Shown here: piece by piece, positions 1 through 57,048 of the stretch
Numbering within the stretch: position 1 is the first letter of the stretch
Layout: every line of letters starts with the position of its first letter
Origin: Candidatus Poribacteria bacterium
GTDB taxonomy: Bacteria > Abyssobacteria > SURF-5
Length of the DNA: 57,048 nt
NCBI GenBank assembly: GCA_016215705.1
Contig: JACRIR010000075.1
Location: 1 to 57,048, forward strand
Reading direction: 5' to 3'
Notes under the pieces: model-generated
What the model was told of the DNA's origin: nothing
Seen by the model: the letters and a program-made list of their open reading frames with translations, nothing else
Database searches by the model: none
Translations under genes and position numbers: made by a program

Positions 1-4
1 ACAC

Positions 5-24
5 GGGCGCAATGAATTGCGCCC
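5..24. repeat. Short palindromic repeat, GGGCGC...GCGCCC type
   Basis: A 20-base near-perfect palindrome with outer arms GGGCGCAAT and ATTGCGCCC. The identical element recurs at 661-680. Variants with the centre GATTCAT lie at 6996-7015 and 41738-41757, and at the right end of the window. It is one of at least two small palindromic repeat families in this window. Confidence 0.85.
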
Positions 25-42
25 CTGGAGGCATGAACGAAG

Positions 43-81
43 AAAATCGGGGACACGATGTCGCATCGTGTCCCCGATTTT
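43..81. repeat. Long hairpin repeat (copy 1, 18-bp stem, 3-base loop)
   Basis: The arms AAAATCGGGGACACGATG and CATCGTGTCCCCGATTTT form a perfect 18-bp stem around the loop TCG. Copies with identical arms are at 6304-6342 (loop CGG) and 7019-7057 (loop CGA), and a diverged copy is at 18464-18502. All lie between genes, so they may act as bidirectional terminators or be a small mobile palindromic element. Confidence 0.9.
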
Positions 82-88
82 CCGAGAC

Positions 89-140
89 GCGATTCATCGC
101 GCCCGATATGGCGATTTGGTTGCGGCTACGCCGCGCTGTG
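89..140. repeat. 52-bp repeat, inverted copy at the right end of the window
   Basis: These 52 bases are the exact reverse complement of 56991-57042. A diverged direct copy is at 786-839, sharing the GCGATTCATC start and the GCCGCGCTGTG end. It contains the GGGCGC-type palindrome half and is a dispersed intergenic repeat. Confidence 0.85.
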
Positions 141-257
141 ATATAGGAATGTTTGATTCCAATTGCGCTTAAGTCCCAGTTTTTCTAGCGTTGATTTGAA
201 TTCCTTCTTTTGGACTTGACCCGCTCTTAAGGATTACTTAACTTAGTATTACTAGGA

Positions 258-524
258 TCAGTCAAGTCTTTCCAGCGCAAAGATCACTGTATTCGTTGAA
301 TCAGGACATTGAAGCTCCTGTTTCCGATTGATCCAGTCGTCGGGGGGCGTTTCGCGGCAATACGCCGTGAGATAGGGGATAAAGGCCGGAATCGCGTAAA
401 TGCATAACTCCTTCGGCTTTGCCGGTATTATCATCGGGTCTTTGATAAGGAAATAGTCGCCGACCTTATACCCCGCCGCGCAGTTTCCCTTCACTGACCG
501 GACGGTTATCTTGAGCTTATGCAT
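258..524 (-). CDS. TIGR04076-type small protein
   Basis: An 88-residue protein of unknown function that I recognise as a TIGR04076-type small protein. The features are an N-terminal beta segment with KITVRSVKGNC, then AAGYKVGD, a central LCIYAIPAFIPYLTAY segment, and a C-terminal CPDSTNTVIFALER strand. Three spaced cysteines are the family hallmark, and the length matches the family. The start is supported by a GGAGGG Shine-Dalgarno about ten bases upstream on the minus strand. It stands alone among repeats. The family is frequent in anaerobes, but its biochemical role is not known, and the cysteines might bind metal (inference). Confidence 0.8.
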   Translation of the reverse strand: MHKLKITVRSVKGNCAAGYKVGDYFLIKDPMIIPAKPKELCIYAIPAFIPYLTAYCRETPPDDWINRKQELQCPDSTNTVIFALERLD

Positions 525-1322
525 TTTGGCTTTCCCTCCTTTTCGTATTTTGCTTCTTTCTCACTTCTTAAGGGGTGCTTCGTGTGCTTCTCAGTTTCGA
601 AATCGCCAACGGAATTCATGTCGTGATTTCTTGCACGGACCTAATGCGTATTAATCACACGGGCGCAATGAATTGCGCCCCTACGCGCATGAATCAAGAA
701 ACCCCTGTGGGACCGATGGCTTTTCGGCAGGCATTCTTCCCTCCAGCACCCCTAAAGACATGAATCAAGAAACCCCTGCAAGGACGCGATTCATCACGCC
801 CGACGCATGCTGTTTTCGTTGCGGCTATGCCGCGCTGTGCCTTCTGTAGATTCCTTTCTCCCCCACTTCTTGTCATTGTCAGCTTACCACAAAAGAGCCT
901 GATGTGTATATCGAGATTCGGCAGCAATTATAGAAGTTCCCATACTCAAATTTGATTCGTGATCCGCGCCATTCATTCTGATTCATACCATTCGTGGTCC
1001 AAATCCTGTTCTGTATTCCTTGCTGGTATTGCTTCCATGCAAAATTTGCGTGTACTTGAGTCATTGGGAATAAATAATGCAAATATTTCGCGGTGTGGCG
1101 GAAGGAAGATTCTGAGATAGGGAGATAGATTAACACTTTCGTGCCGTGTTTGTGACATATAACTTATTGGTCCAACAGTGATTACGGATGGGCTTACTAT
1201 AGGGAATCATATCAGTCCGAAAGTTGGCATTGGAAATGCTTTTATACAAGAGCACTGGGGTATCGTTCAGGGAGATATCCGCTCGTTAGGTTCAAGTGAG
1301 CGGTTGAAGAAAAGGTGTTCAA
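525..1322. other. Gene-poor, repeat-rich interval
   Basis: About 800 bases with no convincing gene. It holds a GGGCGC palindrome (661-680), two copies of the 20-mer CATGAATCAAGAAACCCCTG (688-707 and 759-778), and a diverged copy of the 52-bp repeat (786-839). The stretch 950-1040 translates in several frames only into low-complexity, repeat-like peptides. Open frames here are short and have no recognisable domain. Confidence 0.7.
661..839. repeat. Cluster of dispersed repeats
   Basis: It contains the palindrome identical to 5-24 (661-680), a direct pair of CATGAATCAAGAAACCCCTG at 688 and 759, and a diverged copy (786-839) of the 52-bp element found at both window ends. The arrangement resembles nested insertion of small palindromic elements. 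Confidence 0.75.
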
Positions 1323-1748
1323 TTGCCGTTGCCGATGAGGGTTTTGGTGGTGGATGACGAGCGCAATGCGCTTGTGGCTTTGGCAAAGATTCTTCGAGAG
1401 GACGGTTACCAGGTAGTCGTCGCATCGGACGAAGAGCAGGCGCTGGACCGTTTGAGTATTTCCACGTTCGACCTTATCATTACCGACCTGTTCTTACTGC
1501 ACAATTGCTGCATAAAACTTCTCAACAAGATAAGAAGCTTGAAGAGGCGCACTCCCGTCATATTGACCACCGCACATGGGGACGTGAACCGATACCTCGA
1601 TAAATCGAGCCTGGAGGGAATGCTCTGCCTGTCAAAACCGATAAAGTATGACGAACTGAAGCGGATAATCGGACAGATCGAATCAGAAAGCAAAGTTGCG
1701 GAAGCATCGGAGAACGGCCCCGCGAGAACGGGAGATTCAAGAGGGTAG
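1323..1748 (+). CDS. Response regulator receiver-domain protein
   Basis: A 141-residue protein made of a single CheY-like receiver domain with a short disordered tail. Visible features are VLVVDDERN (acidic pair D11/D12), the phosphoacceptor D55 in LIITDLF, T82/T83 in VILTTAHGD and K105 in CLSKPIK. The usual MPGMDG loop after the phospho-site is replaced by LFLLHNCC, so the beta3-alpha3 region is atypical. There is no output domain, so it would signal by protein contact. The TTG start has AAGG about nine bases upstream; an ATG four codons in is the alternative. No histidine kinase gene is adjacent. A small open frame overlaps its stop codon. Confidence 0.8.
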   Translation: MPLPMRVLVVDDERNALVALAKILREDGYQVVVASDEEQALDRLSISTFDLIITDLFLLHNCCIKLLNKIRSLKRRTPVILTTAHGDVNRYLDKSSLEGMLCLSKPIKYDELKRIIGQIESESKVAEASENGPARTGDSRG

Positions 1749-1933
1749 TGGCAGCAAGGATTCCCGCTGCCCAAACTGAGTCAATTGCGGGTTTCGCGGG
1801 AGCGATAGGAAACAGCAGCAATGGCGCGGCACAACTACCGGAGGCAAAACCAAAAAGACAATTCCCCTATAACCTTGTGACTCTGCCCATGTTGGTGGAC
1901 ACCATCCTGAAGGTGAAGGAGAGCGTTTTTTAG
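1748..1933 (+). CDS. Possible small protein overlapping the receiver gene
   Basis: A 61-codon frame begins with GTG overlapping the TAG of the receiver gene (TAGTG), which would allow translational coupling. The product is Ala-rich at the N-terminus and ends in LPMLVDTILKVKESVF. I recognise no family. It could be the remnant of a larger partner gene, since repeats begin shortly downstream, or it could be chance. Confidence 0.3.
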   Translation: MAARIPAAQTESIAGFAGAIGNSSNGAAQLPEAKPKRQFPYNLVTLPMLVDTILKVKESVF

Positions 1934-2505
1934 TCACCCCGACTAGTTGCCTGATGAGGAAGAGGAAACAGAAGCATCGCAAGGGATTCGTTGCGCACTT
2001 CCAACAGGGCAGTTACAGTGACATAAATGCAGAATCACGGATATCTGACAAATCCGTTCGGGCGCCAACGAAAGCCCCCAATTCGTTAAGCTCAGCTTGG
2101 CCTCGGCCATGACACTTGATCAGGCGCCCGGTGGATTTTATGGGAGCGCAACGAACCCTTGCATTCTATTTGCGGTCTCCACAAAAGTTTCGCGGTTTGG
2201 ATTTACAGTTTTCTGTTTGCAGCCTCCGGGTTGTGATAACCATGCCTGTTTGCAGACGACCAAACATGAACGTCATCCTGCGTCCTTCGCCGTCATTCTG
2301 AGCGGAGCGAAGAATCTCGTCCTCGGTTTGTAGGCCGTTATTTGATGGAGATTCTTCTCTCTGTTCAGAATGACGGCTGTCGAATAACCAAGAAGACCTT
2401 TTCAAGAATACTGTGGCGTTTTCTTCAGAGCTCAAACCTGGTAGCGACTCGCGAGTGGCCAGCACGTTTTATCCGACCGAATATGTCGAGTTTCTTGTCT
2501 CGGAT
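1934..2505. other. Intergenic region without a supported gene
   Basis: No gene is supported. The main structure is an imperfect inverted repeat at 2289-2377 whose outer arms are GCCGTCATTCTGA and TCAGAATGACGGC. This kind of sequence is widely dispersed in bacterial genomes. Open frames across it are repeat translations. Confidence 0.65.
2289..2377. repeat. Imperfect inverted repeat (CGTCATTCTGA type)
   Basis: Outer arms GCCGTCATTCTGA (2289-2301) and TCAGAATGACGGC (2365-2377) are perfect complements. Inner partial arms are GAAGAATCT and AGATTCTTC. It fits the ubiquitous palindromic elements seen in many bacterial genomes. Confidence 0.8.
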
Positions 2506-2535
2506 TTGAATTTGGCGGCATAGTTATGGTACACT
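2506..2535 (+). promoter_or_regulatory. Possible sigma-70 promoter upstream of the cytochrome operon
   Basis: TTGAAT (2506-2511), an 18-base spacer and TACACT (2530-2535). Transcription would start near 2542, about 60 bases before the terminator-like hairpin at 2604 and 245 bases before the first cytochrome gene. The hexamers are only partly consensus. Confidence 0.35.
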
Positions 2536-2603
2536 ATTTTTGTTGCTAACGTGCAGGCTCGCCCAGTAATCCTAACATCTCCCAAGAGGATCGAATGGAG
2601 AAT

Positions 2604-2632
2604 GAGAGACCTGGCTGATGGTCTCTCTTTTT
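2604..2632 (+). terminator. Intrinsic terminator or attenuator ahead of the cytochromes
   Basis: Arms GAGAGACC (2604-2611) and GGTCTCTC (2620-2627) form an 8-bp stem with an 8-base loop, followed by TTTTT. No gene ends just upstream. It lies between a candidate promoter (2506-2535) and the cytochrome genes, so it could be an attenuator. Confidence 0.6.
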
Positions 2633-2638
2633 GTGTGG

Positions 2639-2681
2639 ATTCCCGCTTTCGCATGAATGCGATCAGGTAGACGGGAATGAC
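2639..2681. repeat. TTCCCG...CGGGAA palindromic repeat copy
   Basis: ATTCCCGCTTTCGC and a downstream ACGGGAATGAC are the two halves of the very common dispersed palindrome also seen, in the other orientation, near 56891. The copy is interrupted in the middle. Confidence 0.55.
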
Positions 2682-2786
2682 AAGAAGAAGGCAGAAACAT
2701 ACAAACCTAGCCCAAGACATGAAATCGTTTCTTTGAACTCTAACCATAAACCATGCTTCTCACGAGTGCGAGGGTTGAGACAAAAA

Positions 2787-4043
2787 ATGCACGGAAAATC
2801 TTTGTTGGCGGCGTCAATTAGTTTGATGTTATTGGTGGTTTTCACCCCTAGTCCGACGGCTGCGGCTGACTGGAAGGATTGCATTGGGTGTCACGCCGAG
2901 CAGAAAGAAGCGACACGGGCGCCTCTTGTCGACCTCATGACCCTTGAGAAATCGGTTCACGAGAGGTTGAAGTGCCTCGATTGTCATGCCGACGTGCATG
3001 AGGTGAAGCATACGGTCGGAGAGACACCCCACCAAAGGTATCCGGAGAAAGTGGGGTGCACGACCCGATGCCATGTCAAAGGGAATACGATGGGCGCTCC
3101 CGATTTCTCCCCTATGGAACAATATAAGGACAGCGTGCATGCGATTGCTCGAGAGGCGGGTATGCCCGGAAGCGCCGCCTGCACCGACTGTCATGGCCGC
3201 CACAACATTAAGTCGAAGGACGACCCCGAATCAAGCGTCTACCGCGCAAACATTCCGCGCACGTGCGCCATATGTCATGAGAATATGCAAGTCGTCGTGA
3301 AGCATCATATCCACGCCGAGAAGCCGTTCCAGGAGTACGAACAGAGCGTCCACGGAAAGGGCCTATATCGCGACGGATTGGTCCAGGTGGCCGCCGTTTG
3401 CACCGACTGCCACGGCATTCACGATATCCAGGCTGCCGGAACACCCGGCTTGAGAGCCCGTCGCCCGGAGACGTGCGGAAGATGCCACAAGGGGATATTC
3501 GATGTCTACAAGGAAAGCGTGCACGGCAAAGCCGCGATTGAAGATCAGAATCCTGATGCTCCGGTCTGCGCAGATTGCCACGGCGAACACAAGATTGCCG
3601 TTCCGTCAAAAGAGATGATACCGTCGATTTGCTCGCAATGCCACAGCGAAGAGGGGGTCATGTCGAAATACGAGGTCCCAATTGACAGGACGGGGACCTA
3701 TCAGGAAAGCTATCATGGCATCGCGAGCAGCTATGGAAGCAAGACTGTTGCGAACTGCGCGAGTTGTCACGGCTATCATGACATCCGCCCGCCTACGGAC
3801 CCGAAGTCGTCCGTCTATCCCGCAAACCTCGTGAGGACCTGCGGCAAGTCGAAATGTCACCCGGGTATCTCGGCAAAAGTCGCCTCCATGAAAATGCATG
3901 TGGACGTCAAGAAGAAGGAATCGGGCGGCGTGTACTATGTGCGCCAGTTCTTCATATGGACGTTCGTTGCGTTGATAATCGTTTCTTTCATCTGGGTGAT
4001 TCCGGATTTCGTCAGGCGAATAAGACAAAGGAGCGCGGAGTAA
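2787..4043 (+). CDS. Membrane-anchored multiheme cytochrome c (11 heme motifs)
   Basis: A 418-residue protein: Sec signal peptide (1-27, ending TAAA), a periplasmic multiheme region (30-375) and one C-terminal membrane helix (about 387-405) followed by basic RRIRQR. There are nine canonical CXXCH motifs, at 32, 63, 132, 160, 205, 230, 261, 282 and 324. Two are atypical: CTTRCH at 91 and CGKSKCH at 352. Repeated SVHG/SYHG segments probably give distal heme ligands. The ATG at 2787 is chosen because the signal peptide begins there, although upstream codons stay open. It sits one base before a paralogue and ahead of a cytochrome b, so it probably exchanges electrons with the quinone pool. The direction of flow and the partner are unknown. 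Confidence 0.9.
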   Translation: MHGKSLLAASISLMLLVVFTPSPTAAADWKDCIGCHAEQKEATRAPLVDLMTLEKSVHERLKCLDCHADVHEVKHTVGETPHQRYPEKVGCTTRCHVKGNTMGAPDFSPMEQYKDSVHAIAREAGMPGSAACTDCHGRHNIKSKDDPESSVYRANIPRTCAICHENMQVVVKHHIHAEKPFQEYEQSVHGKGLYRDGLVQVAAVCTDCHGIHDIQAAGTPGLRARRPETCGRCHKGIFDVYKESVHGKAAIEDQNPDAPVCADCHGEHKIAVPSKEMIPSICSQCHSEEGVMSKYEVPIDRTGTYQESYHGIASSYGSKTVANCASCHGYHDIRPPTDPKSSVYPANLVRTCGKSKCHPGISAKVASMKMHVDVKKKESGGVYYVRQFFIWTFVALIIVSFIWVIPDFVRRIRQRSAE

Positions 4044-4044
4044 G

Positions 4045-5337
4045 ATGCGGCTGGCAAGACACGCGGCTGTTGCAGCAGCCGTCTTCATAGTAGCGTTGGT
4101 TTCGGCGCCGGCCTTTGCCGCAACAAGCGAAGACTGCTTCGCTTGTCATGACGACCCTTCTCTCGTGAACGCGCAGGATGTCTCCCTTCGAGTGGACCCG
4201 AAAGCCTTCAAAGAGTCTGTCCATGGGCAGAAGGGGATCGAATGCGTTGACTGTCACGCGGCGCTGAGCGATGTGAAGGATTTCCCGCATGACGCGCCGG
4301 TGGCCAAAGTCGACTGTTCGACGTGCCACAGCCAGGAGGCTGAAGACTACAAAGCGAGTATTCACGGAAAAGGCTTCGCAAAAAACGACCCTTCCGTCCC
4401 TGTTTGCTCCACGTGTCACGGGAAGCACGACATTCGCCCGCCGGAGGACCCGCAATCTTCAGTGAACCCTCTCAATCTGGTGGCGGTCTGCATAAAATGC
4501 CACGCCGACACGAAGATAGTGGCCGAGCACCATTTGCCGCCTCTGGAGAAGATCAAGGCATATGAGAGCAGCGTCCACATGAAGGCTCTCAGGGAAAAAG
4601 GGTTGACGGTTTCTGCGGCGTGCAACGACTGCCACGGCGCTCACAAAATCATGCCTCCTGACGATCCCGACTCCACGGCCAATAGATTCAACATACCTGA
4701 AACGTGCGCGAAGTGTCACCAAGGCATCTACCAGACGTACATCGAGAGTGTGCACGGCCAGGATTACCTCAAGAAGAACAAAGACGTTCCCATTTGCACT
4801 GATTGTCACGGGGAACATTCCATAAAGTCCCACGAGAGTCCCGATTCGGCCGTTTATGCGACGCACATTGCGGAAATATGCTCGAAATGCCATGAGGACG
4901 AGTCTCTCGGCAAACGGTACGGATTCGCGGCGAAGCGGCTTAAGACGTACCTTGGCACATATCATGGTATCGCCTCGAAAATGGGCGACATCAAGGTGGC
5001 CAATTGCGCAAGCTGCCATGGGTACCACGACATCCGGCCGCCGAACGATCCCCGCTCCTCGGTCCACCCGGACAACATTCCGAAGACCTGCGGCAAGTGT
5101 CACCCCCAGGCGGGTAAGAATTTTGCCATCGGCAAGGTTCACGTGTCCGAGGCGCGCGAGAGCAGCATGGGCGCGTTTGTCGTCGAGAGGTTCTACACAA
5201 TCTTCATTGTTGCAAACATCAGCGGGTTTATTATTTTCATCATGGTGGACTTGTATGCCCGACGCAGAAAGGCCAAAACGCACAAGCGCCAGACGGCGTC
5301 AGACCTGGAGAAGGTGTCCCCCGATTCGCCGGAATGA
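4045..5337 (+). CDS. Membrane-anchored undecaheme cytochrome c, paralogue
   Basis: A 430-residue protein with a signal peptide (1-26, PAFA), eleven canonical CXXCH motifs between residues 31 and 353, and a C-terminal membrane helix (about 383-404) followed by YARRRK. It aligns along its length with the preceding cytochrome, sharing CASCHGYHDIRPP, CTDCHGEH and ESVHG blocks. All its heme sites are regular, unlike the upstream copy. The ATG begins one base after the stop of the upstream gene, so translation is probably coupled. The pair looks like a tandem duplication and may form a heterodimeric electron wire with the cytochrome b encoded next. Confidence 0.9.
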   Translation: MRLARHAAVAAAVFIVALVSAPAFAATSEDCFACHDDPSLVNAQDVSLRVDPKAFKESVHGQKGIECVDCHAALSDVKDFPHDAPVAKVDCSTCHSQEAEDYKASIHGKGFAKNDPSVPVCSTCHGKHDIRPPEDPQSSVNPLNLVAVCIKCHADTKIVAEHHLPPLEKIKAYESSVHMKALREKGLTVSAACNDCHGAHKIMPPDDPDSTANRFNIPETCAKCHQGIYQTYIESVHGQDYLKKNKDVPICTDCHGEHSIKSHESPDSAVYATHIAEICSKCHEDESLGKRYGFAAKRLKTYLGTYHGIASKMGDIKVANCASCHGYHDIRPPNDPRSSVHPDNIPKTCGKCHPQAGKNFAIGKVHVSEARESSMGAFVVERFYTIFIVANISGFIIFIMVDLYARRRKAKTHKRQTASDLEKVSPDSPE

Positions 5338-5428
5338 GGACATAGCATACTACGCGCCATGCCGGAGAATGGCCGATTTGTCGGAGATCGGAGTTGCGGG
5401 ACGGTCTCGAAGAGAGGACTAAGCAGCG

Positions 5429-6274
5429 ATGATTCGCGATGACGACTTGGAACTGTTGGCAAAGGCAAAAGCTTCCGGTATGCTCTCGGACGAAGCCATC
5501 TCGGAGGAAACGCTCGTCGCAGAAGATGAAGAGTTTGTGCGCCTCACGCTTACCGAGCGCATTCAGCACGTCATTCTGTTTACAAGCTTCTTCACACTGG
5601 TGCTGACGGGACTGCCGCTCGTGTTTTCGAATGCTCCCTTCATCCACAAGCTCTTCTTTTTTCCCACAAGCTTCTGGCTGCGCGGCATCATCCACCGGAT
5701 CGCGGGAGTGACACTCATCGGTGTGGGTATCTTCCAGATTTGCTACGTTATGTGGTCGCCTCATGGCAACCGCGATTTCCGGAAGATCATCCCGAACCCC
5801 CAGGATGCAAAGGATTCGATAAACCTGTTCCTCTGCAACCTGGGACTCAGAGAACAAAGACCTCGATTCGGAAAATTCAACTTCATCGAGAAGTTCGAGT
5901 ATTGGGCTCTGGCATGGGGGACGTTCATCATGGCGCTCACGGGTCTGATGCTCTGGTTTCAGGAGGCATCCATCGCGCTGTTCCCCATCTGGGTGCTGGA
6001 TATCGTCAGGATAGTCCACGGGTTCGAGGCCATCCTTGCTTTCCTTGCAATCATCATATGGCACATGTACAACGTGCACCTCAACCCGGAAGTCTTTCCC
6101 ATGAGCAGAATCTGGATCACCGGAAAGATTTCAAAGGAAGAGATGGTGGAACACCACCCGCTGGAATACGAGGAGATACTCAAAGAGCGCAGGGACAAAC
6201 TTGAGATTGAGAGAGTCAAAGCTCTGCTCGAGGAGGTCAGGCAGAAGAAATCAACCGAGAAGAACGAGGAATAG
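5429..6274 (+). CDS. Diheme cytochrome b quinone-reactive subunit
   Basis: A 281-residue integral membrane protein with four predicted helices (about 48-66, 86-108, 158-176, 197-216), as in the FdnI/HydC/NrfD-associated cytochrome b561 group. H47, H89, H197 and H212 lie at helix ends and are good candidates for two b-heme ligand pairs. A hydrophilic N-terminus of about 40 residues and a charged coiled C-terminus (250-281) are extra. An AGAGAGG Shine-Dalgarno supports the ATG. Ninety bases downstream of two multiheme cytochromes, it probably carries electrons between menaquinol and them, analogous to Geobacter Cbc complexes (inference). A hairpin repeat follows the stop. Confidence 0.85.
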   Translation: MIRDDDLELLAKAKASGMLSDEAISEETLVAEDEEFVRLTLTERIQHVILFTSFFTLVLTGLPLVFSNAPFIHKLFFFPTSFWLRGIIHRIAGVTLIGVGIFQICYVMWSPHGNRDFRKIIPNPQDAKDSINLFLCNLGLREQRPRFGKFNFIEKFEYWALAWGTFIMALTGLMLWFQEASIALFPIWVLDIVRIVHGFEAILAFLAIIIWHMYNVHLNPEVFPMSRIWITGKISKEEMVEHHPLEYEEILKERRDKLEIERVKALLEEVRQKKSTEKNEE

Positions 6275-6303
6275 AACCTATCCAATTGATCCACGGATGG
6301 GCG

Positions 6304-6342
6304 AAAATCGGGGACACGATGCGGCATCGTGTCCCCGATTTT
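6304..6342. terminator. Hairpin repeat copy 2 between convergent genes
   Basis: A perfect 18-bp stem with loop CGG and the same arms as at 43-81. The top strand continues into TTTTT. It lies between the convergent cytochrome b (ends 6274) and the ferritin-like gene (ends 6402), where it could terminate both. Confidence 0.65.
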
Positions 6343-6401
6343 TCGATGTCGCGTCCCGGCGACGGATTCGGGAATGCGCAATGTCTCCTTGCAGGATCGA
6401 T

Positions 6402-6902
6402 TCAAACCGGTTGGGATAGTATTACGCGCGCCTTCTGAAGCGCGATGATGTGCCGCTTTTCCTGCTCGATGAACTTGTCGATCAGCCTTTTTGCCTCGAT
6501 GCCCGCAATTTCCCTACACTCGCGGAGCAAAAGAATATTCTCTTTCTCGAACCCGATGGCCATATCCACGGCTTCGTGCTCATTGGTGAGGTTCCCCGCC
6601 GTAACGCTTGCCTGCTCGGGGCTCAAGAATATGCGGTGATCAATGAGCGCGAGGATATATTGCCTGAAGTCCGCGCTCAGTTTATCGGCAGGTTTCACCG
6701 CTCCTCTCCGCGCCTCGATCTTGGCGGAAAGCCGCAAAAAAGCGATCTGATGAATTTTCTCGGCACGAGTCATCATCCCGGCCAGTTTTCTTATCTTCTC
6801 GTTTGTGGTGTGGCGGGCCAGACTCGCATAGAAAGCAACCCCTTCTTCTTCGATCATCGCCAGCTTCTTTATCAGCCCGCCCATATCAAGTGTCTGTGGC
6901 AT
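6402..6902 (-). CDS. Ferritin-like diiron protein (rubrerythrin group, no rubredoxin domain)
   Basis: A 166-residue four-helix protein. Helix A holds EEEGVAFY and helix B AEKIHQ (ExxH). Helix C holds NEHEAVDMAIGFEKEN, and helix D EQEKRHI (ExxH). This is the pattern of a carboxylate-bridged diiron site. There is no C-terminal CXXC rubredoxin domain, so the role may be peroxide or oxygen detoxification, or iron handling. The start is fixed by a perfect AGGAGG seven bases before the ATG at 6902; longer in-frame starts run into a repeat. It is monocistronic between hairpin repeats. Confidence 0.85.
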   Translation of the reverse strand: MPQTLDMGGLIKKLAMIEEEGVAFYASLARHTTNEKIRKLAGMMTRAEKIHQIAFLRLSAKIEARRGAVKPADKLSADFRQYILALIDHRIFLSPEQASVTAGNLTNEHEAVDMAIGFEKENILLLRECREIAGIEAKRLIDKFIEQEKRHIIALQKARVILSQPV

Positions 6903-7335
6903 ACTGTGTCCTCCTGTTTTGATTACCCCAATTCTAGCACAAAAAGTGTGCGCCGTCACACAGCCCGGCATGGCCGCCGCCAAACAGCGTCCATCGGGCG
7001 CGATTCATCGCGCCCCAGAAAATCGGGGACACGATGCGACATCGTGTCCCCGATTTTCCATTCATGCCCGTAGAAGCGCAATTTATTGCGGCCAATGTGA
7101 TTTGCCTGCGTGAAGTTCGCGTATGAAAATCGCGATAGAGATTCATGATCTCGAAGCTGAACAGCGCAGGGAGGCGAAAGGAGGCCGCGCGAAACGCGAA
7201 AGGGTCGTGGCTTATGGTCTATGGTTCAAGGCTTACGATTCATGGTTTGTGGTTATAAGGAGGAAAATCAAAGAAGCTGCAAGACGAACGTAGAACGGTT
7301 TGCGCGAATAGGCGGGCGAGGAATCGGTCTTCCGG
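6903..7335. other. Intergenic region with repeats
   Basis: No gene is supported. It contains the GGGCGC palindrome (6996-7015) and hairpin copy 3 (7019-7057), then a low-complexity TGGTTTATGG-like stretch (7200-7260). Since both neighbouring genes read leftward, the hairpin would be the terminator of the MshEN-MinD gene. Confidence 0.65.
6996..7057. repeat. GGGCGC palindrome plus hairpin repeat copy 3
   Basis: GGGCGCGATTCATCGCGCCC (6996-7015) is followed three bases later by the 18-bp hairpin (7019-7057) with loop CGA. The same two repeat types also adjoin at 1-110, so they travel together. Confidence 0.85.
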
Positions 7336-8778
7336 TCAGAACTTCATTTTCAATATTTCGACAAAGCGGCGAAGACTGCTCTTCGGTGGTTGTGTCTTTG
7401 TTTGCGGGGCCGCCCCTACGCGCGCAGGATGGGAGGCGATGCCGAGGGGAATCGCAGAGTCGCGCAAAGAGGGAGGCTTCAAGAGTTCCGACGCAATATG
7501 CCTTATGCACTTGGCGGCAGGCCGCTCGGGGAAACAGTTGATGTAAGGCTTTCTCATCTTCTCGGTTTCTCTGAATGTTTCGCGATCATACGGAATATAC
7601 CCGAGATAGCCTATCTCAAGCTTGAATTTGCCGTCGTCCTTGAAATGCTTTGAGGCAGTCGCGGATATCTTACTGAAGACTTTGCCGCCCATCTCGGTTG
7701 ATTCGACCTGATTGATTACAAATTTCGGCGAGAAAATCTCTTTCGCCTGGTAGTCCCTCACCTGCTGAGTGAGTTTCGTTTCAATGTCCTTGAACCTGAA
7801 GAAGCCTGCCTTAAGACAGGCATAGCCCGAAACAATGTCTTGCGGCGTCGTGATGATGATAACCTCGTTTGCCGCGAGCGCAAAGTCGAGCACACTCTCA
7901 TCGATCCCGGCCCCCAGGTCAAATATTACCACCTCGTAGTCTTTGCTTATTTCCTGAAAGCTGCGGATGAATTTCAATTTCTGAACGTAAACGATGTTTG
8001 CCAGGTGATACTCGCCCGATTGGCCGCCGATAAAGTCAAAACCATACTGCGTTTTAGTCATTATCTCGCTGATTTCCTTCTCCTTGTTCAAGAGGTCCAT
8101 CAATGTATGCTGGGGACGGATGCCGACTTTCACGCCCACGTTGGCATTCCCGAGGTCGACGTCTATGAGAAGCGTCTTCAGGTTCATCGAGGCAAATGCG
8201 CAGGCAAGATTCACCGCGATGTGCGTTTTCCCGACACCGCCCTTATTTGAAATTATCGCGAAGATGCGCGCTTCCTTCGCCGGCGTTCTTCCTTCTTCAA
8301 TCTCCTTCCGGATTTCGCTCTCGAGTTGCTGCGCGTGAGACATCCGGTAGTTCTTCGTGAAATACTGAAGCTCTATCGATTCAAGAATGTCCTCACGTGT
8401 CGAAATGAGCGGCGTAATTTCAAGCCTCGACGTCTTTGAAAGCTCTTCGAGAGCGTCCAGGTCCATCGGGTCGCACATGGCCACCTCGAGGAACCCATTG
8501 TTTGTCCGGATGGGCACACACCTGTATTTCCTCGCCAGATGCTCCGGAATGAGGTCGATGGCATTAGGCTGCATCGGAGTCGTATAGAGATCGACATAGG
8601 GGATTCCCAATTGATCGGCCAAAGCGTAAGCGAGCCTCTTCTCGTCGATGATCTTCAACTCGAGCAGAACCTCGCCGAGCGGCTTCAAGACCTCTTTCTG
8701 CTTTGCCAGTGCGTCATTAAGCTGGGTCTGAGAGATGACACCATGTTCAAGCAGAAAGTCTCCCAGTCTCGTGTTCAC
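7336..8778 (-). CDS. MshEN domain fused to a MinD/FlhG-type ATPase
   Basis: A 480-residue fusion. Residues 1-140 form an MshEN/GspE N-terminal-type domain (RLGDFLLEHGVISQTQL, LGEVLLEL, LGIPYVDL). In type II secretion and pilus ATPases this module contacts partners or binds c-di-GMP. Residues 172-435 are a ParA/MinD ATPase with deviant Walker A KGGVGKT (179-185), a DVDLGNANV Walker A' segment and VVIFDLGAG. The closest relatives by look are FlhG/YlxH number regulators. The GTG start has AGAGGA about nine bases upstream. The last 45 residues (PARVGAAPQTKT region) are encoded by repeat-like DNA. There are no flagellar or pilus genes nearby. A regulator coupling c-di-GMP to spatial or number control is plausible but inferred. 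Confidence 0.85.
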   Translation of the reverse strand: MNTRLGDFLLEHGVISQTQLNDALAKQKEVLKPLGEVLLELKIIDEKRLAYALADQLGIPYVDLYTTPMQPNAIDLIPEHLARKYRCVPIRTNNGFLEVAMCDPMDLDALEELSKTSRLEITPLISTREDILESIELQYFTKNYRMSHAQQLESEIRKEIEEGRTPAKEARIFAIISNKGGVGKTHIAVNLACAFASMNLKTLLIDVDLGNANVGVKVGIRPQHTLMDLLNKEKEISEIMTKTQYGFDFIGGQSGEYHLANIVYVQKLKFIRSFQEISKDYEVVIFDLGAGIDESVLDFALAANEVIIITTPQDIVSGYACLKAGFFRFKDIETKLTQQVRDYQAKEIFSPKFVINQVESTEMGGKVFSKISATASKHFKDDGKFKLEIGYLGYIPYDRETFRETEKMRKPYINCFPERPAAKCIRHIASELLKPPSLRDSAIPLGIASHPARVGAAPQTKTQPPKSSLRRFVEILKMKF

Positions 8779-9072
8779 CGGAATAGTCCTCTTCCCTGCT
8801 ATGCTGCCTTCGGGCCACTTGGACCACTAAAAGACCAAACGTCCCGCAACCGTTCTGCTTTCACACAGGAGTGTACGCGCCAGGATGTCTTGCAGTCGCG
8901 AAAAAGCAATAAGAATGCCAACCCTCTGATAAGTCCCTAACACCAATTGCTACAATCAATTAGATGATATGGAGCGCTAAATTGGTGATTTATGCTCCTG
9001 GCAAAAAGGGAACATGCATGCGCGCATGCGTGCACGCTGCCAGCGAATGAGCACCCTCATTCTTGTGAGAAC

Positions 9073-9101
9073 TTGACATGACGCGACTTGTGTGCTATGC
9101 T
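9073..9101 (+). promoter_or_regulatory. Sigma-70 promoter of the fur-feo operon
   Basis: TTGACA (9073-9078), exactly 17 bases, then TATGCT (9096-9101). Transcription would start near 9108, giving a 5' leader of about 47 bases before fur. This is close to full consensus. Confidence 0.75.
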
Positions 9102-9122
9102 GATCCTTGCGACTGAGTCTCA

Positions 9123-9133
9123 TTATATTATAA
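9123..9133 (+). promoter_or_regulatory. Possible Fur/PerR-type operator
   Basis: TTATATTATAA is an 11-base palindrome about 20 bases downstream of the -10 of the fur promoter, resembling the core of Fur-family boxes. The adjacent TGAGTCTCA (near 9114-9122) is a second small palindrome. Autoregulation is inferred. Confidence 0.35.
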
Positions 9134-9154
9134 CCAGAGCCCAGGACTACGGCA

Positions 9155-9580
9155 ATGACCAAAGAGCACGACATCTTCAAGAGCTTCCTCGCTGAAAAAC
9201 GCCTTAAACTCACCCCTCAACGCAGGGCGATCCTGGACACTGTGTTCGAGACCCATCGCCACTTCGACGCCGACGAGCTCGTTGAGATAATCCGACATAA
9301 AGAAAAGAGAATCTCCCGTGCCACCGTTTACAGGACATTGGATTTGCTCGTCAAGGCAGGTCTTGTGACAGCGATGGAGCTGGGAGAAGCCAGGAAAGTG
9401 TATGAGCACGTCATCGGCCATAAACATCACGACCATCTCATATGCATGAAGTGTGGAAGGGCGATAGAATTCGATGACGGATTCATCGAGTTGCTGCAGC
9501 AAAAAGTGTGCGATAGGTTGAACTTTGAGGCACAGACCCATAGTCTTCGCATATTTGGACGTTGTGAGAGTTGTCGATGA
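9155..9580 (+). CDS. fur: Fur-family metal-responsive repressor
   Basis: A 141-residue full-length Fur-family protein. The N-terminal winged helix (about 1-85) shows LTPQRRAILDTVF and RATVYRTLDLLVKAGLV. The metal and dimerisation domain has HKHHDHLICMKC, with a second CESC pair at the C-terminus, together giving the four-Cys structural zinc site. Fur represses iron-uptake genes with Fe(II) as co-repressor. Its position as first gene before feoB argues for iron rather than zinc or peroxide sensing, but PerR or Zur cannot be excluded from sequence. The feoB start follows 52 bases downstream, so the genes are probably one transcript. Confidence 0.9.
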   Translation: MTKEHDIFKSFLAEKRLKLTPQRRAILDTVFETHRHFDADELVEIIRHKEKRISRATVYRTLDLLVKAGLVTAMELGEARKVYEHVIGHKHHDHLICMKCGRAIEFDDGFIELLQQKVCDRLNFEAQTHSLRIFGRCESCR

Positions 9581-9632
9581 ATCATTTTTTTATTTTGAGA
9601 CAGAGTCGCAGTTGCAGAAGGGAAGGAATGCT

Positions 9633-11612
9633 ATGCATCATCGGGCGGACGATAAGGTAGTGCTCAAAGACTCAGTCTCTGAGCCCACGATAGCGCTGGT
9701 GGGAAATCCGAACGTGGGTAAGAGCGTGATCTTCTCGCTTTTGACGGGAAAATACGTCACTGTTTCGAATTATCCGGGGACGACCGTTGAAATCACGAAA
9801 GGGACTTCCAGTTTTGATGGCGGAGGCCACCGCGTTATTGACACTCCCGGGGCCAACAGCCTTACCCCGAGAAGCGAAGATGAAAAGGTCACGCGCGATT
9901 TGCTGCTTTCGCAGAATTCAACAACCATTATCCAGGTTGCCGACTCCAAGAACCTCAGAAGGTCTCTCATTCTGACCACTCAGATAGCGGAGATGGGCAT
10001 CCCGATGGTCCTTGCGCTCAATATGGCGGACGAAGCGAAAAGCGCCGGAATACACATTGACACAAAGAAGCTTTCCGAGCGGATAGGAACACCCGTCGTC
10101 GAAACGATCGCGACTGAAAAACGAGGCATTAATAAACTCATAGCTTCGCTCGCCGCCGCCGCCGCTTCCACCCTCAGGGTCGAGCAACATCCCCGCCTCA
10201 AGGTGGCGCGCGAGAAAATTGCAGGCATACTCCCGGAGACGCCTGTATCCAGGGAAGCCGTCGCGTCCATGATCCTCGCAGGCGATCATGGGCTCGATAA
10301 ATGGCTTAAGACAAACTGCAGTGAAGCCGAGATTGGCGCGATACGCGCTGTTGTCGAGAATGCCCAGACGCATTTTCGCGAGCCACTCGCATACGTAATA
10401 GGCAAGAGACGGCTGGATTATATAGATTCTCTCGTTGCGGACGTTGTACGCATTGAGCGAAAAGAAAACACCACATGGGCAAAACGCGTGGGCGACCTCT
10501 CGCAGCATCCGATATGGGGAATCCCCGTCCTGCTGTTCGTGCTGTACCTCATATATCTTTTTGTCGGCAAATTTGCGGCTGGCACGTGCGTGGATTTCAT
10601 CGAATCGATTGTCTTCGGCGAATATATCAATCCCGCTGTTATCTGGCTCGTAAGTAAACTGCCTGTTCCGCTCATACAGGATATGCTCGTCGGGAAATTC
10701 GGCCTCGTCACCATGGGGCTGACTTACGCCATCGCGATCGTGCTTCCGATTGTGGGTTTCTTCTTTCTCGCATTCGGGATATTGGAGGACACCGGCTATC
10801 TCCCGCGTCTCACTATCATGGCGAATAGGATTTTCAAAGTAATGGGCATGAACGGGAAAGCGGTCCTTCCGATGGTGCTCGGACTTGGATGCGACACAAT
10901 GGCGACACTGACAACCAGAATACTGGACACAAAAAAGGAGCGCATCATTGCCACATTCCTCCTGGCGCTTGCAATCCCATGCTCGGCGCAGATGGGAGTC
11001 ATCCTCGGGATGCTGGGGAAAATCGCCATGAGCGCGTACATGATCTTCATAGTGGTGATCGTTCTGCAAATGCTGGTCGTCGGCTTCCTGGCAGGCAAGC
11101 TCGTGCCCGGACAGACATCGGATTTCATTATAGAAATCCCCCCATTCCGGCTTCCCAAGATATCGAATGTGCTGCTAAAAACCCTCGCGCGCGTCGAGTG
11201 GTTCTTGAAAGAGGCTGTGCCGCTCTTCCTGCTCGGCACATTCGTTCTCTTTGTGGCGGATAAGATCGGGATTCTTGGAGCCCTCGTGAAAGTGGCCGAG
11301 CCCGTCGTGGTCAAATTCCTGACCCTTCCGCCAGAGGCCGCAGTGGCGTTTGTCATGGGATTCCTTAGACGCGACTACGGGGCCGCCGGCTTGTATCGGT
11401 TACAGGAAGCGGGATTGCTCGATGCGACGCAGTCAATTGTCAGCCTCGTCGTAATAACGCTCTTTATTCCATGCATAGCGAACTTTTTTGTTATCATAAA
11501 GGAACAGGGCTTGAGGAAAGCGGTTGCAATGACTGCGCTCATTTTCCCGCTCGCAGTCCTCACCGGAGGTATTGTGAATCTTATTCTCCGGGCGGCGCAT
11601 TACAAGGGCTGA
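9633..11612 (+). CDS. feoB: Ferrous iron transporter FeoB
   Basis: A 659-residue FeoB. The cytosolic G domain shows G1 GNPNVGKS (24-31), G3 DTPG (70-73) and G4 NMAD (130-133). Then comes a helical insertion domain, and from about residue 290 the polytopic Gate region with LGLGCDTMATLTTRIL and FLRRDYGAAGL. The ATG at 9633 has GGAAGGA just upstream; an earlier in-frame start would overlap fur and adds nothing family-like. It takes up Fe(II) across the inner membrane. It lacks a separate feoA upstream; the FeoA domain is instead fused to a regulator two genes downstream. Confidence 0.95.
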   Translation: MHHRADDKVVLKDSVSEPTIALVGNPNVGKSVIFSLLTGKYVTVSNYPGTTVEITKGTSSFDGGGHRVIDTPGANSLTPRSEDEKVTRDLLLSQNSTTIIQVADSKNLRRSLILTTQIAEMGIPMVLALNMADEAKSAGIHIDTKKLSERIGTPVVETIATEKRGINKLIASLAAAAASTLRVEQHPRLKVAREKIAGILPETPVSREAVASMILAGDHGLDKWLKTNCSEAEIGAIRAVVENAQTHFREPLAYVIGKRRLDYIDSLVADVVRIERKENTTWAKRVGDLSQHPIWGIPVLLFVLYLIYLFVGKFAAGTCVDFIESIVFGEYINPAVIWLVSKLPVPLIQDMLVGKFGLVTMGLTYAIAIVLPIVGFFFLAFGILEDTGYLPRLTIMANRIFKVMGMNGKAVLPMVLGLGCDTMATLTTRILDTKKERIIATFLLALAIPCSAQMGVILGMLGKIAMSAYMIFIVVIVLQMLVVGFLAGKLVPGQTSDFIIEIPPFRLPKISNVLLKTLARVEWFLKEAVPLFLLGTFVLFVADKIGILGALVKVAEPVVVKFLTLPPEAAVAFVMGFLRRDYGAAGLYRLQEAGLLDATQSIVSLVVITLFIPCIANFFVIIKEQGLRKAVAMTALIFPLAVLTGGIVNLILRAAHYKG

Positions 11613-11741
11613 CGCCGCCGGGGAGAAAAGGCGAAAAGTATGAGGAATAAGCGAAGGGTGACAAAGCAATGACGGAAGGACCACGATCTTTGCGCATTTG
11701 CGGCTTGATTGTCAAAGGGTCGCTTGAAAAGAGGCATATAT

Positions 11742-11945
11742 ATGGATGCTGTTAAGAAGAACGCGGAGATCACTTGCACACTGTGCGGCGCTGTGTTCTC
11801 ACCCGACGAGAACACGTGCGGCGGGTGCGTCTTGCACAAGGAATGCAAAGTGATATGCTGCCCGAATTGTGGATTCGGGATGCCGAAGGAGTCCGGATTT
11901 GTCAGTTGGCTCAGGGAGCACATCGGAAAGCAAAGAGGTGAATGA
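11742..11945 (+). CDS. Small Cys-rich zinc-ribbon-like protein in the feo operon
   Basis: A 67-residue protein with three CXXC pairs: CTLC, CGGC and CPNC, plus C-K-V-I-C. This suggests a zinc ribbon or a rubredoxin-like metal site. The final third (GFGMPKESGFVSWLREH) is a short amphipathic helix. The ATG at 11742 is preferred because AGAGG sits about seven bases upstream. It lies between feoB and the DtxR::FeoA gene and ends one base before the preferred GTG of the latter, implying coupled translation. A role in Feo assembly or iron sensing is possible. It is neither the short membrane FeoB-associated Cys-rich protein nor an obvious FeoC. Confidence 0.75.
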   Translation: MDAVKKNAEITCTLCGAVFSPDENTCGGCVLHKECKVICCPNCGFGMPKESGFVSWLREHIGKQRGE

Positions 11946-11946
11946 A

Positions 11947-12681
11947 GTGGCATGGAACAACCGACGCCGATGGCGGGGCGGGAAACCATCGGAAGAGATC
12001 AGCAAACCCGTTGAGTTTCATTACAGGAAGAAGGACGTGGACGAGTTGTTGGAACTCATTTACATGGTCAAGGAATCGGGCGGTGAGATCACCGTCGAGG
12101 AGTTGAAGAAGAAGAATGAGGATGTCTCCGACGTTGATGAATTGCTTGAGGAGATGGCGTCAGCCGGACTCGTAACGACCAGGAACGGCGTTGTCTCATT
12201 CTCGGAAAATGGAACAAGGGAGGCCGTGAAGCTTATCCGGGCGCACAGGCTGGCCGAACGCCTGCTCACCGACGTTCTACTCATAGCGAGGGACGGCGAC
12301 GTCGAAAGCCAGGCCTGCGAAATGGAGCATATTCTGAACCCCGAAATTGTTGACAGCATCTGCACGATCCTCGGCCATCCAAGCAGTTGTCCTCACGGAA
12401 AGGAAATCCCTGACGGTCCGTGCTGCAAAGACAAGAAACGCACTGCCGCCCCCGCTGTTCTTTCTCTCGACCAACTCCAAACCGGAGAGTCGGGAAGGGT
12501 CCTTTACGTCGAAACGACGAACCACTCCAGGCTCGATAAACTCACTACGTTCGGGATGCTTCCTGGCACTGTCATCAGGGTTCACCAACGGCAGCCGTCG
12601 CTCGTAGTGCTCGTGGGCGAGACCCAGCTTGCAATCGATCACGAAATCGCGCAGAATGTACATGTCGTAAAGATAGGATGA
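11947..12681 (+). CDS. DtxR-type regulator fused to a C-terminal FeoA domain
   Basis: A 244-residue fusion. The first 25 residues are a basic extension (NNRRRWRGGK). A winged helix follows (about 30-95; ITVEELKKKN, DELLEEMASAGLV). Then comes the DtxR/MntR dimerisation helix set, with AHRLAERLLTDVL, CEMEHILNPEIVDSI and LGHPSSCPHGKEIP. The last 80 residues are a FeoA SH3-like domain (LDQLQTGESGRVLYVE, LTTFGMLPGTVIRV). The GTG at 11947 has GAGGTGA five bases before it. In other bacteria free FeoA supports FeoB; here the same polypeptide could both repress the operon and touch FeoB. Together with Fur it gives the operon two iron-responsive proteins. Confidence 0.85.
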   Translation: MAWNNRRRWRGGKPSEEISKPVEFHYRKKDVDELLELIYMVKESGGEITVEELKKKNEDVSDVDELLEEMASAGLVTTRNGVVSFSENGTREAVKLIRAHRLAERLLTDVLLIARDGDVESQACEMEHILNPEIVDSICTILGHPSSCPHGKEIPDGPCCKDKKRTAAPAVLSLDQLQTGESGRVLYVETTNHSRLDKLTTFGMLPGTVIRVHQRQPSLVVLVGETQLAIDHEIAQNVHVVKIG

Positions 12682-12752
12682 CCATCCCAAGGATACCGGA
12701 GAAGGTGTTCACTACCGGATAATTCAAGAAGAGAGCTTCTTACTAAGAACTT

Positions 12753-13892
12753 ATGGACAAGCTTATGAAGATTACTGCTCAAGAACGCCGCGACATCTTG
12801 TTTCTTGATGAGCTTCACTCAAGGAATAGGAATGCCTGCATCGACCGGCGCCCATCGGCGATTGCTATTTCTTGTTGGATCGGCATGATCTCGTTCATTA
12901 TGTCTGCGCTTTCATGCCATGCAGGGACGGGTCGCGTTCCGTACGAGGAGCGAGCCGACATCATGGGCACGGTCTTTACCATTACCATTGACAGTCCTGG
13001 CAATCACAAACAGGCCACGCGAGCGGCGTTTGAGGAAATCCGCCGCTTGGACCGGCAAATGAGCACATATAAAGAGGAGAGCGAAATATCCGAGGTGAAT
13101 CGACAAGCCGGCAAGAAACCAGTCAGTGTGGGGCCGGATTTCTGGAACGTCGTTACCGCCTGTCGCCTGTATTTTGACTTGAGTGAGGGCTCGTTTGACC
13201 CGACCGTCTATCCGCTCATGCGAATGTGGGGGTTCACACGACACGAAGGACGCCTTCCCACAAGCGATGAAATAAGGAAAACTGTGCCGCTGCTCGGCTT
13301 CGGGAAAGTTGGGCTCGATGAGTCTATGCGCACGGTAGGTTTCCAACGCGAGGGAATGGGACTCGATTTTGGAGGCATCGCCAAGGGATATGCCGTTGAC
13401 CGCGCCATCGATGTTCTCAGGCAATTCGGCATAACGAGCGCTATCATTGACGCGGGCGGCAATTTCTATGCTCTTGGAACGCCCGCGGGCAGGGCGTACT
13501 GGCGAGCGGGCATCCGTCATCCGCTCCGGCTCGAAGAGGTGATTGCACGGCTTCCCGTTACGGGCAAGGGAGTTTCAACCTCGGGCAATTATGAACGCTT
13601 TTTCGAGATCGGCGGCAGGAAATACTGCCACATCATGGACCCGCGAACCGGCTGGCCGGTCGAGGGCATGCTGAGTGCGACCGTCATCGCCGACACCGCA
13701 ACGGCGGCAGACGCGCTTTCGACCGCTGTCTTCGTTCTCGGAGAGGAGAAAGGAATGCAATTGATCGAGCAACTGCCGAATGTCGAGGGAATTCTCATCA
13801 TCCCCGAGAAGGGCTCTTTGGAGAAATTCAGAGTCCTTATCTCCTCCGGCTTGAAGGATATACTTGAACTGCTGGTACCCGCAGCGTCATAG
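12753..13892 (+). CDS. apbE: FAD:protein FMN transferase ApbE
   Basis: A 379-residue ApbE. A hydrophobic export segment (about 38-57, ending SALSCHAG) precedes the catalytic domain. The Cys at 55 might be lipidated, although the lipobox is imperfect. Family blocks: MGTVFTITI, LDRQMSTYKEESEISEVN, LDFGGIAKGYAVD (204-216), DAGGNFYALG, VSTSGNYER, HIMDPRTGWP and the metal-binding ADTATAADALSTA. It attaches FMN to Thr/Ser of target flavoproteins such as Rnf or Nqr subunits or extracytoplasmic reductases. No target is encoded in the window. It starts 71 bases after the feo operon and may be co-transcribed. The ATG is not well supported by a Shine-Dalgarno. Confidence 0.9.
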   Translation: MDKLMKITAQERRDILFLDELHSRNRNACIDRRPSAIAISCWIGMISFIMSALSCHAGTGRVPYEERADIMGTVFTITIDSPGNHKQATRAAFEEIRRLDRQMSTYKEESEISEVNRQAGKKPVSVGPDFWNVVTACRLYFDLSEGSFDPTVYPLMRMWGFTRHEGRLPTSDEIRKTVPLLGFGKVGLDESMRTVGFQREGMGLDFGGIAKGYAVDRAIDVLRQFGITSAIIDAGGNFYALGTPAGRAYWRAGIRHPLRLEEVIARLPVTGKGVSTSGNYERFFEIGGRKYCHIMDPRTGWPVEGMLSATVIADTATAADALSTAVFVLGEEKGMQLIEQLPNVEGILIIPEKGSLEKFRVLISSGLKDILELLVPAAS

Positions 13893-14039
13893 AAAAGAAG
13901 CAATGGTTCACCGTTTGTGGTTCATGGTTCAGTGATGCTTCTATACTCTGCGCCCTTCGCGCCTTTGCGGTTCAAACCCCGTCTTTCTTTCGCTTCGCGC
14001 TTCTCCGTTCATCATTCATCACTCATCATAGATCATTCA

Positions 14040-14069
14040 TTGACAAACCTTGCGGTATCTCGCTATTAT
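14040..14069 (+). promoter_or_regulatory. Promoter giving a probably leaderless alcohol dehydrogenase mRNA
   Basis: TTGACA (14040-14045), an 18-base spacer and TATTAT (14064-14069). The expected start of transcription falls at about 14075-14077, on the ATG of the next gene at 14076. No Shine-Dalgarno precedes that ATG, consistent with leaderless translation. Confidence 0.6.
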
Positions 14070-14075
14070 TGAGCC

Positions 14076-15128
14076 ATGCGCGTGGCAATGTACTACAATA
14101 ATAATGATATTCGCATCGAGGAGCAACCGAAGCCTTCAATCGGACCCGGCGAGGTTCTCATGCGGATCGAGGCCAGCGGCATATGCGGCAGCGACGTCAT
14201 GGAATGGTATCGCATCAAGAAAGCGCCGCTGGTGCTCGGACACGAGGTCGCCGGTGAAATCGTGGAAGTTGGACAAGGTGTCACGCGCTATAAAGTGGGT
14301 GACCGCATCGCAGCGTCGCATCACGTGCCCTGCAACACGTGCCATTATTGTCTCAGCGGACGCCATACGGTATGCGACACCTTGCGCGCTACCAACTTCG
14401 ATCCGGGTGGCTTCGCCGAATATGTGCGGCTGCCCGCCATAAACGTCGACCGTGGCGTGTATCCGTTGCCTGACGATATGCCATATGATGGGGCGACGTT
14501 TATCGAGCCCCTCGCGTGCGTTCTGCGGGCGCAGCGTATCACGCGGCTGCAACCCGGGCAAAGCGTGCTGGTCGTAGGCAGTGGCATGACCGGCCTCCTG
14601 CATGCTAATCTTGCAAAGGCATCGGGCGCAGGCTGTGTCATGGCAACCGATATCTCCGGGTATCGGCTCGAAGCAGCGCTTCAGTTCGGCGCCGACCTGA
14701 GCATCGACGCCTCAGAAGACGTGCCGAAGATGGTGCGCAAATTCAATGACGGCAAACTGGCCGACATCGTGATCGTGTGCACAGGCGCCGTGAGCGCAGT
14801 GAGTCAGGCGCTGCAGTCGGTGGACAGAGGAGGCACTGTGCTCTTTTTCGCTCCGACGAGCCCTGAGCTCAAGATTCCCGTTGACGTGAACGAGCTTTTC
14901 TTCCGCAACGGCGTCACGCTGACTTCATCATACGCCGGCAGCCCGGCCGACCATATGACTGCGCTTCAAATCATTCGCTCACATAGCGTCAAGGTTCGCG
15001 AGATGATTACCCATCGCCTGAGCCTCGAGGAAACCGGCCTCGGGTTCAAACTCGTCGCCGACGCGAAAAAATCGATGAAAGTCATAATTGAACCACAAAG
15101 GATTGGCGGAAAAAGAGGAAAAGGTTAA
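14076..15128 (+). CDS. Zinc-dependent medium-chain alcohol/polyol dehydrogenase
   Basis: A 350-residue MDR-superfamily enzyme. The catalytic zinc site shows CGSD (38-41 region) and GHEVAGEIVEVG. The structural zinc Cys4 lobe is PCNTCHYCLSGRHTVC, and the NAD-binding fold has VLVVGSGMTGLLHANLAKA. It resembles sorbitol/threonine/galactitol dehydrogenases that oxidise polyol or amino-alcohol substrates with NAD(P). The substrate cannot be told from sequence. The Gly/Lys/Arg tail GGKRGKG is encoded by a purine-rich repeat and is not part of the fold. The gene appears to be expressed from its own leaderless promoter; an LsrF homologue follows 170 bases later. Confidence 0.9.
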   Translation: MRVAMYYNNNDIRIEEQPKPSIGPGEVLMRIEASGICGSDVMEWYRIKKAPLVLGHEVAGEIVEVGQGVTRYKVGDRIAASHHVPCNTCHYCLSGRHTVCDTLRATNFDPGGFAEYVRLPAINVDRGVYPLPDDMPYDGATFIEPLACVLRAQRITRLQPGQSVLVVGSGMTGLLHANLAKASGAGCVMATDISGYRLEAALQFGADLSIDASEDVPKMVRKFNDGKLADIVIVCTGAVSAVSQALQSVDRGGTVLFFAPTSPELKIPVDVNELFFRNGVTLTSSYAGSPADHMTALQIIRSHSVKVREMITHRLSLEETGLGFKLVADAKKSMKVIIEPQRIGGKRGKG

Positions 15129-15230
15129 GGGGGAAAAAGGGAGAAGACGTGGGGACTTCCTTTCAACCAGGAACCAGGACCTGTTTCTTTCTCTTTTGCC
15201 CGTTTCCCCTTTTCACCTTTTCCCCCCTCG
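15108..15230. repeat. Purine/pyrimidine inverted tract
   Basis: A G/A-rich run (GGAAAAAGAGGAAAAGG onward, 15108-15145) is matched by a C/T-rich run (GTTTCCCCTTTTCACC..., 15196-15230), which could pair into a large imperfect hairpin. It overlaps the last codons and the stop of the alcohol dehydrogenase gene and may act as its terminator. Confidence 0.5.
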
Positions 15231-15300
15231 AATCGTCAAACTAAGCGGCTGTGTGCTGAATCTGAGATAAAGACCGTTAAGACTAAAGGAGGTAATTATC

Positions 15301-16098
15301 ATGGACTGGGGACTACAGAATCGTCTTTCGCGCATAATCAATCCGAAGACAAATCGCACGGTCATGCTGGCGGTTGACCACGGCTATTTCCAAGGCCCGA
15401 CCACCGGCTTACAGCAGCCGGGCAAAACAATCAAGCCGCTCATTCCTTATGCCGACTCGCTAATGCTCACACGCGGGGTCCTGCGGGCCTGCATCGATCC
15501 CGGCACGGAAATACCTATTGTTCTGCGCGTATCAGGCGGCACAAGCATTCTGAAGGAACTCTCGAACGAGGGGTTGACCACATGCGTCGAGGAAGCCATT
15601 CGTTTGAATGTTGCCGCCATTACCCTCTCTATCTTCGTGGGCGGCGAATACGAACGCCAAACGCTGCTGGCGCTCGGGCAACTCGTAGACGAGGGCAACA
15701 AATACGGAATCCCGGTGCTCGCGGTCACGGCGGTCGGCAGGGAAATGGCGCGCGACGCTCGTTACCTCGGCCTCGCATGCAGGATCGCGGCGGAAATAGG
15801 CGCCCATTTCGTCAAGACATACTACTGCGAGGACTTCGAAAAAATCGTCGAGGGGTGCCCGGTGCCCCTGGTCATTGCCGGCGGCAAGAAGCTGCCGGAG
15901 CGCGAAGCCCTCGAGATGGCTTACAATGCGGTCAGCCGTGGCGCCTCGGGCGTCGATATGGGCCGCAACATCTTCCAGTCCGACCATCCGGTAGGCATGA
16001 TAAAGGCCGTCCGCGCAATCGTTCAGAAGAATGCCTCCGTGGAAGAGGCTTACAAAATCTACGATGACGCGAAGGATAAGAAAACCGCAACAGTATAA
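15301..16098 (+). CDS. lsrF: LsrF-type thiolase/class I aldolase family protein
   Basis: A 265-residue TIM-barrel protein strikingly like LsrF. Conserved stretches include DWG.QNRLSRI, VMLAVDHGYFQGPTTGL, VKTYY (K172, the likely catalytic Lys), IAGGKKLPEREALEM and GASGVDMGRNIFQSDHPVG. LsrF transfers acetyl from the phosphorylated autoinducer-2 product to CoA, yielding dihydroxyacetone phosphate and acetyl-CoA. It lacks the N-terminal extension of about 30 residues of the E. coli enzyme. An AAGGAGGT Shine-Dalgarno is well placed. No lsrK, lsrG, lsrR or transporter is in the window, so the substrate may be a different phosphorylated keto-sugar. A DhnA-type aldolase is the alternative. Confidence 0.8.
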   Translation: MDWGLQNRLSRIINPKTNRTVMLAVDHGYFQGPTTGLQQPGKTIKPLIPYADSLMLTRGVLRACIDPGTEIPIVLRVSGGTSILKELSNEGLTTCVEEAIRLNVAAITLSIFVGGEYERQTLLALGQLVDEGNKYGIPVLAVTAVGREMARDARYLGLACRIAAEIGAHFVKTYYCEDFEKIVEGCPVPLVIAGGKKLPEREALEMAYNAVSRGASGVDMGRNIFQSDHPVGMIKAVRAIVQKNASVEEAYKIYDDAKDKKTATV

Positions 16099-16112
16099 GC
16101 AGGAAAAAGACA

Positions 16113-17324
16113 ATGCCTGTATTCGAGATACGCGACAAGTCCATCGACGAGGCGGAACTAAACCGCAAAATCGAAGAGAATCTGAAAGAACGGCAATCTG
16201 ACAGTCTTGCCGCGCTCGCGGCCGCGCCTGGCGCCCACAGCGGTTTGGCGCCTTCAGTGCAAGATATCGAGATAAGGGACGGCCTCGGTTTCTTGAGAAA
16301 ACTGGCAAGGGAACTCCCCGACTATAAGGTGTTTGGCCCATTCAAGACCTTGCGCAGATTCGTCAAGAGGCAAATAGCAATAGACAAGGCGATCGTTTAT
16401 TTCATGCATACGGTCACGAACCGCCTGAGTTTCCTCGCCGATCGCCTGGATTCCCTGGACAAAAGGGCCTCAACCCCGAGAGACACAGCCTCAGAGATTG
16501 ATGTCCCGAAGGCCGGCGGCTCGGTGACTAGCCCCACCGACCCATCGGCTCCTCGGATGCGGCTTGATGCGCTCGCCGAAAGCCCCGGCGAACCGGCTCC
16601 GGCGGAAGCCGCTCGCAGAGACACCATGCGGGAAGACCAGGCGCATAAGGACTTGCTGGACTACTTCCATTTCAAGTTCAATTGTGTCCACGGCGGCACG
16701 GAAAAAGAAATCAGGGAAAAGGGACTTGCCTATATCGAATTTCTTAGGAACGCAGGAACCGTCCTCGACATCGGCTGCGGCCGGGGCTCATTCCTCGAGC
16801 TTCTGCGCGAAAACGGGATTCATGCCGTCGGAATAGACTCGAACAGGCACATGGTTGACGTATGCTCAAGAAAAGCTCTGGATGTGACCTGCGTAGACGC
16901 TTCCGACTACCTCGGGCAGCAGGACAACAACCGGTTCGGAGGAATTTTTGCATCTCATGTCATCGAGCATTTCCAGGGAGATGATTTGGTGCGATTCGTT
17001 AGGCTTTGCTACGACAAGTTGGCGCCCGGAGGCTGTGTCATTCTCGAAACCCCGAATCCGCTCAGCATATTCGTGCTTGGCGGAACCTTCTATCTCGATG
17101 TAACCCACGTGAGACCGGTCCATCCGGATTTCCTCAAGCTGCTTCTCGATACCATCGGTTTCAAAGACATTCGGACGCTGCCCGTTTCCCCCTTCCCTGA
17201 AGAAGAGAAATTCCAGTTGCTCAAGGGAAAAGACAAGCTTGTGCAGACCCTGAACGCAAACCTCGAAAAGATGAACAAAATGTTCTATTCACACTATAAT
17301 TACGCCGTCATAGCGCTCAAGTAG
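16113..17324 (+). CDS. SAM-dependent methyltransferase with a long N-terminal region
   Basis: A 403-residue protein. Residues 1-170 are a charged, partly coiled and Pro/Ala-rich region of the sort seen on surface-glycan modifying enzymes. Residues 180-400 form a class I methyltransferase with motif I VLDIGCGRGS (217-226), the acidic ribose-binding D in VGIDSN, and FASHVIEHF, PGGCVILETPNPLS and FYLDVTHVRPVH. The last block is typical of methyltransferases in LPS/O-antigen clusters, such as the methyltransferase part of the chain-terminating enzyme WbdD. It follows lsrF by 14 bases but is more likely functionally linked to the glycosyltransferase and methyltransferase downstream. Confidence 0.8.
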   Translation: MPVFEIRDKSIDEAELNRKIEENLKERQSDSLAALAAAPGAHSGLAPSVQDIEIRDGLGFLRKLARELPDYKVFGPFKTLRRFVKRQIAIDKAIVYFMHTVTNRLSFLADRLDSLDKRASTPRDTASEIDVPKAGGSVTSPTDPSAPRMRLDALAESPGEPAPAEAARRDTMREDQAHKDLLDYFHFKFNCVHGGTEKEIREKGLAYIEFLRNAGTVLDIGCGRGSFLELLRENGIHAVGIDSNRHMVDVCSRKALDVTCVDASDYLGQQDNNRFGGIFASHVIEHFQGDDLVRFVRLCYDKLAPGGCVILETPNPLSIFVLGGTFYLDVTHVRPVHPDFLKLLLDTIGFKDIRTLPVSPFPEEEKFQLLKGKDKLVQTLNANLEKMNKMFYSHYNYAVIALK

Positions 17325-17345
17325 GAGCAGCCCTCCTGCAATGAC

Positions 17346-18419
17346 ATGATGAAAGCGATACACCAACTCGTCCCCAACCTCGCATACGGCGACGCAATCA
17401 GCAACGAATCACTCGTTGTGAGGGATATGCTGAGGTCGTGGGGATACGAGTCAGAGATTTATACCGACGTCTGCGATGAACAGGTTGCAGACGCGCGCCT
17501 GCCTTTGGCCGAACATCGCAAGGTCTCATCTCGCAAGAACGGCATAATTCTGCACCATTCCACCGGCAGCGAAGTCTCCAGTTATTGTAAGTCTCTGAGT
17601 GACAAGAAAATACTCATTTATCACAATATCACGCCGCCTCACTTCTTCCATACCTTCTCGGATTCCATTCATGAAAAGCTCGACCACGGGCGAAAACAAC
17701 TGAAATACCTGCGCGCGTCGATTAATATACCTGTCTGCGACTCGGACTATAACGCGAGCGAGCTTCGCTCGATCGGCTATGAAAACGTGCGAATCCTTCC
17801 CATTGCGATCAATTTCGAGAAATATCGTGAACGGCCGCCTTGCCCGTTTGTCCTTTCTCGATTCGATCGCGAATTGACCAATGTCCTTTGCGTTGGTCGT
17901 GTAGCTCCCAACAAGAAAATCGAAGACGCATTGAAAGTCTTTGCCTGCTATCAGAGAATCAATCCCCACTCGAGGCTGATAGTTGTGGGCAAGGTCAACA
18001 TGTTCGACCGCTACCACTCGTTCTTGTTCGATCTGGCCGACGAGCTCGGAGTTAAGAACTTACACCTCACAGGTCACGTTTCCTTCGAAAAACTCATAGC
18101 GTTCTATCATGTCGCCGACGTGCTTCTGCTTATGAGTGAACACGAGGGTTTTGGCGTGCCGCTGCTCGAAGCCATGTTTTATGAAATCCCCATCATGGCG
18201 TTCAAAAGCTCGGCGGTTCCCGAAACCCTTGGCAATGCGGGCATTTTGATCATCGAGAAAAGGTTCGACCGCATTGCGGAAATGCTGAACATCGTCCTTT
18301 CTGACGAAGCCTTGCACCGGCGTATCATCCGCGTGCAAAAGGAAAGGCTGCAAGATTTTTCAGCCGAAAAAATAGAGCAAAGACTGAGACGGATAATCGA
18401 AGATTTCGAACGTTGCTGA
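17346..18419 (+). CDS. GT4-type glycosyltransferase
   Basis: A 357-residue GT-B glycosyltransferase. The C-terminal nucleotide-sugar domain shows VLCVGRVAPNKKIEDALKVF (180-199), LIVVGK, HLTGHVSFEKLIAFYHVADVLLLMS and the E-x7-E motif EHEGFGVPLLEAM (about 265-277). The N-terminal domain carries ILIYHNITPPHFF. It is probably cytosolic or peripheral to the inner membrane. It is flanked by two methyltransferases and probably extends a surface polysaccharide. The sugar donor cannot be inferred. Confidence 0.85.
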   Translation: MMKAIHQLVPNLAYGDAISNESLVVRDMLRSWGYESEIYTDVCDEQVADARLPLAEHRKVSSRKNGIILHHSTGSEVSSYCKSLSDKKILIYHNITPPHFFHTFSDSIHEKLDHGRKQLKYLRASINIPVCDSDYNASELRSIGYENVRILPIAINFEKYRERPPCPFVLSRFDRELTNVLCVGRVAPNKKIEDALKVFACYQRINPHSRLIVVGKVNMFDRYHSFLFDLADELGVKNLHLTGHVSFEKLIAFYHVADVLLLMSEHEGFGVPLLEAMFYEIPIMAFKSSAVPETLGNAGILIIEKRFDRIAEMLNIVLSDEALHRRIIRVQKERLQDFSAEKIEQRLRRIIEDFERC

Positions 18420-18463
18420 AGAACTGGACGACCATCATGTCGCCGCTCCGGGAAAGCGCGCGT

Positions 18464-18502
18464 TTATTCGGGGACGCCATGCGGCATGATGTCCCCGAAT
18501 AA
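18464..18502. repeat. Diverged hairpin repeat copy 4
   Basis: The arms TTATTCGGGGAC...CATG and CATG...GTCCCCGAATAA surround the loop CGG. The outermost arm bases differ from copies 1-3 (TTATTC/GAATAA against AAAATC/GATTTT) but still pair, a compensatory change. It lies between the glycosyltransferase and the next methyltransferase. Confidence 0.8.
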
Positions 18503-18579
18503 GCTTCGGAGCCATTGCCTCGATCCCAAGTCAGGGGCGGGATTCCCGGCGAGGTCCGACAAAAAGAGGAAATCAAAGG

Positions 18580-19401
18580 GTGAAATTGTTCAAGAGGCAG
18601 GCCTTCGATCCCATTCTGCGCATTGTCCCCGACGAAGAGTTGCGAAAAGACCCCCGCCCCCCATTCAACAAGATTTGTGACATCAGCGATTGGCGAGAGG
18701 GACCATTCACTGAGTATTTGCGAAAGCTCAACTCAACCCCCATCATCCACCGAAAACAGTGGGAATACGCAAATTGCATCTGGGGCCTCGAAGAACTGGG
18801 CGCCGTCCGGGAGGACAGCGTTGCCCTCAGTGTCGCAGCCGGACACGAGGCGCCGCTTTTCTATTTTGCAAACAGGATTTCGAGAATGGTCGCAACGGAT
18901 ATGTACGGGGGCGGACCTGACGGCGACCCGGGCATGCTTGCCAATCCGGGAACATTCGCCCCATTCCCATATCGGGAAGACAGGCTCGATGTTATCCAAA
19001 TGGATGGCGCCGAGTTGTCGTTTGCGTCCGAAAGCTTCGACTTCATTTTCTCGCTGTGCTCGATCGAGCATTTCAGCGGACATGAAAGAGCGGCTAGGTC
19101 GATGCGAGAGATGCATCGAGTCATAAAACCGGGCGGGATATGCTGCGTCTCGACCGAACTCATCCTGAACAATCGACCGCATCGCGAATATTTCACCTGG
19201 GCCGAACTTGAAGAGTACGTTTTGAAGGCCGCTCCTTTCAGTCTGACAGGCACAAACACCATAGATACTCGCGTCTCCGAATCGCTGCTGAGACACCCGA
19301 TCAAGCTCGGCGAAGAAAGAGACTTGAAGGTAAGCCCGCACATAATACTCGAAGGCGGCAGGCGCATATTCACTTCCATAATACTGTTCCTGAAGAAATA
19401 A
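18580..19401 (+). CDS. SAM-dependent methyltransferase
   Basis: A 273-residue protein with a class I methyltransferase core. The motif I position reads ALSVAAGHEAPLFYFA, an atypical glycine-poor loop. Further blocks are VATDMYGG, the D-rich motif IQMDGAELSFASESFDFIFS, SIEHFSGHERA and VIKPGGICCVSTE. These match methyltransferase type 11 proteins of glycan clusters. The GTG start at 18580 has AGAGGA nine bases upstream. The position after a glycosyltransferase suggests sugar methylation of a surface polymer. Confidence 0.75.
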   Translation: MKLFKRQAFDPILRIVPDEELRKDPRPPFNKICDISDWREGPFTEYLRKLNSTPIIHRKQWEYANCIWGLEELGAVREDSVALSVAAGHEAPLFYFANRISRMVATDMYGGGPDGDPGMLANPGTFAPFPYREDRLDVIQMDGAELSFASESFDFIFSLCSIEHFSGHERAARSMREMHRVIKPGGICCVSTELILNNRPHREYFTWAELEEYVLKAAPFSLTGTNTIDTRVSESLLRHPIKLGEERDLKVSPHIILEGGRRIFTSIILFLKK

Positions 19402-19515
19402 TGGCGAGGGGTCCGGTCTTCAAAATTCACATTTGGGATGCTTATTTGCGCACAATCGTGCGCATAGAAAATAAACTGTGAATCGTGAAGACCCCTTTGG
19501 GTGGAAGGACACTGA

Positions 19516-19890
19516 ATGCTACAGAATCTCAAGCGGAGAATCAGGAGAAAGACGCAGCGATTGTTCGGGAAACGGACCCTGTCTGCCAGGCTCGACGGCC
19601 TGGCGGACAGGCTTGATATATTGGCAACGCGTGTGACCTTGATGGAGTTGAGGGAAACCCCGCGATTCAAAGACGAATTGAGACTGTCGAGGCATGGAAC
19701 GAAAATCTACAGCCGGTCTGACGAAGACGGCATCATTCAAGAGATTCTCGCCCGCATCGGCGTCGTCCACTCGACGTTTGTCGAGATAGGGGTCGGGAAA
19801 GGGTCAGAGAACAATACGGCCGCCCTTCTCATCCGCAAATGGAAGGGTGTCTGGTTGGAAGGCGGTCCAAGGTCTGCCGACCCCCGGTAA
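19516..19890 (+). pseudogene. Truncated FkbM-like/NDEDGII-type protein
   Basis: The 124-codon frame begins with basic LKRRIRRKTQRLFG. It then matches the start of a family around GTKIYSRSDEDGIIQEIL and TFVEIGVGKGSENNTAALL, continuing to GVWLEG, where full-length relatives go on for another 100 or more residues. Here the frame shifts into a stop at 19888-19890. The sequence to 20119 keeps no family match I can see in any frame. It is probably a decayed surface-glycan methyltransferase. A short functional protein is less likely. Confidence 0.6.
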
Positions 19891-20119
19891 CTCTTCTCCG
19901 AGGAAGCCGGCGTCTATTTCCTCTCTCTTCGTTACGGTCGCTTCGCAAGGCCGACAAGTACGGACAAGCCAACTGCGCCTCGGAGAGCCCGAATAAGGTT
20001 CTTCTCCCCTTCGCATATTGCATAAGTTACCGACGGCGAACATAATTACAGCAAGTGGCTCACCATAACGGTGTTGATGAAACACAGCGCAAGCATTCGT
20101 CGCTCGTGAGAAATAGCCT

Positions 20120-21700
20120 ATGCGTCGCAGAGACAGGATTGCGGTTCTTTCGCTCGTCATTGCTTGCTATTCCTTGATGTTCTATACCATTCACAAAACA
20201 GGGCATTCCATATCCGGCGTACTACCTCAGCGGAATTACGATCTCATGCTGAACATGAGCCTTGACGGGCACGATGACGATATTAGTTTGAAGGTGGCGC
20301 TTCCACTCGATACGGACCGCCAAAGGATTCGTGAGGAGCTTATCGGCTCGCCGGAATTCGCGTTTCATATTCTTGGAGAACGCTTGAACCGGTGGGGTAT
20401 TTGGGAAAAGCGCAATGCGAAAGGACATCATGTTCTTGTTTACAGGTGTACCGTCCGAACCGAAGCAAGAAAATATAAGTTGCCGGCGAAATTCGACGTG
20501 CTCGCCAAGTATCCGCAAACAGTCGAGCCGTATCTTCTCGCGTCGGAACACATCCAATCGGATTCGCCCGAGATCAGACAGCTCTTCGAACGTCTTGTGC
20601 CGCCACCGGATAGGGGAGACACCCTCGCGATAACGCGCACAGCGTTCAGCTACACTTCGGAGACTATCAAGGCCGTCGAGCTGAAAGGGACCACTGACGC
20701 TCTGACATGCTTTCGCCTGGGCGAGGCCTCGTGCGGAGGAAAGGCGCGGCTGTTCGTGGCCCTCTGCAGGACGGGCGGTCTGCCTGCGCGCCTTGTACAG
20801 GGTTTGATCCTGAAGGGCGGCACGTGGCGTTCAAGCCATATATGGGCAGAGGTCTGGATGGCGGGCCATTGGGCGCCGTTTTGCCCATTGAATGGATACT
20901 TCGCGGAGGTCCCCTCGAGCTACCTCATACTGTGCTACGGAGACGAACCGCTCATCACGCACACGAGGGACATTAACCTCCAATACTACTTCCACGGCAA
21001 AAAGACACTTGCCCCGCCGCCGGAGGCGATGCGGACACTTCGTCAGCAGCCGGGCGGCATGTTGAACCTGTGGGCAACCTTCGAGCGAGTAGGCATCCCT
21101 CTTAATCTCCTCAAGATAATCCTGATGATTCCGTTCGGGGCACTGGTAGTGGTCGTTGCCCGGGACATCGTCGGCATCCAGACTTTCGGCACATTCATGC
21201 CGGCCCTCATGGCGGTCGCATTCAGAGATACCGGACTTGCCTGGGGTCTGGCGCTGCTCGGAGCGATACTATTGTTTGGGACGGCCGCTCGCTTCGGTCT
21301 CCAACGATTCCGACTTCTGCATACCCCAAGGCTGGCAATAATCCTGACGACCACAGTGGCCTTCATGATGACGATTACAACCATTGGGGTTGCGACGGGG
21401 CAAGTCCTGGCGACTCGCGTGAGCCTCTTTCCCCTCGCTATCCTGACGCTCACGGTGGAGCGGTTTGCCATTATTTGCGAAGAGGAAGGACTGCCAAAGG
21501 CTCTCAAAATCGCCACTGCCACCGGCATTGTGGCGGTGGCCGCCTATCTTCCCATGCAATGGGAGACCCTCCAGGTGATCGTGGTCACCTTTCCGGAAAC
21601 CTTGCTCCTTGTTATTGCCGTGTTCTTCATCGTCGGGCGATGGACCGGAATGCGTTTGACGGAATACATTCGCTTTCGCGAGTTCATTGCCGGAAAATAG
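20120..21700 (+). CDS. Inactive transglutaminase-like domain fused to 7 TM helices
   Basis: A 526-residue protein. An N-terminal membrane anchor (about 7-24) is followed by an extracytoplasmic region. A transglutaminase-like fold comes next, with Cys205 in EASCGGKARLF and His240 in SSHIWAEVW. The third catalytic residue, normally Asp, is Cys255 in WAPFCPLNG, so the domain is probably not a classical hydrolase. From about 325 there are seven hydrophobic helices, including GIQTFGTFMPALMAVAFRDT. This is the architecture of the family named for an inactive transglutaminase fused to seven TM helices. It is followed by an ATP-grasp ligase, its known partner. A role in a peptide-tagging or envelope pathway is likely but undefined. 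Confidence 0.85.
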   Translation: MRRRDRIAVLSLVIACYSLMFYTIHKTGHSISGVLPQRNYDLMLNMSLDGHDDDISLKVALPLDTDRQRIREELIGSPEFAFHILGERLNRWGIWEKRNAKGHHVLVYRCTVRTEARKYKLPAKFDVLAKYPQTVEPYLLASEHIQSDSPEIRQLFERLVPPPDRGDTLAITRTAFSYTSETIKAVELKGTTDALTCFRLGEASCGGKARLFVALCRTGGLPARLVQGLILKGGTWRSSHIWAEVWMAGHWAPFCPLNGYFAEVPSSYLILCYGDEPLITHTRDINLQYYFHGKKTLAPPPEAMRTLRQQPGGMLNLWATFERVGIPLNLLKIILMIPFGALVVVVARDIVGIQTFGTFMPALMAVAFRDTGLAWGLALLGAILLFGTAARFGLQRFRLLHTPRLAIILTTTVAFMMTITTIGVATGQVLATRVSLFPLAILTLTVERFAIICEEEGLPKALKIATATGIVAVAAYLPMQWETLQVIVVTFPETLLLVIAVFFIVGRWTGMRLTEYIRFREFIAGK

Positions 21701-21866
21701 CAAAGCTCCGCTTGCCCTTCGACAGAGGTGAGTTGGAAAACCTGTCTGCATGCCCGGCAAGTTGTTCGAAAGGCTTCGCATCGGCGCACGGAAGCGCGCC
21801 CCTGCGAACAATCTGGGAAAAGTTCCTCCTGGCAGGTTGTCGGTCTGAGAGAAGACGGCGTGCGTT

Positions 21867-22760
21867 ATGCTTGAATTCTTTTCCAAAATTATGAACCTCC
21901 GGAATGATGTCCTTGGCATCAACGGCCGCAACATCGAGCTCATTTACGAGTTGAATCCACGGAGGAATTTCCCCCGGGTTGACGATAAGCTTGTTACGAA
22001 GGAATTATTGGCGAAGATTGAGGCGCCCACACCTGCAACACTGGCGATCTTTCACGGCCACGCTGATCTTGAGAAGCTGGAGGATCACGTCGCCGGGCTG
22101 CATGGGTTCGCCCTCAAACCCGCACAGGGTTCGGGAGGCCGCGGCATAATGATAGTGAAACGAGACGCACAGGGGAAACTCATCCGACCCGGAGAGCCCG
22201 GTCAGCCGGCCGTCGGAATGGAAGACCTTAGAAATCATATTGCAGAAATACTGTCGGGAGTCTACTCTCTGGAAAAACCGACCGACAGAGCTTTCATCGA
22301 AGAGCTGCTCGAGCCGGAGGACATGCTCGGGGGTGTCTCGATCGGAGGTCTCCCCGACATCCGCATAGCCGTTCATAATGGCCGTCCGATCATGGCTATG
22401 ACCCGCATACCGACTCGCCAGTCGCGTGGTCGAGCAAACCTTCACCAAGGCGCCCTCGGCCTCGGAATTGACATGGAGACCGGCCAAACCACGTATGCCG
22501 TGCTCGGCAATCGAAATGTAACCGTCCATCCGGACACAAACCGACCACTTTCCACCCTCCAAATACCTCAGTGGGACACGATCCTCAATATTTCCCTGCA
22601 AGCCGCCGGCTGCGCAGGACTGGGGTACGTGGGTGTTGACATCGCAGTGGACAAACAACGTGGACCACTCGTACTCGAGCTTAACGCGAGGCCCGGCCTC
22701 AACATCCAGTTGGCAAACAGGCGTGGTCTTCGCCAGAGTCTTCGCGACCGGGAGACTTGA
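21867..22760 (+). CDS. RimK-like alpha-L-glutamate ligase-related ATP-grasp protein
   Basis: A 297-residue ATP-grasp protein of the RimK-related (TIGR02291-like) family. The beginning LRNDVLGINGRN, the ATP loop FALKPAQGSGGRGIMIV, and the metal-binding end LVLELNARPGLNIQLANRRGL are diagnostic. These enzymes are thought to ligate amino acids such as glutamate to an unknown acceptor. It follows the transglutaminase-7TM gene, as in many proteobacterial genomes. The start ATG is only weakly supported by upstream sequence. Next come a TPR protein and an outer-membrane barrel, suggesting an envelope function. Confidence 0.85.
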   Translation: MLEFFSKIMNLRNDVLGINGRNIELIYELNPRRNFPRVDDKLVTKELLAKIEAPTPATLAIFHGHADLEKLEDHVAGLHGFALKPAQGSGGRGIMIVKRDAQGKLIRPGEPGQPAVGMEDLRNHIAEILSGVYSLEKPTDRAFIEELLEPEDMLGGVSIGGLPDIRIAVHNGRPIMAMTRIPTRQSRGRANLHQGALGLGIDMETGQTTYAVLGNRNVTVHPDTNRPLSTLQIPQWDTILNISLQAAGCAGLGYVGVDIAVDKQRGPLVLELNARPGLNIQLANRRGLRQSLRDRET

Positions 22761-22963
22761 CAATCTTCGGAACTTGCGAAGACAACCGCTCAGCGCTGCA
22801 CGGGGCTAGGAGCGTCCGACCACGCCTATAGCGCCGTTAATTGTGAAGGAAATACATGAATTCAGATTTCGACTTTCGCGTTCCCATGAACAATGCTCTT
22901 TCTTTCAGCTATAAACCATAAACCACGAACTATGAACCATGAACCCGCTCTCTTAGGAGAACA

Positions 22964-24781
22964 ATGACAAAGAAATGGGGAGACCGGCTGTTTGTTCCCG
23001 GTCTGATTATTTTTGTCACTGCGGCCTCCTTGATCGCCTGGCAAATGGGAGACAAATCCCAGGCGCGTGAACCCGTCATTATCGTGGAACCGTTGTCCGC
23101 CGCACAGTCCGAGGCTCTGCCCGACGCTCCAAATGAGGCAGGAGAAAACTTTCTGCCACAAGAGTTGATGCTGAATGAGGCCGTGATCGAAACCGGAAAT
23201 CCGGTGCTCGCAGAAGCGCTCCAACTCAGGCGCGCCGGCAGATTGAAGGAAGCATTGACCGTTTTGCGGAGCGCGCTCGCTCGCGCTCCGGGTGACGCCG
23301 AGATCATGGCCGAACTGGGGTCCGCGCTGATCACCGCGAACCAATTGCAGGAAGCCGGGCAAACTCTTTCCCGTGCGTTGGAACTAAACCCTTCCGACGC
23401 GCGCTCACACTATAATCTCGGAGTCGCCCGGTCTCTTTCCGGAGACCCGGCGCGAGCCATAGAATCATATAAGCAGGCTCTCAAAATACGGCCCACCTAT
23501 GGCCGGGCCGAGTACAATCTCGGAGTCATCCATCTGCAGGCGGGAAACCTGGGAGAAGCGGAGAAACATTTCCGGCATGCGACGGGAATGGACGGGTCCG
23601 CGTCGTCTGCAAAGGCATGGTTTCAACTCGCTCATGTCCTGTCGCGACGCAACCACCTGAATGAAGCAATCGCCGCCTACCGCCAGGCAATCATCCTTAA
23701 GCCCGACTACGCCGAGGCTAGAAACAACCTGGGTCTAGCGCTCGAAAGCAGTGGCGACACAAAGGGCGCTCTCGCGGAACTTGAAAAGGTGGCCCGGCTG
23801 GCCCCGAACATGGCCAGTGCGCATTTCAATCTCGGCAGGCTTTACTTGAAGAAAGGCAGACTTCAGGACGCCGTCGCTTGCTTCGATCGGGCGACCAGGG
23901 CCGATCCTAAACTCTCGAAGGCTTTCTTCAACCTCGCTGAAACGTTGGAGAAGAAAGGTGACTTGCAAGGCGCCGCTTCGGCCTACGAGAAAGTCGCGGC
24001 GCTCGAGCCCGCAAACAGGCGGGCGCTCATGCGCCTGGGACAAATATATTTTGAGAACAAAAAACCCGAAAAAGCGGAGAAGTTCTTCACTCGAGTTGTG
24101 GAAGTAGACCCCAAGTATGCCCGGGCGTGGAACAGCCTCGGCATCCTGTACGCCCGGCAAGCACGATATCAGGAAGCAATAAGGCAGTACGACGAAGCCG
24201 TTCGCCTCGACCCTGATTCACTCGCAGCCCGCCTCAACCGGGCGCTGGCCCTTGAGAATCTTGGCAAGGACGAGACTGCGGTGGAGGCCTATCGGGATAT
24301 CGTGGACAGGGACCCATTGCATCTTGAAAGTCGACGCCGCCTGGCTGAACTCTACGCAAGACTCGGCAAACGGTCCGAAGCGTTTGCCGAAGTGGAGAGA
24401 ATCGAGAGTCTCAGTCCGCAAGACCCGAAAAACCTTTTCGCCGCCGCGTACGTCTATTCCAAAATCGGCCGGCCTGCCGAGGCTGTTCCGAGGTTGCAAA
24501 AGCTGCTTCGAGCGGAACCCCATAACTTAACCGCCCGCTACAATCTTGCGGTTGCTCTTGGGGAACTGGAGAGACTTGATGAAGCGATAGTCGCGTATGA
24601 GAAGGTGCTCGAAGAAGACCCGAAACACTGGAAGACCCATATCAACATGGGTGTTGCATATTTCAAGACAGGGAAAGAAGCGCAGGCTCGTAGGCACATC
24701 GATGAGGCATTGAAGATACACCCCGATAGCCAAAGAGCAAGAAAAATCTTGAGAGAACTGGACAAAGGAGGTAAGCAATGA
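22964..24781 (+). CDS. TPR-repeat protein with N-terminal membrane anchor
   Basis: A 605-residue protein. One hydrophobic segment near the N-terminus (LFVPGLIIFVTAASLIAW, about 10-27) anchors or exports it. From about residue 75 to the end there are roughly fifteen consecutive tetratricopeptide repeats of 34 residues (for example AHYNLG..., ARAWNSLGILYARQARYQEAIRQYDEAVRLDP). TTAGGAGAACAATG gives a good Shine-Dalgarno. The stop overlaps the next gene's ATG (ATGA). It is probably a periplasmic scaffold that works with the outer-membrane barrel encoded next, as in exopolysaccharide export or surface-protein assembly. No enzymatic domain is visible. Confidence 0.8.
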   Translation: MTKKWGDRLFVPGLIIFVTAASLIAWQMGDKSQAREPVIIVEPLSAAQSEALPDAPNEAGENFLPQELMLNEAVIETGNPVLAEALQLRRAGRLKEALTVLRSALARAPGDAEIMAELGSALITANQLQEAGQTLSRALELNPSDARSHYNLGVARSLSGDPARAIESYKQALKIRPTYGRAEYNLGVIHLQAGNLGEAEKHFRHATGMDGSASSAKAWFQLAHVLSRRNHLNEAIAAYRQAIILKPDYAEARNNLGLALESSGDTKGALAELEKVARLAPNMASAHFNLGRLYLKKGRLQDAVACFDRATRADPKLSKAFFNLAETLEKKGDLQGAASAYEKVAALEPANRRALMRLGQIYFENKKPEKAEKFFTRVVEVDPKYARAWNSLGILYARQARYQEAIRQYDEAVRLDPDSLAARLNRALALENLGKDETAVEAYRDIVDRDPLHLESRRRLAELYARLGKRSEAFAEVERIESLSPQDPKNLFAAAYVYSKIGRPAEAVPRLQKLLRAEPHNLTARYNLAVALGELERLDEAIVAYEKVLEEDPKHWKTHINMGVAYFKTGKEAQARRHIDEALKIHPDSQRARKILRELDKGGKQ

Positions 24782-26163
24782 ACACCGTGCACATGCCTGA
24801 AATAGGCTTCAGAGCAAGGTATCATCGTCACGAACCACCGTCATTCATACAGCGAACCGTATATCGTTGTGCATGTTCCATCCGGGCTGTGCGCTGCTCC
24901 GACACCTCGAGAATCACGGACTTTCACTCCTTCATAAGAGTCAGATACAGGTTTCGCGCGAATGACGCTATGTTTGGAGCGCTCTTCTTGTGCGTGTGTG
25001 CGTTGTGGCTCGGCTTTGCATTCGCGCCAAAGTCCGGCTGGGCGCAAGAAGATGAAAACGTGACCCTTCGTGAGAATGTGCCGTCTGTCCCCGAGGAGAT
25101 AACCCGGACGAAGTTGCGTGACGCCAGAGAAGACGGGTTCTCGTACTTGACGGAAGCATGGACGTTCTTCGGAGTAGACACCAATGTCTTCCGTAGCCCG
25201 CACGGACTCGAGGAAAGCGCCGCCTATGTCAATACGGGCGCGCAGGTGATCACGAACTCGCGCTTCAAGGACGACAGCAGCCTGACAGGTCGATTAAGAG
25301 TGGACACCACCCGGTACGACGGACATGACAGCGCGAATGTGGGCCGTTTCAGACTGGGTGGCTCGTATTCAAGACCCTTGACCGAGAATACCGCCCTCGA
25401 CATCGACCTTCGCGTCCGGTATAGAAGCAACGACGCCACTGATATCTTCGGAGAGAGTTTCGAGCGCAATTTCGCATACTGGGCGTATGACGCAGGAGCT
25501 ACATATCTGTGGGATGTCACGAGCAAAAGCCTGGTGGGAATTGGCGGCGAGTTCACCTTCAAGGACTATGTTGAAACACCCGGACTTAATTCTCTCGATT
25601 GGACGCAGCCGGGAGTCAACGCATACTATCGATATCGCTTCGGCAAAAGGCACTACCTCAGACTTGCGTATTGGTTCGAAATACAAGAATTCAAGGAAGA
25701 GCCGGCAAGTCTGGCGGACGGAACCGAACTGCCGACAAATCCCGACGAAAAACACCGACGGCATGAAGTAAGCGCTCGTTACTCGGTGCCCCTGGGCAAT
25801 AAGTGGACCGCTCACATCGAGTATGACTTTGAAAGAAAAAAGGACTTGTTCGAGGATTTCGAAAGCTTCGACCAGCATTCAATTTCGGGAAGCGTCGTCT
25901 TTGCCGCAACAGAAAACACACGGCTTGAGTTCGACTCCGAATATACTATCAAGGATTTCGACAAGAGACTTGCTGACGGAGACGACCGTCTCAATTACGA
26001 CAAACTGGTTCTCGCCCTGACAGTCGAGCATGCATTGCGCGATTACCTGTCGCTGTACGGCACAGCCGGGTACTACTTCCGCAATAGCAACAAGAGCGAA
26101 GGCACTACATTTAGGGACTTCGAAGGAGCAATTTTTTCGGTCGGCGCAAGCTTGTTCTTCTGA
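24778..26163 (+). CDS. Outer-membrane beta-barrel protein
   Basis: A protein of 461 codons whose export signal begins only at residue 65 (MFGALFLCVCALWLGFAFA, ending GWAQ). Behind it is a series of amphipathic strands ending in GASLFF, the C-terminal Phe expected for BAM substrates. Many strands alternate aromatic and polar residues (YFRNSNKS, RFGKRHYLRLAYWF). The 24778 ATG has a strong GGAGGT five bases upstream and overlaps the TPR stop, whereas the ATG at 24970, right before the signal peptide, has no clear ribosome site. The functional start may be 24970, with coupling through the overlapping ATG. Function is unknown, but co-expression with the TPR protein suggests a shared export or assembly role. 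Confidence 0.75.
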   Translation: MNTVHMPEIGFRARYHRHEPPSFIQRTVYRCACSIRAVRCSDTSRITDFHSFIRVRYRFRANDAMFGALFLCVCALWLGFAFAPKSGWAQEDENVTLRENVPSVPEEITRTKLRDAREDGFSYLTEAWTFFGVDTNVFRSPHGLEESAAYVNTGAQVITNSRFKDDSSLTGRLRVDTTRYDGHDSANVGRFRLGGSYSRPLTENTALDIDLRVRYRSNDATDIFGESFERNFAYWAYDAGATYLWDVTSKSLVGIGGEFTFKDYVETPGLNSLDWTQPGVNAYYRYRFGKRHYLRLAYWFEIQEFKEEPASLADGTELPTNPDEKHRRHEVSARYSVPLGNKWTAHIEYDFERKKDLFEDFESFDQHSISGSVVFAATENTRLEFDSEYTIKDFDKRLADGDDRLNYDKLVLALTVEHALRDYLSLYGTAGYYFRNSNKSEGTTFRDFEGAIFSVGASLFF

Positions 26164-26166
26164 AAT

Positions 26167-26196
26167 TTGTAATGCAGCGAAACCATGTGCTATATT
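26167..26196 (+). promoter_or_regulatory. Promoter of ubiD, probably leaderless
   Basis: TTGTAA (26167-26172), an 18-base spacer and TATATT (26191-26196). The ATG of ubiD is at 26204, where transcription would begin. GGA at 26197 is too close to be a convincing ribosome site. Confidence 0.5.
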
Positions 26197-26203
26197 GGAA
26201 AAC

Positions 26204-27649
26204 ATGGCGTATCAAGGACTAAGTGATTTCATTTCCGCTCTCGATCGTGCGGGCGAGCTTAAGCGGATTCGCGTCCCGGTGTCAGCCGAACTCGAGATAA
26301 CCCAAATAGCGGACAAAGTGTCGAAAGCCAACGGACCTGCGCTCCTGTTCGAGAACGTGGCCGGTCATTCCACCCCGCTCCTCATCAATGCCTTCGGCTC
26401 CACTAAACGGATGGCGATGGCGCTCGGCGTCGAAGACGTCAACGAGATTGGCCGCGAAATCGAAGAAATCCTGCGTCTGCCGCTGCCTGTGGGTATTGTT
26501 GAAAAACTGAAAATGATCCCGATGCTGGCGCGGTTCGCAAAGTTTCCGCCGAAGTCGGTCTCTGCCGGCCCATGCCAGGAAGTGGTCACGGAACAGCCGT
26601 CTCTCTCCTCCTTCCCCATACTGAAATGCTGGCCGCAGGACGGCGGAAAATTCATCACGCTGCCGATGGTGTTTACAAAGAGTCTGCTGAACGGGCGCCG
26701 CAACTGCGGCATGTACCGTATGCACGTCTATGATGAGAAAACCACCGGCATGCACTGGCACGTACACCACGACGGGGCCCGGCATTTCCGCGAACACAAA
26801 AACGCCGGCAAACGGATGCAGGTTGCCGTTGCCCTCGGCAGCGACCCGGCCGTCACTTATGCGGCCACCGCTCCGATGCCGCCGGACATAGACGAGATGC
26901 TGTTCGCGGGATTCCTGCGCAAGAGACCCGTCGAGATGGTCAAATGCAAGTCTGTCGACATCGAGGTCCCGGCGGACTCGGAGATAGTGCTCGAGGGCTA
27001 CGTGGGCCCGTCGGAAGAGCGGACGGAAGGACCGTTCGGCGACCACACGGGTTACTATTCGCTTGCGGACAAGTACCCCGTCTTCCATATCCAATGCATC
27101 ACGCATCGCAAGAATCCCATTTATCCGACCACTATCGTCGGCAAACCTCCAATGGAGGACTGCTACATGGGAAAAGCGACCGAGCGCATTTTCCTTCCGC
27201 TCGTTAAGACTCAGATTCCCGAACTGGTCGATATGAATCTACCTCTCTTCGGAGTGTTCCACAATTACGCTTTCATCTCGATTGACAAACGCTATCCCTA
27301 TCAGGCGAAGAAGGTGATGCACTGCGTTTGGGGCCTCGGGCAAATGATGTTCACGAAGATAATCGTTGTCGTCGACAAGGATGTCAACGTCCAGAACGTA
27401 GAAGAAGTCCTCTGGCGGGTCGGCAACAACGTGGACGCCCGACGCGATATCACCATCGTTGACGGCCCCGTCGACGTTCTCGACCATGCGGCCCCTCTTC
27501 CGCGCGCCGGCTCGAAAATGGGTATTGACGCCACAAAGAAATGGCCCGAGGAAGGCCACACGCGCGAATGGCCGGACGAAATCAAGATGACGCCGGAAAT
27601 CATACAGATGGTCGAGCGGCGCTGGCGTGAGTACGGATTCGAGAGATGA
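26204..27649 (+). CDS. ubiD: UbiD-family decarboxylase (menaquinone or ubiquinone branch)
   Basis: A 481-residue prenylated-FMN-dependent decarboxylase. Signatures are NCGMYRMHVYDEKTTGMHWH, the Arg-rich HHDGARHFREH, the EGPFGDHTGYY acidic active-site loop and PPMEDCYMGKATERIFLP. It needs the cofactor made by the UbiX-like protein two genes on. With UbiE, UbiX and UbiA homologues in one operon and no chorismate-to-4-hydroxybenzoate enzyme nearby, it probably acts as the MqnL-type decarboxylase of the futalosine menaquinone route (inference). The ATG at 26204 is chosen since earlier in-frame starts overlap the barrel gene. Its last four bases overlap the start of ubiE. Confidence 0.9.
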   Translation: MAYQGLSDFISALDRAGELKRIRVPVSAELEITQIADKVSKANGPALLFENVAGHSTPLLINAFGSTKRMAMALGVEDVNEIGREIEEILRLPLPVGIVEKLKMIPMLARFAKFPPKSVSAGPCQEVVTEQPSLSSFPILKCWPQDGGKFITLPMVFTKSLLNGRRNCGMYRMHVYDEKTTGMHWHVHHDGARHFREHKNAGKRMQVAVALGSDPAVTYAATAPMPPDIDEMLFAGFLRKRPVEMVKCKSVDIEVPADSEIVLEGYVGPSEERTEGPFGDHTGYYSLADKYPVFHIQCITHRKNPIYPTTIVGKPPMEDCYMGKATERIFLPLVKTQIPELVDMNLPLFGVFHNYAFISIDKRYPYQAKKVMHCVWGLGQMMFTKIIVVVDKDVNVQNVEEVLWRVGNNVDARRDITIVDGPVDVLDHAAPLPRAGSKMGIDATKKWPEEGHTREWPDEIKMTPEIIQMVERRWREYGFER

Positions 27650-28350
27650 AAGACGGCCGACAAATCCGCTCGATGTTCGCTTCAATTTCACGCCGGTACG
27701 ACTTGCTGAATCATCTGCTGAGCCTCAATACCGACAAACGCTGGCGAAAGAAGACCGTCGAAGCGAGCGGCCTTAGAGGTGGTGAGAGGGTCCTCGACGT
27801 CTGCACGGGAACCGCCGACCTCGCTCTTGCCTATGCCAACGCCATTGGCCCGGCCGGAACAGTTGTCGGGACCGACTTCTGTCCCGAAATGCTGCACATA
27901 GGGAAACGGAAAGCTGCGTCAGAAAAGCTTCCCTGTAAAGCATCCCTCATGGTCGCCGACACTCTCTCGCTTCCATTGGCGGACGGGCTCTTCGACGTTG
28001 TCTCGGTCGCATTCGGGATAAGGAACGTCGCCGATTTGAAAGGCGGAATCGGCGAAATGGCGCGGGTTGCGAAGCGAGGCGGCCGCGTCGTGATCCTAGA
28101 GTTCAGCCTGCCTGATAACGGACTGCTCGGCGGAATGTATATGCTATATTTCACGCGCGTGCTGCCGATGATCGGGCGCATCGTTTCGCGCGCTCGCAAC
28201 GGCGCGTACTCGTACCTGCCCGATTCCGTCTTGAAGTTTCCCTCGAAAGAAGAGATGTGCGCAGTGATGCGTGAATGCGGGCTGACGGAAGTTACGACGA
28301 CAACGCTCAGCTTCGGGATTGCAACGCTTTACGTTGGGAGAAAAATGTGA
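27646..28350 (+). CDS. ubiE: UbiE/MenG demethylmenaquinone methyltransferase
   Basis: A 234-residue UbiE/MenG methyltransferase. It starts in the ATGA overlap with ubiD. Signatures: IRSMFASISRRYDLLNHLLSLNTDKRWRK, motif I VLDVCTGTADLAL, VGTDFCPEML, ADTLSLPLADGLFDVVSVAFGIRN and PKGG-like AKRGGRVVILEFS. It methylates the ring as the last step of menaquinone (or ubiquinone) synthesis. In this anaerobe-looking context menaquinone is more likely. Length is typical for the family. Confidence 0.92.
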   Translation: MKDGRQIRSMFASISRRYDLLNHLLSLNTDKRWRKKTVEASGLRGGERVLDVCTGTADLALAYANAIGPAGTVVGTDFCPEMLHIGKRKAASEKLPCKASLMVADTLSLPLADGLFDVVSVAFGIRNVADLKGGIGEMARVAKRGGRVVILEFSLPDNGLLGGMYMLYFTRVLPMIGRIVSRARNGAYSYLPDSVLKFPSKEEMCAVMRECGLTEVTTTTLSFGIATLYVGRKM

Positions 28351-28357
28351 GGCCGAC

Positions 28358-28942
28358 ATGCAAATAATAGTCGCCATTACCGGCGCAAGCGGCGCGCCGT
28401 ATGCCATAAGGTTGATCCAGGCGCTGGTTGAAGAAAAGCTCGAAGTGCACGTCACCATCTCCGCTGCGGGCGCGCGCCTGTTGAAACACGAAATGGGCAT
28501 TGCCGTCGATCTCCGGAATTTCTCCGTGAAGTCTCTCCTCGGTAAAACCACGACCCGCGTCGTCTACTACCATCACGACTATATCTCGGCGCCGATCGCA
28601 AGCGGCACGTTTCCGATTGACGCAATGGTGGTGGTTCCCTGCAGCATGTCGACGCTCGCGGGAATCGCGGCGGGGCTGGGAAACAATTTGATTCTGCGCG
28701 CCGCCGACGTGACACTCAAGGAAAGACGCCCTCTGATACTGGTTCCGCGCGAGACGCCTCTCGGCTTGATCGCAATCGAGAACATGGCAAGCGTGACGCG
28801 CGCCGGCGCATGCGTCCTGCCGGCAATGCCGGCGCTCTACAATCGGCCCAAAACGGTGCAAGAGATGGTTGATTTTGTCGTCGGAAAAATCCTGGACCAG
28901 TTGCATATCCGCCATGAACTTTTCCGGCGGTGGGGTGAATAG
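28358..28942 (+). CDS. ubiX: UbiX-like flavin prenyltransferase
   Basis: A 194-residue flavin prenyltransferase. GASGAPYAIRL begins the Rossmann-like fold. APIASGTFPIDAMVVVPCSMSTLAGIAAG and RPLILVPRETPLGLIAIENM line the FMN and dimethylallyl phosphate sites. It synthesises prenyl-FMN for the adjacent UbiD. The ATG at 28358 gives the family length; earlier in-frame codons overlap ubiE. The operon order ubiD-ubiE-ubiX-ubiA is compact until the repeat that separates it from ubiA. Confidence 0.93.
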   Translation: MQIIVAITGASGAPYAIRLIQALVEEKLEVHVTISAAGARLLKHEMGIAVDLRNFSVKSLLGKTTTRVVYYHHDYISAPIASGTFPIDAMVVVPCSMSTLAGIAAGLGNNLILRAADVTLKERRPLILVPRETPLGLIAIENMASVTRAGACVLPAMPALYNRPKTVQEMVDFVVGKILDQLHIRHELFRRWGE

Positions 28943-28948
28943 GAGATG

Positions 28949-28990
28949 TTCCCCCCTTTGCAAAGGGGGGTTAGGGGGGATTTACCCCTT
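28949..28990. repeat. CCCCCCTTTG...AAAGGGGGG palindrome repeat
   Basis: A short palindrome (CCCCCCTTTGCAAAGGGGGG) continues into a GGTTAGGGGGGATTT motif, a sequence type dispersed in many bacterial genomes. It separates ubiX from ubiA. In-frame readings of it upstream of ubiA are not part of that protein. Confidence 0.75.
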
Positions 28991-29054
28991 TGGCCGCACA
29001 ACTCAATCTTATCTGCGCAACTCAGTTTTCCGGAACGCGCCAACGACATCATAC

Positions 29055-29918
29055 ATGAAACAACTCTTTGCGAAAATCGCCACTATCCTAGAGATGATAA
29101 AATTCTCACATACGCTGTTTGCGCTGCCGTTCGCGATCATGAGCGCATTCCTCGCCGCCGGAGGATTGCCCTCGGGCCGCCAATTGCTTTGGATACTCGT
29201 GTGCATGGTCGGCGCCCGCAGCGCTGCGATGTCGTTTAACCGGATAGCCGATGCCCGCTACGACGCTCTCAATCCGCGAACCTCTCAGCGGGCCATCCCG
29301 ACCGGCAAGCTGACGGTCGCGGAGACGGCGGCATTCATGCTCGTCATGATGGCGCTGTTCGTGTTTTCGGCCTCCCGACTTAATCGACTCTCGTTTGCGC
29401 TTTCACCGGTGGCCCTCGCGATTATCCTCGGCTACTCATACACAAAGCGGTTCACATATTATTCGCACTTCGTGCTCGGCCTCGCGCTCGCCATCGCGCC
29501 GGTCGGCGCATGGATAGCGGTAACAGGAAGTCTCAGTCTTGTGCCGCTGCTTCTCGGGTTGGCCGTGTTGCTCTGGACCTCGGGCTTCGACATAATCTAC
29601 GCCTGCCAGGACTTCGAGTTCGACAAACGGGTCGGCCTCCATTCGCTGCCCGGACGGCTCGGCATAACCCGGGCGCTCGTGCTTTCGGCCATTCTCCACG
29701 CAGCTATGGTTATCGTTCTGATGGCAATATTCGTAGTCGCCCACATGGGCAACGCATTCCTGGCCGGCGCCTTCCTTGTCAGCATTCTTCTGGTATACGA
29801 ACACGCGATAGTCAAACCGGGCGACCTTTCCCGCGTCAACGCCGCCTTCTTCAACGTGAACGGCGCTGTCAGCCTGCTCCTTATGGCTCTCACTATTGCC
29901 GATATAGCAATGCGCTAA
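29055..29918 (+). CDS. ubiA: UbiA/MqnP-type polyprenyltransferase
   Basis: A 287-residue membrane prenyltransferase with several helices. The first Asp-rich motif is NRIADARYDALNPRT, near residue 65. The second is DIIYACQDFEFDKRVGLHSLP, near 180. These bind polyprenyl diphosphate through Mg2+. The ATG at 29055 begins the family-like MKQLFAKIATILEMIKFSHTLFALPFAI. The enzyme attaches the side chain to 4-hydroxybenzoate or, in the futalosine pathway, to dihydroxynaphthoate. The neighbours favour the latter. Shine-Dalgarno is weak, possibly because the repeat was inserted upstream. Confidence 0.9.
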   Translation: MKQLFAKIATILEMIKFSHTLFALPFAIMSAFLAAGGLPSGRQLLWILVCMVGARSAAMSFNRIADARYDALNPRTSQRAIPTGKLTVAETAAFMLVMMALFVFSASRLNRLSFALSPVALAIILGYSYTKRFTYYSHFVLGLALAIAPVGAWIAVTGSLSLVPLLLGLAVLLWTSGFDIIYACQDFEFDKRVGLHSLPGRLGITRALVLSAILHAAMVIVLMAIFVVAHMGNAFLAGAFLVSILLVYEHAIVKPGDLSRVNAAFFNVNGAVSLLLMALTIADIAMR

Positions 29919-29988
29919 GCGCGAACTTTCAGCTTCGGCTTTCGCACAGTCGGAGCGAAACGGGAATATTACTAGAGGATCATTGTCA

Positions 29989-30696
29989 ATGCTGGAAGCA
30001 ATCAAAACGCAAGTCAGAAAGATTCTGGACCTCTATCCCGGCTGGATTTGCAGAAAGGAATTCGAAAGACAAACCTTCAACCGTTTCAATGAGAGACCGG
30101 CCGAGTTCAGCTTCGTTTTCGCAAAACTTGCGCAAATCTATCCGCGAAGAATCCTCGATGTCGGAACGGGCGCAAGCGCGCTCCCCCAAATGATGCGTAA
30201 TTGCGGGTTTCTTGTGACCGCAACTGATAATGTCAAAGACTATTGGCCGGAAGGAATGCGCAATCGGCACTTTCACGTCATTGATGATGACATCACCAAC
30301 ACCCGCCTCAACGAAACGTTCGACCTTATAACATCCATCAGCGTCCTTGAGCACATAGTGGAATCTGAAAACGCTGTCCGCAACATGCTCAAGCTCCTGA
30401 ACCCGAATGGCTACCTGATACTGACATTCCCGTATACGGAAAAGAGCTACGTAAGAAACGTTTACGAGCTACCGGCCTCAAGATACGGTCGGAATGCGCC
30501 ATACATTTGTCAATCATACTCGCGGCGCGAACTGGACAAATGGCTTCAAAGCAAAGCAGTGATCCTCGAACAAGAATACTGGCAGTTTTGGGATGGAGAC
30601 TATTGGACCACTGGCAACCAGATGATACCTCCCGTTAAGGTCAGCGCCGGAGATAAGCACCAACTCACGTGCATTCTCGCCCAAAAAGTCACATAG
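29989..30696 (+). CDS. Class I SAM-dependent methyltransferase
   Basis: A 235-residue methyltransferase with motif I RILDVGTGASALPQMM, the acidic residue in ATDNVKDYWP, and FDLITSISVLEHI, LLNPNGYLILTFPYTEKSY. The ATG at 29989 has AGAGGA nine bases upstream. The preserved YxxPxYICQSYSRRELDKW tail resembles small-molecule or glycan methyltransferases rather than quinone ones. The substrate is unknown. It follows ubiA but is separated from the VWA-FHA genes by 560 non-coding bases. Confidence 0.75.
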   Translation: MLEAIKTQVRKILDLYPGWICRKEFERQTFNRFNERPAEFSFVFAKLAQIYPRRILDVGTGASALPQMMRNCGFLVTATDNVKDYWPEGMRNRHFHVIDDDITNTRLNETFDLITSISVLEHIVESENAVRNMLKLLNPNGYLILTFPYTEKSYVRNVYELPASRYGRNAPYICQSYSRRELDKWLQSKAVILEQEYWQFWDGDYWTTGNQMIPPVKVSAGDKHQLTCILAQKVT

Positions 30697-31260
30697 TCGC
30701 GCACTCCTGTCCAAGATAACCAACAGTAATGTCACGAATCTTGTGAATCCGGTGTCTTTCGGGATATCTCGTAAGACCAGACCTTCCAGTCCACGACCTT
30801 CGACCTTCGGCTGCTGACCGAACAGTAACAGCGTTGATTGCGGCTTCGCTTCCTGCGTCCTCCTTACTCACATTCTTGAATGACGGATTTCAAAAGTGAA
30901 ATCGTTTCTCGGTAGCATGGAATATGTCACCTCATGCTTGAAACCTTCGTAAGTAGCAGAACAGCACTGAGTTATGCATCAAACGCACAAGCGCTGCAAG
31001 CCACCATAAAGTCTAGGCACGGAAAATGCCTAAATAGTTAAAGGAATAATGTCTAATGACTAAGTAATCAGTTTCCTGATTCCTATGACGCATTTTGTAG
31101 GAGCGGTCCGCGACGTATCTTGTAGGAGCGACCCGCCGCGTTGCCCTTACGGAGGTTGGGCGGATACGTCATCGTATCTGGGAGAATGTGTACTAAGGAG
31201 GAAAACCTTCTTCCACAATCGTAGGGTTGCATTGCGTTTTCTGGTAGGGAAGCTGATGAC
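30697..31260. other. Intergenic region upstream of the VWA-FHA genes
   Basis: About 560 bases without a gene. Near 31096-31140 there is a doubled TTGTAGGAGCGGTCCGCG / TTGTAGGAGCGACCCGCC motif, a dispersed repeat type. I saw no consensus promoter close to 31261, although a GGAGG run (31197-31202) precedes the coding region by 60 bases. Confidence 0.6.
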
Positions 31261-33669
31261 ATGATGCCACAGTCCGCGCAAAAGGCAACTCGGTCGCTGG
31301 GCGTTTGTTGCCTGGCAACGCTGCTCCTCTCTTCTGTCTGTTTCCCGGCCTATGCCGCGAAGAATCGGGATTTCATAGTTGTCATGGACATAAGCACAAG
31401 CATGGCCGATATCTTCGACAAGGCGAAAGCGGAAGCCAAGCAGTTTGTCTCCTCGGCGCAGTTGGAAGACAGGGTCATAGTCATAACATTCGGAAAGTCG
31501 TCACGCCTTCTTGATCGCACTCGTGTGAAGTCCACCTTCGATATCGCCAGAATCCTGTCCGAAATAGACGAGCTTCAGCCCACCGAATTGAGTTCAAACC
31601 TGACATCCGGCATGGAGCAAGGTCTGGCCGAAATGGAAAGATCATACGGAACAGACCCGGGCACGGAGCGAATCATGATGTGGCTGAGCGACGAGAAGAG
31701 TAATCCGCCGAAAGACATTCCGAATCTTATTACGTTTGAGACATTGAAGCAGCGCGAGAAGGCCCGGGTGCCTGACCATGCATGGTTCGCGTTCCATGCC
31801 CCGATCCAGCCGAAGTCCGAATCGGACGTAAAATGGTTCGTGGACTGGGCCTCCCGGCGGAAGATGCAACTAAAAGCGACCCTCACAACAAGCGACCTCG
31901 GTACGCTCTCTCCGAAGGAAACAGAGAATGAGTTTAACGTTAGATTCGAGCCCGACACGATGGCGGTCTGGGGCACGTCTTTCTCCGTCGTCGCCGAGAT
32001 GCGCGACAAGAATAGAGGAGCGTATTCGGCAAATGTTCCGGTCTCGCCCTCGACAATCATATGCAACGGCAGACCATGGGATCAGCGGTTTCGAATCACG
32101 TTTCCCGAACGATCCGGCGAGTATGTGTGCGCCATAAGTTTTGTCCTGCCTTCCGACAAGAGTCTCGAAATCTCACCGTCACAGGTATCGCTCAAGGGGT
32201 CGGTCCAGCAGGAACTGACACCCGAGGAACAAGAGGCCGAGGACGCAGCCATTGCCGAGGCGGCCCTCAGAAATAACCCCTCGGCGCAATTGGAAGACCT
32301 GGTTCATTCGAGGTTGCCGCTGGAAACTGCGCTCGGCTCTTTTCGCAGACAGATAGTCAGAGACGCAAAGGGCCAGATCAAGTCCGGTCCTCCTCTCAGT
32401 GTCGTATTCGGTCCGATAGTGGAAGGCGGCCGATACCAGCAGAGCATCTCGCTTACACTATCAGAAGACATCCCGATTGATTCGATAGGCCTGAAAACCA
32501 ATCTCGAGCTTCCGGAAGGAATCGAACTAAAATCGAAATACACAATGAAGGAAGGGCAGTTGGTCGCCGACATCTCCTTGCTGGCATGGAGACTACCCCC
32601 TTGGGCCGAAGATTGGGAAGCGAAAGGGGCAATATCGTTCTTCTCAAGCGTCGAGGGCGCTGAAATCCGCCCGGCCGCTGTTCCCGCCCGGATTTATACC
32701 AGGAGCGAAACGTCACTGTGGGGAGAAGACGGATTCTCTCTTTCTGCCACCAGCGGGATTATAGGCAGACTCTTTGCATTCGTGCGGCGTCACGTTGTGA
32801 AAACGTCCGAGTTCCTCATCGTAATAATGCTCCTTCGGCTCGCATATCGCCTCGCAAGACGACACCTCTTCCGTCCTACCGAGCTTGTCGGAACTCTCGA
32901 ACCCATCAAAGACCCAACCGGCGGGAAAATACGATACTACAACCTGAGCCGCATGGGCAAACAAAAGATAGCGAATGCAATAACCATCGGGAAGAGCAAA
33001 AAAGCCGATATCGTGCTGAACCGCCCGACTATCTCCGAAATGCACGCGGAGATAACCGCCGCCCGGACCGATGCCGGCGCCATAGTATTCATAAAACCAC
33101 TCAACAAAAACCATGTGAGAATCAACGACGTTGCCTACACCTGCCAGAAGGAAATCAACGACAAGGACGTCGTCACCATCGGTGACTGCGTGTTTCGTTA
33201 CGTCCGGCCCGAGATATACAGGGAAACCATACTCAACTTTGTCAATGGCAAATCGGCGCGAGGCTCTCTCCTTTCATGGAGCGCCGACACTTCCTCTTTC
33301 GAATTCGTGCCCAGGGGCGCGCCTTCATTCGATTCAAAAGTTGTCGTGAACTTCTCCACCCTTAAAGCGATGTCATTTGTGCGCAAGGAAAGACCGTCTT
33401 CATTCGAGCGCCTCAGAGGCTTGTTCACGAACGGCGCCGGCCGGCCTGTCGAGATTCTCTTCAAAGATGGGCAGGTGCTCGAGGGCTCCATGGTAAGCGA
33501 GAATGGAGAAACGAGCAAGCGGTTCTACGTCGTTCCGAAAAACAGCGGAGAAACCGCGCTCATGCTTGTCGAACGCGCCGCCGTACAGGCGATCTCCATG
33601 CAGGAGCCCATAAAAAAACGCCTTTTCAGAGTCGGTCGCATGTTCGGAGCTTCCAACGGCCAGGCATGA
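31261..33669 (+). CDS. VWA - TM - FHA transmembrane protein, copy 1
   Basis: An 802-residue protein. Signal peptide 1-32 (PAYA). Von Willebrand A domain (about 37-200) with the MIDAS motif DISTSM (D43, S45, S47). A beta-rich extracytoplasmic region (200-500) follows. One TM helix lies at about 515-531, then basic RLARR. A cytoplasmic FHA-like domain (570-650) carries AITIGKSKKADIVL and ISEMHAEI. Two C-terminal beta modules (655-705, 728-778) share the pattern F-x-DGxxxxG...F-xxxP...V-xxLKA/AVQAI. Metal-dependent extracellular binding and cytoplasmic phosphothreonine recognition would be joined through one helix. The canonical FHA Arg is Lys (K578). No kinase gene is adjacent. The gene is paralogous to the next one. 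Confidence 0.85.
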   Translation: MMPQSAQKATRSLGVCCLATLLLSSVCFPAYAAKNRDFIVVMDISTSMADIFDKAKAEAKQFVSSAQLEDRVIVITFGKSSRLLDRTRVKSTFDIARILSEIDELQPTELSSNLTSGMEQGLAEMERSYGTDPGTERIMMWLSDEKSNPPKDIPNLITFETLKQREKARVPDHAWFAFHAPIQPKSESDVKWFVDWASRRKMQLKATLTTSDLGTLSPKETENEFNVRFEPDTMAVWGTSFSVVAEMRDKNRGAYSANVPVSPSTIICNGRPWDQRFRITFPERSGEYVCAISFVLPSDKSLEISPSQVSLKGSVQQELTPEEQEAEDAAIAEAALRNNPSAQLEDLVHSRLPLETALGSFRRQIVRDAKGQIKSGPPLSVVFGPIVEGGRYQQSISLTLSEDIPIDSIGLKTNLELPEGIELKSKYTMKEGQLVADISLLAWRLPPWAEDWEAKGAISFFSSVEGAEIRPAAVPARIYTRSETSLWGEDGFSLSATSGIIGRLFAFVRRHVVKTSEFLIVIMLLRLAYRLARRHLFRPTELVGTLEPIKDPTGGKIRYYNLSRMGKQKIANAITIGKSKKADIVLNRPTISEMHAEITAARTDAGAIVFIKPLNKNHVRINDVAYTCQKEINDKDVVTIGDCVFRYVRPEIYRETILNFVNGKSARGSLLSWSADTSSFEFVPRGAPSFDSKVVVNFSTLKAMSFVRKERPSSFERLRGLFTNGAGRPVEILFKDGQVLEGSMVSENGETSKRFYVVPKNSGETALMLVERAAVQAISMQEPIKKRLFRVGRMFGASNGQA

Positions 33670-34094
33670 ACCTGGCATCCCTGAATCCGCACAATCTGCG
33701 AAATCCACGGATTCCCCTGACTTTTTATCTCATCGCTTGACTCTTCATCATTTTTCGCATATGCTGCGGGTGGGACATTTTTGCCCGGAGTGTTCAAAAA
33801 AAGGCTCATCCGCTGAAGCAGCCAATCTGGAGTCTGTGAACGTAACCCGCTGCCAATACAAGACTTAAAACTAATAGATTCATAAGATAAGACCCTCGAT
33901 TCATTCGGCACAGAATATGCCAACATACCAATGAATACGCCATTGAATTCATTCTGGCGCGCCGTCACAATTATTTTTGTGGGTATGGGCGCATGGGTCT
34001 TCTTGGCCTGGCTTTCTCAAAGTTGCCGATGGCGGGCCAGTCTCTCTAAGCGCATATTTACGTATCAGTGCCTTTTCTATTTGGAGTGTTGTCG
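33670..34094. other. Spacer between the VWA-FHA paralogues
   Basis: 425 bases with no coherent frame. It contains the promoter at 33737-33765. A repeat-like TTTGCCCGG...AAAAAAAGGCTC stretch follows. A GTG-started frame from 34068 reads into copy 2, but the ATG at 34095 is better supported. Confidence 0.6.
33737..33765 (+). promoter_or_regulatory. Sigma-70 promoter ahead of VWA-FHA copy 2
   Basis: TTGACT (33737-33742), exactly 17 bases, TATGCT (33760-33765). It would produce a leader of roughly 320 bases. Copy 2 can therefore be expressed apart from copy 1. Confidence 0.6.
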
Positions 34095-36518
34095 ATGAGA
34101 GCGGAAGTATTTCCTGGAATGACTGGAAGGCGCTTTCACATCGCTCTCTTCGCCTTCCTGGTGATATTCCTGATCTCTTCCTCGTGTCCAAAAGCCTATG
34201 CCGCGAAAAACCGCGACCTGATCGTGGTCATAGACGTGAGCACAAGCATGAGAGACATCTTCGACGACACGAAGAAGGAAGCCAAACAATTGATCTCGTC
34301 GGCGCAATGGGGCGACAGAGTCACGCTGATAACATTCGGGCGCTCTTCCCGCCTGCTTGAGCGCGCGCGTGTGAAATCCTCGTATGATACGGCAAGGATA
34401 TTGTCGACGATAGACAATCTCGAGGCCACGGAGTTCGACACGAACCTCTCATCGGCTATGGAACGCGGACTGGAAGAAATGCGCCAGTATTATCAAGAAG
34501 CTCCGGACGCAGAGCGCGTGATGATGTGGCTCAGCGATGACAAAAGCAATCCGCCCAAGGATGTTCCGAATCTCATCACCTTCGAGGTATTGAAACAACG
34601 AGAGAACGGGCAGTTGCCGGATAACGGCTGGTTCGAGTTCAAGGCTCCTATAAAATCCGAGGTCGAATCGGATGTCAAATGGTTCATCGATTGGGCCAGT
34701 CGCCGCCAAAAAATGCAATTGAAAGTGGCGGCCCCCATAAGCGACGCAGGAACTGTCTTCACATCGAATCCGGAGGCGGAGCTATATGTCCAATTCGATC
34801 CGGAATCAAAGGCCGTGTGGGGCACGTCGTTTTCCGTCGTGGCAGAATTGATCGATCAGAATGACAAGTCTCGTTCCGTGAAGATTCCGGTCAACCCTGC
34901 CGTGGTCATCTGTTCCGGAACAGTGTGGACCCAGAAGATTCTCGTCAAGTTGCCCGACAAACCCGGCAATTACGATGTGAGGTTGAGCTTCCTCTTGCCT
35001 TCGGACAAGCTGCTTGAAATCACGCCGCCGCAAGCGCTGTTCAAAGCCAGAGTCGAGCGCGAGACGGAGATTGCCGACGCGCAGGGCGCCTCTGCCGACG
35101 ATGTCATTTCCGCTGCCTACCGGGAAGGCGCGCATAAGAACTCGGGAAGAGAGTCGTCGTTTGAGCGAAAAATGCGGACTCAATTGATTAGGGATTTGGA
35201 ACAACAAAGACGCGAACAACCGTCGGCAAGAGAGAACGTCGAGTTTGGCCCGATATACGGCGGCTCTGAGTATCAACGAAGCATACCTTTGTCCATGAGC
35301 AGAGGTATCCCTCTCGATACGATCCACATGAGAACCAACTTCCAACTTCCGGGCAGCCTCAAGCTCACACCCAGCTTCCGAATTTCAGAAGGAAAACTGT
35401 TCGTCGACCTGTCCTTGAACGCAAAGGAGTTCGTCACCACCACCGACGGATGGGAAGTGCGCGGAAGTCTGTCCTTCTTCTCTTCTGAAGAAGACGTTAA
35501 CATCACCCCGACGGATATTCCCGCAAGATTCTACAGCAAGAGCGTTCAGTGGCGATGGGGTAAGCAGGAACTCGTTGTGGCCGCCGAAGGCAAACAGGGA
35601 GACGACATAGTCCCCGGAGTCGTGGCATTCGTGAAATCAATTGCCCCAAGAGCAGGAAAAGCGCTGGCCGTTATTCTCGTCCTTTGTCTTGTCTACTATC
35701 TCACGATAAGATACTGGTTCGCTTCGACACATCTCGTAGGAACGCTCGAAATCGTCAAGAATCCTATGGGCCGCAAGCGAAGATACTTCAACTTGTATCG
35801 TCTCGGCAAGCGCAAGAAGGCAAATTCGCTTACGATCGGAAGCAGCAGCAAGGCCGATATCGCGCTGCCCCATGCCTCAGTGGCCGACATACATGCGACA
35901 ATAACGACGGCAAGCACCGACGCGGGTATCATCGTCTTTGTTCGCCCCTGCAACGGCAGCCGCGTGCTGGTCAACAATGTTCCATACTCTCGTCAGAAAG
36001 AGATTGGCGACAAGGACACGCTCACCATCGGTGATTGCGTATTCGTTTATACTCGTCCGGAACTCTACCGCAAGACGGTCGTCTGTTTCGCCGACGGCAG
36101 AACGATCCGTGGCTCCCTCGTCTCGTGGGATATCGATGCGCCCAGCTTCGAATTCCTTCCGCACGGAGCGCCTTCGGTCGACGCCAAAATGGTCATTTCC
36201 TTTTCCGAACTCAAAACGGTCTCTTTCATTCGCAAAAACACTCGCTTCTCGCTCGACCGCTTCTTGAATGCCGGCAATGGAAAAGGCAGCCGCAATGTCG
36301 AGATCATTTTCAAAGACGGCGACCTGATCGAGGGCCGCATCGTTGGCGAATCCGGCGAGTGGGACAAACGCTTTTACCTTTCTCCAAAGGACAACGAAGA
36401 GGTCGGGCTGGTTCTCGTCGAGCGGGCGGCAGTTCAAAACATATTCACACAGGAGACGATCGAGGAGCCGTTTATCCATATCCGCCGTGCGCTGCGCATG
36501 CTAACCGGCCGCCCATAG
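34095..36518 (+). CDS. VWA - TM - FHA transmembrane protein, copy 2
   Basis: An 807-residue paralogue of the preceding protein, with the same order: signal peptide (1-37, AYA), VWA with MIDAS DVSTSM (D47, S49, S51), an extracytoplasmic beta region and one helix (VILVLCLVYYLTI region, about 530-548). It continues with FHA (SLTIGSSSKADIALP, VADIHATI) and the two C-terminal modules (CFADGRTIRGSL..., VEIIFKDGDLIEGR...). The FHA Gly-Arg is Gly-Ser here, while the HATI histidine is kept. The ATG at 34095 has GGAG eight bases upstream. Conserved IVVMDIS and WLSDxKSNPPKDxPNLITFE blocks show that both copies are under selection. Separate promoters allow different expression. Confidence 0.85.
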   Translation: MRAEVFPGMTGRRFHIALFAFLVIFLISSSCPKAYAAKNRDLIVVIDVSTSMRDIFDDTKKEAKQLISSAQWGDRVTLITFGRSSRLLERARVKSSYDTARILSTIDNLEATEFDTNLSSAMERGLEEMRQYYQEAPDAERVMMWLSDDKSNPPKDVPNLITFEVLKQRENGQLPDNGWFEFKAPIKSEVESDVKWFIDWASRRQKMQLKVAAPISDAGTVFTSNPEAELYVQFDPESKAVWGTSFSVVAELIDQNDKSRSVKIPVNPAVVICSGTVWTQKILVKLPDKPGNYDVRLSFLLPSDKLLEITPPQALFKARVERETEIADAQGASADDVISAAYREGAHKNSGRESSFERKMRTQLIRDLEQQRREQPSARENVEFGPIYGGSEYQRSIPLSMSRGIPLDTIHMRTNFQLPGSLKLTPSFRISEGKLFVDLSLNAKEFVTTTDGWEVRGSLSFFSSEEDVNITPTDIPARFYSKSVQWRWGKQELVVAAEGKQGDDIVPGVVAFVKSIAPRAGKALAVILVLCLVYYLTIRYWFASTHLVGTLEIVKNPMGRKRRYFNLYRLGKRKKANSLTIGSSSKADIALPHASVADIHATITTASTDAGIIVFVRPCNGSRVLVNNVPYSRQKEIGDKDTLTIGDCVFVYTRPELYRKTVVCFADGRTIRGSLVSWDIDAPSFEFLPHGAPSVDAKMVISFSELKTVSFIRKNTRFSLDRFLNAGNGKGSRNVEIIFKDGDLIEGRIVGESGEWDKRFYLSPKDNEEVGLVLVERAAVQNIFTQETIEEPFIHIRRALRMLTGRP

Positions 36519-36551
36519 CTCTCAATTAAGAGATGAAAGGCCCCTCCGCTA

Positions 36552-37838
36552 TTGCCAGGTGACGAACAGCGCCGCAAAGTGATTAACGCCTGGTGCTTGT
36601 ACGACTGGGCAAACTCCTCTTTTGCGACGATCATCTTGTCCGCAGTCTTTCCCATCTACTTTGTCAAGGTGGCCGGCGCCTCGCTGCCACGCAATCTTGC
36701 GACCGCCTATTGGGGATACACGGCCTCCGGCGCACTTCTGCTCGTGGCTCTCAGTGCTCCGGCGCTCGGAGCAATAGCCGATTACTCCGGGGCGAAGAAG
36801 AAGTTCCTGCTCGCGTTTGCGACCATCGGGATTGTGTTTACCTGCCTTCTGGCGCTGGCAGGCAAAGGCGACTGGCCGGCGGCCTCACTGTTCTTCACAT
36901 TCGGATACATCGGGTTCTCGGGAAGCATCATCTTCTATGAATCGCTTCTGCCGCATATCTGCGGACCGGAGGATATCGACCGCGTTTCGTCAAAAGGTTT
37001 CTCCATCGGATATCTTGGCGGCGGACTGCTTCTCGCGCTCAACCTCGCATGGATACTGAGGCCGCGGATGTTCGGCATGGCGAATGCCGAGGTCGCAACT
37101 CGATTCTCCTTCCTGAGCGCCGGCATCTGGTGGGCCGTTTTCTCGATCCCGCTCTTCCGAAATGCGCCGGAGCCGGAGGCCGCGCGTCAAAGAGGGCAGG
37201 TAAACCCGATTCGCGCGGGATTTAAAAGACTCTCGCGCACTTTCCGCAACATCCGCCAACATAGGGAACTCACCAAGTTCCTCCTCGCGTTCTGGCTTTA
37301 CAGCGATGGGATTGGCACCGTCATCAAGATGGCGACCGTCTACGGCACGGAAATAGGCATCGGCCGAAACGCGCTTATCGGGGCCTTGCTGCTGGTGCAG
37401 TTCGTCGGCATCCCCTGCACAATGGCATTCGCGTGGCTCGCGAAACCGCTTGGGGTCAAACGCGCGATTTTCACCGCGCTCGGCATCTACTGCATCGTTT
37501 CTGTCGGCGGGTATTTCATGACAAGGGCGTGGCACTTCTGGCTGCTGGCAGTCATCGTGGCGACAGCCCAGGGAGGCGCGCAGGCGCTCAGCCGCTCACT
37601 CTTCGGACGAATGGTCCCAAAGGCAAAATCGGCGGAGTTCTTCGGGTTCTATAGCGTCAGCAGCAAATTCGCCGGCATCATCGGGCCTTTCTTGTTTGCC
37701 GTCATCGGCCAGATCACCGGCACGAGCAGACTCAGTATTGTGTCGCTGCTGGTTTTTTTCATAGGCGGCGCGTTTCTGCTGTCACGCGTAAATGTGGAGG
37801 CGGGTATGCGGGCCGCATCCGAAGATGTGCCCCTCTAA
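36552..37838 (+). CDS. MFS permease, UMF1/Atg22-like
   Basis: A 428-residue major facilitator with about twelve helices. It belongs to the UMF1/BtlA group related to the yeast vacuolar effluxer Atg22. Signatures are INAWCLYDWANSSFATIILSAVFPIYFVK, GAIADYSGAKKKFLL and YESLLPHIC. AQGGAQALSRSLFGRMVPK and SEFFGFYSVSSKFAGIIGP lie in the second half. Substrates of bacterial members are not known; amino acid or small-molecule efflux is a guess from Atg22. The TTG at 36552 is the most upstream plausible start. It begins 34 bases after the second VWA-FHA gene and could be co-transcribed. Confidence 0.85.
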   Translation: MPGDEQRRKVINAWCLYDWANSSFATIILSAVFPIYFVKVAGASLPRNLATAYWGYTASGALLLVALSAPALGAIADYSGAKKKFLLAFATIGIVFTCLLALAGKGDWPAASLFFTFGYIGFSGSIIFYESLLPHICGPEDIDRVSSKGFSIGYLGGGLLLALNLAWILRPRMFGMANAEVATRFSFLSAGIWWAVFSIPLFRNAPEPEAARQRGQVNPIRAGFKRLSRTFRNIRQHRELTKFLLAFWLYSDGIGTVIKMATVYGTEIGIGRNALIGALLLVQFVGIPCTMAFAWLAKPLGVKRAIFTALGIYCIVSVGGYFMTRAWHFWLLAVIVATAQGGAQALSRSLFGRMVPKAKSAEFFGFYSVSSKFAGIIGPFLFAVIGQITGTSRLSIVSLLVFFIGGAFLLSRVNVEAGMRAASEDVPL

Positions 37839-37999
37839 GCCGTCAGACGCCAGGAAAAACAGCTTCGCTTATGGGAATGTGTGGGGCACGCCAAGAAACG
37901 CCGCTATAGGCGCCAATTCATTCGCACTCATAATCAAAACAGGTCGGGCGCAGTCAAAATGCACAATTATCGGGCAGATTTTGCAAGGCTGACGTCCCC

Positions 38000-38029
38000 T
38001 TTACAACCAGCGCTGAAAAATGCCATAAT
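38000..38029 (+). promoter_or_regulatory. Sigma-70 promoter of the rhodanese gene
   Basis: TTTACA (38000-38005), an 18-base spacer and CATAAT (38024-38029). The coding start at 38087 is about 50 bases downstream of the expected transcription start. Confidence 0.5.
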
Positions 38030-38086
38030 TTTATAAGAAAAACCGGTCTGTGAATGCATCACAAGGCCGCGGAGGGAGTGATGGTA

Positions 38087-38470
38087 ATGATTACGGAAAC
38101 TCTCCAAAAACTATCGCCAAGGTCGGCATACTCCTATTTCGACCAAAGGCTCAAATACGAAATCGGACCAATGGAGTTGAAGCAGAGAATGGATGGGAAA
38201 CAAAGTGACTTTCAGTTGATCGATGTCCGTTCCCGCGATTCGTATAAAGAGGGGCACATCCCCGGCGCAAAGTCGGTTCCCTATGAAGAGTTCAATACAC
38301 TCACATGGGAGTTCTCGGAGGAGAGAGAGAACATTGTGTACTGCTATTCGCTTACGTGCCAACTCGCCATCAGCGCCGCAAAGTGGCTGGCGGAGAGAGG
38401 GTATCCGGTGAAAATGCTCGTTGGCGGGTATGACGAATGGAAGAAATGCGGGAACCCTGTGGATAAATAA
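38087..38470 (+). CDS. Single-domain rhodanese
   Basis: A 127-residue sulfurtransferase of one rhodanese domain: FQLIDVRSRDSYKEGHIPGAKSVPYEEF, the active loop IVYCYSLTCQLA with nucleophile Cys86, and MLVGGYDEW. The loop ends in Cys91-Gln rather than the usual Gly-Arg-Ser, so activity may differ. The ATG at 38087 is preferred for the GGAGGGAG ten bases upstream; 38081 is the alternative. It is monocistronic with a stem-loop after it. It may detoxify cyanide or deliver sulfur for FeS proteins. Confidence 0.85.
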   Translation: MITETLQKLSPRSAYSYFDQRLKYEIGPMELKQRMDGKQSDFQLIDVRSRDSYKEGHIPGAKSVPYEEFNTLTWEFSEERENIVYCYSLTCQLAISAAKWLAERGYPVKMLVGGYDEWKKCGNPVDK

Positions 38471-38522
38471 GATTGAGGGATGGCCCCTGAAAACAAGCGT
38501 CATGCGCGCGCATGACGGAGTG

Positions 38523-38548
38523 TCGGCCCGACTCTTTTTTCGGGCCGA
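38523..38548 (+). terminator. Stem-loop after the rhodanese gene
   Basis: TCGGCCCGA (38523-38531) pairs with TCGGGCCGA (38540-38548) around an 8-base loop. There is only a short T tract after it, so it is a probable but not textbook terminator. Confidence 0.5.
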
Positions 38549-38874
38549 TTGCTTGTGTGTCCCCACGTCTCCGGAGGCGCCGGACCCGGCCATGAGAGGA
38601 TTCCCGAAAACCATTGCCGGAGCATATTTACATAAGGACAATATGTTTAGATGCAATGCTATCTTTTCTCCCAAAAGGGGAACCCCCTTGCAATAAGTTT
38701 ACTGAAAATTCCTATCGCATTTTTTGCTTTCTTTTTGGCCCGGCCTATGGCATAATGCACTGTCATTGCGTTTGCCCTCACGGTCAATTTCAGGTGCGAT
38801 TTGGCAGCCCTGTGCACGCCGATGGATCACATTTCCTGCGAATGCACAAAAAGGGCAGTGGAGAGATTGGCAAG

Positions 38875-39231
38875 ATGGAGAGCAGCATACTCATAGTGGA
38901 AGACGACGCCGTGCAAAGACGGCAAATGGCGCGGGTGCTCAAGGCGGATGGCTACGGAGTTCGAGAAGCCTCAACAGGAACCGAGGCGGTTGCAAAACTT
39001 GCCGAGAACAACATAGCTATTGTCCTGACAGACCGGAAAATGCCGGGGATGGACGGCGTTTCTCTGCTCCTGCATATCAAAGCAAACTTCCCGAGTATCC
39101 CGGTCGCCATAATCACCGCCTACATGGAAGGTGTCGAAGAGTACCATCCGGACGCAGTTCTCGGTAAGCCATTCAGGTCGCAAGAGCTCATTGAGATGGT
39201 GCGGCATTTGCTGCGAAGAACAAACGACTGA
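38875..39231 (+). CDS. Single receiver-domain response regulator
   Basis: A 118-residue CheY-like domain with full conservation: D10/D11, phospho-acceptor D53 in VLTDRKMPGMDG, T81 in VAIITAY and K98 in LGKPF. No output domain is present. The ATG at 38875 is chosen because upstream in-frame codons do not resemble the family; GGAGAG lies ten bases before it. No kinase gene is near, so it may accept phosphate from an orphan or hybrid kinase elsewhere. Confidence 0.85.
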   Translation: MESSILIVEDDAVQRRQMARVLKADGYGVREASTGTEAVAKLAENNIAIVLTDRKMPGMDGVSLLLHIKANFPSIPVAIITAYMEGVEEYHPDAVLGKPFRSQELIEMVRHLLRRTND

Positions 39232-39565
39232 GCGTACCCGCGCCGACGAAGTCGATAGTAGGGCTCTACTCCCAACGCAGAAAGAAAACAAAGGCAATCG
39301 AAGATTGCCCCTGCCATTTACACTCGGTCTTTACCCTATTTTACCGCAAGAATCGATGACACGATGCCCTGTCGCATCCCCGCCAATTCTCATCCTCAGG
39401 GCATTTCTTCTCTTATTTGAGACTCTCCGGTGATCTCCATTTCCATACAACATAAACTGTAGGGGCGCGGCGTGCCGCGCCCCTACAGCAATTGCCAAAC
39501 AGATTCATCCGCCCAACCGAAGCCGGCCTGGGACCTTCGATTCTTGACCTTGGACTTTGGACTCC
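39232..39565. other. Intergenic region between convergent genes
   Basis: 334 bases with no gene. It includes a near-perfect hairpin (39457-39488) of the GGGGCGCGGC family. The remainder is low-complexity, with repeated GATTGCC/GATGAC words. Confidence 0.6.
39457..39488. repeat. 15-bp stem GGGGCGCGGC hairpin
   Basis: CTGTAGGGGCGCGGC (39457-39471) and GCCGCGCCCCTACAG (39474-39488) are perfect complements around GT. The outer arms CTGTAGGGGCGC recur at 41732-41743, so it belongs to the GGGCGC palindrome group. It lies between convergent genes. Confidence 0.85.
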
Positions 39566-40936
39566 TTAGAGCATCTCCTTTTCCATCTGGGCAATAGAAG
39601 CATCCAGCGCGTCAACGATTATGTCGATTTCTTTCTTCGTCGTCGTGAGTATCGGCGCCACCGCGACGTTCTCCAGCATGGCCCGGGCATAGACACCCTT
39701 ATCCCACGTCAGTTCTTCGATCCGGTGGGTGCTCTCCATCGGAAGCTCGCCGATAGGCTCCTTCGTGTCCTTATCTTTCACAATCTCGACGGCCGCCATC
39801 AAGCCAATCGAGCGGATGTCGCCGACGGACTTGTGGTCGTACAGCCCCTTAAGTCGGTCCTTGAGGTATGCGCCCATCTTGGCGGCGTTTTCCACAACCT
39901 TTTGATCCTCAATGATCTTCAGATTCGCCAGACCGGCCGCGCAACCCACGGGATGATTGTTATATGTGAACCCGTGCAGGAACGGCAAGAAGCTGGGCAA
40001 GTTAGTCTTAATTGTCTCGAAGACCTCGTTGCTCGCGATTGCGCCGCCAAGCGGGAAATAGCCGCTCGTGACGCCTTTCGCTATCGAAACAAGATCCGGC
40101 CGCACGTTCCAGTTCATGCAGCCAAACATCTTGCCCGTGCGCCCGAAGCCGGTGATTACCTCGTCCGCAATGAAGAGAACCTGATACTTGTCCAATATCT
40201 TGCGAACCATCGGCCAATACTCGGCGGGAGGCACAATCACTCCGCCCGTGCCGTGGACAGGCTCCGCGATGAAGGCGGCTACTGTCTCGGGGCCTTCTCT
40301 CAGGATCGCCTCCTCGAGTTGTTTGGCGCACCCGATTCCGCACTCGGGGTAGGTCAGGCCGAGTTCGCACCGATAACAATAAGGCGCCATGATGTGACTG
40401 AAGCCGGGCGGCAGCGGGTCGAAATTCGTCTTGAAAAACTCGATGCCCGTCGCACTCAACGAGCCGAAGGTGACGCCGTGATACGCAAGGTTCCGCGAGA
40501 TGATTTTCTTTTTGGTGTCTATCCCCTTGCACGCCCAATACATGCGCGCAAGCTTTATGTTCGTGTCATTCGTCTCCGAGCCGCCGCAAGTGAACATGAC
40601 GTGGCCCATGTTCCAGTCCTTCGGCATCAGACTGACCACCTTGGCTGCGAGCTCGATTGCCGGCGGTGAGGCAAAACCGAAAAAAGGTGAATAGTACTCC
40701 AGCTTCGCAAGCTGCTCCGTTATCGCATCGGCCACCGCCTTCTGCCCATGTCCTATGACCACGTTCCACAAGCTCGAAAACGCGTCGATATACTCGTTGC
40801 CGTCAATATCCTTGACGCGCGAGCCGTTCGCCTCAGTGATAATGCGCGCGCCATGTTGCTCATGCTCGGCAAGCTGAACGACAGGATGAAACATGTACTT
40901 CGCATCCAGTTTCTGGAGTTCTTCTTTCGATTTCAT
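39566..40936 (-). CDS. Class III omega-aminotransferase
   Basis: A 456-residue PLP-dependent aminotransferase. It has CGGSETNDTNIKLAR, YHGVTFGSLSATG and the FIADEVITGFGRTG motif (D258). The Schiff-base lysine is K287, in SIAKGVTSGYFPLGG. A CYRCELGLTYPECGIGC segment (187-203) is typical of the omega-amino-acid/taurine/putrescine-type enzymes that use pyruvate. The specific amine cannot be read from sequence. AGGAGG lies eight to nine bases upstream of the ATG at 40936. It follows the TetR regulator by 70 bases in the same direction and is probably its target. Confidence 0.9.
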   Translation of the reverse strand: MKSKEELQKLDAKYMFHPVVQLAEHEQHGARIITEANGSRVKDIDGNEYIDAFSSLWNVVIGHGQKAVADAITEQLAKLEYYSPFFGFASPPAIELAAKVVSLMPKDWNMGHVMFTCGGSETNDTNIKLARMYWACKGIDTKKKIISRNLAYHGVTFGSLSATGIEFFKTNFDPLPPGFSHIMAPYCYRCELGLTYPECGIGCAKQLEEAILREGPETVAAFIAEPVHGTGGVIVPPAEYWPMVRKILDKYQVLFIADEVITGFGRTGKMFGCMNWNVRPDLVSIAKGVTSGYFPLGGAIASNEVFETIKTNLPSFLPFLHGFTYNNHPVGCAAGLANLKIIEDQKVVENAAKMGAYLKDRLKGLYDHKSVGDIRSIGLMAAVEIVKDKDTKEPIGELPMESTHRIEELTWDKGVYARAMLENVAVAPILTTTKKEIDIIVDALDASIAQMEKEML

Positions 40937-41006
40937 AATGCTCCTCCTTGATGATCCACCAACCTCATGTGCTTCCAAGAACCGCGATCCCCTTCAATCC
41001 TCCATA

Positions 41007-41636
41007 TCATCCCCCCTCGCAGTCAATTTCTGCCTCATTTCCCATCAAATGCTTCCGCACGGTATCAGCCGCGAGTTTGTGAACCTTCTTCCGGTCCAAT
41101 GCCTTGGGTTCAATCACCCACTGAAGCGCCATCCCCTCGATCAGCGCCACCATCAACGAGGCGCTTTCACCGGCGTCCTGCCGGATAAACTCGCCGCTTT
41201 CGATTCCCTCTTTGATCACGCCGGCCAGAATATCCCGGTATACGCGAAGCAACTTCCTGAGAGACGCGCTGACGGCTTTGCGCTCGAATGCCATCTGCAC
41301 AAGATTGTAGAAAACCCGGTTCATCTCGCGGTTGAATATAGATTCGTCGACAAGAACCGCGATGACCATGTGGATTCTCTCCCACGCCGAATGGGCGCCG
41401 CGCGTTCGCTCCTGCAACATGCCGTCATATCGGGAAATGATGTAGTCCGCGAGCGCGGAAATTATCTCATCCTTGCTCTTGAAATAGTAGTGTATGACTC
41501 CGTAGTGCAGGCCGGCTCGTCTTGCGATATCCTTGACGGATATCTTCTCGTGGCCGTTGTCAACAAGACATTGGAACAGCGCTTCGACAATCTGTTCACG
41601 CCGTTGCGGAGCGACGATTTTTCTTGCCATGAGCAT
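41007..41636 (-). CDS. TetR-family autoregulator
   Basis: A 209-residue TetR regulator. The N-terminal helix-turn-helix is ISVKDIARRAGLHYGVIHYYFKSKDEIISAL, and the ligand-binding C-terminus resembles the BetI group. A perfect-consensus sigma-70 promoter (41684-41712) with a palindromic operator immediately downstream (41663-41684) controls it, so it is almost certainly self-repressing and controls the aminotransferase behind it. The inducer is probably an amine or amino acid (inference). The first ATG (41636) or the third codon ATG (41630) could start it. Confidence 0.9.
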   Translation of the reverse strand: MLMARKIVAPQRREQIVEALFQCLVDNGHEKISVKDIARRAGLHYGVIHYYFKSKDEIISALADYIISRYDGMLQERTRGAHSAWERIHMVIAVLVDESIFNREMNRVFYNLVQMAFERKAVSASLRKLLRVYRDILAGVIKEGIESGEFIRQDAGESASLMVALIEGMALQWVIEPKALDRKKVHKLAADTVRKHLMGNEAEIDCEGG

Positions 41637-41662
41637 CCCGGGATTCGATCGGAGGGAATAGA

Positions 41663-41684
41663 TTAAGTTAGTTGACTGACTTAA
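41663..41684 (-). promoter_or_regulatory. TetR operator palindrome
   Basis: TTAAGTTAG (41663-41671) and CTGACTTAA (41676-41684) form an inverted repeat with one mismatch around TTGA. It begins at the last base of the -10 hexamer, so bound repressor would block transcription of its own gene and the aminotransferase. Confidence 0.75.
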
Positions 41685-41712
41685 TTATATCGGCCACCTG
41701 TCGCTTTGTCAA
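41684..41712 (-). promoter_or_regulatory. Full-consensus sigma-70 promoter for tetR
   Basis: On the minus strand TTGACA (41712-41707), exactly 17 bases, TATAAT (41689-41684): both hexamers and the spacing are ideal. The predicted start lies inside the operator palindrome, about 40 bases before the first ATG of the regulator. Confidence 0.85.
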
Positions 41713-41737
41713 GAGGGAATGTCAAGAAATCCTGTAG

Positions 41738-41757
41738 GGGCGCGATTCATCGCGCCC
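41738..41757. repeat. GGGCGC palindrome overlapping a gene end
   Basis: GGGCGCGATTCATCGCGCCC. The TGA stop of the polyferredoxin gene (41747-41749 on the minus strand) is inside it, so the repeat supplies the last codons. Confidence 0.85.
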
Positions 41758-42907
41758 GATGTATGTGGCTATTCTGCACCGTGTTCTTTGAAAGGCAGAG
41801 TTGACAGGTCGAGTCTGTGGAATGAATGAAACCGGCCCCGCAGCGACGACATTGCTTCAAGGGGCTCTTCAACAAGACTTCGGTCTTCTGCTCAAACAGG
41901 TTCTTCAGATTGAACGTCGGCTTGAGCTTTATCGCCTTGAACAGACATGCGCGCTCGCAACTTCCGCATGCCGTGCAGAGATGAGGATCGAAAACCATCT
42001 CGAACATGTCGTCATGCTGTGAAGTTCTGATCGCTTTTGTGGGACAAAGGAAACCGCAGAGGCGACACCCTGTGCATCGCGGCCCGACCGATACCTCGGC
42101 AGCAGGCAACTGTTCCCCTGAGACTTCACCATCTGATGAGCATTCCGCCCGAAATAACAAAGACAAAAGGTTCCGCCTTCTCCAGTTGACGGCTGCCGCT
42201 TTCTCTTCTCGCGCCTCGGCGGTAGACCTCACGGATGACAGCAATCCGCCCACGAAAGCGGCGCCATCGGATTTCAGCGCCCGAAAAAACCATCGTCTTT
42301 CAAAGCGAATTGAAAGGGCTTTTCTCTCCGCCGCGTCCTCTTCGTGCCCGTCCACGGCTTCGTCATCGGCGCATATTCTGTCCGGGTCGATCCTGAGCGC
42401 ATGGGCGAGCAGCCTCGAGTTCGTGATTATCCTCGACTGATTTGACAGTGACCGCCCATTCTTGCACCGCGCACAGTTACCCCTGCTCAGCCGAAGGCTC
42501 TTCGCCCCGAAGACGAAGGGCCCGATGATAAGAGATTCGGTGAGTCTGCCGAGACATGTAAAGGATAAAGTCTGCCCGCAGGTTTGCCCCGCATCAACGC
42601 ATGCGTACGCGATGGCCTGCATCCGCTGTTCCGCCAGATGTCTCAAGAGCGGCGCCAGTATTTGGATGTCATCGCCTTTCTTAGGGCGAAAAACTCCATT
42701 GGGACACGACGATGCGCACGTGCCGCAATCGGAGCATCCGCGACTGACTAGGGGTAAGCCGTTCTCGAACATGATCGAGCCGGACGGGCAGGACTGCATG
42801 CACAGATCGCACGTGGAAGCGGGATAGAGACTTCTGCTGCACAGGTTCTCCCGTACCGCTATGCTTTCCCACACATCGGACGAGAGAAGACCTCCGACTT
42901 GGCCCAT
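41747..42907 (-). CDS. Multi-cluster 4Fe-4S polyferredoxin with C-terminal zinc ribbon
   Basis: A 386-residue cytoplasmic-type protein with no signal peptide. The N-terminal pair of ferredoxin motifs reads CDLCMQSCPSGSI and CSDCGTCASSCP. The middle contains CLGRLTESLIIGPFVFGAKSLRLSRGNCARC, like the MvhD-type CLGR...GxC segment of heterodisulfide reductase partners. The second pair is CTGCRLCGFLCP and CTACGSCERACLFKAI. The end has a CRRCGAGF...CQLC zinc ribbon. The last residues HIHRAR come from an overlapping repeat. It starts after a TorD-like chaperone gene in the molybdoenzyme cluster. It could take electrons from or give them to a soluble donor, replacing a membrane subunit, although its topology is cytoplasmic. 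Confidence 0.75.
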   Translation of the reverse strand: MGQVGGLLSSDVWESIAVRENLCSRSLYPASTCDLCMQSCPSGSIMFENGLPLVSRGCSDCGTCASSCPNGVFRPKKGDDIQILAPLLRHLAEQRMQAIAYACVDAGQTCGQTLSFTCLGRLTESLIIGPFVFGAKSLRLSRGNCARCKNGRSLSNQSRIITNSRLLAHALRIDPDRICADDEAVDGHEEDAAERKALSIRFERRWFFRALKSDGAAFVGGLLSSVRSTAEAREEKAAAVNWRRRNLLSLLFRAECSSDGEVSGEQLPAAEVSVGPRCTGCRLCGFLCPTKAIRTSQHDDMFEMVFDPHLCTACGSCERACLFKAIKLKPTFNLKNLFEQKTEVLLKSPLKQCRRCGAGFIHSTDSTCQLCLSKNTVQNSHIHRAR

Positions 42908-42924
42908 AGTTCCTATCTCTCCCT

Positions 42925-43641
42925 CTAGAACGTATTGCCTATCCCTATCCCGCGAAAGCTTCCCGGTGAGGCGCAGTCGAACGTGTTCATCTCCGTCGCA
43001 ATCAACTCTCGGGTCATGCAGGCGATTCCCTTGAAGAATCCGCTTGCCGCGTTCTCCATTATTCGCGCGGCCAAGTCGGGAACCCATACTGATAAGTGGT
43101 CTCTCACAAAGTCTTCCTGGAATCTGACATATTTCAGCGCCAGTTCAGGTTGGTCTGCGGCCCAGGCGCGCGCTTCTTGTTCACAGAGGAATTGCATCGC
43201 CTGCAATTCGAGTCCGATATGGTCCGGCAGACGATGCGAAGTCCGATCAATCTCCCCCCCGGCCTTCCTGATGGTCCGCTTGACTTCAAGCGCCGGTTGC
43301 CCCATCAAAAGGCCCCTTGATTTACGACCATCAATCTCTCTCCCGCCGCGATACGCTGATTCATAGGGCGTCACATATGCGCCAAACGGCGCTACCATAA
43401 GGGCCGTGTATTCGACCTGTAACATAGTGATGTCCCCGGAGTACTCCCGGCAGAACTCGCGCAGATGCGAAATACTTGCTTCACTGAATATTTCTGAAAG
43501 CACATCAATGGTATCATCGGCGACAAGCGTCTCAACTAATTCCTGCGTCGGTTTCTCCAGGAAAACGGAGGCTAGGAACTGATAGATATTCTTCCGGACC
43601 TCAGCCAGCTCTCCATGGAAATCGAGATACTCTCTGCTCAT
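42925..43641 (-). CDS. TorD/DmsD-like molybdoenzyme chaperone
   Basis: A 238-residue all-helical protein of the TorD family. RKNIYQFLASVFLEKPTQEL at the start, YTALMVAPFGAYVTPYESAYR and LPDHIGLELQAMQFLCEQEARAW are characteristic. It binds the Tat signal and apo-form of its molybdoenzyme until the cofactor is loaded. It is encoded after the FeS subunit and serves the catalytic subunit (Tat-exported) of this cluster. Confidence 0.88.
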   Translation of the reverse strand: MSREYLDFHGELAEVRKNIYQFLASVFLEKPTQELVETLVADDTIDVLSEIFSEASISHLREFCREYSGDITMLQVEYTALMVAPFGAYVTPYESAYRGGREIDGRKSRGLLMGQPALEVKRTIRKAGGEIDRTSHRLPDHIGLELQAMQFLCEQEARAWAADQPELALKYVRFQEDFVRDHLSVWVPDLAARIMENAASGFFKGIACMTRELIATEMNTFDCASPGSFRGIGIGNTF

Positions 43642-43660
43642 GACTTGACCCCTCCGCTGT

Positions 43661-44188
43661 CTAGACGAACCGAATCGAAGGATGCGTCAGGTTCGGGTCT
43701 GCGAAACGGGCAGGCGCTTTCCCGACGCCGTTCGCCGTGAAGTCCCTGGTGTATTTGATGGCTCTCCCAACACATGCATCCACGCACGCCGGATTCAGCG
43801 TTCCGTTTGCACTCACCCGGTGAACACAAAACGTGCACTTCTCGACTTTCCCCGTGCTTTCGTTATAACGCGGCGCGCCGTACGGGCACGCCCACACGCA
43901 ATAGCGGCAGCCGACGCATCTGTCCTGGTCTATCAAAACAATCCCGTCGGAAGCGCGTTTTGTGATTGCGCCGACCGGACACGAAGCCATGCAGGCCGGC
44001 TCCGCGCAATGGTTGCACGCCATCGTGATGAACTCTTTCCTGGGATTCGGATAGGTTCCACTTTCTTCCGTAACGACCTCTCTGTAATTCGTGGTAAGCG
44101 GCGTATTGTTTTCGGCCTTGCAGGCAATCGCGCACGTCTTGCACCCCGTGCACCGCGCAAGGTCGATTTCCCATCCGTATTGAGCCAT
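43661..44188 (-). CDS. Four-cluster FeS electron-transfer subunit (DmsB/TtrB-like)
   Basis: A 175-residue protein with four cysteine sets: CTGCKTCAIAC, CNHCAEPACMASCP, CVGCRYCVWACP, and CTFCVHRVSANGTLNPACVDAC. This is the classical electron-transfer subunit of DMSO-reductase family complexes, reading NrfC/PsrB/TtrB-like. It has no signal peptide and would be exported by hitchhiking with the Tat-tagged catalytic subunit. The ATG at 44188 has AAAGGGGCG in front; a GTG six codons earlier lacks it. It begins 14 bases after the catalytic gene ends. Confidence 0.9.
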   Translation of the reverse strand: MAQYGWEIDLARCTGCKTCAIACKAENNTPLTTNYREVVTEESGTYPNPRKEFITMACNHCAEPACMASCPVGAITKRASDGIVLIDQDRCVGCRYCVWACPYGAPRYNESTGKVEKCTFCVHRVSANGTLNPACVDACVGRAIKYTRDFTANGVGKAPARFADPNLTHPSIRFV

Positions 44189-44202
44189 TTGATTCGCCCC
44201 TT

Positions 44203-47115
44203 TCACATCTTCCGTATGTTCACGCGCGAGCTATAGAAGTCTGCGCTTCCGCCCACTTTATCCTGAAGACACACATTCCCGAGTGATGGGTCCAATCGAA
44301 GGACCTGATTTCCCTGGAGGCCGGCGCCTCTGCCCGGGTCATAATCCTGAAGCATCCCATTTATCGTGTTTATCGGACTCGAGTTGAGCTGCCAATGGCC
44401 GTAGCTCTGTGAAATGGCCGCGACGCCGGGACGCATCCCTTGGGTGACTTTCGCTTTGCCGGTAATACCCCCGGGATTCGATACGGAAGTGACCCTGACC
44501 ATGTCGCCGGTCTCTATGCCACGCGAGGCCGCGTCGGAGGCATTTATCTCGACAAAGTTTTCCGGCATCAGCGCCTGTACGAGCCACGGATTCACGATGG
44601 TCCTCGACTGGGTGTGATTCACAGGTTTGTAGGTGACGAGCGTGAATGGATAATCTCCGGCGTCGTCCTTAACCTCTCTTCCCATAGCATCCTTGATCGT
44701 CTCGTACTTTGGCAAACCGCCGAAGTACTTCCCCGTCATCGAGTCTTTTGTAAGCGCCAGGCTCTCGATGAAGAAGCGGACGATCCCCTCGTAGCGGTGT
44801 GCCAGATACTCGCCGTCATACGCGCCGGCGTCGTCTTCAAACACGCCACCCTTGGCGCGTATCTCATTGGCGGGAGTCCCGCTCTCAACGGAGAGATTAT
44901 TCAACAACTTCCGATACCAGTCCCAGGCGTTGTCGAGTTTGTCTCCATCCTCGAATGCGCCGGAACCGACCCCCGGCAGCCGCAGCTTCTTTGCGACCGC
45001 GATGAAGAAATCCTCGAGCAGCATCGTATCACCCACTGCAGGAGTATAGTTCATCTGAGAATCGAATGAGCCGACCACCGGCTGCCTGAAAGGACTCAGC
45101 TTCGTTTGGATGGTTGGCGCGATATGAGGCGTCCCAAACCGCTCGAGGTAGCACGGATCAGGCAGTATATAGTCGGCCCAGCTAGACGTCTCATCCGGCT
45201 CGAGGGAGAACGCAATGTGATGCGGGATCAGCGTCTCATCCGCCAGTATCCCTTCAAAGACGCGGCGCACTGCCGGCGCGGTATAGACGATGTCGTTCCA
45301 ATACGTGAACAGGACATCAACTCCATACGGATAACGCTGTGCGATGCTGGGCAGAACTTCCTGGAAATTACCGTTTTGCGCGTGTGGGAACCATGGTCGC
45401 TTCGCCGGATACCCGCCATCCCTCTTGAAGATATTCGGGGCATCGGTCTCGTAACTCGCCTTTACGCGGGTCACTTGAATGCCGGACGCCGCCGGCCCGC
45501 CGGGCACTTTGCTCAGGTCAACGGCGCCTCTCACTCCATTGCCGTCGAGCTCATGCCAGCGTCCTCCGCCCGTCGTGTTGCCGCCCCTCCAATTCAGGCT
45601 TCCCATGAGGGTGTTCAGCGCGAGGATACTCAGCATTGTGTATGTGCCGTTGGTGTGTTTTACAGGGCCTCGATAGGCATTGGCCACGGCCTTCTTGCCG
45701 TGACTGGAAAACTCGTTGGCAATACCTTCGATGGTGGCCAGGCCCACCCCGCAGATTTCCGCCCAGTTCTCCATGCTCTTCGAATTCGCCTGCTCTTTGA
45801 GTAGCGTAAATACTGTCTTGCACTTGCGACCGTTTACTTCGATCGAACCGCCGGGCGCCTCGAGCAATCCCCTCCGCGCAGGATTTGCGGAATTGTTTGG
45901 GGCGGGCAAAGCCGTCGGCGCTCCGGTCAACTCGTCGAGGATAACGTAATCCTGCGATGTGCCGCCGCTAATCCGCGCCTCGTCCGCCCTCAAGTAGGCC
46001 GCGGGTCTCCCGTCAACAATCTTGACGAGATGCGTTGCGTCGGTGAAACTGTACTCTTTCGGAGAACCTCTCAGAGCGGCGGATAGGTTTGCGTTAGTCA
46101 AGAAGCGTCGGTCGAACCGCTTGTTCTTGACAATGTGCTGAATCATCGCGAGCGCAAATGCAGCGTCGGTTCCCGGTTTGATCGGTACCCACTGATCAGC
46201 TTTCGCCGCCGTGTTTGAAAAGCGAGGGTCTACAACTACCATCTTGCCTCCGCGCTTCTTGAACTCCATTGTCTTGCGTGACAGCGGATTCATCGGGAAT
46301 CCGGCCTCGAGCGGATTCGTCCCGATGTAGAGAATGTACCTGCAATTCACGACATCGGGCTTGAAGTGATTCTGTTTGCCGTCAGTTGTAAGACTGCCTG
46401 CCACATGGTGGCTGGTCTCGCAAATGCTCGTATGGTCGTGCCGGTAGTTAATGGTGCCAAGCTGATTCTTGAAGAATCGGTCGGTGAATTCTTTCTGTCC
46501 GTTCTCGAGGCGGCCCGGAGAGAACACGACCTTGTTTGCGATGGGTCCGAGCTCCGGCGCCGACGAGTCTATGAGTTTCTTTGTGTCGGCATACGGAGCA
46601 AGTATCGCTGCGATTTCGTTGATCGCTTGCTCCCACGTGATGCTCACCCATTGGCCCGAGCCACGGGGGCCTACCCTCTTTATCGGCCCGAGCAACCTAT
46701 GAGGATTATAGAGTGTCTGAATGCCGCTCTGGCCTTTCACGCAGACTGTGCCCACTTTTCGTTTTGCATCCTCGACGGGAGTCGAATAGGACAGACGTTC
46801 CCCCGGCTCAAGACAATTTGGATGATACGGGTTCCCATCTATTTTCACAAGGACTTCGTCAACCACTTTCGCCCGGATTCCGCACGACCCGTGGCACATA
46901 AGGCAGACGCTGTATTTGATGTCAGCGTTCGGCTCGGATTCGAGTGGGTCCGGCTGAAACTGGCCCGTCGTCAGCGCATAGGCCGGATTCGGCCTGATGA
47001 GGCTGGACGCTGTGGCCACGGACGCCAACGCCCCGCTCACCTTGATGAAGCTTCTTCTGCTGATTTCGGGATTGAGCAAATTCCGATTCCCATGTTTTGT
47101 TGTTATCTCAGACAT
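44203..47115 (-). CDS. Tat-exported molybdopterin oxidoreductase catalytic subunit
   Basis: A 970-residue DMSO-reductase family enzyme. The Tat motif SRRSFIK (R20/R21) precedes a hydrophobic stretch. The [4Fe-4S] cysteines are C71, C74, C78 and C125, with the bis-MGD domains behind. Cys232 in HTSICETSHH is the likely Mo ligand. A Cys ligand and the presence of an FeS partner recall polysulfide/tetrathionate/arsenate-type reductases (PsrA, TtrA, ArrA). Substrate specificity is not settled. GGAAGGAG lies nine bases before the ATG. The absence of an NrfD-type membrane subunit between the genes is unusual; electrons may pass to the neighbouring pentaheme cytochrome. Confidence 0.9.
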   Translation of the reverse strand: MSEITTKHGNRNLLNPEISRRSFIKVSGALASVATASSLIRPNPAYALTTGQFQPDPLESEPNADIKYSVCLMCHGSCGIRAKVVDEVLVKIDGNPYHPNCLEPGERLSYSTPVEDAKRKVGTVCVKGQSGIQTLYNPHRLLGPIKRVGPRGSGQWVSITWEQAINEIAAILAPYADTKKLIDSSAPELGPIANKVVFSPGRLENGQKEFTDRFFKNQLGTINYRHDHTSICETSHHVAGSLTTDGKQNHFKPDVVNCRYILYIGTNPLEAGFPMNPLSRKTMEFKKRGGKMVVVDPRFSNTAAKADQWVPIKPGTDAAFALAMIQHIVKNKRFDRRFLTNANLSAALRGSPKEYSFTDATHLVKIVDGRPAAYLRADEARISGGTSQDYVILDELTGAPTALPAPNNSANPARRGLLEAPGGSIEVNGRKCKTVFTLLKEQANSKSMENWAEICGVGLATIEGIANEFSSHGKKAVANAYRGPVKHTNGTYTMLSILALNTLMGSLNWRGGNTTGGGRWHELDGNGVRGAVDLSKVPGGPAASGIQVTRVKASYETDAPNIFKRDGGYPAKRPWFPHAQNGNFQEVLPSIAQRYPYGVDVLFTYWNDIVYTAPAVRRVFEGILADETLIPHHIAFSLEPDETSSWADYILPDPCYLERFGTPHIAPTIQTKLSPFRQPVVGSFDSQMNYTPAVGDTMLLEDFFIAVAKKLRLPGVGSGAFEDGDKLDNAWDWYRKLLNNLSVESGTPANEIRAKGGVFEDDAGAYDGEYLAHRYEGIVRFFIESLALTKDSMTGKYFGGLPKYETIKDAMGREVKDDAGDYPFTLVTYKPVNHTQSRTIVNPWLVQALMPENFVEINASDAASRGIETGDMVRVTSVSNPGGITGKAKVTQGMRPGVAAISQSYGHWQLNSSPINTINGMLQDYDPGRGAGLQGNQVLRLDPSLGNVCLQDKVGGSADFYSSRVNIRKM

Positions 47116-47175
47116 TGCAGTGTCTCCTTCCTTTGTCTTGTGATGCTGCCACCGACCGGCTGATCCACGCTGCGG

Positions 47176-48450
47176 CTAGGGAGCATACAGTTTTCGCCCC
47201 GGCCCCAGTGAGCTGTGACACGCCGCGCACAGATTCGGATTCACCTGTCGCCTGAGCGCTCCGGCCGAGTGCTCGCGCAGGTCCACCGTTGTGTGGCAGT
47301 GCAGGCATTTGTCATTGTCGGTTGCAGCGGGAATTTGCGGCAGCATCGCCTGGTGCGCCCCCGGTATAAACGGGTCGAGCGAAGTTTCGGATTGCATTGT
47401 CCCGTGGCATTTCACACACTGGTTGTCGTATTGGCGAGATTTGCTGTCGTGCAGCGAAATCAGGTTTGTGGTTGGGGCGGGCTTTTCATCGTCATCGTCA
47501 TCCGCCTCACGATCATCCGCTTCGTCTCCCTCCTCGTCATCGTCGGCATCACCTGGCGGACTCAAGACGCAATCGGTATCTGCTGAATCAATGCGGCCAT
47601 CGCAATCATTGTCGATTCCGTCGCCGCAGATTTCCCTTGCGCCGGGGTTTACTGCCGGATTGCTGTCATTGCAGTCCGCGTCCGCCGGATATCCGTCTCT
47701 GTCCATGTCAGTGGGCGGCAAGCTTGCGCAGCCGGGGTCAGCCGAATCGATCAGCCCGTCGCAGTTATTGTCGACGCCGTCGCTGCAAGCCTCTTGTGCG
47801 CCGGGATTGACGGATGGGTCGCTGTCATCGCAATCTCCACCACCGGCGTTTCTGTCGTTGTTACATGCCGCATCCTCGTAGCTGTCTCCGTCGACGTCCG
47901 CACAGGTAGGCAACGCGAAGACTTCAAACGTGTTGGTGGGAACATTTTCCTCTTTGTGCGGCTGCACAGTGGGGTTTCCTTTATCGAAAGGAGCGCCGAA
48001 CCATGATGCGCTCCACGTATAGAATCCGGGTGTCGAGGGTGCGGGCGCGGCGAGCGTCACGGGGTATCGCTGGGCAGGAGAGCCGGAACCGTCGTCGCCC
48101 ATGCCGGTCGGGCCGGTTACCCTGTCAACTTCCTGCATGTTGTGGTCATAGAGGATTGCTCGAATCCACCCTGTTCGATAACCGCCGCTGAACGTCACTG
48201 TCACCGTTTGTCCGGGCCGGTATCTGTCCAGGTCAGTGGTCGCTGTCAGATTAATCACTCGCCTCGACGAATCCTGCCATACGCCGTGAGCATGGCAGGC
48301 GTTGCAGGAAACCGTATCGTTGGAGTGACAGCCTGAGCAGTAATTGCCGAAAAAGGAGGACTCCGCCCGAGCCTCTATTTCCGCGAATACAACCAGAGAG
48401 ATTGCCAGCGCGGAATACGCAAGAATCGAAACAACTTTTTTGTGCTTCAT
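47176..48450 (-). CDS. Pentaheme cytochrome c with MopE-type calcium motifs
   Basis: A 424-residue exported protein (signal 1-29). Two heme motifs near the N-terminus (CSGCH, CNACH) and three near the C-terminus (CVKCH, CLHCH, CAACH) give five hemes. The N-terminal half has an Ig-like DOMON/reeler-like segment (RPGQTVTVTFSGGY...GFYTWSASWFG). The centre holds two MopE-type metal-binding motifs (DCDDSDPSVNPGAQE...CDGLID; DCNDSNPAVNPGARE...CDGRID), then a very acidic linker (DADDDEEGDEADD...DDDDDEKP). Upstream GGGGGG lies four bases before the ATG. As first gene of the molybdoenzyme cluster it may be the periplasmic electron partner. Confidence 0.85.
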   Translation of the reverse strand: MKHKKVVSILAYSALAISLVVFAEIEARAESSFFGNYCSGCHSNDTVSCNACHAHGVWQDSSRRVINLTATTDLDRYRPGQTVTVTFSGGYRTGWIRAILYDHNMQEVDRVTGPTGMGDDGSGSPAQRYPVTLAAPAPSTPGFYTWSASWFGAPFDKGNPTVQPHKEENVPTNTFEVFALPTCADVDGDSYEDAACNNDRNAGGGDCDDSDPSVNPGAQEACSDGVDNNCDGLIDSADPGCASLPPTDMDRDGYPADADCNDSNPAVNPGAREICGDGIDNDCDGRIDSADTDCVLSPPGDADDDEEGDEADDREADDDDDEKPAPTTNLISLHDSKSRQYDNQCVKCHGTMQSETSLDPFIPGAHQAMLPQIPAATDNDKCLHCHTTVDLREHSAGALRRQVNPNLCAACHSSLGPGRKLYAP

Positions 48451-49182
48451 TATTCCCCCCAGTTTTGAAAGAACTCAGCCAAAACCTTGTCGAGAAGAGA
48501 CGCGCAACTTCCTATCGGTTTCTGCGCCTCGGCTTCCCCTGGCAACGCCTTTCGGGCTTTGAGACGGGGACTCCGTGCGTCAATTAGTGAGCGATGTTAG
48601 AATCCTTAAGCGCCGTGAGTGGATAACTGCTCTCGAGAGTAAAACGATCGCGAGGGGACTGGACTTGGATTGCTTTCAGAGGATTGTTGAAATGAGGGGG
48701 ACAGGATTGAGGACAATTTGAATTGAAAGAAAACCGAATTCATGGTTTCTCCGGCGGCTCCACCGGGGCTTGGCAGCCGCTTCGCCGAAAGCGTGTGCAG
48801 CTTTGGAAAGAGCAATTGCTGTGCCAAGAGAGCAATTGCCAAACGCGTCATGAAAAATGCCGCCACTTCTTTGTTCGGCTGTTTCGCCTGACGGAGAGAC
48901 CTGGAATCCTTTGTTCGATCTTTGTATTATATTGAAGAGTTGACGATCTTAGTTAGAGGGAAAGAGGCCGCAGAGAACCTTGCAGACGCCAAGAATCGCA
49001 TTGTTAATGAATTAGTTGCTCCAGGTTTCTCTGTGCGCTTCAAGAAGGATTCTTTCCATTTCCGCCGCCCCATGCCCCATTTGGGGTATGATACCAACTT
49101 CAGTTGGGGAATGACAGATGAGGACATTACACTCTCCTTTTGCCGCTTCCTTCGTTTCTTCTGGATGCTGCATCAGGCCGGA
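48451..49182. other. Intergenic region upstream of the molybdoenzyme cluster
   Basis: About 730 bases without a supported gene. On the minus strand 48480-48585 is GC-rich and can fold: GACGC/GCGUC closing, CCCC/GGGG, and GCC-CGAAA-GGC hairpin. It also reads as an ATG-less open frame ending RSPRLKARKALPGEAEAQKP and LLDKVLAEFFQNWGE at TAA beside the cytochrome ATG. I could not decide between a structured leader and a lost gene end. Confidence 0.45.
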
Positions 49183-49821
49183 TCAACGGTGGTGGCCGCT
49201 CTCGACCGAGAGATGGTTGATTTCGGCATGGTGTGCAACCGGGCCGGCGGCGTCGCCGTGCAGCCTCTCGACATAATGCACGAACTCTACATATGCTTCA
49301 ACGTATTCGCGCCCGGCCTCGACGCTTTCATTGGCGTGTTTCTTCGCTTCAATTGCACGATGAAAGCGCTCGCGAATACCGGCTGCCGCGCTGTCGTTCA
49401 CAAGCTTCACGAGGCTGTCGATCTTGCCGGTCTCAAGAGCCTTGTCGGCTCCCGTGACGGCAGGTCCCATCTCCGCTCCCGACCCTTTCAGGCCGCTGTA
49501 AGGCGCGCCCTCACCCGCCCGATGCACTCTCACTAAGGTCTCAAAGAAATATGTGTCGGCGAGTTCCCTTGCCTCCGGCGCTTTTGTCCGCACAGCCATC
49601 GTCTTCTCAAACGCCTGGCGGATTTCGCGTTCGTCGTCCTCTTTCACCCATTTGAGCACAGATGTCACGTCGCCCTTTTCCAACGCCGCGTTTGCCTCAG
49701 CAATAACTGGCCCGTCAAGCGTGTCACAATGAGCTACGGCAAGTCGTGGATAGAGGATGAGTAGACCTGCGGCAACTATGAGTGCGACAGCAAGCATTGC
49801 GTGATTTCGATTGGTATCCAT
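49183..49821 (-). CDS. DUF6448-like periplasmic protein
   Basis: A 212-residue protein of the DUF6448 type. The signal sequence (1-30; LLILYPRLAVA) is followed by HCDTLDGPVIAEANAALEKGDVTSVLKWV, RTKAPEARELADTYFFETLVRVHRAGEGAPYSGLK and VEAGREYVEAYVEFVHYVE. The conserved His/Asp/Glu residues may bind metal. The ATG at 49821 has AGGAGA seven bases upstream and its signal; the ATG at 49836 would place the Shine-Dalgarno inside the coding region. The gene starts 12 bases after the RIC gene ends, in the same direction, so it is co-transcribed. Function unknown. Confidence 0.8.
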   Translation of the reverse strand: MDTNRNHAMLAVALIVAAGLLILYPRLAVAHCDTLDGPVIAEANAALEKGDVTSVLKWVKEDDEREIRQAFEKTMAVRTKAPEARELADTYFFETLVRVHRAGEGAPYSGLKGSGAEMGPAVTGADKALETGKIDSLVKLVNDSAAAGIRERFHRAIEAKKHANESVEAGREYVEAYVEFVHYVERLHGDAAGPVAHHAEINHLSVESGHHR

Positions 49822-49832
49822 GCTGTTTCTCC

Positions 49833-50579
49833 TCATTCATCTTTCCTTGTCAGTTTCTTTTCCGTCTCAACTGCTTTCGGAAATAGGATATTGTTCTCGA
49901 GGTGGATGTGTTCGTGGAGGTCTCCTTCGAGGGCCTTCAGGCCGTCGTACAAAGCGCGGAACGTGTTGCATGCGTCGCCCGGCAGCGTGTAGTTCGAGGT
50001 CAACTCCCGCATTTTGGCAAGAGCCCTGCCGGCATTGTCGTGCTCATACTCCATCTGACGTATGGGATTCTGCACCGTGCCGCAGTGGGCTTCGGGGGCG
50101 TCTCCCCCTTCAATGGCATATTCGTCAATCCGGCGAATATACGGAAACAGAATCTGCTCCTCTTTCATCAAGTGCTGTTCGATCTCGCTCCTGAGTGACT
50201 CGAACACCCCCTTGAGCGACTTCAGCATGTCGCCGTGTCGCGCTCCGTGAGCTTCAAGGACAGTGGCCATAAGACCCGCGAGCCGGGGAAGTTGTTCTTT
50301 CATAAACGTGTGATGTCGCTTCTCGATGTGGTCGGCCAGGTCGGTCACATTGGATTTCGACCAATCTCGCTGGGCTTGCCCGGAGACGGGCGATTTGATG
50401 GCGTCTCCTAACGCCTCGATTAGCATCTCGACTCCTACGCCTTTCTCGGCGGCAGCGGTTTCCAGATCGTGCAGCCCGCCGCAGCAGTAATCAATGCCAT
50501 AACGCTCGAACACCGGCCGCACTTGTGAGTATTTTGCCGCCAGATCGCGAACAGTTGTCTTTTCATTGAATTCCGCCAT
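49833..50579 (-). CDS. ric: RIC/ScdA-type iron-sulfur cluster repair diiron protein
   Basis: A 248-residue RIC (YtfE/ScdA) protein. The N-terminal domain has VRPVFERYGIDYCCGGLHDLETA (the CCGG motif). The hemerythrin-like domain carries HIEKRHH, HGARHGD, IEQHLMKEEQILFPYI, EYEHDNAG and the final LHEHIHLENNILFPKA. It repairs FeS clusters damaged by nitric oxide or peroxide. The gene shares an operon with the DUF6448-like protein. In the divergent 350 bases to the FAD reductase I saw no clear FNR or NsrR site. Confidence 0.92.
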   Translation of the reverse strand: MAEFNEKTTVRDLAAKYSQVRPVFERYGIDYCCGGLHDLETAAAEKGVGVEMLIEALGDAIKSPVSGQAQRDWSKSNVTDLADHIEKRHHTFMKEQLPRLAGLMATVLEAHGARHGDMLKSLKGVFESLRSEIEQHLMKEEQILFPYIRRIDEYAIEGGDAPEAHCGTVQNPIRQMEYEHDNAGRALAKMRELTSNYTLPGDACNTFRALYDGLKALEGDLHEHIHLENNILFPKAVETEKKLTRKDE

Positions 50580-50927
50580 CTCTCATTCCTCCCCACCTGC
50601 CCGCGATCCGTCTCGCAAGCATCGGTATTCTCTTTTTCGATTTCTGCGTGTGACGCCCCGCTCGTAAGATCACGATTTAGACTAATTCAAGCGTGACATA
50701 TAGCCACTTGCCTCTTTCTCCCTTAAACTAACACAAGGCTGTGCGAGGAGGCAAGAGACATTTGTCACGGTTCTACTGATGTTATTCTCTATGCCCTTTG
50801 CGCCTTGGGTCGGTTACCCTTTCCGCTGAGATTCCAGCGCTGGTTCTTGCTCCGCCTTGCGCTCGGCCAAATGACGTGCTAAATTCTGTGCGTAGCTTTG
50901 TCTCATTTGTTTCATGCGGAGAAAGCG
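50580..50927. other. Divergent intergenic region, RIC and FAD reductase
   Basis: About 350 bases with divergent start sites. I see no strong sigma-70 hexamers and no palindromic TTGAT-ATCAA box. A promoter must lie here for each direction, but I cannot place it. Confidence 0.55.
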
Positions 50928-52148
50928 ATGTCGAAAACGCCCACCTTTGTCATCCTCGGATCGAGCACCGCTGGCGCATTTGCAGCCGTGACACTGAGAA
51001 AAGAGGGCTTCGCGGGACGGGTAATTCTCATTGGTGAGGAAAAAGAAATTCCTTATGCCCGGCCGCCTCTCTCGAAGCAATACCTCCAGCGAGAGCGAGA
51101 ACGCGAGCGTCTCCACTTATGGCCCAATGAGTTCTACTCCGAGCGCAAAATCGAGCTACGACTGGGCGCAAGAGCGCGCCGTGTAATCCCGAGGGAGAAG
51201 GAAATCGAGATGGAGAACGGAGAGCGACTACGCTTCGACCACCTCTTGATTGCGACCGGCATGGCGCCGCGTCGCCTGGCTTTGCCGGGCAGCGACCTTC
51301 CAAACATATTCTATCTCCGCACGCTGGAAGACAGCGACCGGATCGCTGAGGCGTGCCAACCCGGAAGCAGGGCGGTCATAATCGGCGGCGGTTTCATAGG
51401 CATGGAGGTCGCCGCGTCGCTGCGGCAAAAACAAGTGGATGTGGCTGTCATACACCGCGATAAGGTGGCTCTCGAGCGCGCCATAGGGATAGAAGCGGGC
51501 AGAATTCTGACAGAATACCACCGGCAAGAAGGAGTGAATTTCTATCCCGAAGCGGAAGCCTCAGAGATCGAGGGGAACGGCCGCGCCGAGCGCCTTCACC
51601 TTAGATCAGGACATTCGGTCGAGTGTGACAATGTAATAGTTGGCATCGGGGCAACGCCGAGAATAGAGACGCTCGAGGGTAGCGGAATCGAAACCAACAA
51701 TGGAATCCTGGTTGACGAATTCTGCCGGACAAATATTGAAGGCATTTCCGCCGCCGGCGACGTGGCTCATTTCCGCCATCCGCGCATACATGGGCGCATC
51801 CATGTCGAGCACTGGGATAATGCGCGTCTTCACGGCATCGCGGCCGCCAACAACATGCTCGGGCGACACATTCCTTACAGCCCCGTTCCGTTCTTCTGGT
51901 CGGACCAATTTGATGTCAACATCCAGTATGCCGGTTTTCCGCTCGAGTGGAGCAAATCTGTGCACAGAGGCAGTACCGAGGAGCAGTCTTTTTCCGCATT
52001 TATGCTCGGAGGTAACAAGCTTGTCGCCGGCGTCTGTTTCAACCGGTGGAAAGACCGCCGCGTTTGCGAGAAGCTGCTCTCGCAGGACGCCACAGTCGAC
52101 CCTGCGAAGCTCCGCGACGAGGAGTTTGACCTTGAAGGGTTTCTGTGA
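50928..52148 (+). CDS. FAD-dependent pyridine nucleotide oxidoreductase
   Basis: A 406-residue flavoprotein of the rubredoxin/ferredoxin reductase type. The FAD fold begins FVILGSSTAGAFAAVTLR and the NAD(P) fold shows AVIIGGGFIGMEVAASL. ISAAGDVAHFRHP is the FAD-contacting ATG-like region, and the C-terminal FFWSDQFDVNIQYAG is a family block. GGAGAAAG precedes the ATG at 50928. The Rieske gene begins three bases after its stop, so together they probably form a reductase-ferredoxin pair. It might feed a terminal oxygenase elsewhere, or act like the AIFM3-type fused Rieske/FAD proteins. Confidence 0.9.
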   Translation: MSKTPTFVILGSSTAGAFAAVTLRKEGFAGRVILIGEEKEIPYARPPLSKQYLQRERERERLHLWPNEFYSERKIELRLGARARRVIPREKEIEMENGERLRFDHLLIATGMAPRRLALPGSDLPNIFYLRTLEDSDRIAEACQPGSRAVIIGGGFIGMEVAASLRQKQVDVAVIHRDKVALERAIGIEAGRILTEYHRQEGVNFYPEAEASEIEGNGRAERLHLRSGHSVECDNVIVGIGATPRIETLEGSGIETNNGILVDEFCRTNIEGISAAGDVAHFRHPRIHGRIHVEHWDNARLHGIAAANNMLGRHIPYSPVPFFWSDQFDVNIQYAGFPLEWSKSVHRGSTEEQSFSAFMLGGNKLVAGVCFNRWKDRRVCEKLLSQDATVDPAKLRDEEFDLEGFL

Positions 52149-52151
52149 GTC

Positions 52152-52469
52152 ATGACAAGAGAATCTCATAAAGTGGCAAAGATATCTGATCTCTCCGCGC
52201 ATCCCATGAAAAAGGTGCGCGTCAGTGGCCGCGATATTGCCCTTGTGCACGTCGGCGAGCAGTATTATGCCTTCGACAATACCTGCACCCATAAGGGCGG
52301 ACCACTCGCAAAGGGTGAGCTTTCAGGCGAAACTGTCACATGTCCGTGGCATGGCGGCATGTTCGACGTTCGCACGGGCGATTTGCTGCATCCTCCTCCT
52401 GTCGAGAGACTCCGCACGTATCCCGTCCGCATCACCGGAGAGGACATCGAAATCGAATTCACGGACTGA
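52152..52469 (+). CDS. Rieske [2Fe-2S] ferredoxin
   Basis: A 105-residue soluble Rieske ferredoxin. The two cluster motifs are CTHKGGPL (C45, H47) and CPWHGGMFD (C64, H67). The start lies three bases after the FAD reductase stop, and the pair is clearly co-transcribed. It has no membrane anchor or signal. It probably mediates one-electron transfer from the adjacent reductase; the final acceptor is not in the window. Confidence 0.92.
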   Translation: MTRESHKVAKISDLSAHPMKKVRVSGRDIALVHVGEQYYAFDNTCTHKGGPLAKGELSGETVTCPWHGGMFDVRTGDLLHPPPVERLRTYPVRITGEDIEIEFTD

Positions 52470-52614
52470 CGCGGATGCGAATGGATTCGCACATGCAAGC
52501 GCCCCTCTTTGCGGTCTTTTGCGCCTCGGGTCTGCGGCCCTTTGCGGTTCAGGTGGTCTTTCTCCCCGACCCTTTCGCGACCTTTCGCCTTGCTCCTTTC
52601 GTCTTTCGCCTATT

Positions 52615-55600
52615 TTACGGCGTCACGTCGAAATTGAAATAGTACTCGTTCATGGTTGCCGGATAATCGCCGATGTAGGCGTTGTATGTGTAAGCGCCGA
52701 GCGGAGCAACTGCCGGAATCGGATGCGTACGATGCGCCGAGCGACTGCCCAATCCGGGCAGAGTCACCGGATATGGCCCCAGCAGCGCTCCTGACGGAGG
52801 ATGAATAATCCCGTCGGGCCGTGTCGCGTTTGTCCAATAGTCGAATGCTACGGGCGAACCATCGCAGTTGCTCACCGTCACTGTGTATCCGAGAATACCG
52901 CCTCGCGAGACCACTTCCGAATCGGGGATAAGCGTAAGGGTGACCTGCTGAGTCCCTTCGACGTATTCGTCCGATCCGATTTCGTAGCCTGCGCCTTGGG
53001 GTCGCGCGTCACGCTCTATGTCAGCGTCAACTCCCGCATCCGTTCCCGCGTCGATACACGGCGAACTGCACGACAGACGGTAGTCGCCCATATTCCAATC
53101 GACCCCATCCCAATAGCGAGGCTGGACAAACAAAGGATCCGCGTCGATATTAGTTGCGTTGTCCCAGTCAAGCGCACAGCCGGGGTCAACATAAACAGAT
53201 GACGCGCCGCCCTCCACGTCGCTATGGCCGATCGCGACCGACGAACAATTATCCGTCGCTCCCACCAATATCTCCGGCCCGTAAGAGGCCCCATAGCTCG
53301 CCGCATTGTTCCACAGGATACTATTCTCGATGGTCAGCGACGACGCATAGAGCGAGATTCCCCCGCCGGCCAAGGCCATGTTATCGCTGATTGTGCAATT
53401 TAAAAGGATTGCGCCGCCGCAACCGGAGAAGTAGATGCCTCCCCCATACGAAGCCTCGTTGCCCGTGATGACACAATTCGTCAGCGCAGGCGCAGCGGCG
53501 CCACCAACAAGAATGCCGCCGCCTGCATACGCCTCACTACTGCTGATAATGCAGTTCGTAATTGTCGGTGAGGCTCCCTCGCAAAGAATCGCGCCGCCAT
53601 TGTCTGTGACGGAGCCATTGACAATCGTGAATCCATCCACAACCGAATCTGCCGTTTCGTCGCTGTGGAGGTGGAATGCTCTTCCGTCGCCTTCACAATC
53701 AATAATGCAACTCTCCGGCCCGCTTTCCGAGCGGAGTGTTATCGCCTTTCCTCCGAGGCCGAGATTCTTATTGCCGGCGCCGACATATGTCCCATCACGC
53801 ACGATGATCGTGTCGCCGTCATAGGCCTTTTCTATCGCTTTGTTGATTGTGCAGTACGGCAACGCCGATGCGCCGGAACCGGTATCGGAACAATTCGTAT
53901 CGTCAACATAGATTGTGTATGGCCCGCATTCGGGGGCGCCGTCACAGTCAGAATCGCTGCAATCGGTCAGGCCGTCGCAATCATTATCAAGCGTATCGTC
54001 GCATGTCTCGGAATCCGGAGGTCCCGCTTCGCAGGTATCCACAACGCTCCCGTTTATGCACGAAAGCTCGCCGGCGGAAGCGCACTCGCCGGTTCCGCAT
54101 TCGGTCGGCGTCGGCTCGTATTCTTCGTCGGCGGTTCCGTCGCAGTTCTGGTCAACACCGTCGCAGTCGGCATCCGCGACTGCAGGATTGATCAACTCAT
54201 CCGCGTCATTGCAATCGCCCTGGTTCTCGCTGTAGCCGTCGCCATCATTATCGATGTCGTCACAACTCAAGTCTGAACCGTCGCAATCCTCATCCAGACC
54301 GTTGCCGCATATTTCGGCAGACGGCGTGCCCGCTTCGCAGGTATCCACTTGTGCGCCTGCCTGGCAGAGCAGTATCCCTGTGGAGGCGCACTCGCCTTCG
54401 CCGCAAGTTGTCGCTTCACTAAACCAAGACTCATCAATGCCGTCATCTTCGATCGAGCCGTCGCAGTCGTTGTCCAGACTATCGCAAGCCTCGGCTGACG
54501 GAGTGCCTGCAACACAGCTATCTTGCAGCGTGCCGTTCACGCAAGTCTGTTCTCCGGTAGACTCGCATTCTCCCACGCCGCAGCTTGTGGGCGTATAAGG
54601 ATAATTGTTGTCGGCAATGCCGTCACAGTCCTGGTCAAGACCGTCACAATCCGCGTCCGAACCGGTGGGCGAGCCTGCAATGCAAGTATCCACCTGGTTT
54701 CCACCTTGACATGTGAGCGCTCCAGCCGACACACATTCGCCCTCTCCGCAGATCGTGGGCTGGTTGTACCATACTTCATCTACTCCATCGTCCGCCACTG
54801 AGCCGTCGCAGTCGTTGTCCAGACTATCGCAAGCCTCGGCTGACGGAGTGCCTGCAACACAACTATCTTGCAGCGTTCCATCCAAACAAACCATTTCACC
54901 GGTAGAAGCGCATTCTCCCACGCCGCAGCTTGTGGGCGTCGGCGCATATGCGTCGTCGGCCAGGCCGTTGCAGTCATCATCAACGCCGTCGCAATCCGAG
55001 TCGTCGGCGCCGGGATTCACGGCGTCACATGCGTCGCCGACGCCGTCGCCGTTGCAGTCTTCTTGTTCCGGATTCGGCGTCGCCGGACAGTTGTCGATAT
55101 TGTCGCAAATGTCATCGGCATCAGCGTCATTAAACGGGTCATTCGGACATGCGTCACAGGCGTTACCCAATCCGTCAACGTCCGAGTCTTCCTGGTCCGG
55201 ATTCGGGAGGGCAGGACAATTGTCACACGCGTCACCAAAAGAATCTCCCAGAATGACAGTATTGACATAGATGTCCGGCTGTCCGTTCCGTTCATCTGTC
55301 CACGTCACATGCGCATGACCGTCAGAATCACTCGATATCTGAGGATATCCGGAGTAGGAAGCGCCTGCAGCATCCGTGTCAAGCCGGATGTCGGACTGTA
55401 ACCATGTGGCGCCATGATCCGGCGAACAATTGAGATAAATATCCGACTGCCCGTTCCGATAATCTTCCCACGTCACACACACACCACCTGCGGCATCATT
55501 CGATATCTGAGGAAGAGAGGAGTCGGAAGCACCTGCTCCGCTCGTATCGAGTCGGATGTCGGACGGCAACCATGTCGCGCCGTAATCCGATGAACGGTTG

Positions 55601-56778
55601 AAATAGATGTCCGGCTGTCCGTCCCGGGAGTCCCGCCACGTCACATAGACATGCCCCTCAGAATCACTTGACATTTGGGGGCGATGGGAGGAAGAGAATT
55701 CAATGCTGCATGTGTCTATCCGGGTGTCGGAAAGCTGCCATGTTGCGCCATAATCCGAGGAACAGTTGAAATAGGTTCCTGCTCCGCCATCCTGAAGATC
55801 ACTCCACGTCACGTACACATGGCCTGAAGAATCGCTCGATATCTGAGGATCAAAGGAGGCGGAGGCGCCTGCGGCATCCGTGTCAAGTCGTATGTCATTT
55901 GGCAACCACGTTGCCCCATAATCCGATGAACGGTTGAAGTAGATATCCGCCTGACCGTCTCTGGAATCCTGCCATGTCACGTACACATTGCCGGCGGAAT
56001 CACTCGATATCTGAGGAAGCTCGGAGGCAGAACCGCCCGCCACGTTCTTGTCAAGGTGGATGTCGGACGGCAACCATGTTGCCCCGTAATCCGATGAGCG
56101 GTTGAAATAGATACGCGGCTGGCCGCTCCGGGAGTCCTGCCACGTCACATACACGTGGCCGGCGGAATCACTTGATATCTGAGGATAATAAGATTTCTTA
56201 GTAGAAGGGCCTGCTCCGCCCGTGTCAAGCCGGATGTCGGAAGACAGCCATGTGGCTCCATAATCCAATGAGCGACTGAAGTAGATATCGTACTGATGGT
56301 TTCGTGAGTCCTCCCACGCGACATACACGTGCCCTTCAGAATCATTCGATATCTGTGGAACATGAGAGACAGAACTGCCTGCAGCATTGGTGTCAAGCCG
56401 GATGTCTGACGTTAACCACGTGGCGCCATTGTCCATCGAGCGATTGAAGTAAATATCCCCTGTTCCATTCCGAGAATCAGACCATGTCACGTACACACGG
56501 CCATCAGAATCACTCGAGATTTGAACATGGTAAGAGGTGGAAGCGCCTGCTGTGGTCGTATCAAGCCGAGTATCGTTTTGCCCCGCCGCCACCTCATCAG
56601 CGTCCAGATTTGCCTGGTCAGGATTGTAGACAAACGGACAATTGTCAATGTCGTCACTCACGCCGTCGCCGTCGCCATCAAGCGGCAACGCCAAGACAAC
56701 CCCGCTTCCCGGACAGGACAGAAATACAATGGAAAACAGCAAGGTGAGTAACGTTTCGATGAGTGCGCTTCTTTTCAC
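52615..56778 (-). CDS. Giant secreted protein: eight propeller repeats, TSP3/MopE motifs, beta-helix
   Basis: A 1387-residue exported protein. The GTG at 56778 has GGAGAGGGAGGG about seven bases upstream; the signal ends near residue 30. A first calcium-type DGDGDGVSDDIDNCP motif is followed by eight repeats of about 56 residues (sialidase/BNR-like, DIRLDT...QISSDS.GHVYVTW.DSR.GQ.DIYFNRS.DYGATW), which probably form a propeller. Then come thrombospondin-3 motifs (DNCPALPNPDQEDSD) and many MopE-type CDGxDxDCDG plus CGxGECxSxG blocks. A right-handed beta-helix (about residues 1000-1200) follows, with a short C-terminal beta domain. It is a surface adhesin-like or calcium-rich protein. The C-terminus has no visible anchor. 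Confidence 0.85.
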   Translation of the reverse strand: MKRSALIETLLTLLFSIVFLSCPGSGVVLALPLDGDGDGVSDDIDNCPFVYNPDQANLDADEVAAGQNDTRLDTTTAGASTSYHVQISSDSDGRVYVTWSDSRNGTGDIYFNRSMDNGATWLTSDIRLDTNAAGSSVSHVPQISNDSEGHVYVAWEDSRNHQYDIYFSRSLDYGATWLSSDIRLDTGGAGPSTKKSYYPQISSDSAGHVYVTWQDSRSGQPRIYFNRSSDYGATWLPSDIHLDKNVAGGSASELPQISSDSAGNVYVTWQDSRDGQADIYFNRSSDYGATWLPNDIRLDTDAAGASASFDPQISSDSSGHVYVTWSDLQDGGAGTYFNCSSDYGATWQLSDTRIDTCSIEFSSSHRPQMSSDSEGHVYVTWRDSRDGQPDIYFNRSSDYGATWLPSDIRLDTSGAGASDSSLPQISNDAAGGVCVTWEDYRNGQSDIYLNCSPDHGATWLQSDIRLDTDAAGASYSGYPQISSDSDGHAHVTWTDERNGQPDIYVNTVILGDSFGDACDNCPALPNPDQEDSDVDGLGNACDACPNDPFNDADADDICDNIDNCPATPNPEQEDCNGDGVGDACDAVNPGADDSDCDGVDDDCNGLADDAYAPTPTSCGVGECASTGEMVCLDGTLQDSCVAGTPSAEACDSLDNDCDGSVADDGVDEVWYNQPTICGEGECVSAGALTCQGGNQVDTCIAGSPTGSDADCDGLDQDCDGIADNNYPYTPTSCGVGECESTGEQTCVNGTLQDSCVAGTPSAEACDSLDNDCDGSIEDDGIDESWFSEATTCGEGECASTGILLCQAGAQVDTCEAGTPSAEICGNGLDEDCDGSDLSCDDIDNDGDGYSENQGDCNDADELINPAVADADCDGVDQNCDGTADEEYEPTPTECGTGECASAGELSCINGSVVDTCEAGPPDSETCDDTLDNDCDGLTDCSDSDCDGAPECGPYTIYVDDTNCSDTGSGASALPYCTINKAIEKAYDGDTIIVRDGTYVGAGNKNLGLGGKAITLRSESGPESCIIDCEGDGRAFHLHSDETADSVVDGFTIVNGSVTDNGGAILCEGASPTITNCIISSSEAYAGGGILVGGAAAPALTNCVITGNEASYGGGIYFSGCGGAILLNCTISDNMALAGGGISLYASSLTIENSILWNNAASYGASYGPEILVGATDNCSSVAIGHSDVEGGASSVYVDPGCALDWDNATNIDADPLFVQPRYWDGVDWNMGDYRLSCSSPCIDAGTDAGVDADIERDARPQGAGYEIGSDEYVEGTQQVTLTLIPDSEVVSRGGILGYTVTVSNCDGSPVAFDYWTNATRPDGIIHPPSGALLGPYPVTLPGLGSRSAHRTHPIPAVAPLGAYTYNAYIGDYPATMNEYYFNFDVTP
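54455..54531. repeat. 77-bp near-identical internal repeat, copy 1
   Basis: It matches 54800-54876 with a single base difference. It encodes one MopE-type unit (ending SAEACDSLDNDCDGS in the protein). Very low divergence indicates recent duplication or gene conversion within the giant gene. Confidence 0.9.
54800..54876. repeat. 77-bp near-identical internal repeat, copy 2
   Basis: The partner of 54455-54531. The single difference is G/A inside ACACAGCTA/ACACAACTA. Both lie in the same reading frame. Confidence 0.9.
55250..56574. repeat. Eight tandem repeats of about 168 bp (propeller blades)
   Basis: Eight in-frame units of roughly 56 residues, most ending GATWL(P/S)SDIRLDT. They are protein-coding repeats within the giant secreted protein and are diverged at DNA level. 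The array is not a CRISPR. Confidence 0.85.
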
Positions 56779-56890
56779 GCCCAAACCCTCCCTCTCCTGA
56801 ATCCGATAGTAAATGCGTGAAACCACAAAGCACGTCCGCAATCAAAAAAGTCTGAACACGAATTTCACGAATGAACCTCTTCTTTCCTAT

Positions 56891-56912
56891 CACTCCCGTG
56901 AAGGCGGGAATC
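56891..56912. repeat. TCCCGTGAAGGCGGGA-type palindrome
   Basis: TCCCG (56894-56898) and CGGGA (56905-56909) flank TGAAGG. It is the complement-oriented version of the repeat seen near 2639 and is dispersed in bacteria. Confidence 0.7.
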
Positions 56913-56990
56913 CATTTCAGAATAAAGAGGGCAAAGCCGCAACCAACCAAAGAAAAGAAGAAGCGGGAATCCGCAGATTGCGCAGATTCT

Positions 56991-57048
56991 CACAGCGCGG
57001 CGTAGCCGCAACCAAATCGCCATATCGGGCGCGATGAATCGCGCCCCT
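56991..57048. repeat. Right-end copy of the 52-bp repeat plus GGGCGC palindrome
   Basis: 56991-57042 is the exact reverse complement of 89-140, and GGGCGCGATGAATCGCGCCC lies at 57027-57046. The window therefore starts and ends in inverted copies of one dispersed element. Confidence 0.85.

Follow-up and report, generated by a model that had tools for sequence, protein, structure and literature searches.

The two tandem genes analysed here belong to a new protein family, built from known parts, in which a VWA domain, a membrane helix, an FHA domain and a DUF6982 domain follow one another in a single chain. The family is multi-copy and, within the genomes searched, phylum-restricted, and its FHA site looks remodelled rather than decayed. 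We read it as a membrane receptor or tether with a phospho-independent docking platform in the cytoplasm, and assign this reading a probability of about 0.5. The window, by which we mean the whole analysed stretch of 57,048 nucleotides, is one contig, C257, in a draft assembly of 5.47 Mb (G000) from a relative of Candidatus Abyssobacteria. The first-pass annotation had described the two genes as a possible signalling pair; its observation is confirmed and its interpretation is partly supported. The pair itself is not special: judged by their sequences, the window genes arose by tandem duplication in one clade, and the family as a whole has about ten paralogues per genome.

Domain organization of the two proteins

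Both open reading frames, with the positions and lengths first assigned to them, are confirmed on the forward strand. Copy 1 (P0001, 802 residues) occupies 31261..33669 and copy 2 (P0002, 807 residues) occupies 34095..36518, with a GTG at 34068 as a possible alternative upstream start for the latter. The proteins are paralogues along their whole length, with 49% identity over 792 columns, and they do share one domain order, as had been proposed. The Pfam profiles exceed their gathering cut-offs in copies 1 and 2, respectively, with scores of 39.4 and 45.4 bits for VWA_2 (VWA domain, PF13519/PF00092; cut-off 27), 36.4 and 28.9 bits for FHA (PF00498; 20.7), and 28.3 and 35.9 bits for DUF6982 (PF22478; 24.5). 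An NCBIfam profile search of both proteins returned VWA matches only, all of them sub-threshold. The sequence search for solved relatives gave none of use, and the best for DUF6982 was LSm4 with an E value of 0.18.

In copy 1, a hydrophobic, signal peptide-like segment ending in AYA-A (31261..31359; hydropathy peak at residues 12–30, sequence inspection) precedes the VWA domain (31366..31884; Pfam, alignment). A weak predicted membrane helix with an internal Arg (32794..32856; hydropathy 1.3–1.4) is placed by its homology to copy 2, and is followed by the FHA domain (32887..33216; Pfam, pocket table) and by the two small β modules of DUF6982 (33217..33609; Pfam PF22478).

The AlphaFold model of copy 2, built from an alignment of 21 sequences, has a mean pLDDT of 74.8 and a pTM of 0.29, so that single domains can be read from it and their mutual orientation is unreliable. 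The chain begins with a signal helix (residues 11–29) in a signal peptide-like segment (34095..34205; hydropathy 2.06), which is followed by the VWA domain (residues 40–212; 34212..34730), assigned by Pfam, the model, its fold match and its conservation. Two β regions (residues 217–321 and 382–480), modelled as β-sandwiches and predicted to be extracytoplasmic, lie with a helical linker at 34731..35537. A single long helix that contains the membrane segment (residues 507–541; 35613..35717) then leads to the FHA domain (residues 548–657; 35736..36065) and to two five-strand modules (residues 660–785), which form DUF6982 (36066..36455; Pfam, separate model).

The first-pass annotation had staked its proposal on an FHA fold and on a membrane helix between the domains. 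The FHA fold is present: in VIA-align, copy 2 matches solved FHA domains of the OdhI/GarA kind with Z values up to 16.0 (6i2r, 4qcj). The helix is clear in copy 2, where the 19-residue hydropathy reaches 2.15; copy 1 has a weaker one (1.34, with the internal Arg), so the claim stands firmly for the second protein and less so for the first. The signal segment and the one helix together would place the FHA and DUF6982 domains in the cytoplasm; the positive-inside charges, at 2.7 vs 3.1 per side, do not decide the topology. A PADLOC search for a role in anti-phage defence gave no match.

The two C-terminal β modules had been listed as separate copies of a small domain. There are indeed two, and both together constitute one known Pfam family, DUF6982. 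Modelled alone from 65 sequences, the domain reaches a pLDDT of 85 and a pTM of 0.78, better than in the full-length model, and each module folds as a five-strand barrel. The modules weakly resemble Sm/Hfq proteins, with a Foldseek probability of 1.00 and TMt values of at most about 0.6, but with E values of 0.006–0.03 and Z ≤ 4.9; tandem Tudor domains rank beside LSm/Hfq among these weak matches. Outside Abyssobacteria, DUF6982 occurs mostly as stand-alone proteins of about 130 residues, and otherwise in proteins of 320–390 residues before TPR-like repeats. The latter (L211–L217, L025 and L178) carry a TPR-like C-terminus and an N-terminus that is PilC/GspF-N-like or B-box-like, and the B-box type is found in Abyssobacteria too. 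Our literature search found no paper on DUF6982. If the reading preferred here is right, this widespread domain gains a membrane-linked setting in which it can be tested.

The two genes are separated by 425 bp, a gap that would allow a promoter. The suggestion that copy 2 has its own promoter is not upheld, however: there is one sigma-70-like consensus match on the forward strand (33737..33765), and the region holds three matches vs 3.4 ± 1.9 in shuffled sequence, which is not above chance. About 150 bp 5′ of copy 1, the direct repeat TGTAGGAGCGRYCCGC occurs twice, 25 bp apart (31096–31136); it is absent elsewhere in the genome and is a possible regulator site.

VWA metal site and conservation of the protein ends

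The VWA domain carries the metal site that had been ascribed to it. In copy 2, the MIDAS motif DxSxS...T...D is complete (D47-S49-S51 at 34233–34247; T116; D148 at 34536–34538), and in copy 1 it is complete except for Ser in place of the MIDAS Thr, with the DISTS motif at 31387–31401 and Asp144 present. Across the aligned family, D-x-S is found in 21/21 members, while the third Ser and the distal Asp are each found in 18/21; the distal Asp is missing in the three proteins of the C209 clade. The VWA domain of copy 2 matches the inter-α-inhibitor heavy chain (6fpz) with a Z value of about 14, and its fold matches also include the integrin VWA.

Within the window clade, the VWA domain shows 56% identity, and the FHA and DUF6982 domains show 51–52%, compared with 18–23% for the linker and membrane region. 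Since the cytoplasmic domains are nearly as conserved as VWA and the region between them has diverged, both ends of the protein are under constraint. This bears on the possibility that the proteins are adhesins or envelope tethers without a signalling role, in which VWA would grip a partner outside the cell and the domains inside would do no more than anchor the protein. The conserved MIDAS, the fold matches to inter-α-inhibitor and integrin VWA, and the lack of any enzyme in the chain are all consistent with such a role; conservation of FHA and DUF6982 at the level of VWA goes beyond the needs of a mere anchor, and some family members are linked to kinase and cyclase genes. We therefore regard a purely adhesive function as unlikely.

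The FHA pocket compared with ordinary FHA domains

To describe the FHA site, we compared 22 family members with 26 ordinary FHA domains from three Abyssobacteria genomes. The ordinary domains were picked with a loose G-R / SxxH-like pattern among the FHA loci that scored best; the high Arg count of this set (26/26) is thus partly due to selection, but the low count in the family (3/22) is not. The Ser of the SxxH motif is present in 25/26 ordinary domains vs 5/22 family members, and its His is kept in 18/22 of the family. The complete R+S+H+N pocket, whose Asn belongs to the SxNG motif, is found in 25 of the 26 ordinary domains and in none of the 22 family members (Fisher p ~1e-12, a descriptive value since the sequences are related). 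In copy 1, the pocket reads K-S-H-N, with Lys578 replacing the Arg and both the Ser and the His of SxxH kept; in copy 2, it reads S-A-H-N, with Ser583 (35841–35843) replacing the Arg and AxxH replacing SxxH. The loss of the key Arg noted at the outset is therefore correct in both copies.

The pocket has not simply lost residues. Residue 593 of copy 2 (35871–35873) is a His shared by 19/22 family members and by 0/26 ordinary FHA domains, in which Asp or Asn is nearly always found at this place; in the same numbering, Ser595 is conserved in 18/22 and Asn627 in 22/22 members. By alignment, His593 would lie beside the old phosphothreonine pocket. Copy 1 departs from the family at this position, where it has Arg. 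Because this new surface is conserved, the pocket appears to have been remodelled and not randomly decayed. The cytoplasmic FHA domain is altered and probably phosphate-blind.

The first-pass annotation had proposed a cytoplasmic phosphopeptide reader and had asked for conserved pocket residues; the 0/22 count tells against it. In its full form, that proposal would have the altered pocket still binding phosphothreonine, phosphoserine or another phosphate and coupling an outside ligand to kinase signalling. Three members retain the Arg. Copy 1 still has Lys, Ser, His and Asn in the old pocket positions, which makes it the likeliest of all members to keep some phosphate binding, so residual or altered binding may persist in parts of the family. 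Each genome also has about 16–24 Hanks kinase matches, and two family branches are kinase-linked. Set against these points are the scarcity of the pocket Arg and SxxH Ser, the absence of a complete pocket from every member while nearly all ordinary domains have it, and a window locus without a kinase. Phosphorylation-dependent reading is, in our judgement, quite unlikely. It would be a mistake to take every FHA domain for a phosphothreonine reader: throughout this family the pocket is lost, yet the fold persists and another surface is conserved.

Family distribution

The window genome holds about ten paralogues, counted from FHA matches in frames of 750–880 residues, matches to P0001 and DUF6982 matches. 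Two of them contain a FecR-like domain (C4b by Pfam, C209 below the cut-off), and one (C56) has no VWA match. Our phylum sample consists of the window genome and two others (G001 and G002), which carry family members too. The tree groups P0001 with P0002 as sisters (93/89), and their nearest neighbours in it are G001:C122 and G000:C4a. The remaining clades mostly contain a single gene per genome, and several of them lie in neighbourhoods conserved across two or three genera.

In a whole-genome search of 386 genomes with alignment A5, the full architecture was absent from the 383 other genomes, and a search with alignment A6 found it in none of 68 genomes of one further phylum. In a collection of 84,980 genomes, scanned by motif so that distant members could escape, the window-clade alignment A4 gave no relative, and A5 gave one full-length relative, in Candidatus Abyssobacteria SURF_17, and otherwise DUF6982 alone. 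The VWA–membrane–FHA–DUF6982 architecture is thus, within the genomes searched so far, restricted to one uncultured deep-subsurface phylum. The claim that it was undescribed holds in the open literature that we searched, which contains no description of a VWA-TM-FHA fusion, and VWA, FHA and kinases all go unmentioned in the Abyssubacteria paper (PMC6121073).

Gene neighbourhoods and kinase linkage

The examined genes near the window pair encode quinone biosynthesis proteins, an ATG22-like transporter, a rhodanese and a response regulator, and the search for neighbours conserved across the window clade gave none. Just 5′ of the pair (26030–29918) lies a quinone biosynthesis cluster composed of UbiD, a UbiE/MenG-type methyltransferase, a UbiX-like flavoprotein and UbiA. 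In another family clade (L019:3831-12116, L170 and L171), the neighbourhood is conserved in three genera, with two FAD-dependent oxidoreductase-like genes on the 5′ side and a small lipoprotein-like gene and a DUF4139/DUF4140 gene on the 3′ side.

The co-occurrence with kinases that had been asked for is found elsewhere in the family: the window contig gave no Ser/Thr kinase (Pkinase) match, but two other branches are kinase-linked. In the C119/C131/C135 clade, represented in all three genera, the family gene is followed by a Ser/Thr kinase gene with a PQQ/BamB propeller and then by an alkaline phosphatase gene with a lipoprotein-like start (L022:2860-8783, G000:C119; L168:8304-14174, G001:C131; L169:2468-8514, G002:C135). 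This clade has the most divergent FHA of the family, with no Pfam FHA match. At G001:C13 (L174:8670-15841), a VWA-FecR-FHA-DUF6982 gene overlaps a CHASE2-cyclase-Ser/Thr kinase gene, which is followed by an FHA-GAF-cyclase gene; this adjacency is not common to its G000 relative. Assuming about 4,500 genes, chance kinase adjacency would be expected about 0.04–0.08 times per genome.

These loci could be taken further, to a phylum-specific transmembrane co-receptor whose FHA domain, through its remodelled pocket, in which Ser replaces Arg and a His has been gained, would dock Hanks kinases without phosphorylation, and whose MIDAS VWA ligand outside would recruit or gate the kinases inside. We hold this specific version of the docking reading to be doubtful.

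The neighbourhoods also bear on whether the proteins could be structural ring or scaffold subunits of an envelope machine such as YscD/PrgH/MxiG, with FHA serving oligomerisation. Like PrgH, each would be a single-pass protein with a cytoplasmic FHA domain lacking the phosphothreonine site (PMC3635987), and Yop-YscD_cpl (PF16697) appears among the sub-threshold Pfam matches. Its scores, however, are 24.2 bits in copy 1 and 17.4 bits in copy 2, short of the cut-off (33.2) and lower than the 31.2 bits that an ordinary FHA protein reaches. There are no secretion genes among the inspected neighbours, and the neighbourhood differs from clade to clade, which makes a ring subunit improbable.

Proposed function

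In the reading that we prefer, each protein would act as a receptor or tether that spans the inner membrane once, and its family would have expanded in Candidatus Abyssobacteria. Outside the cell, VWA on its β-sandwich stalks would use the MIDAS metal ion to bind a ligand, probably a protein or polymer that bears carboxylates. One helix would span the membrane. Inside, the FHA fold, with its phosphothreonine pocket replaced by a different conserved surface, would form together with the double, weakly Sm/SH3-like DUF6982 module a phospho-independent dock for cytoplasmic partners, and might thereby pass a signal across the membrane. In the two kinase-linked branches, the partner would most likely be the Hanks kinase of the adjacent gene; for the window pair, it would be encoded elsewhere in the genome. 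The two window proteins probably differ in ligand or partner specificity and are not two halves of one device. If this is correct, a single chain directly joins an integrin-like metal-site binder on the outside of a bacterial cell to an FHA scaffold inside, and an uncultured subsurface phylum has amplified this link to about ten copies.

Comparison with known systems

The closest VWA/FHA team is ArnA (FHA) and ArnB (vWA) of Sulfolobus acidocaldarius. In both cases a VWA domain with an intact MIDAS is combined with FHA, and the Arn pair is kinase-regulated (PMC6509490, PMC12852372). The ArnAB structure 8s05 also ranks among the best fold matches of the window protein. ArnA and ArnB are, however, separate proteins with an intact phospho-site that regulate archaellum expression (PMC6509490), whereas the window proteins are predicted to run as one chain across the membrane and have lost the pocket. 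In the bacterial conflict and signalling systems centred on VWA (MoxR-vWA and others), VWA likewise occurs in signalling modules, in some cases alongside kinases or FHA (PMC7159879); these are built on MoxR AAA+ partners, none of which is among the annotated neighbours here.

For the cytoplasmic part, precedents come from secretion systems. The EssC FHA domain of type VIIb secretion likewise lacks the phosphothreonine site and docks on the EssB pseudokinase (PMC11217815), but it is attached to an FtsK-like ATPase, with no VWA and no DUF6982. YscD, PrgH and MxiG are inner-membrane proteins with a cytoplasmic FHA fold in which the phosphothreonine residues are poorly conserved, and mutation of the would-be phosphothreonine residues of PrgH leaves secretion unaffected (PMC3635987); unlike the window proteins, they are T3SS ring components without VWA. 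Finally, the stand-alone DUF6982 proteins of Desulfobacterota, Nitrospirota, Acidobacteriota, WOR-3 and others share the same two-module domain, whereas the window proteins combine it with VWA and FHA.
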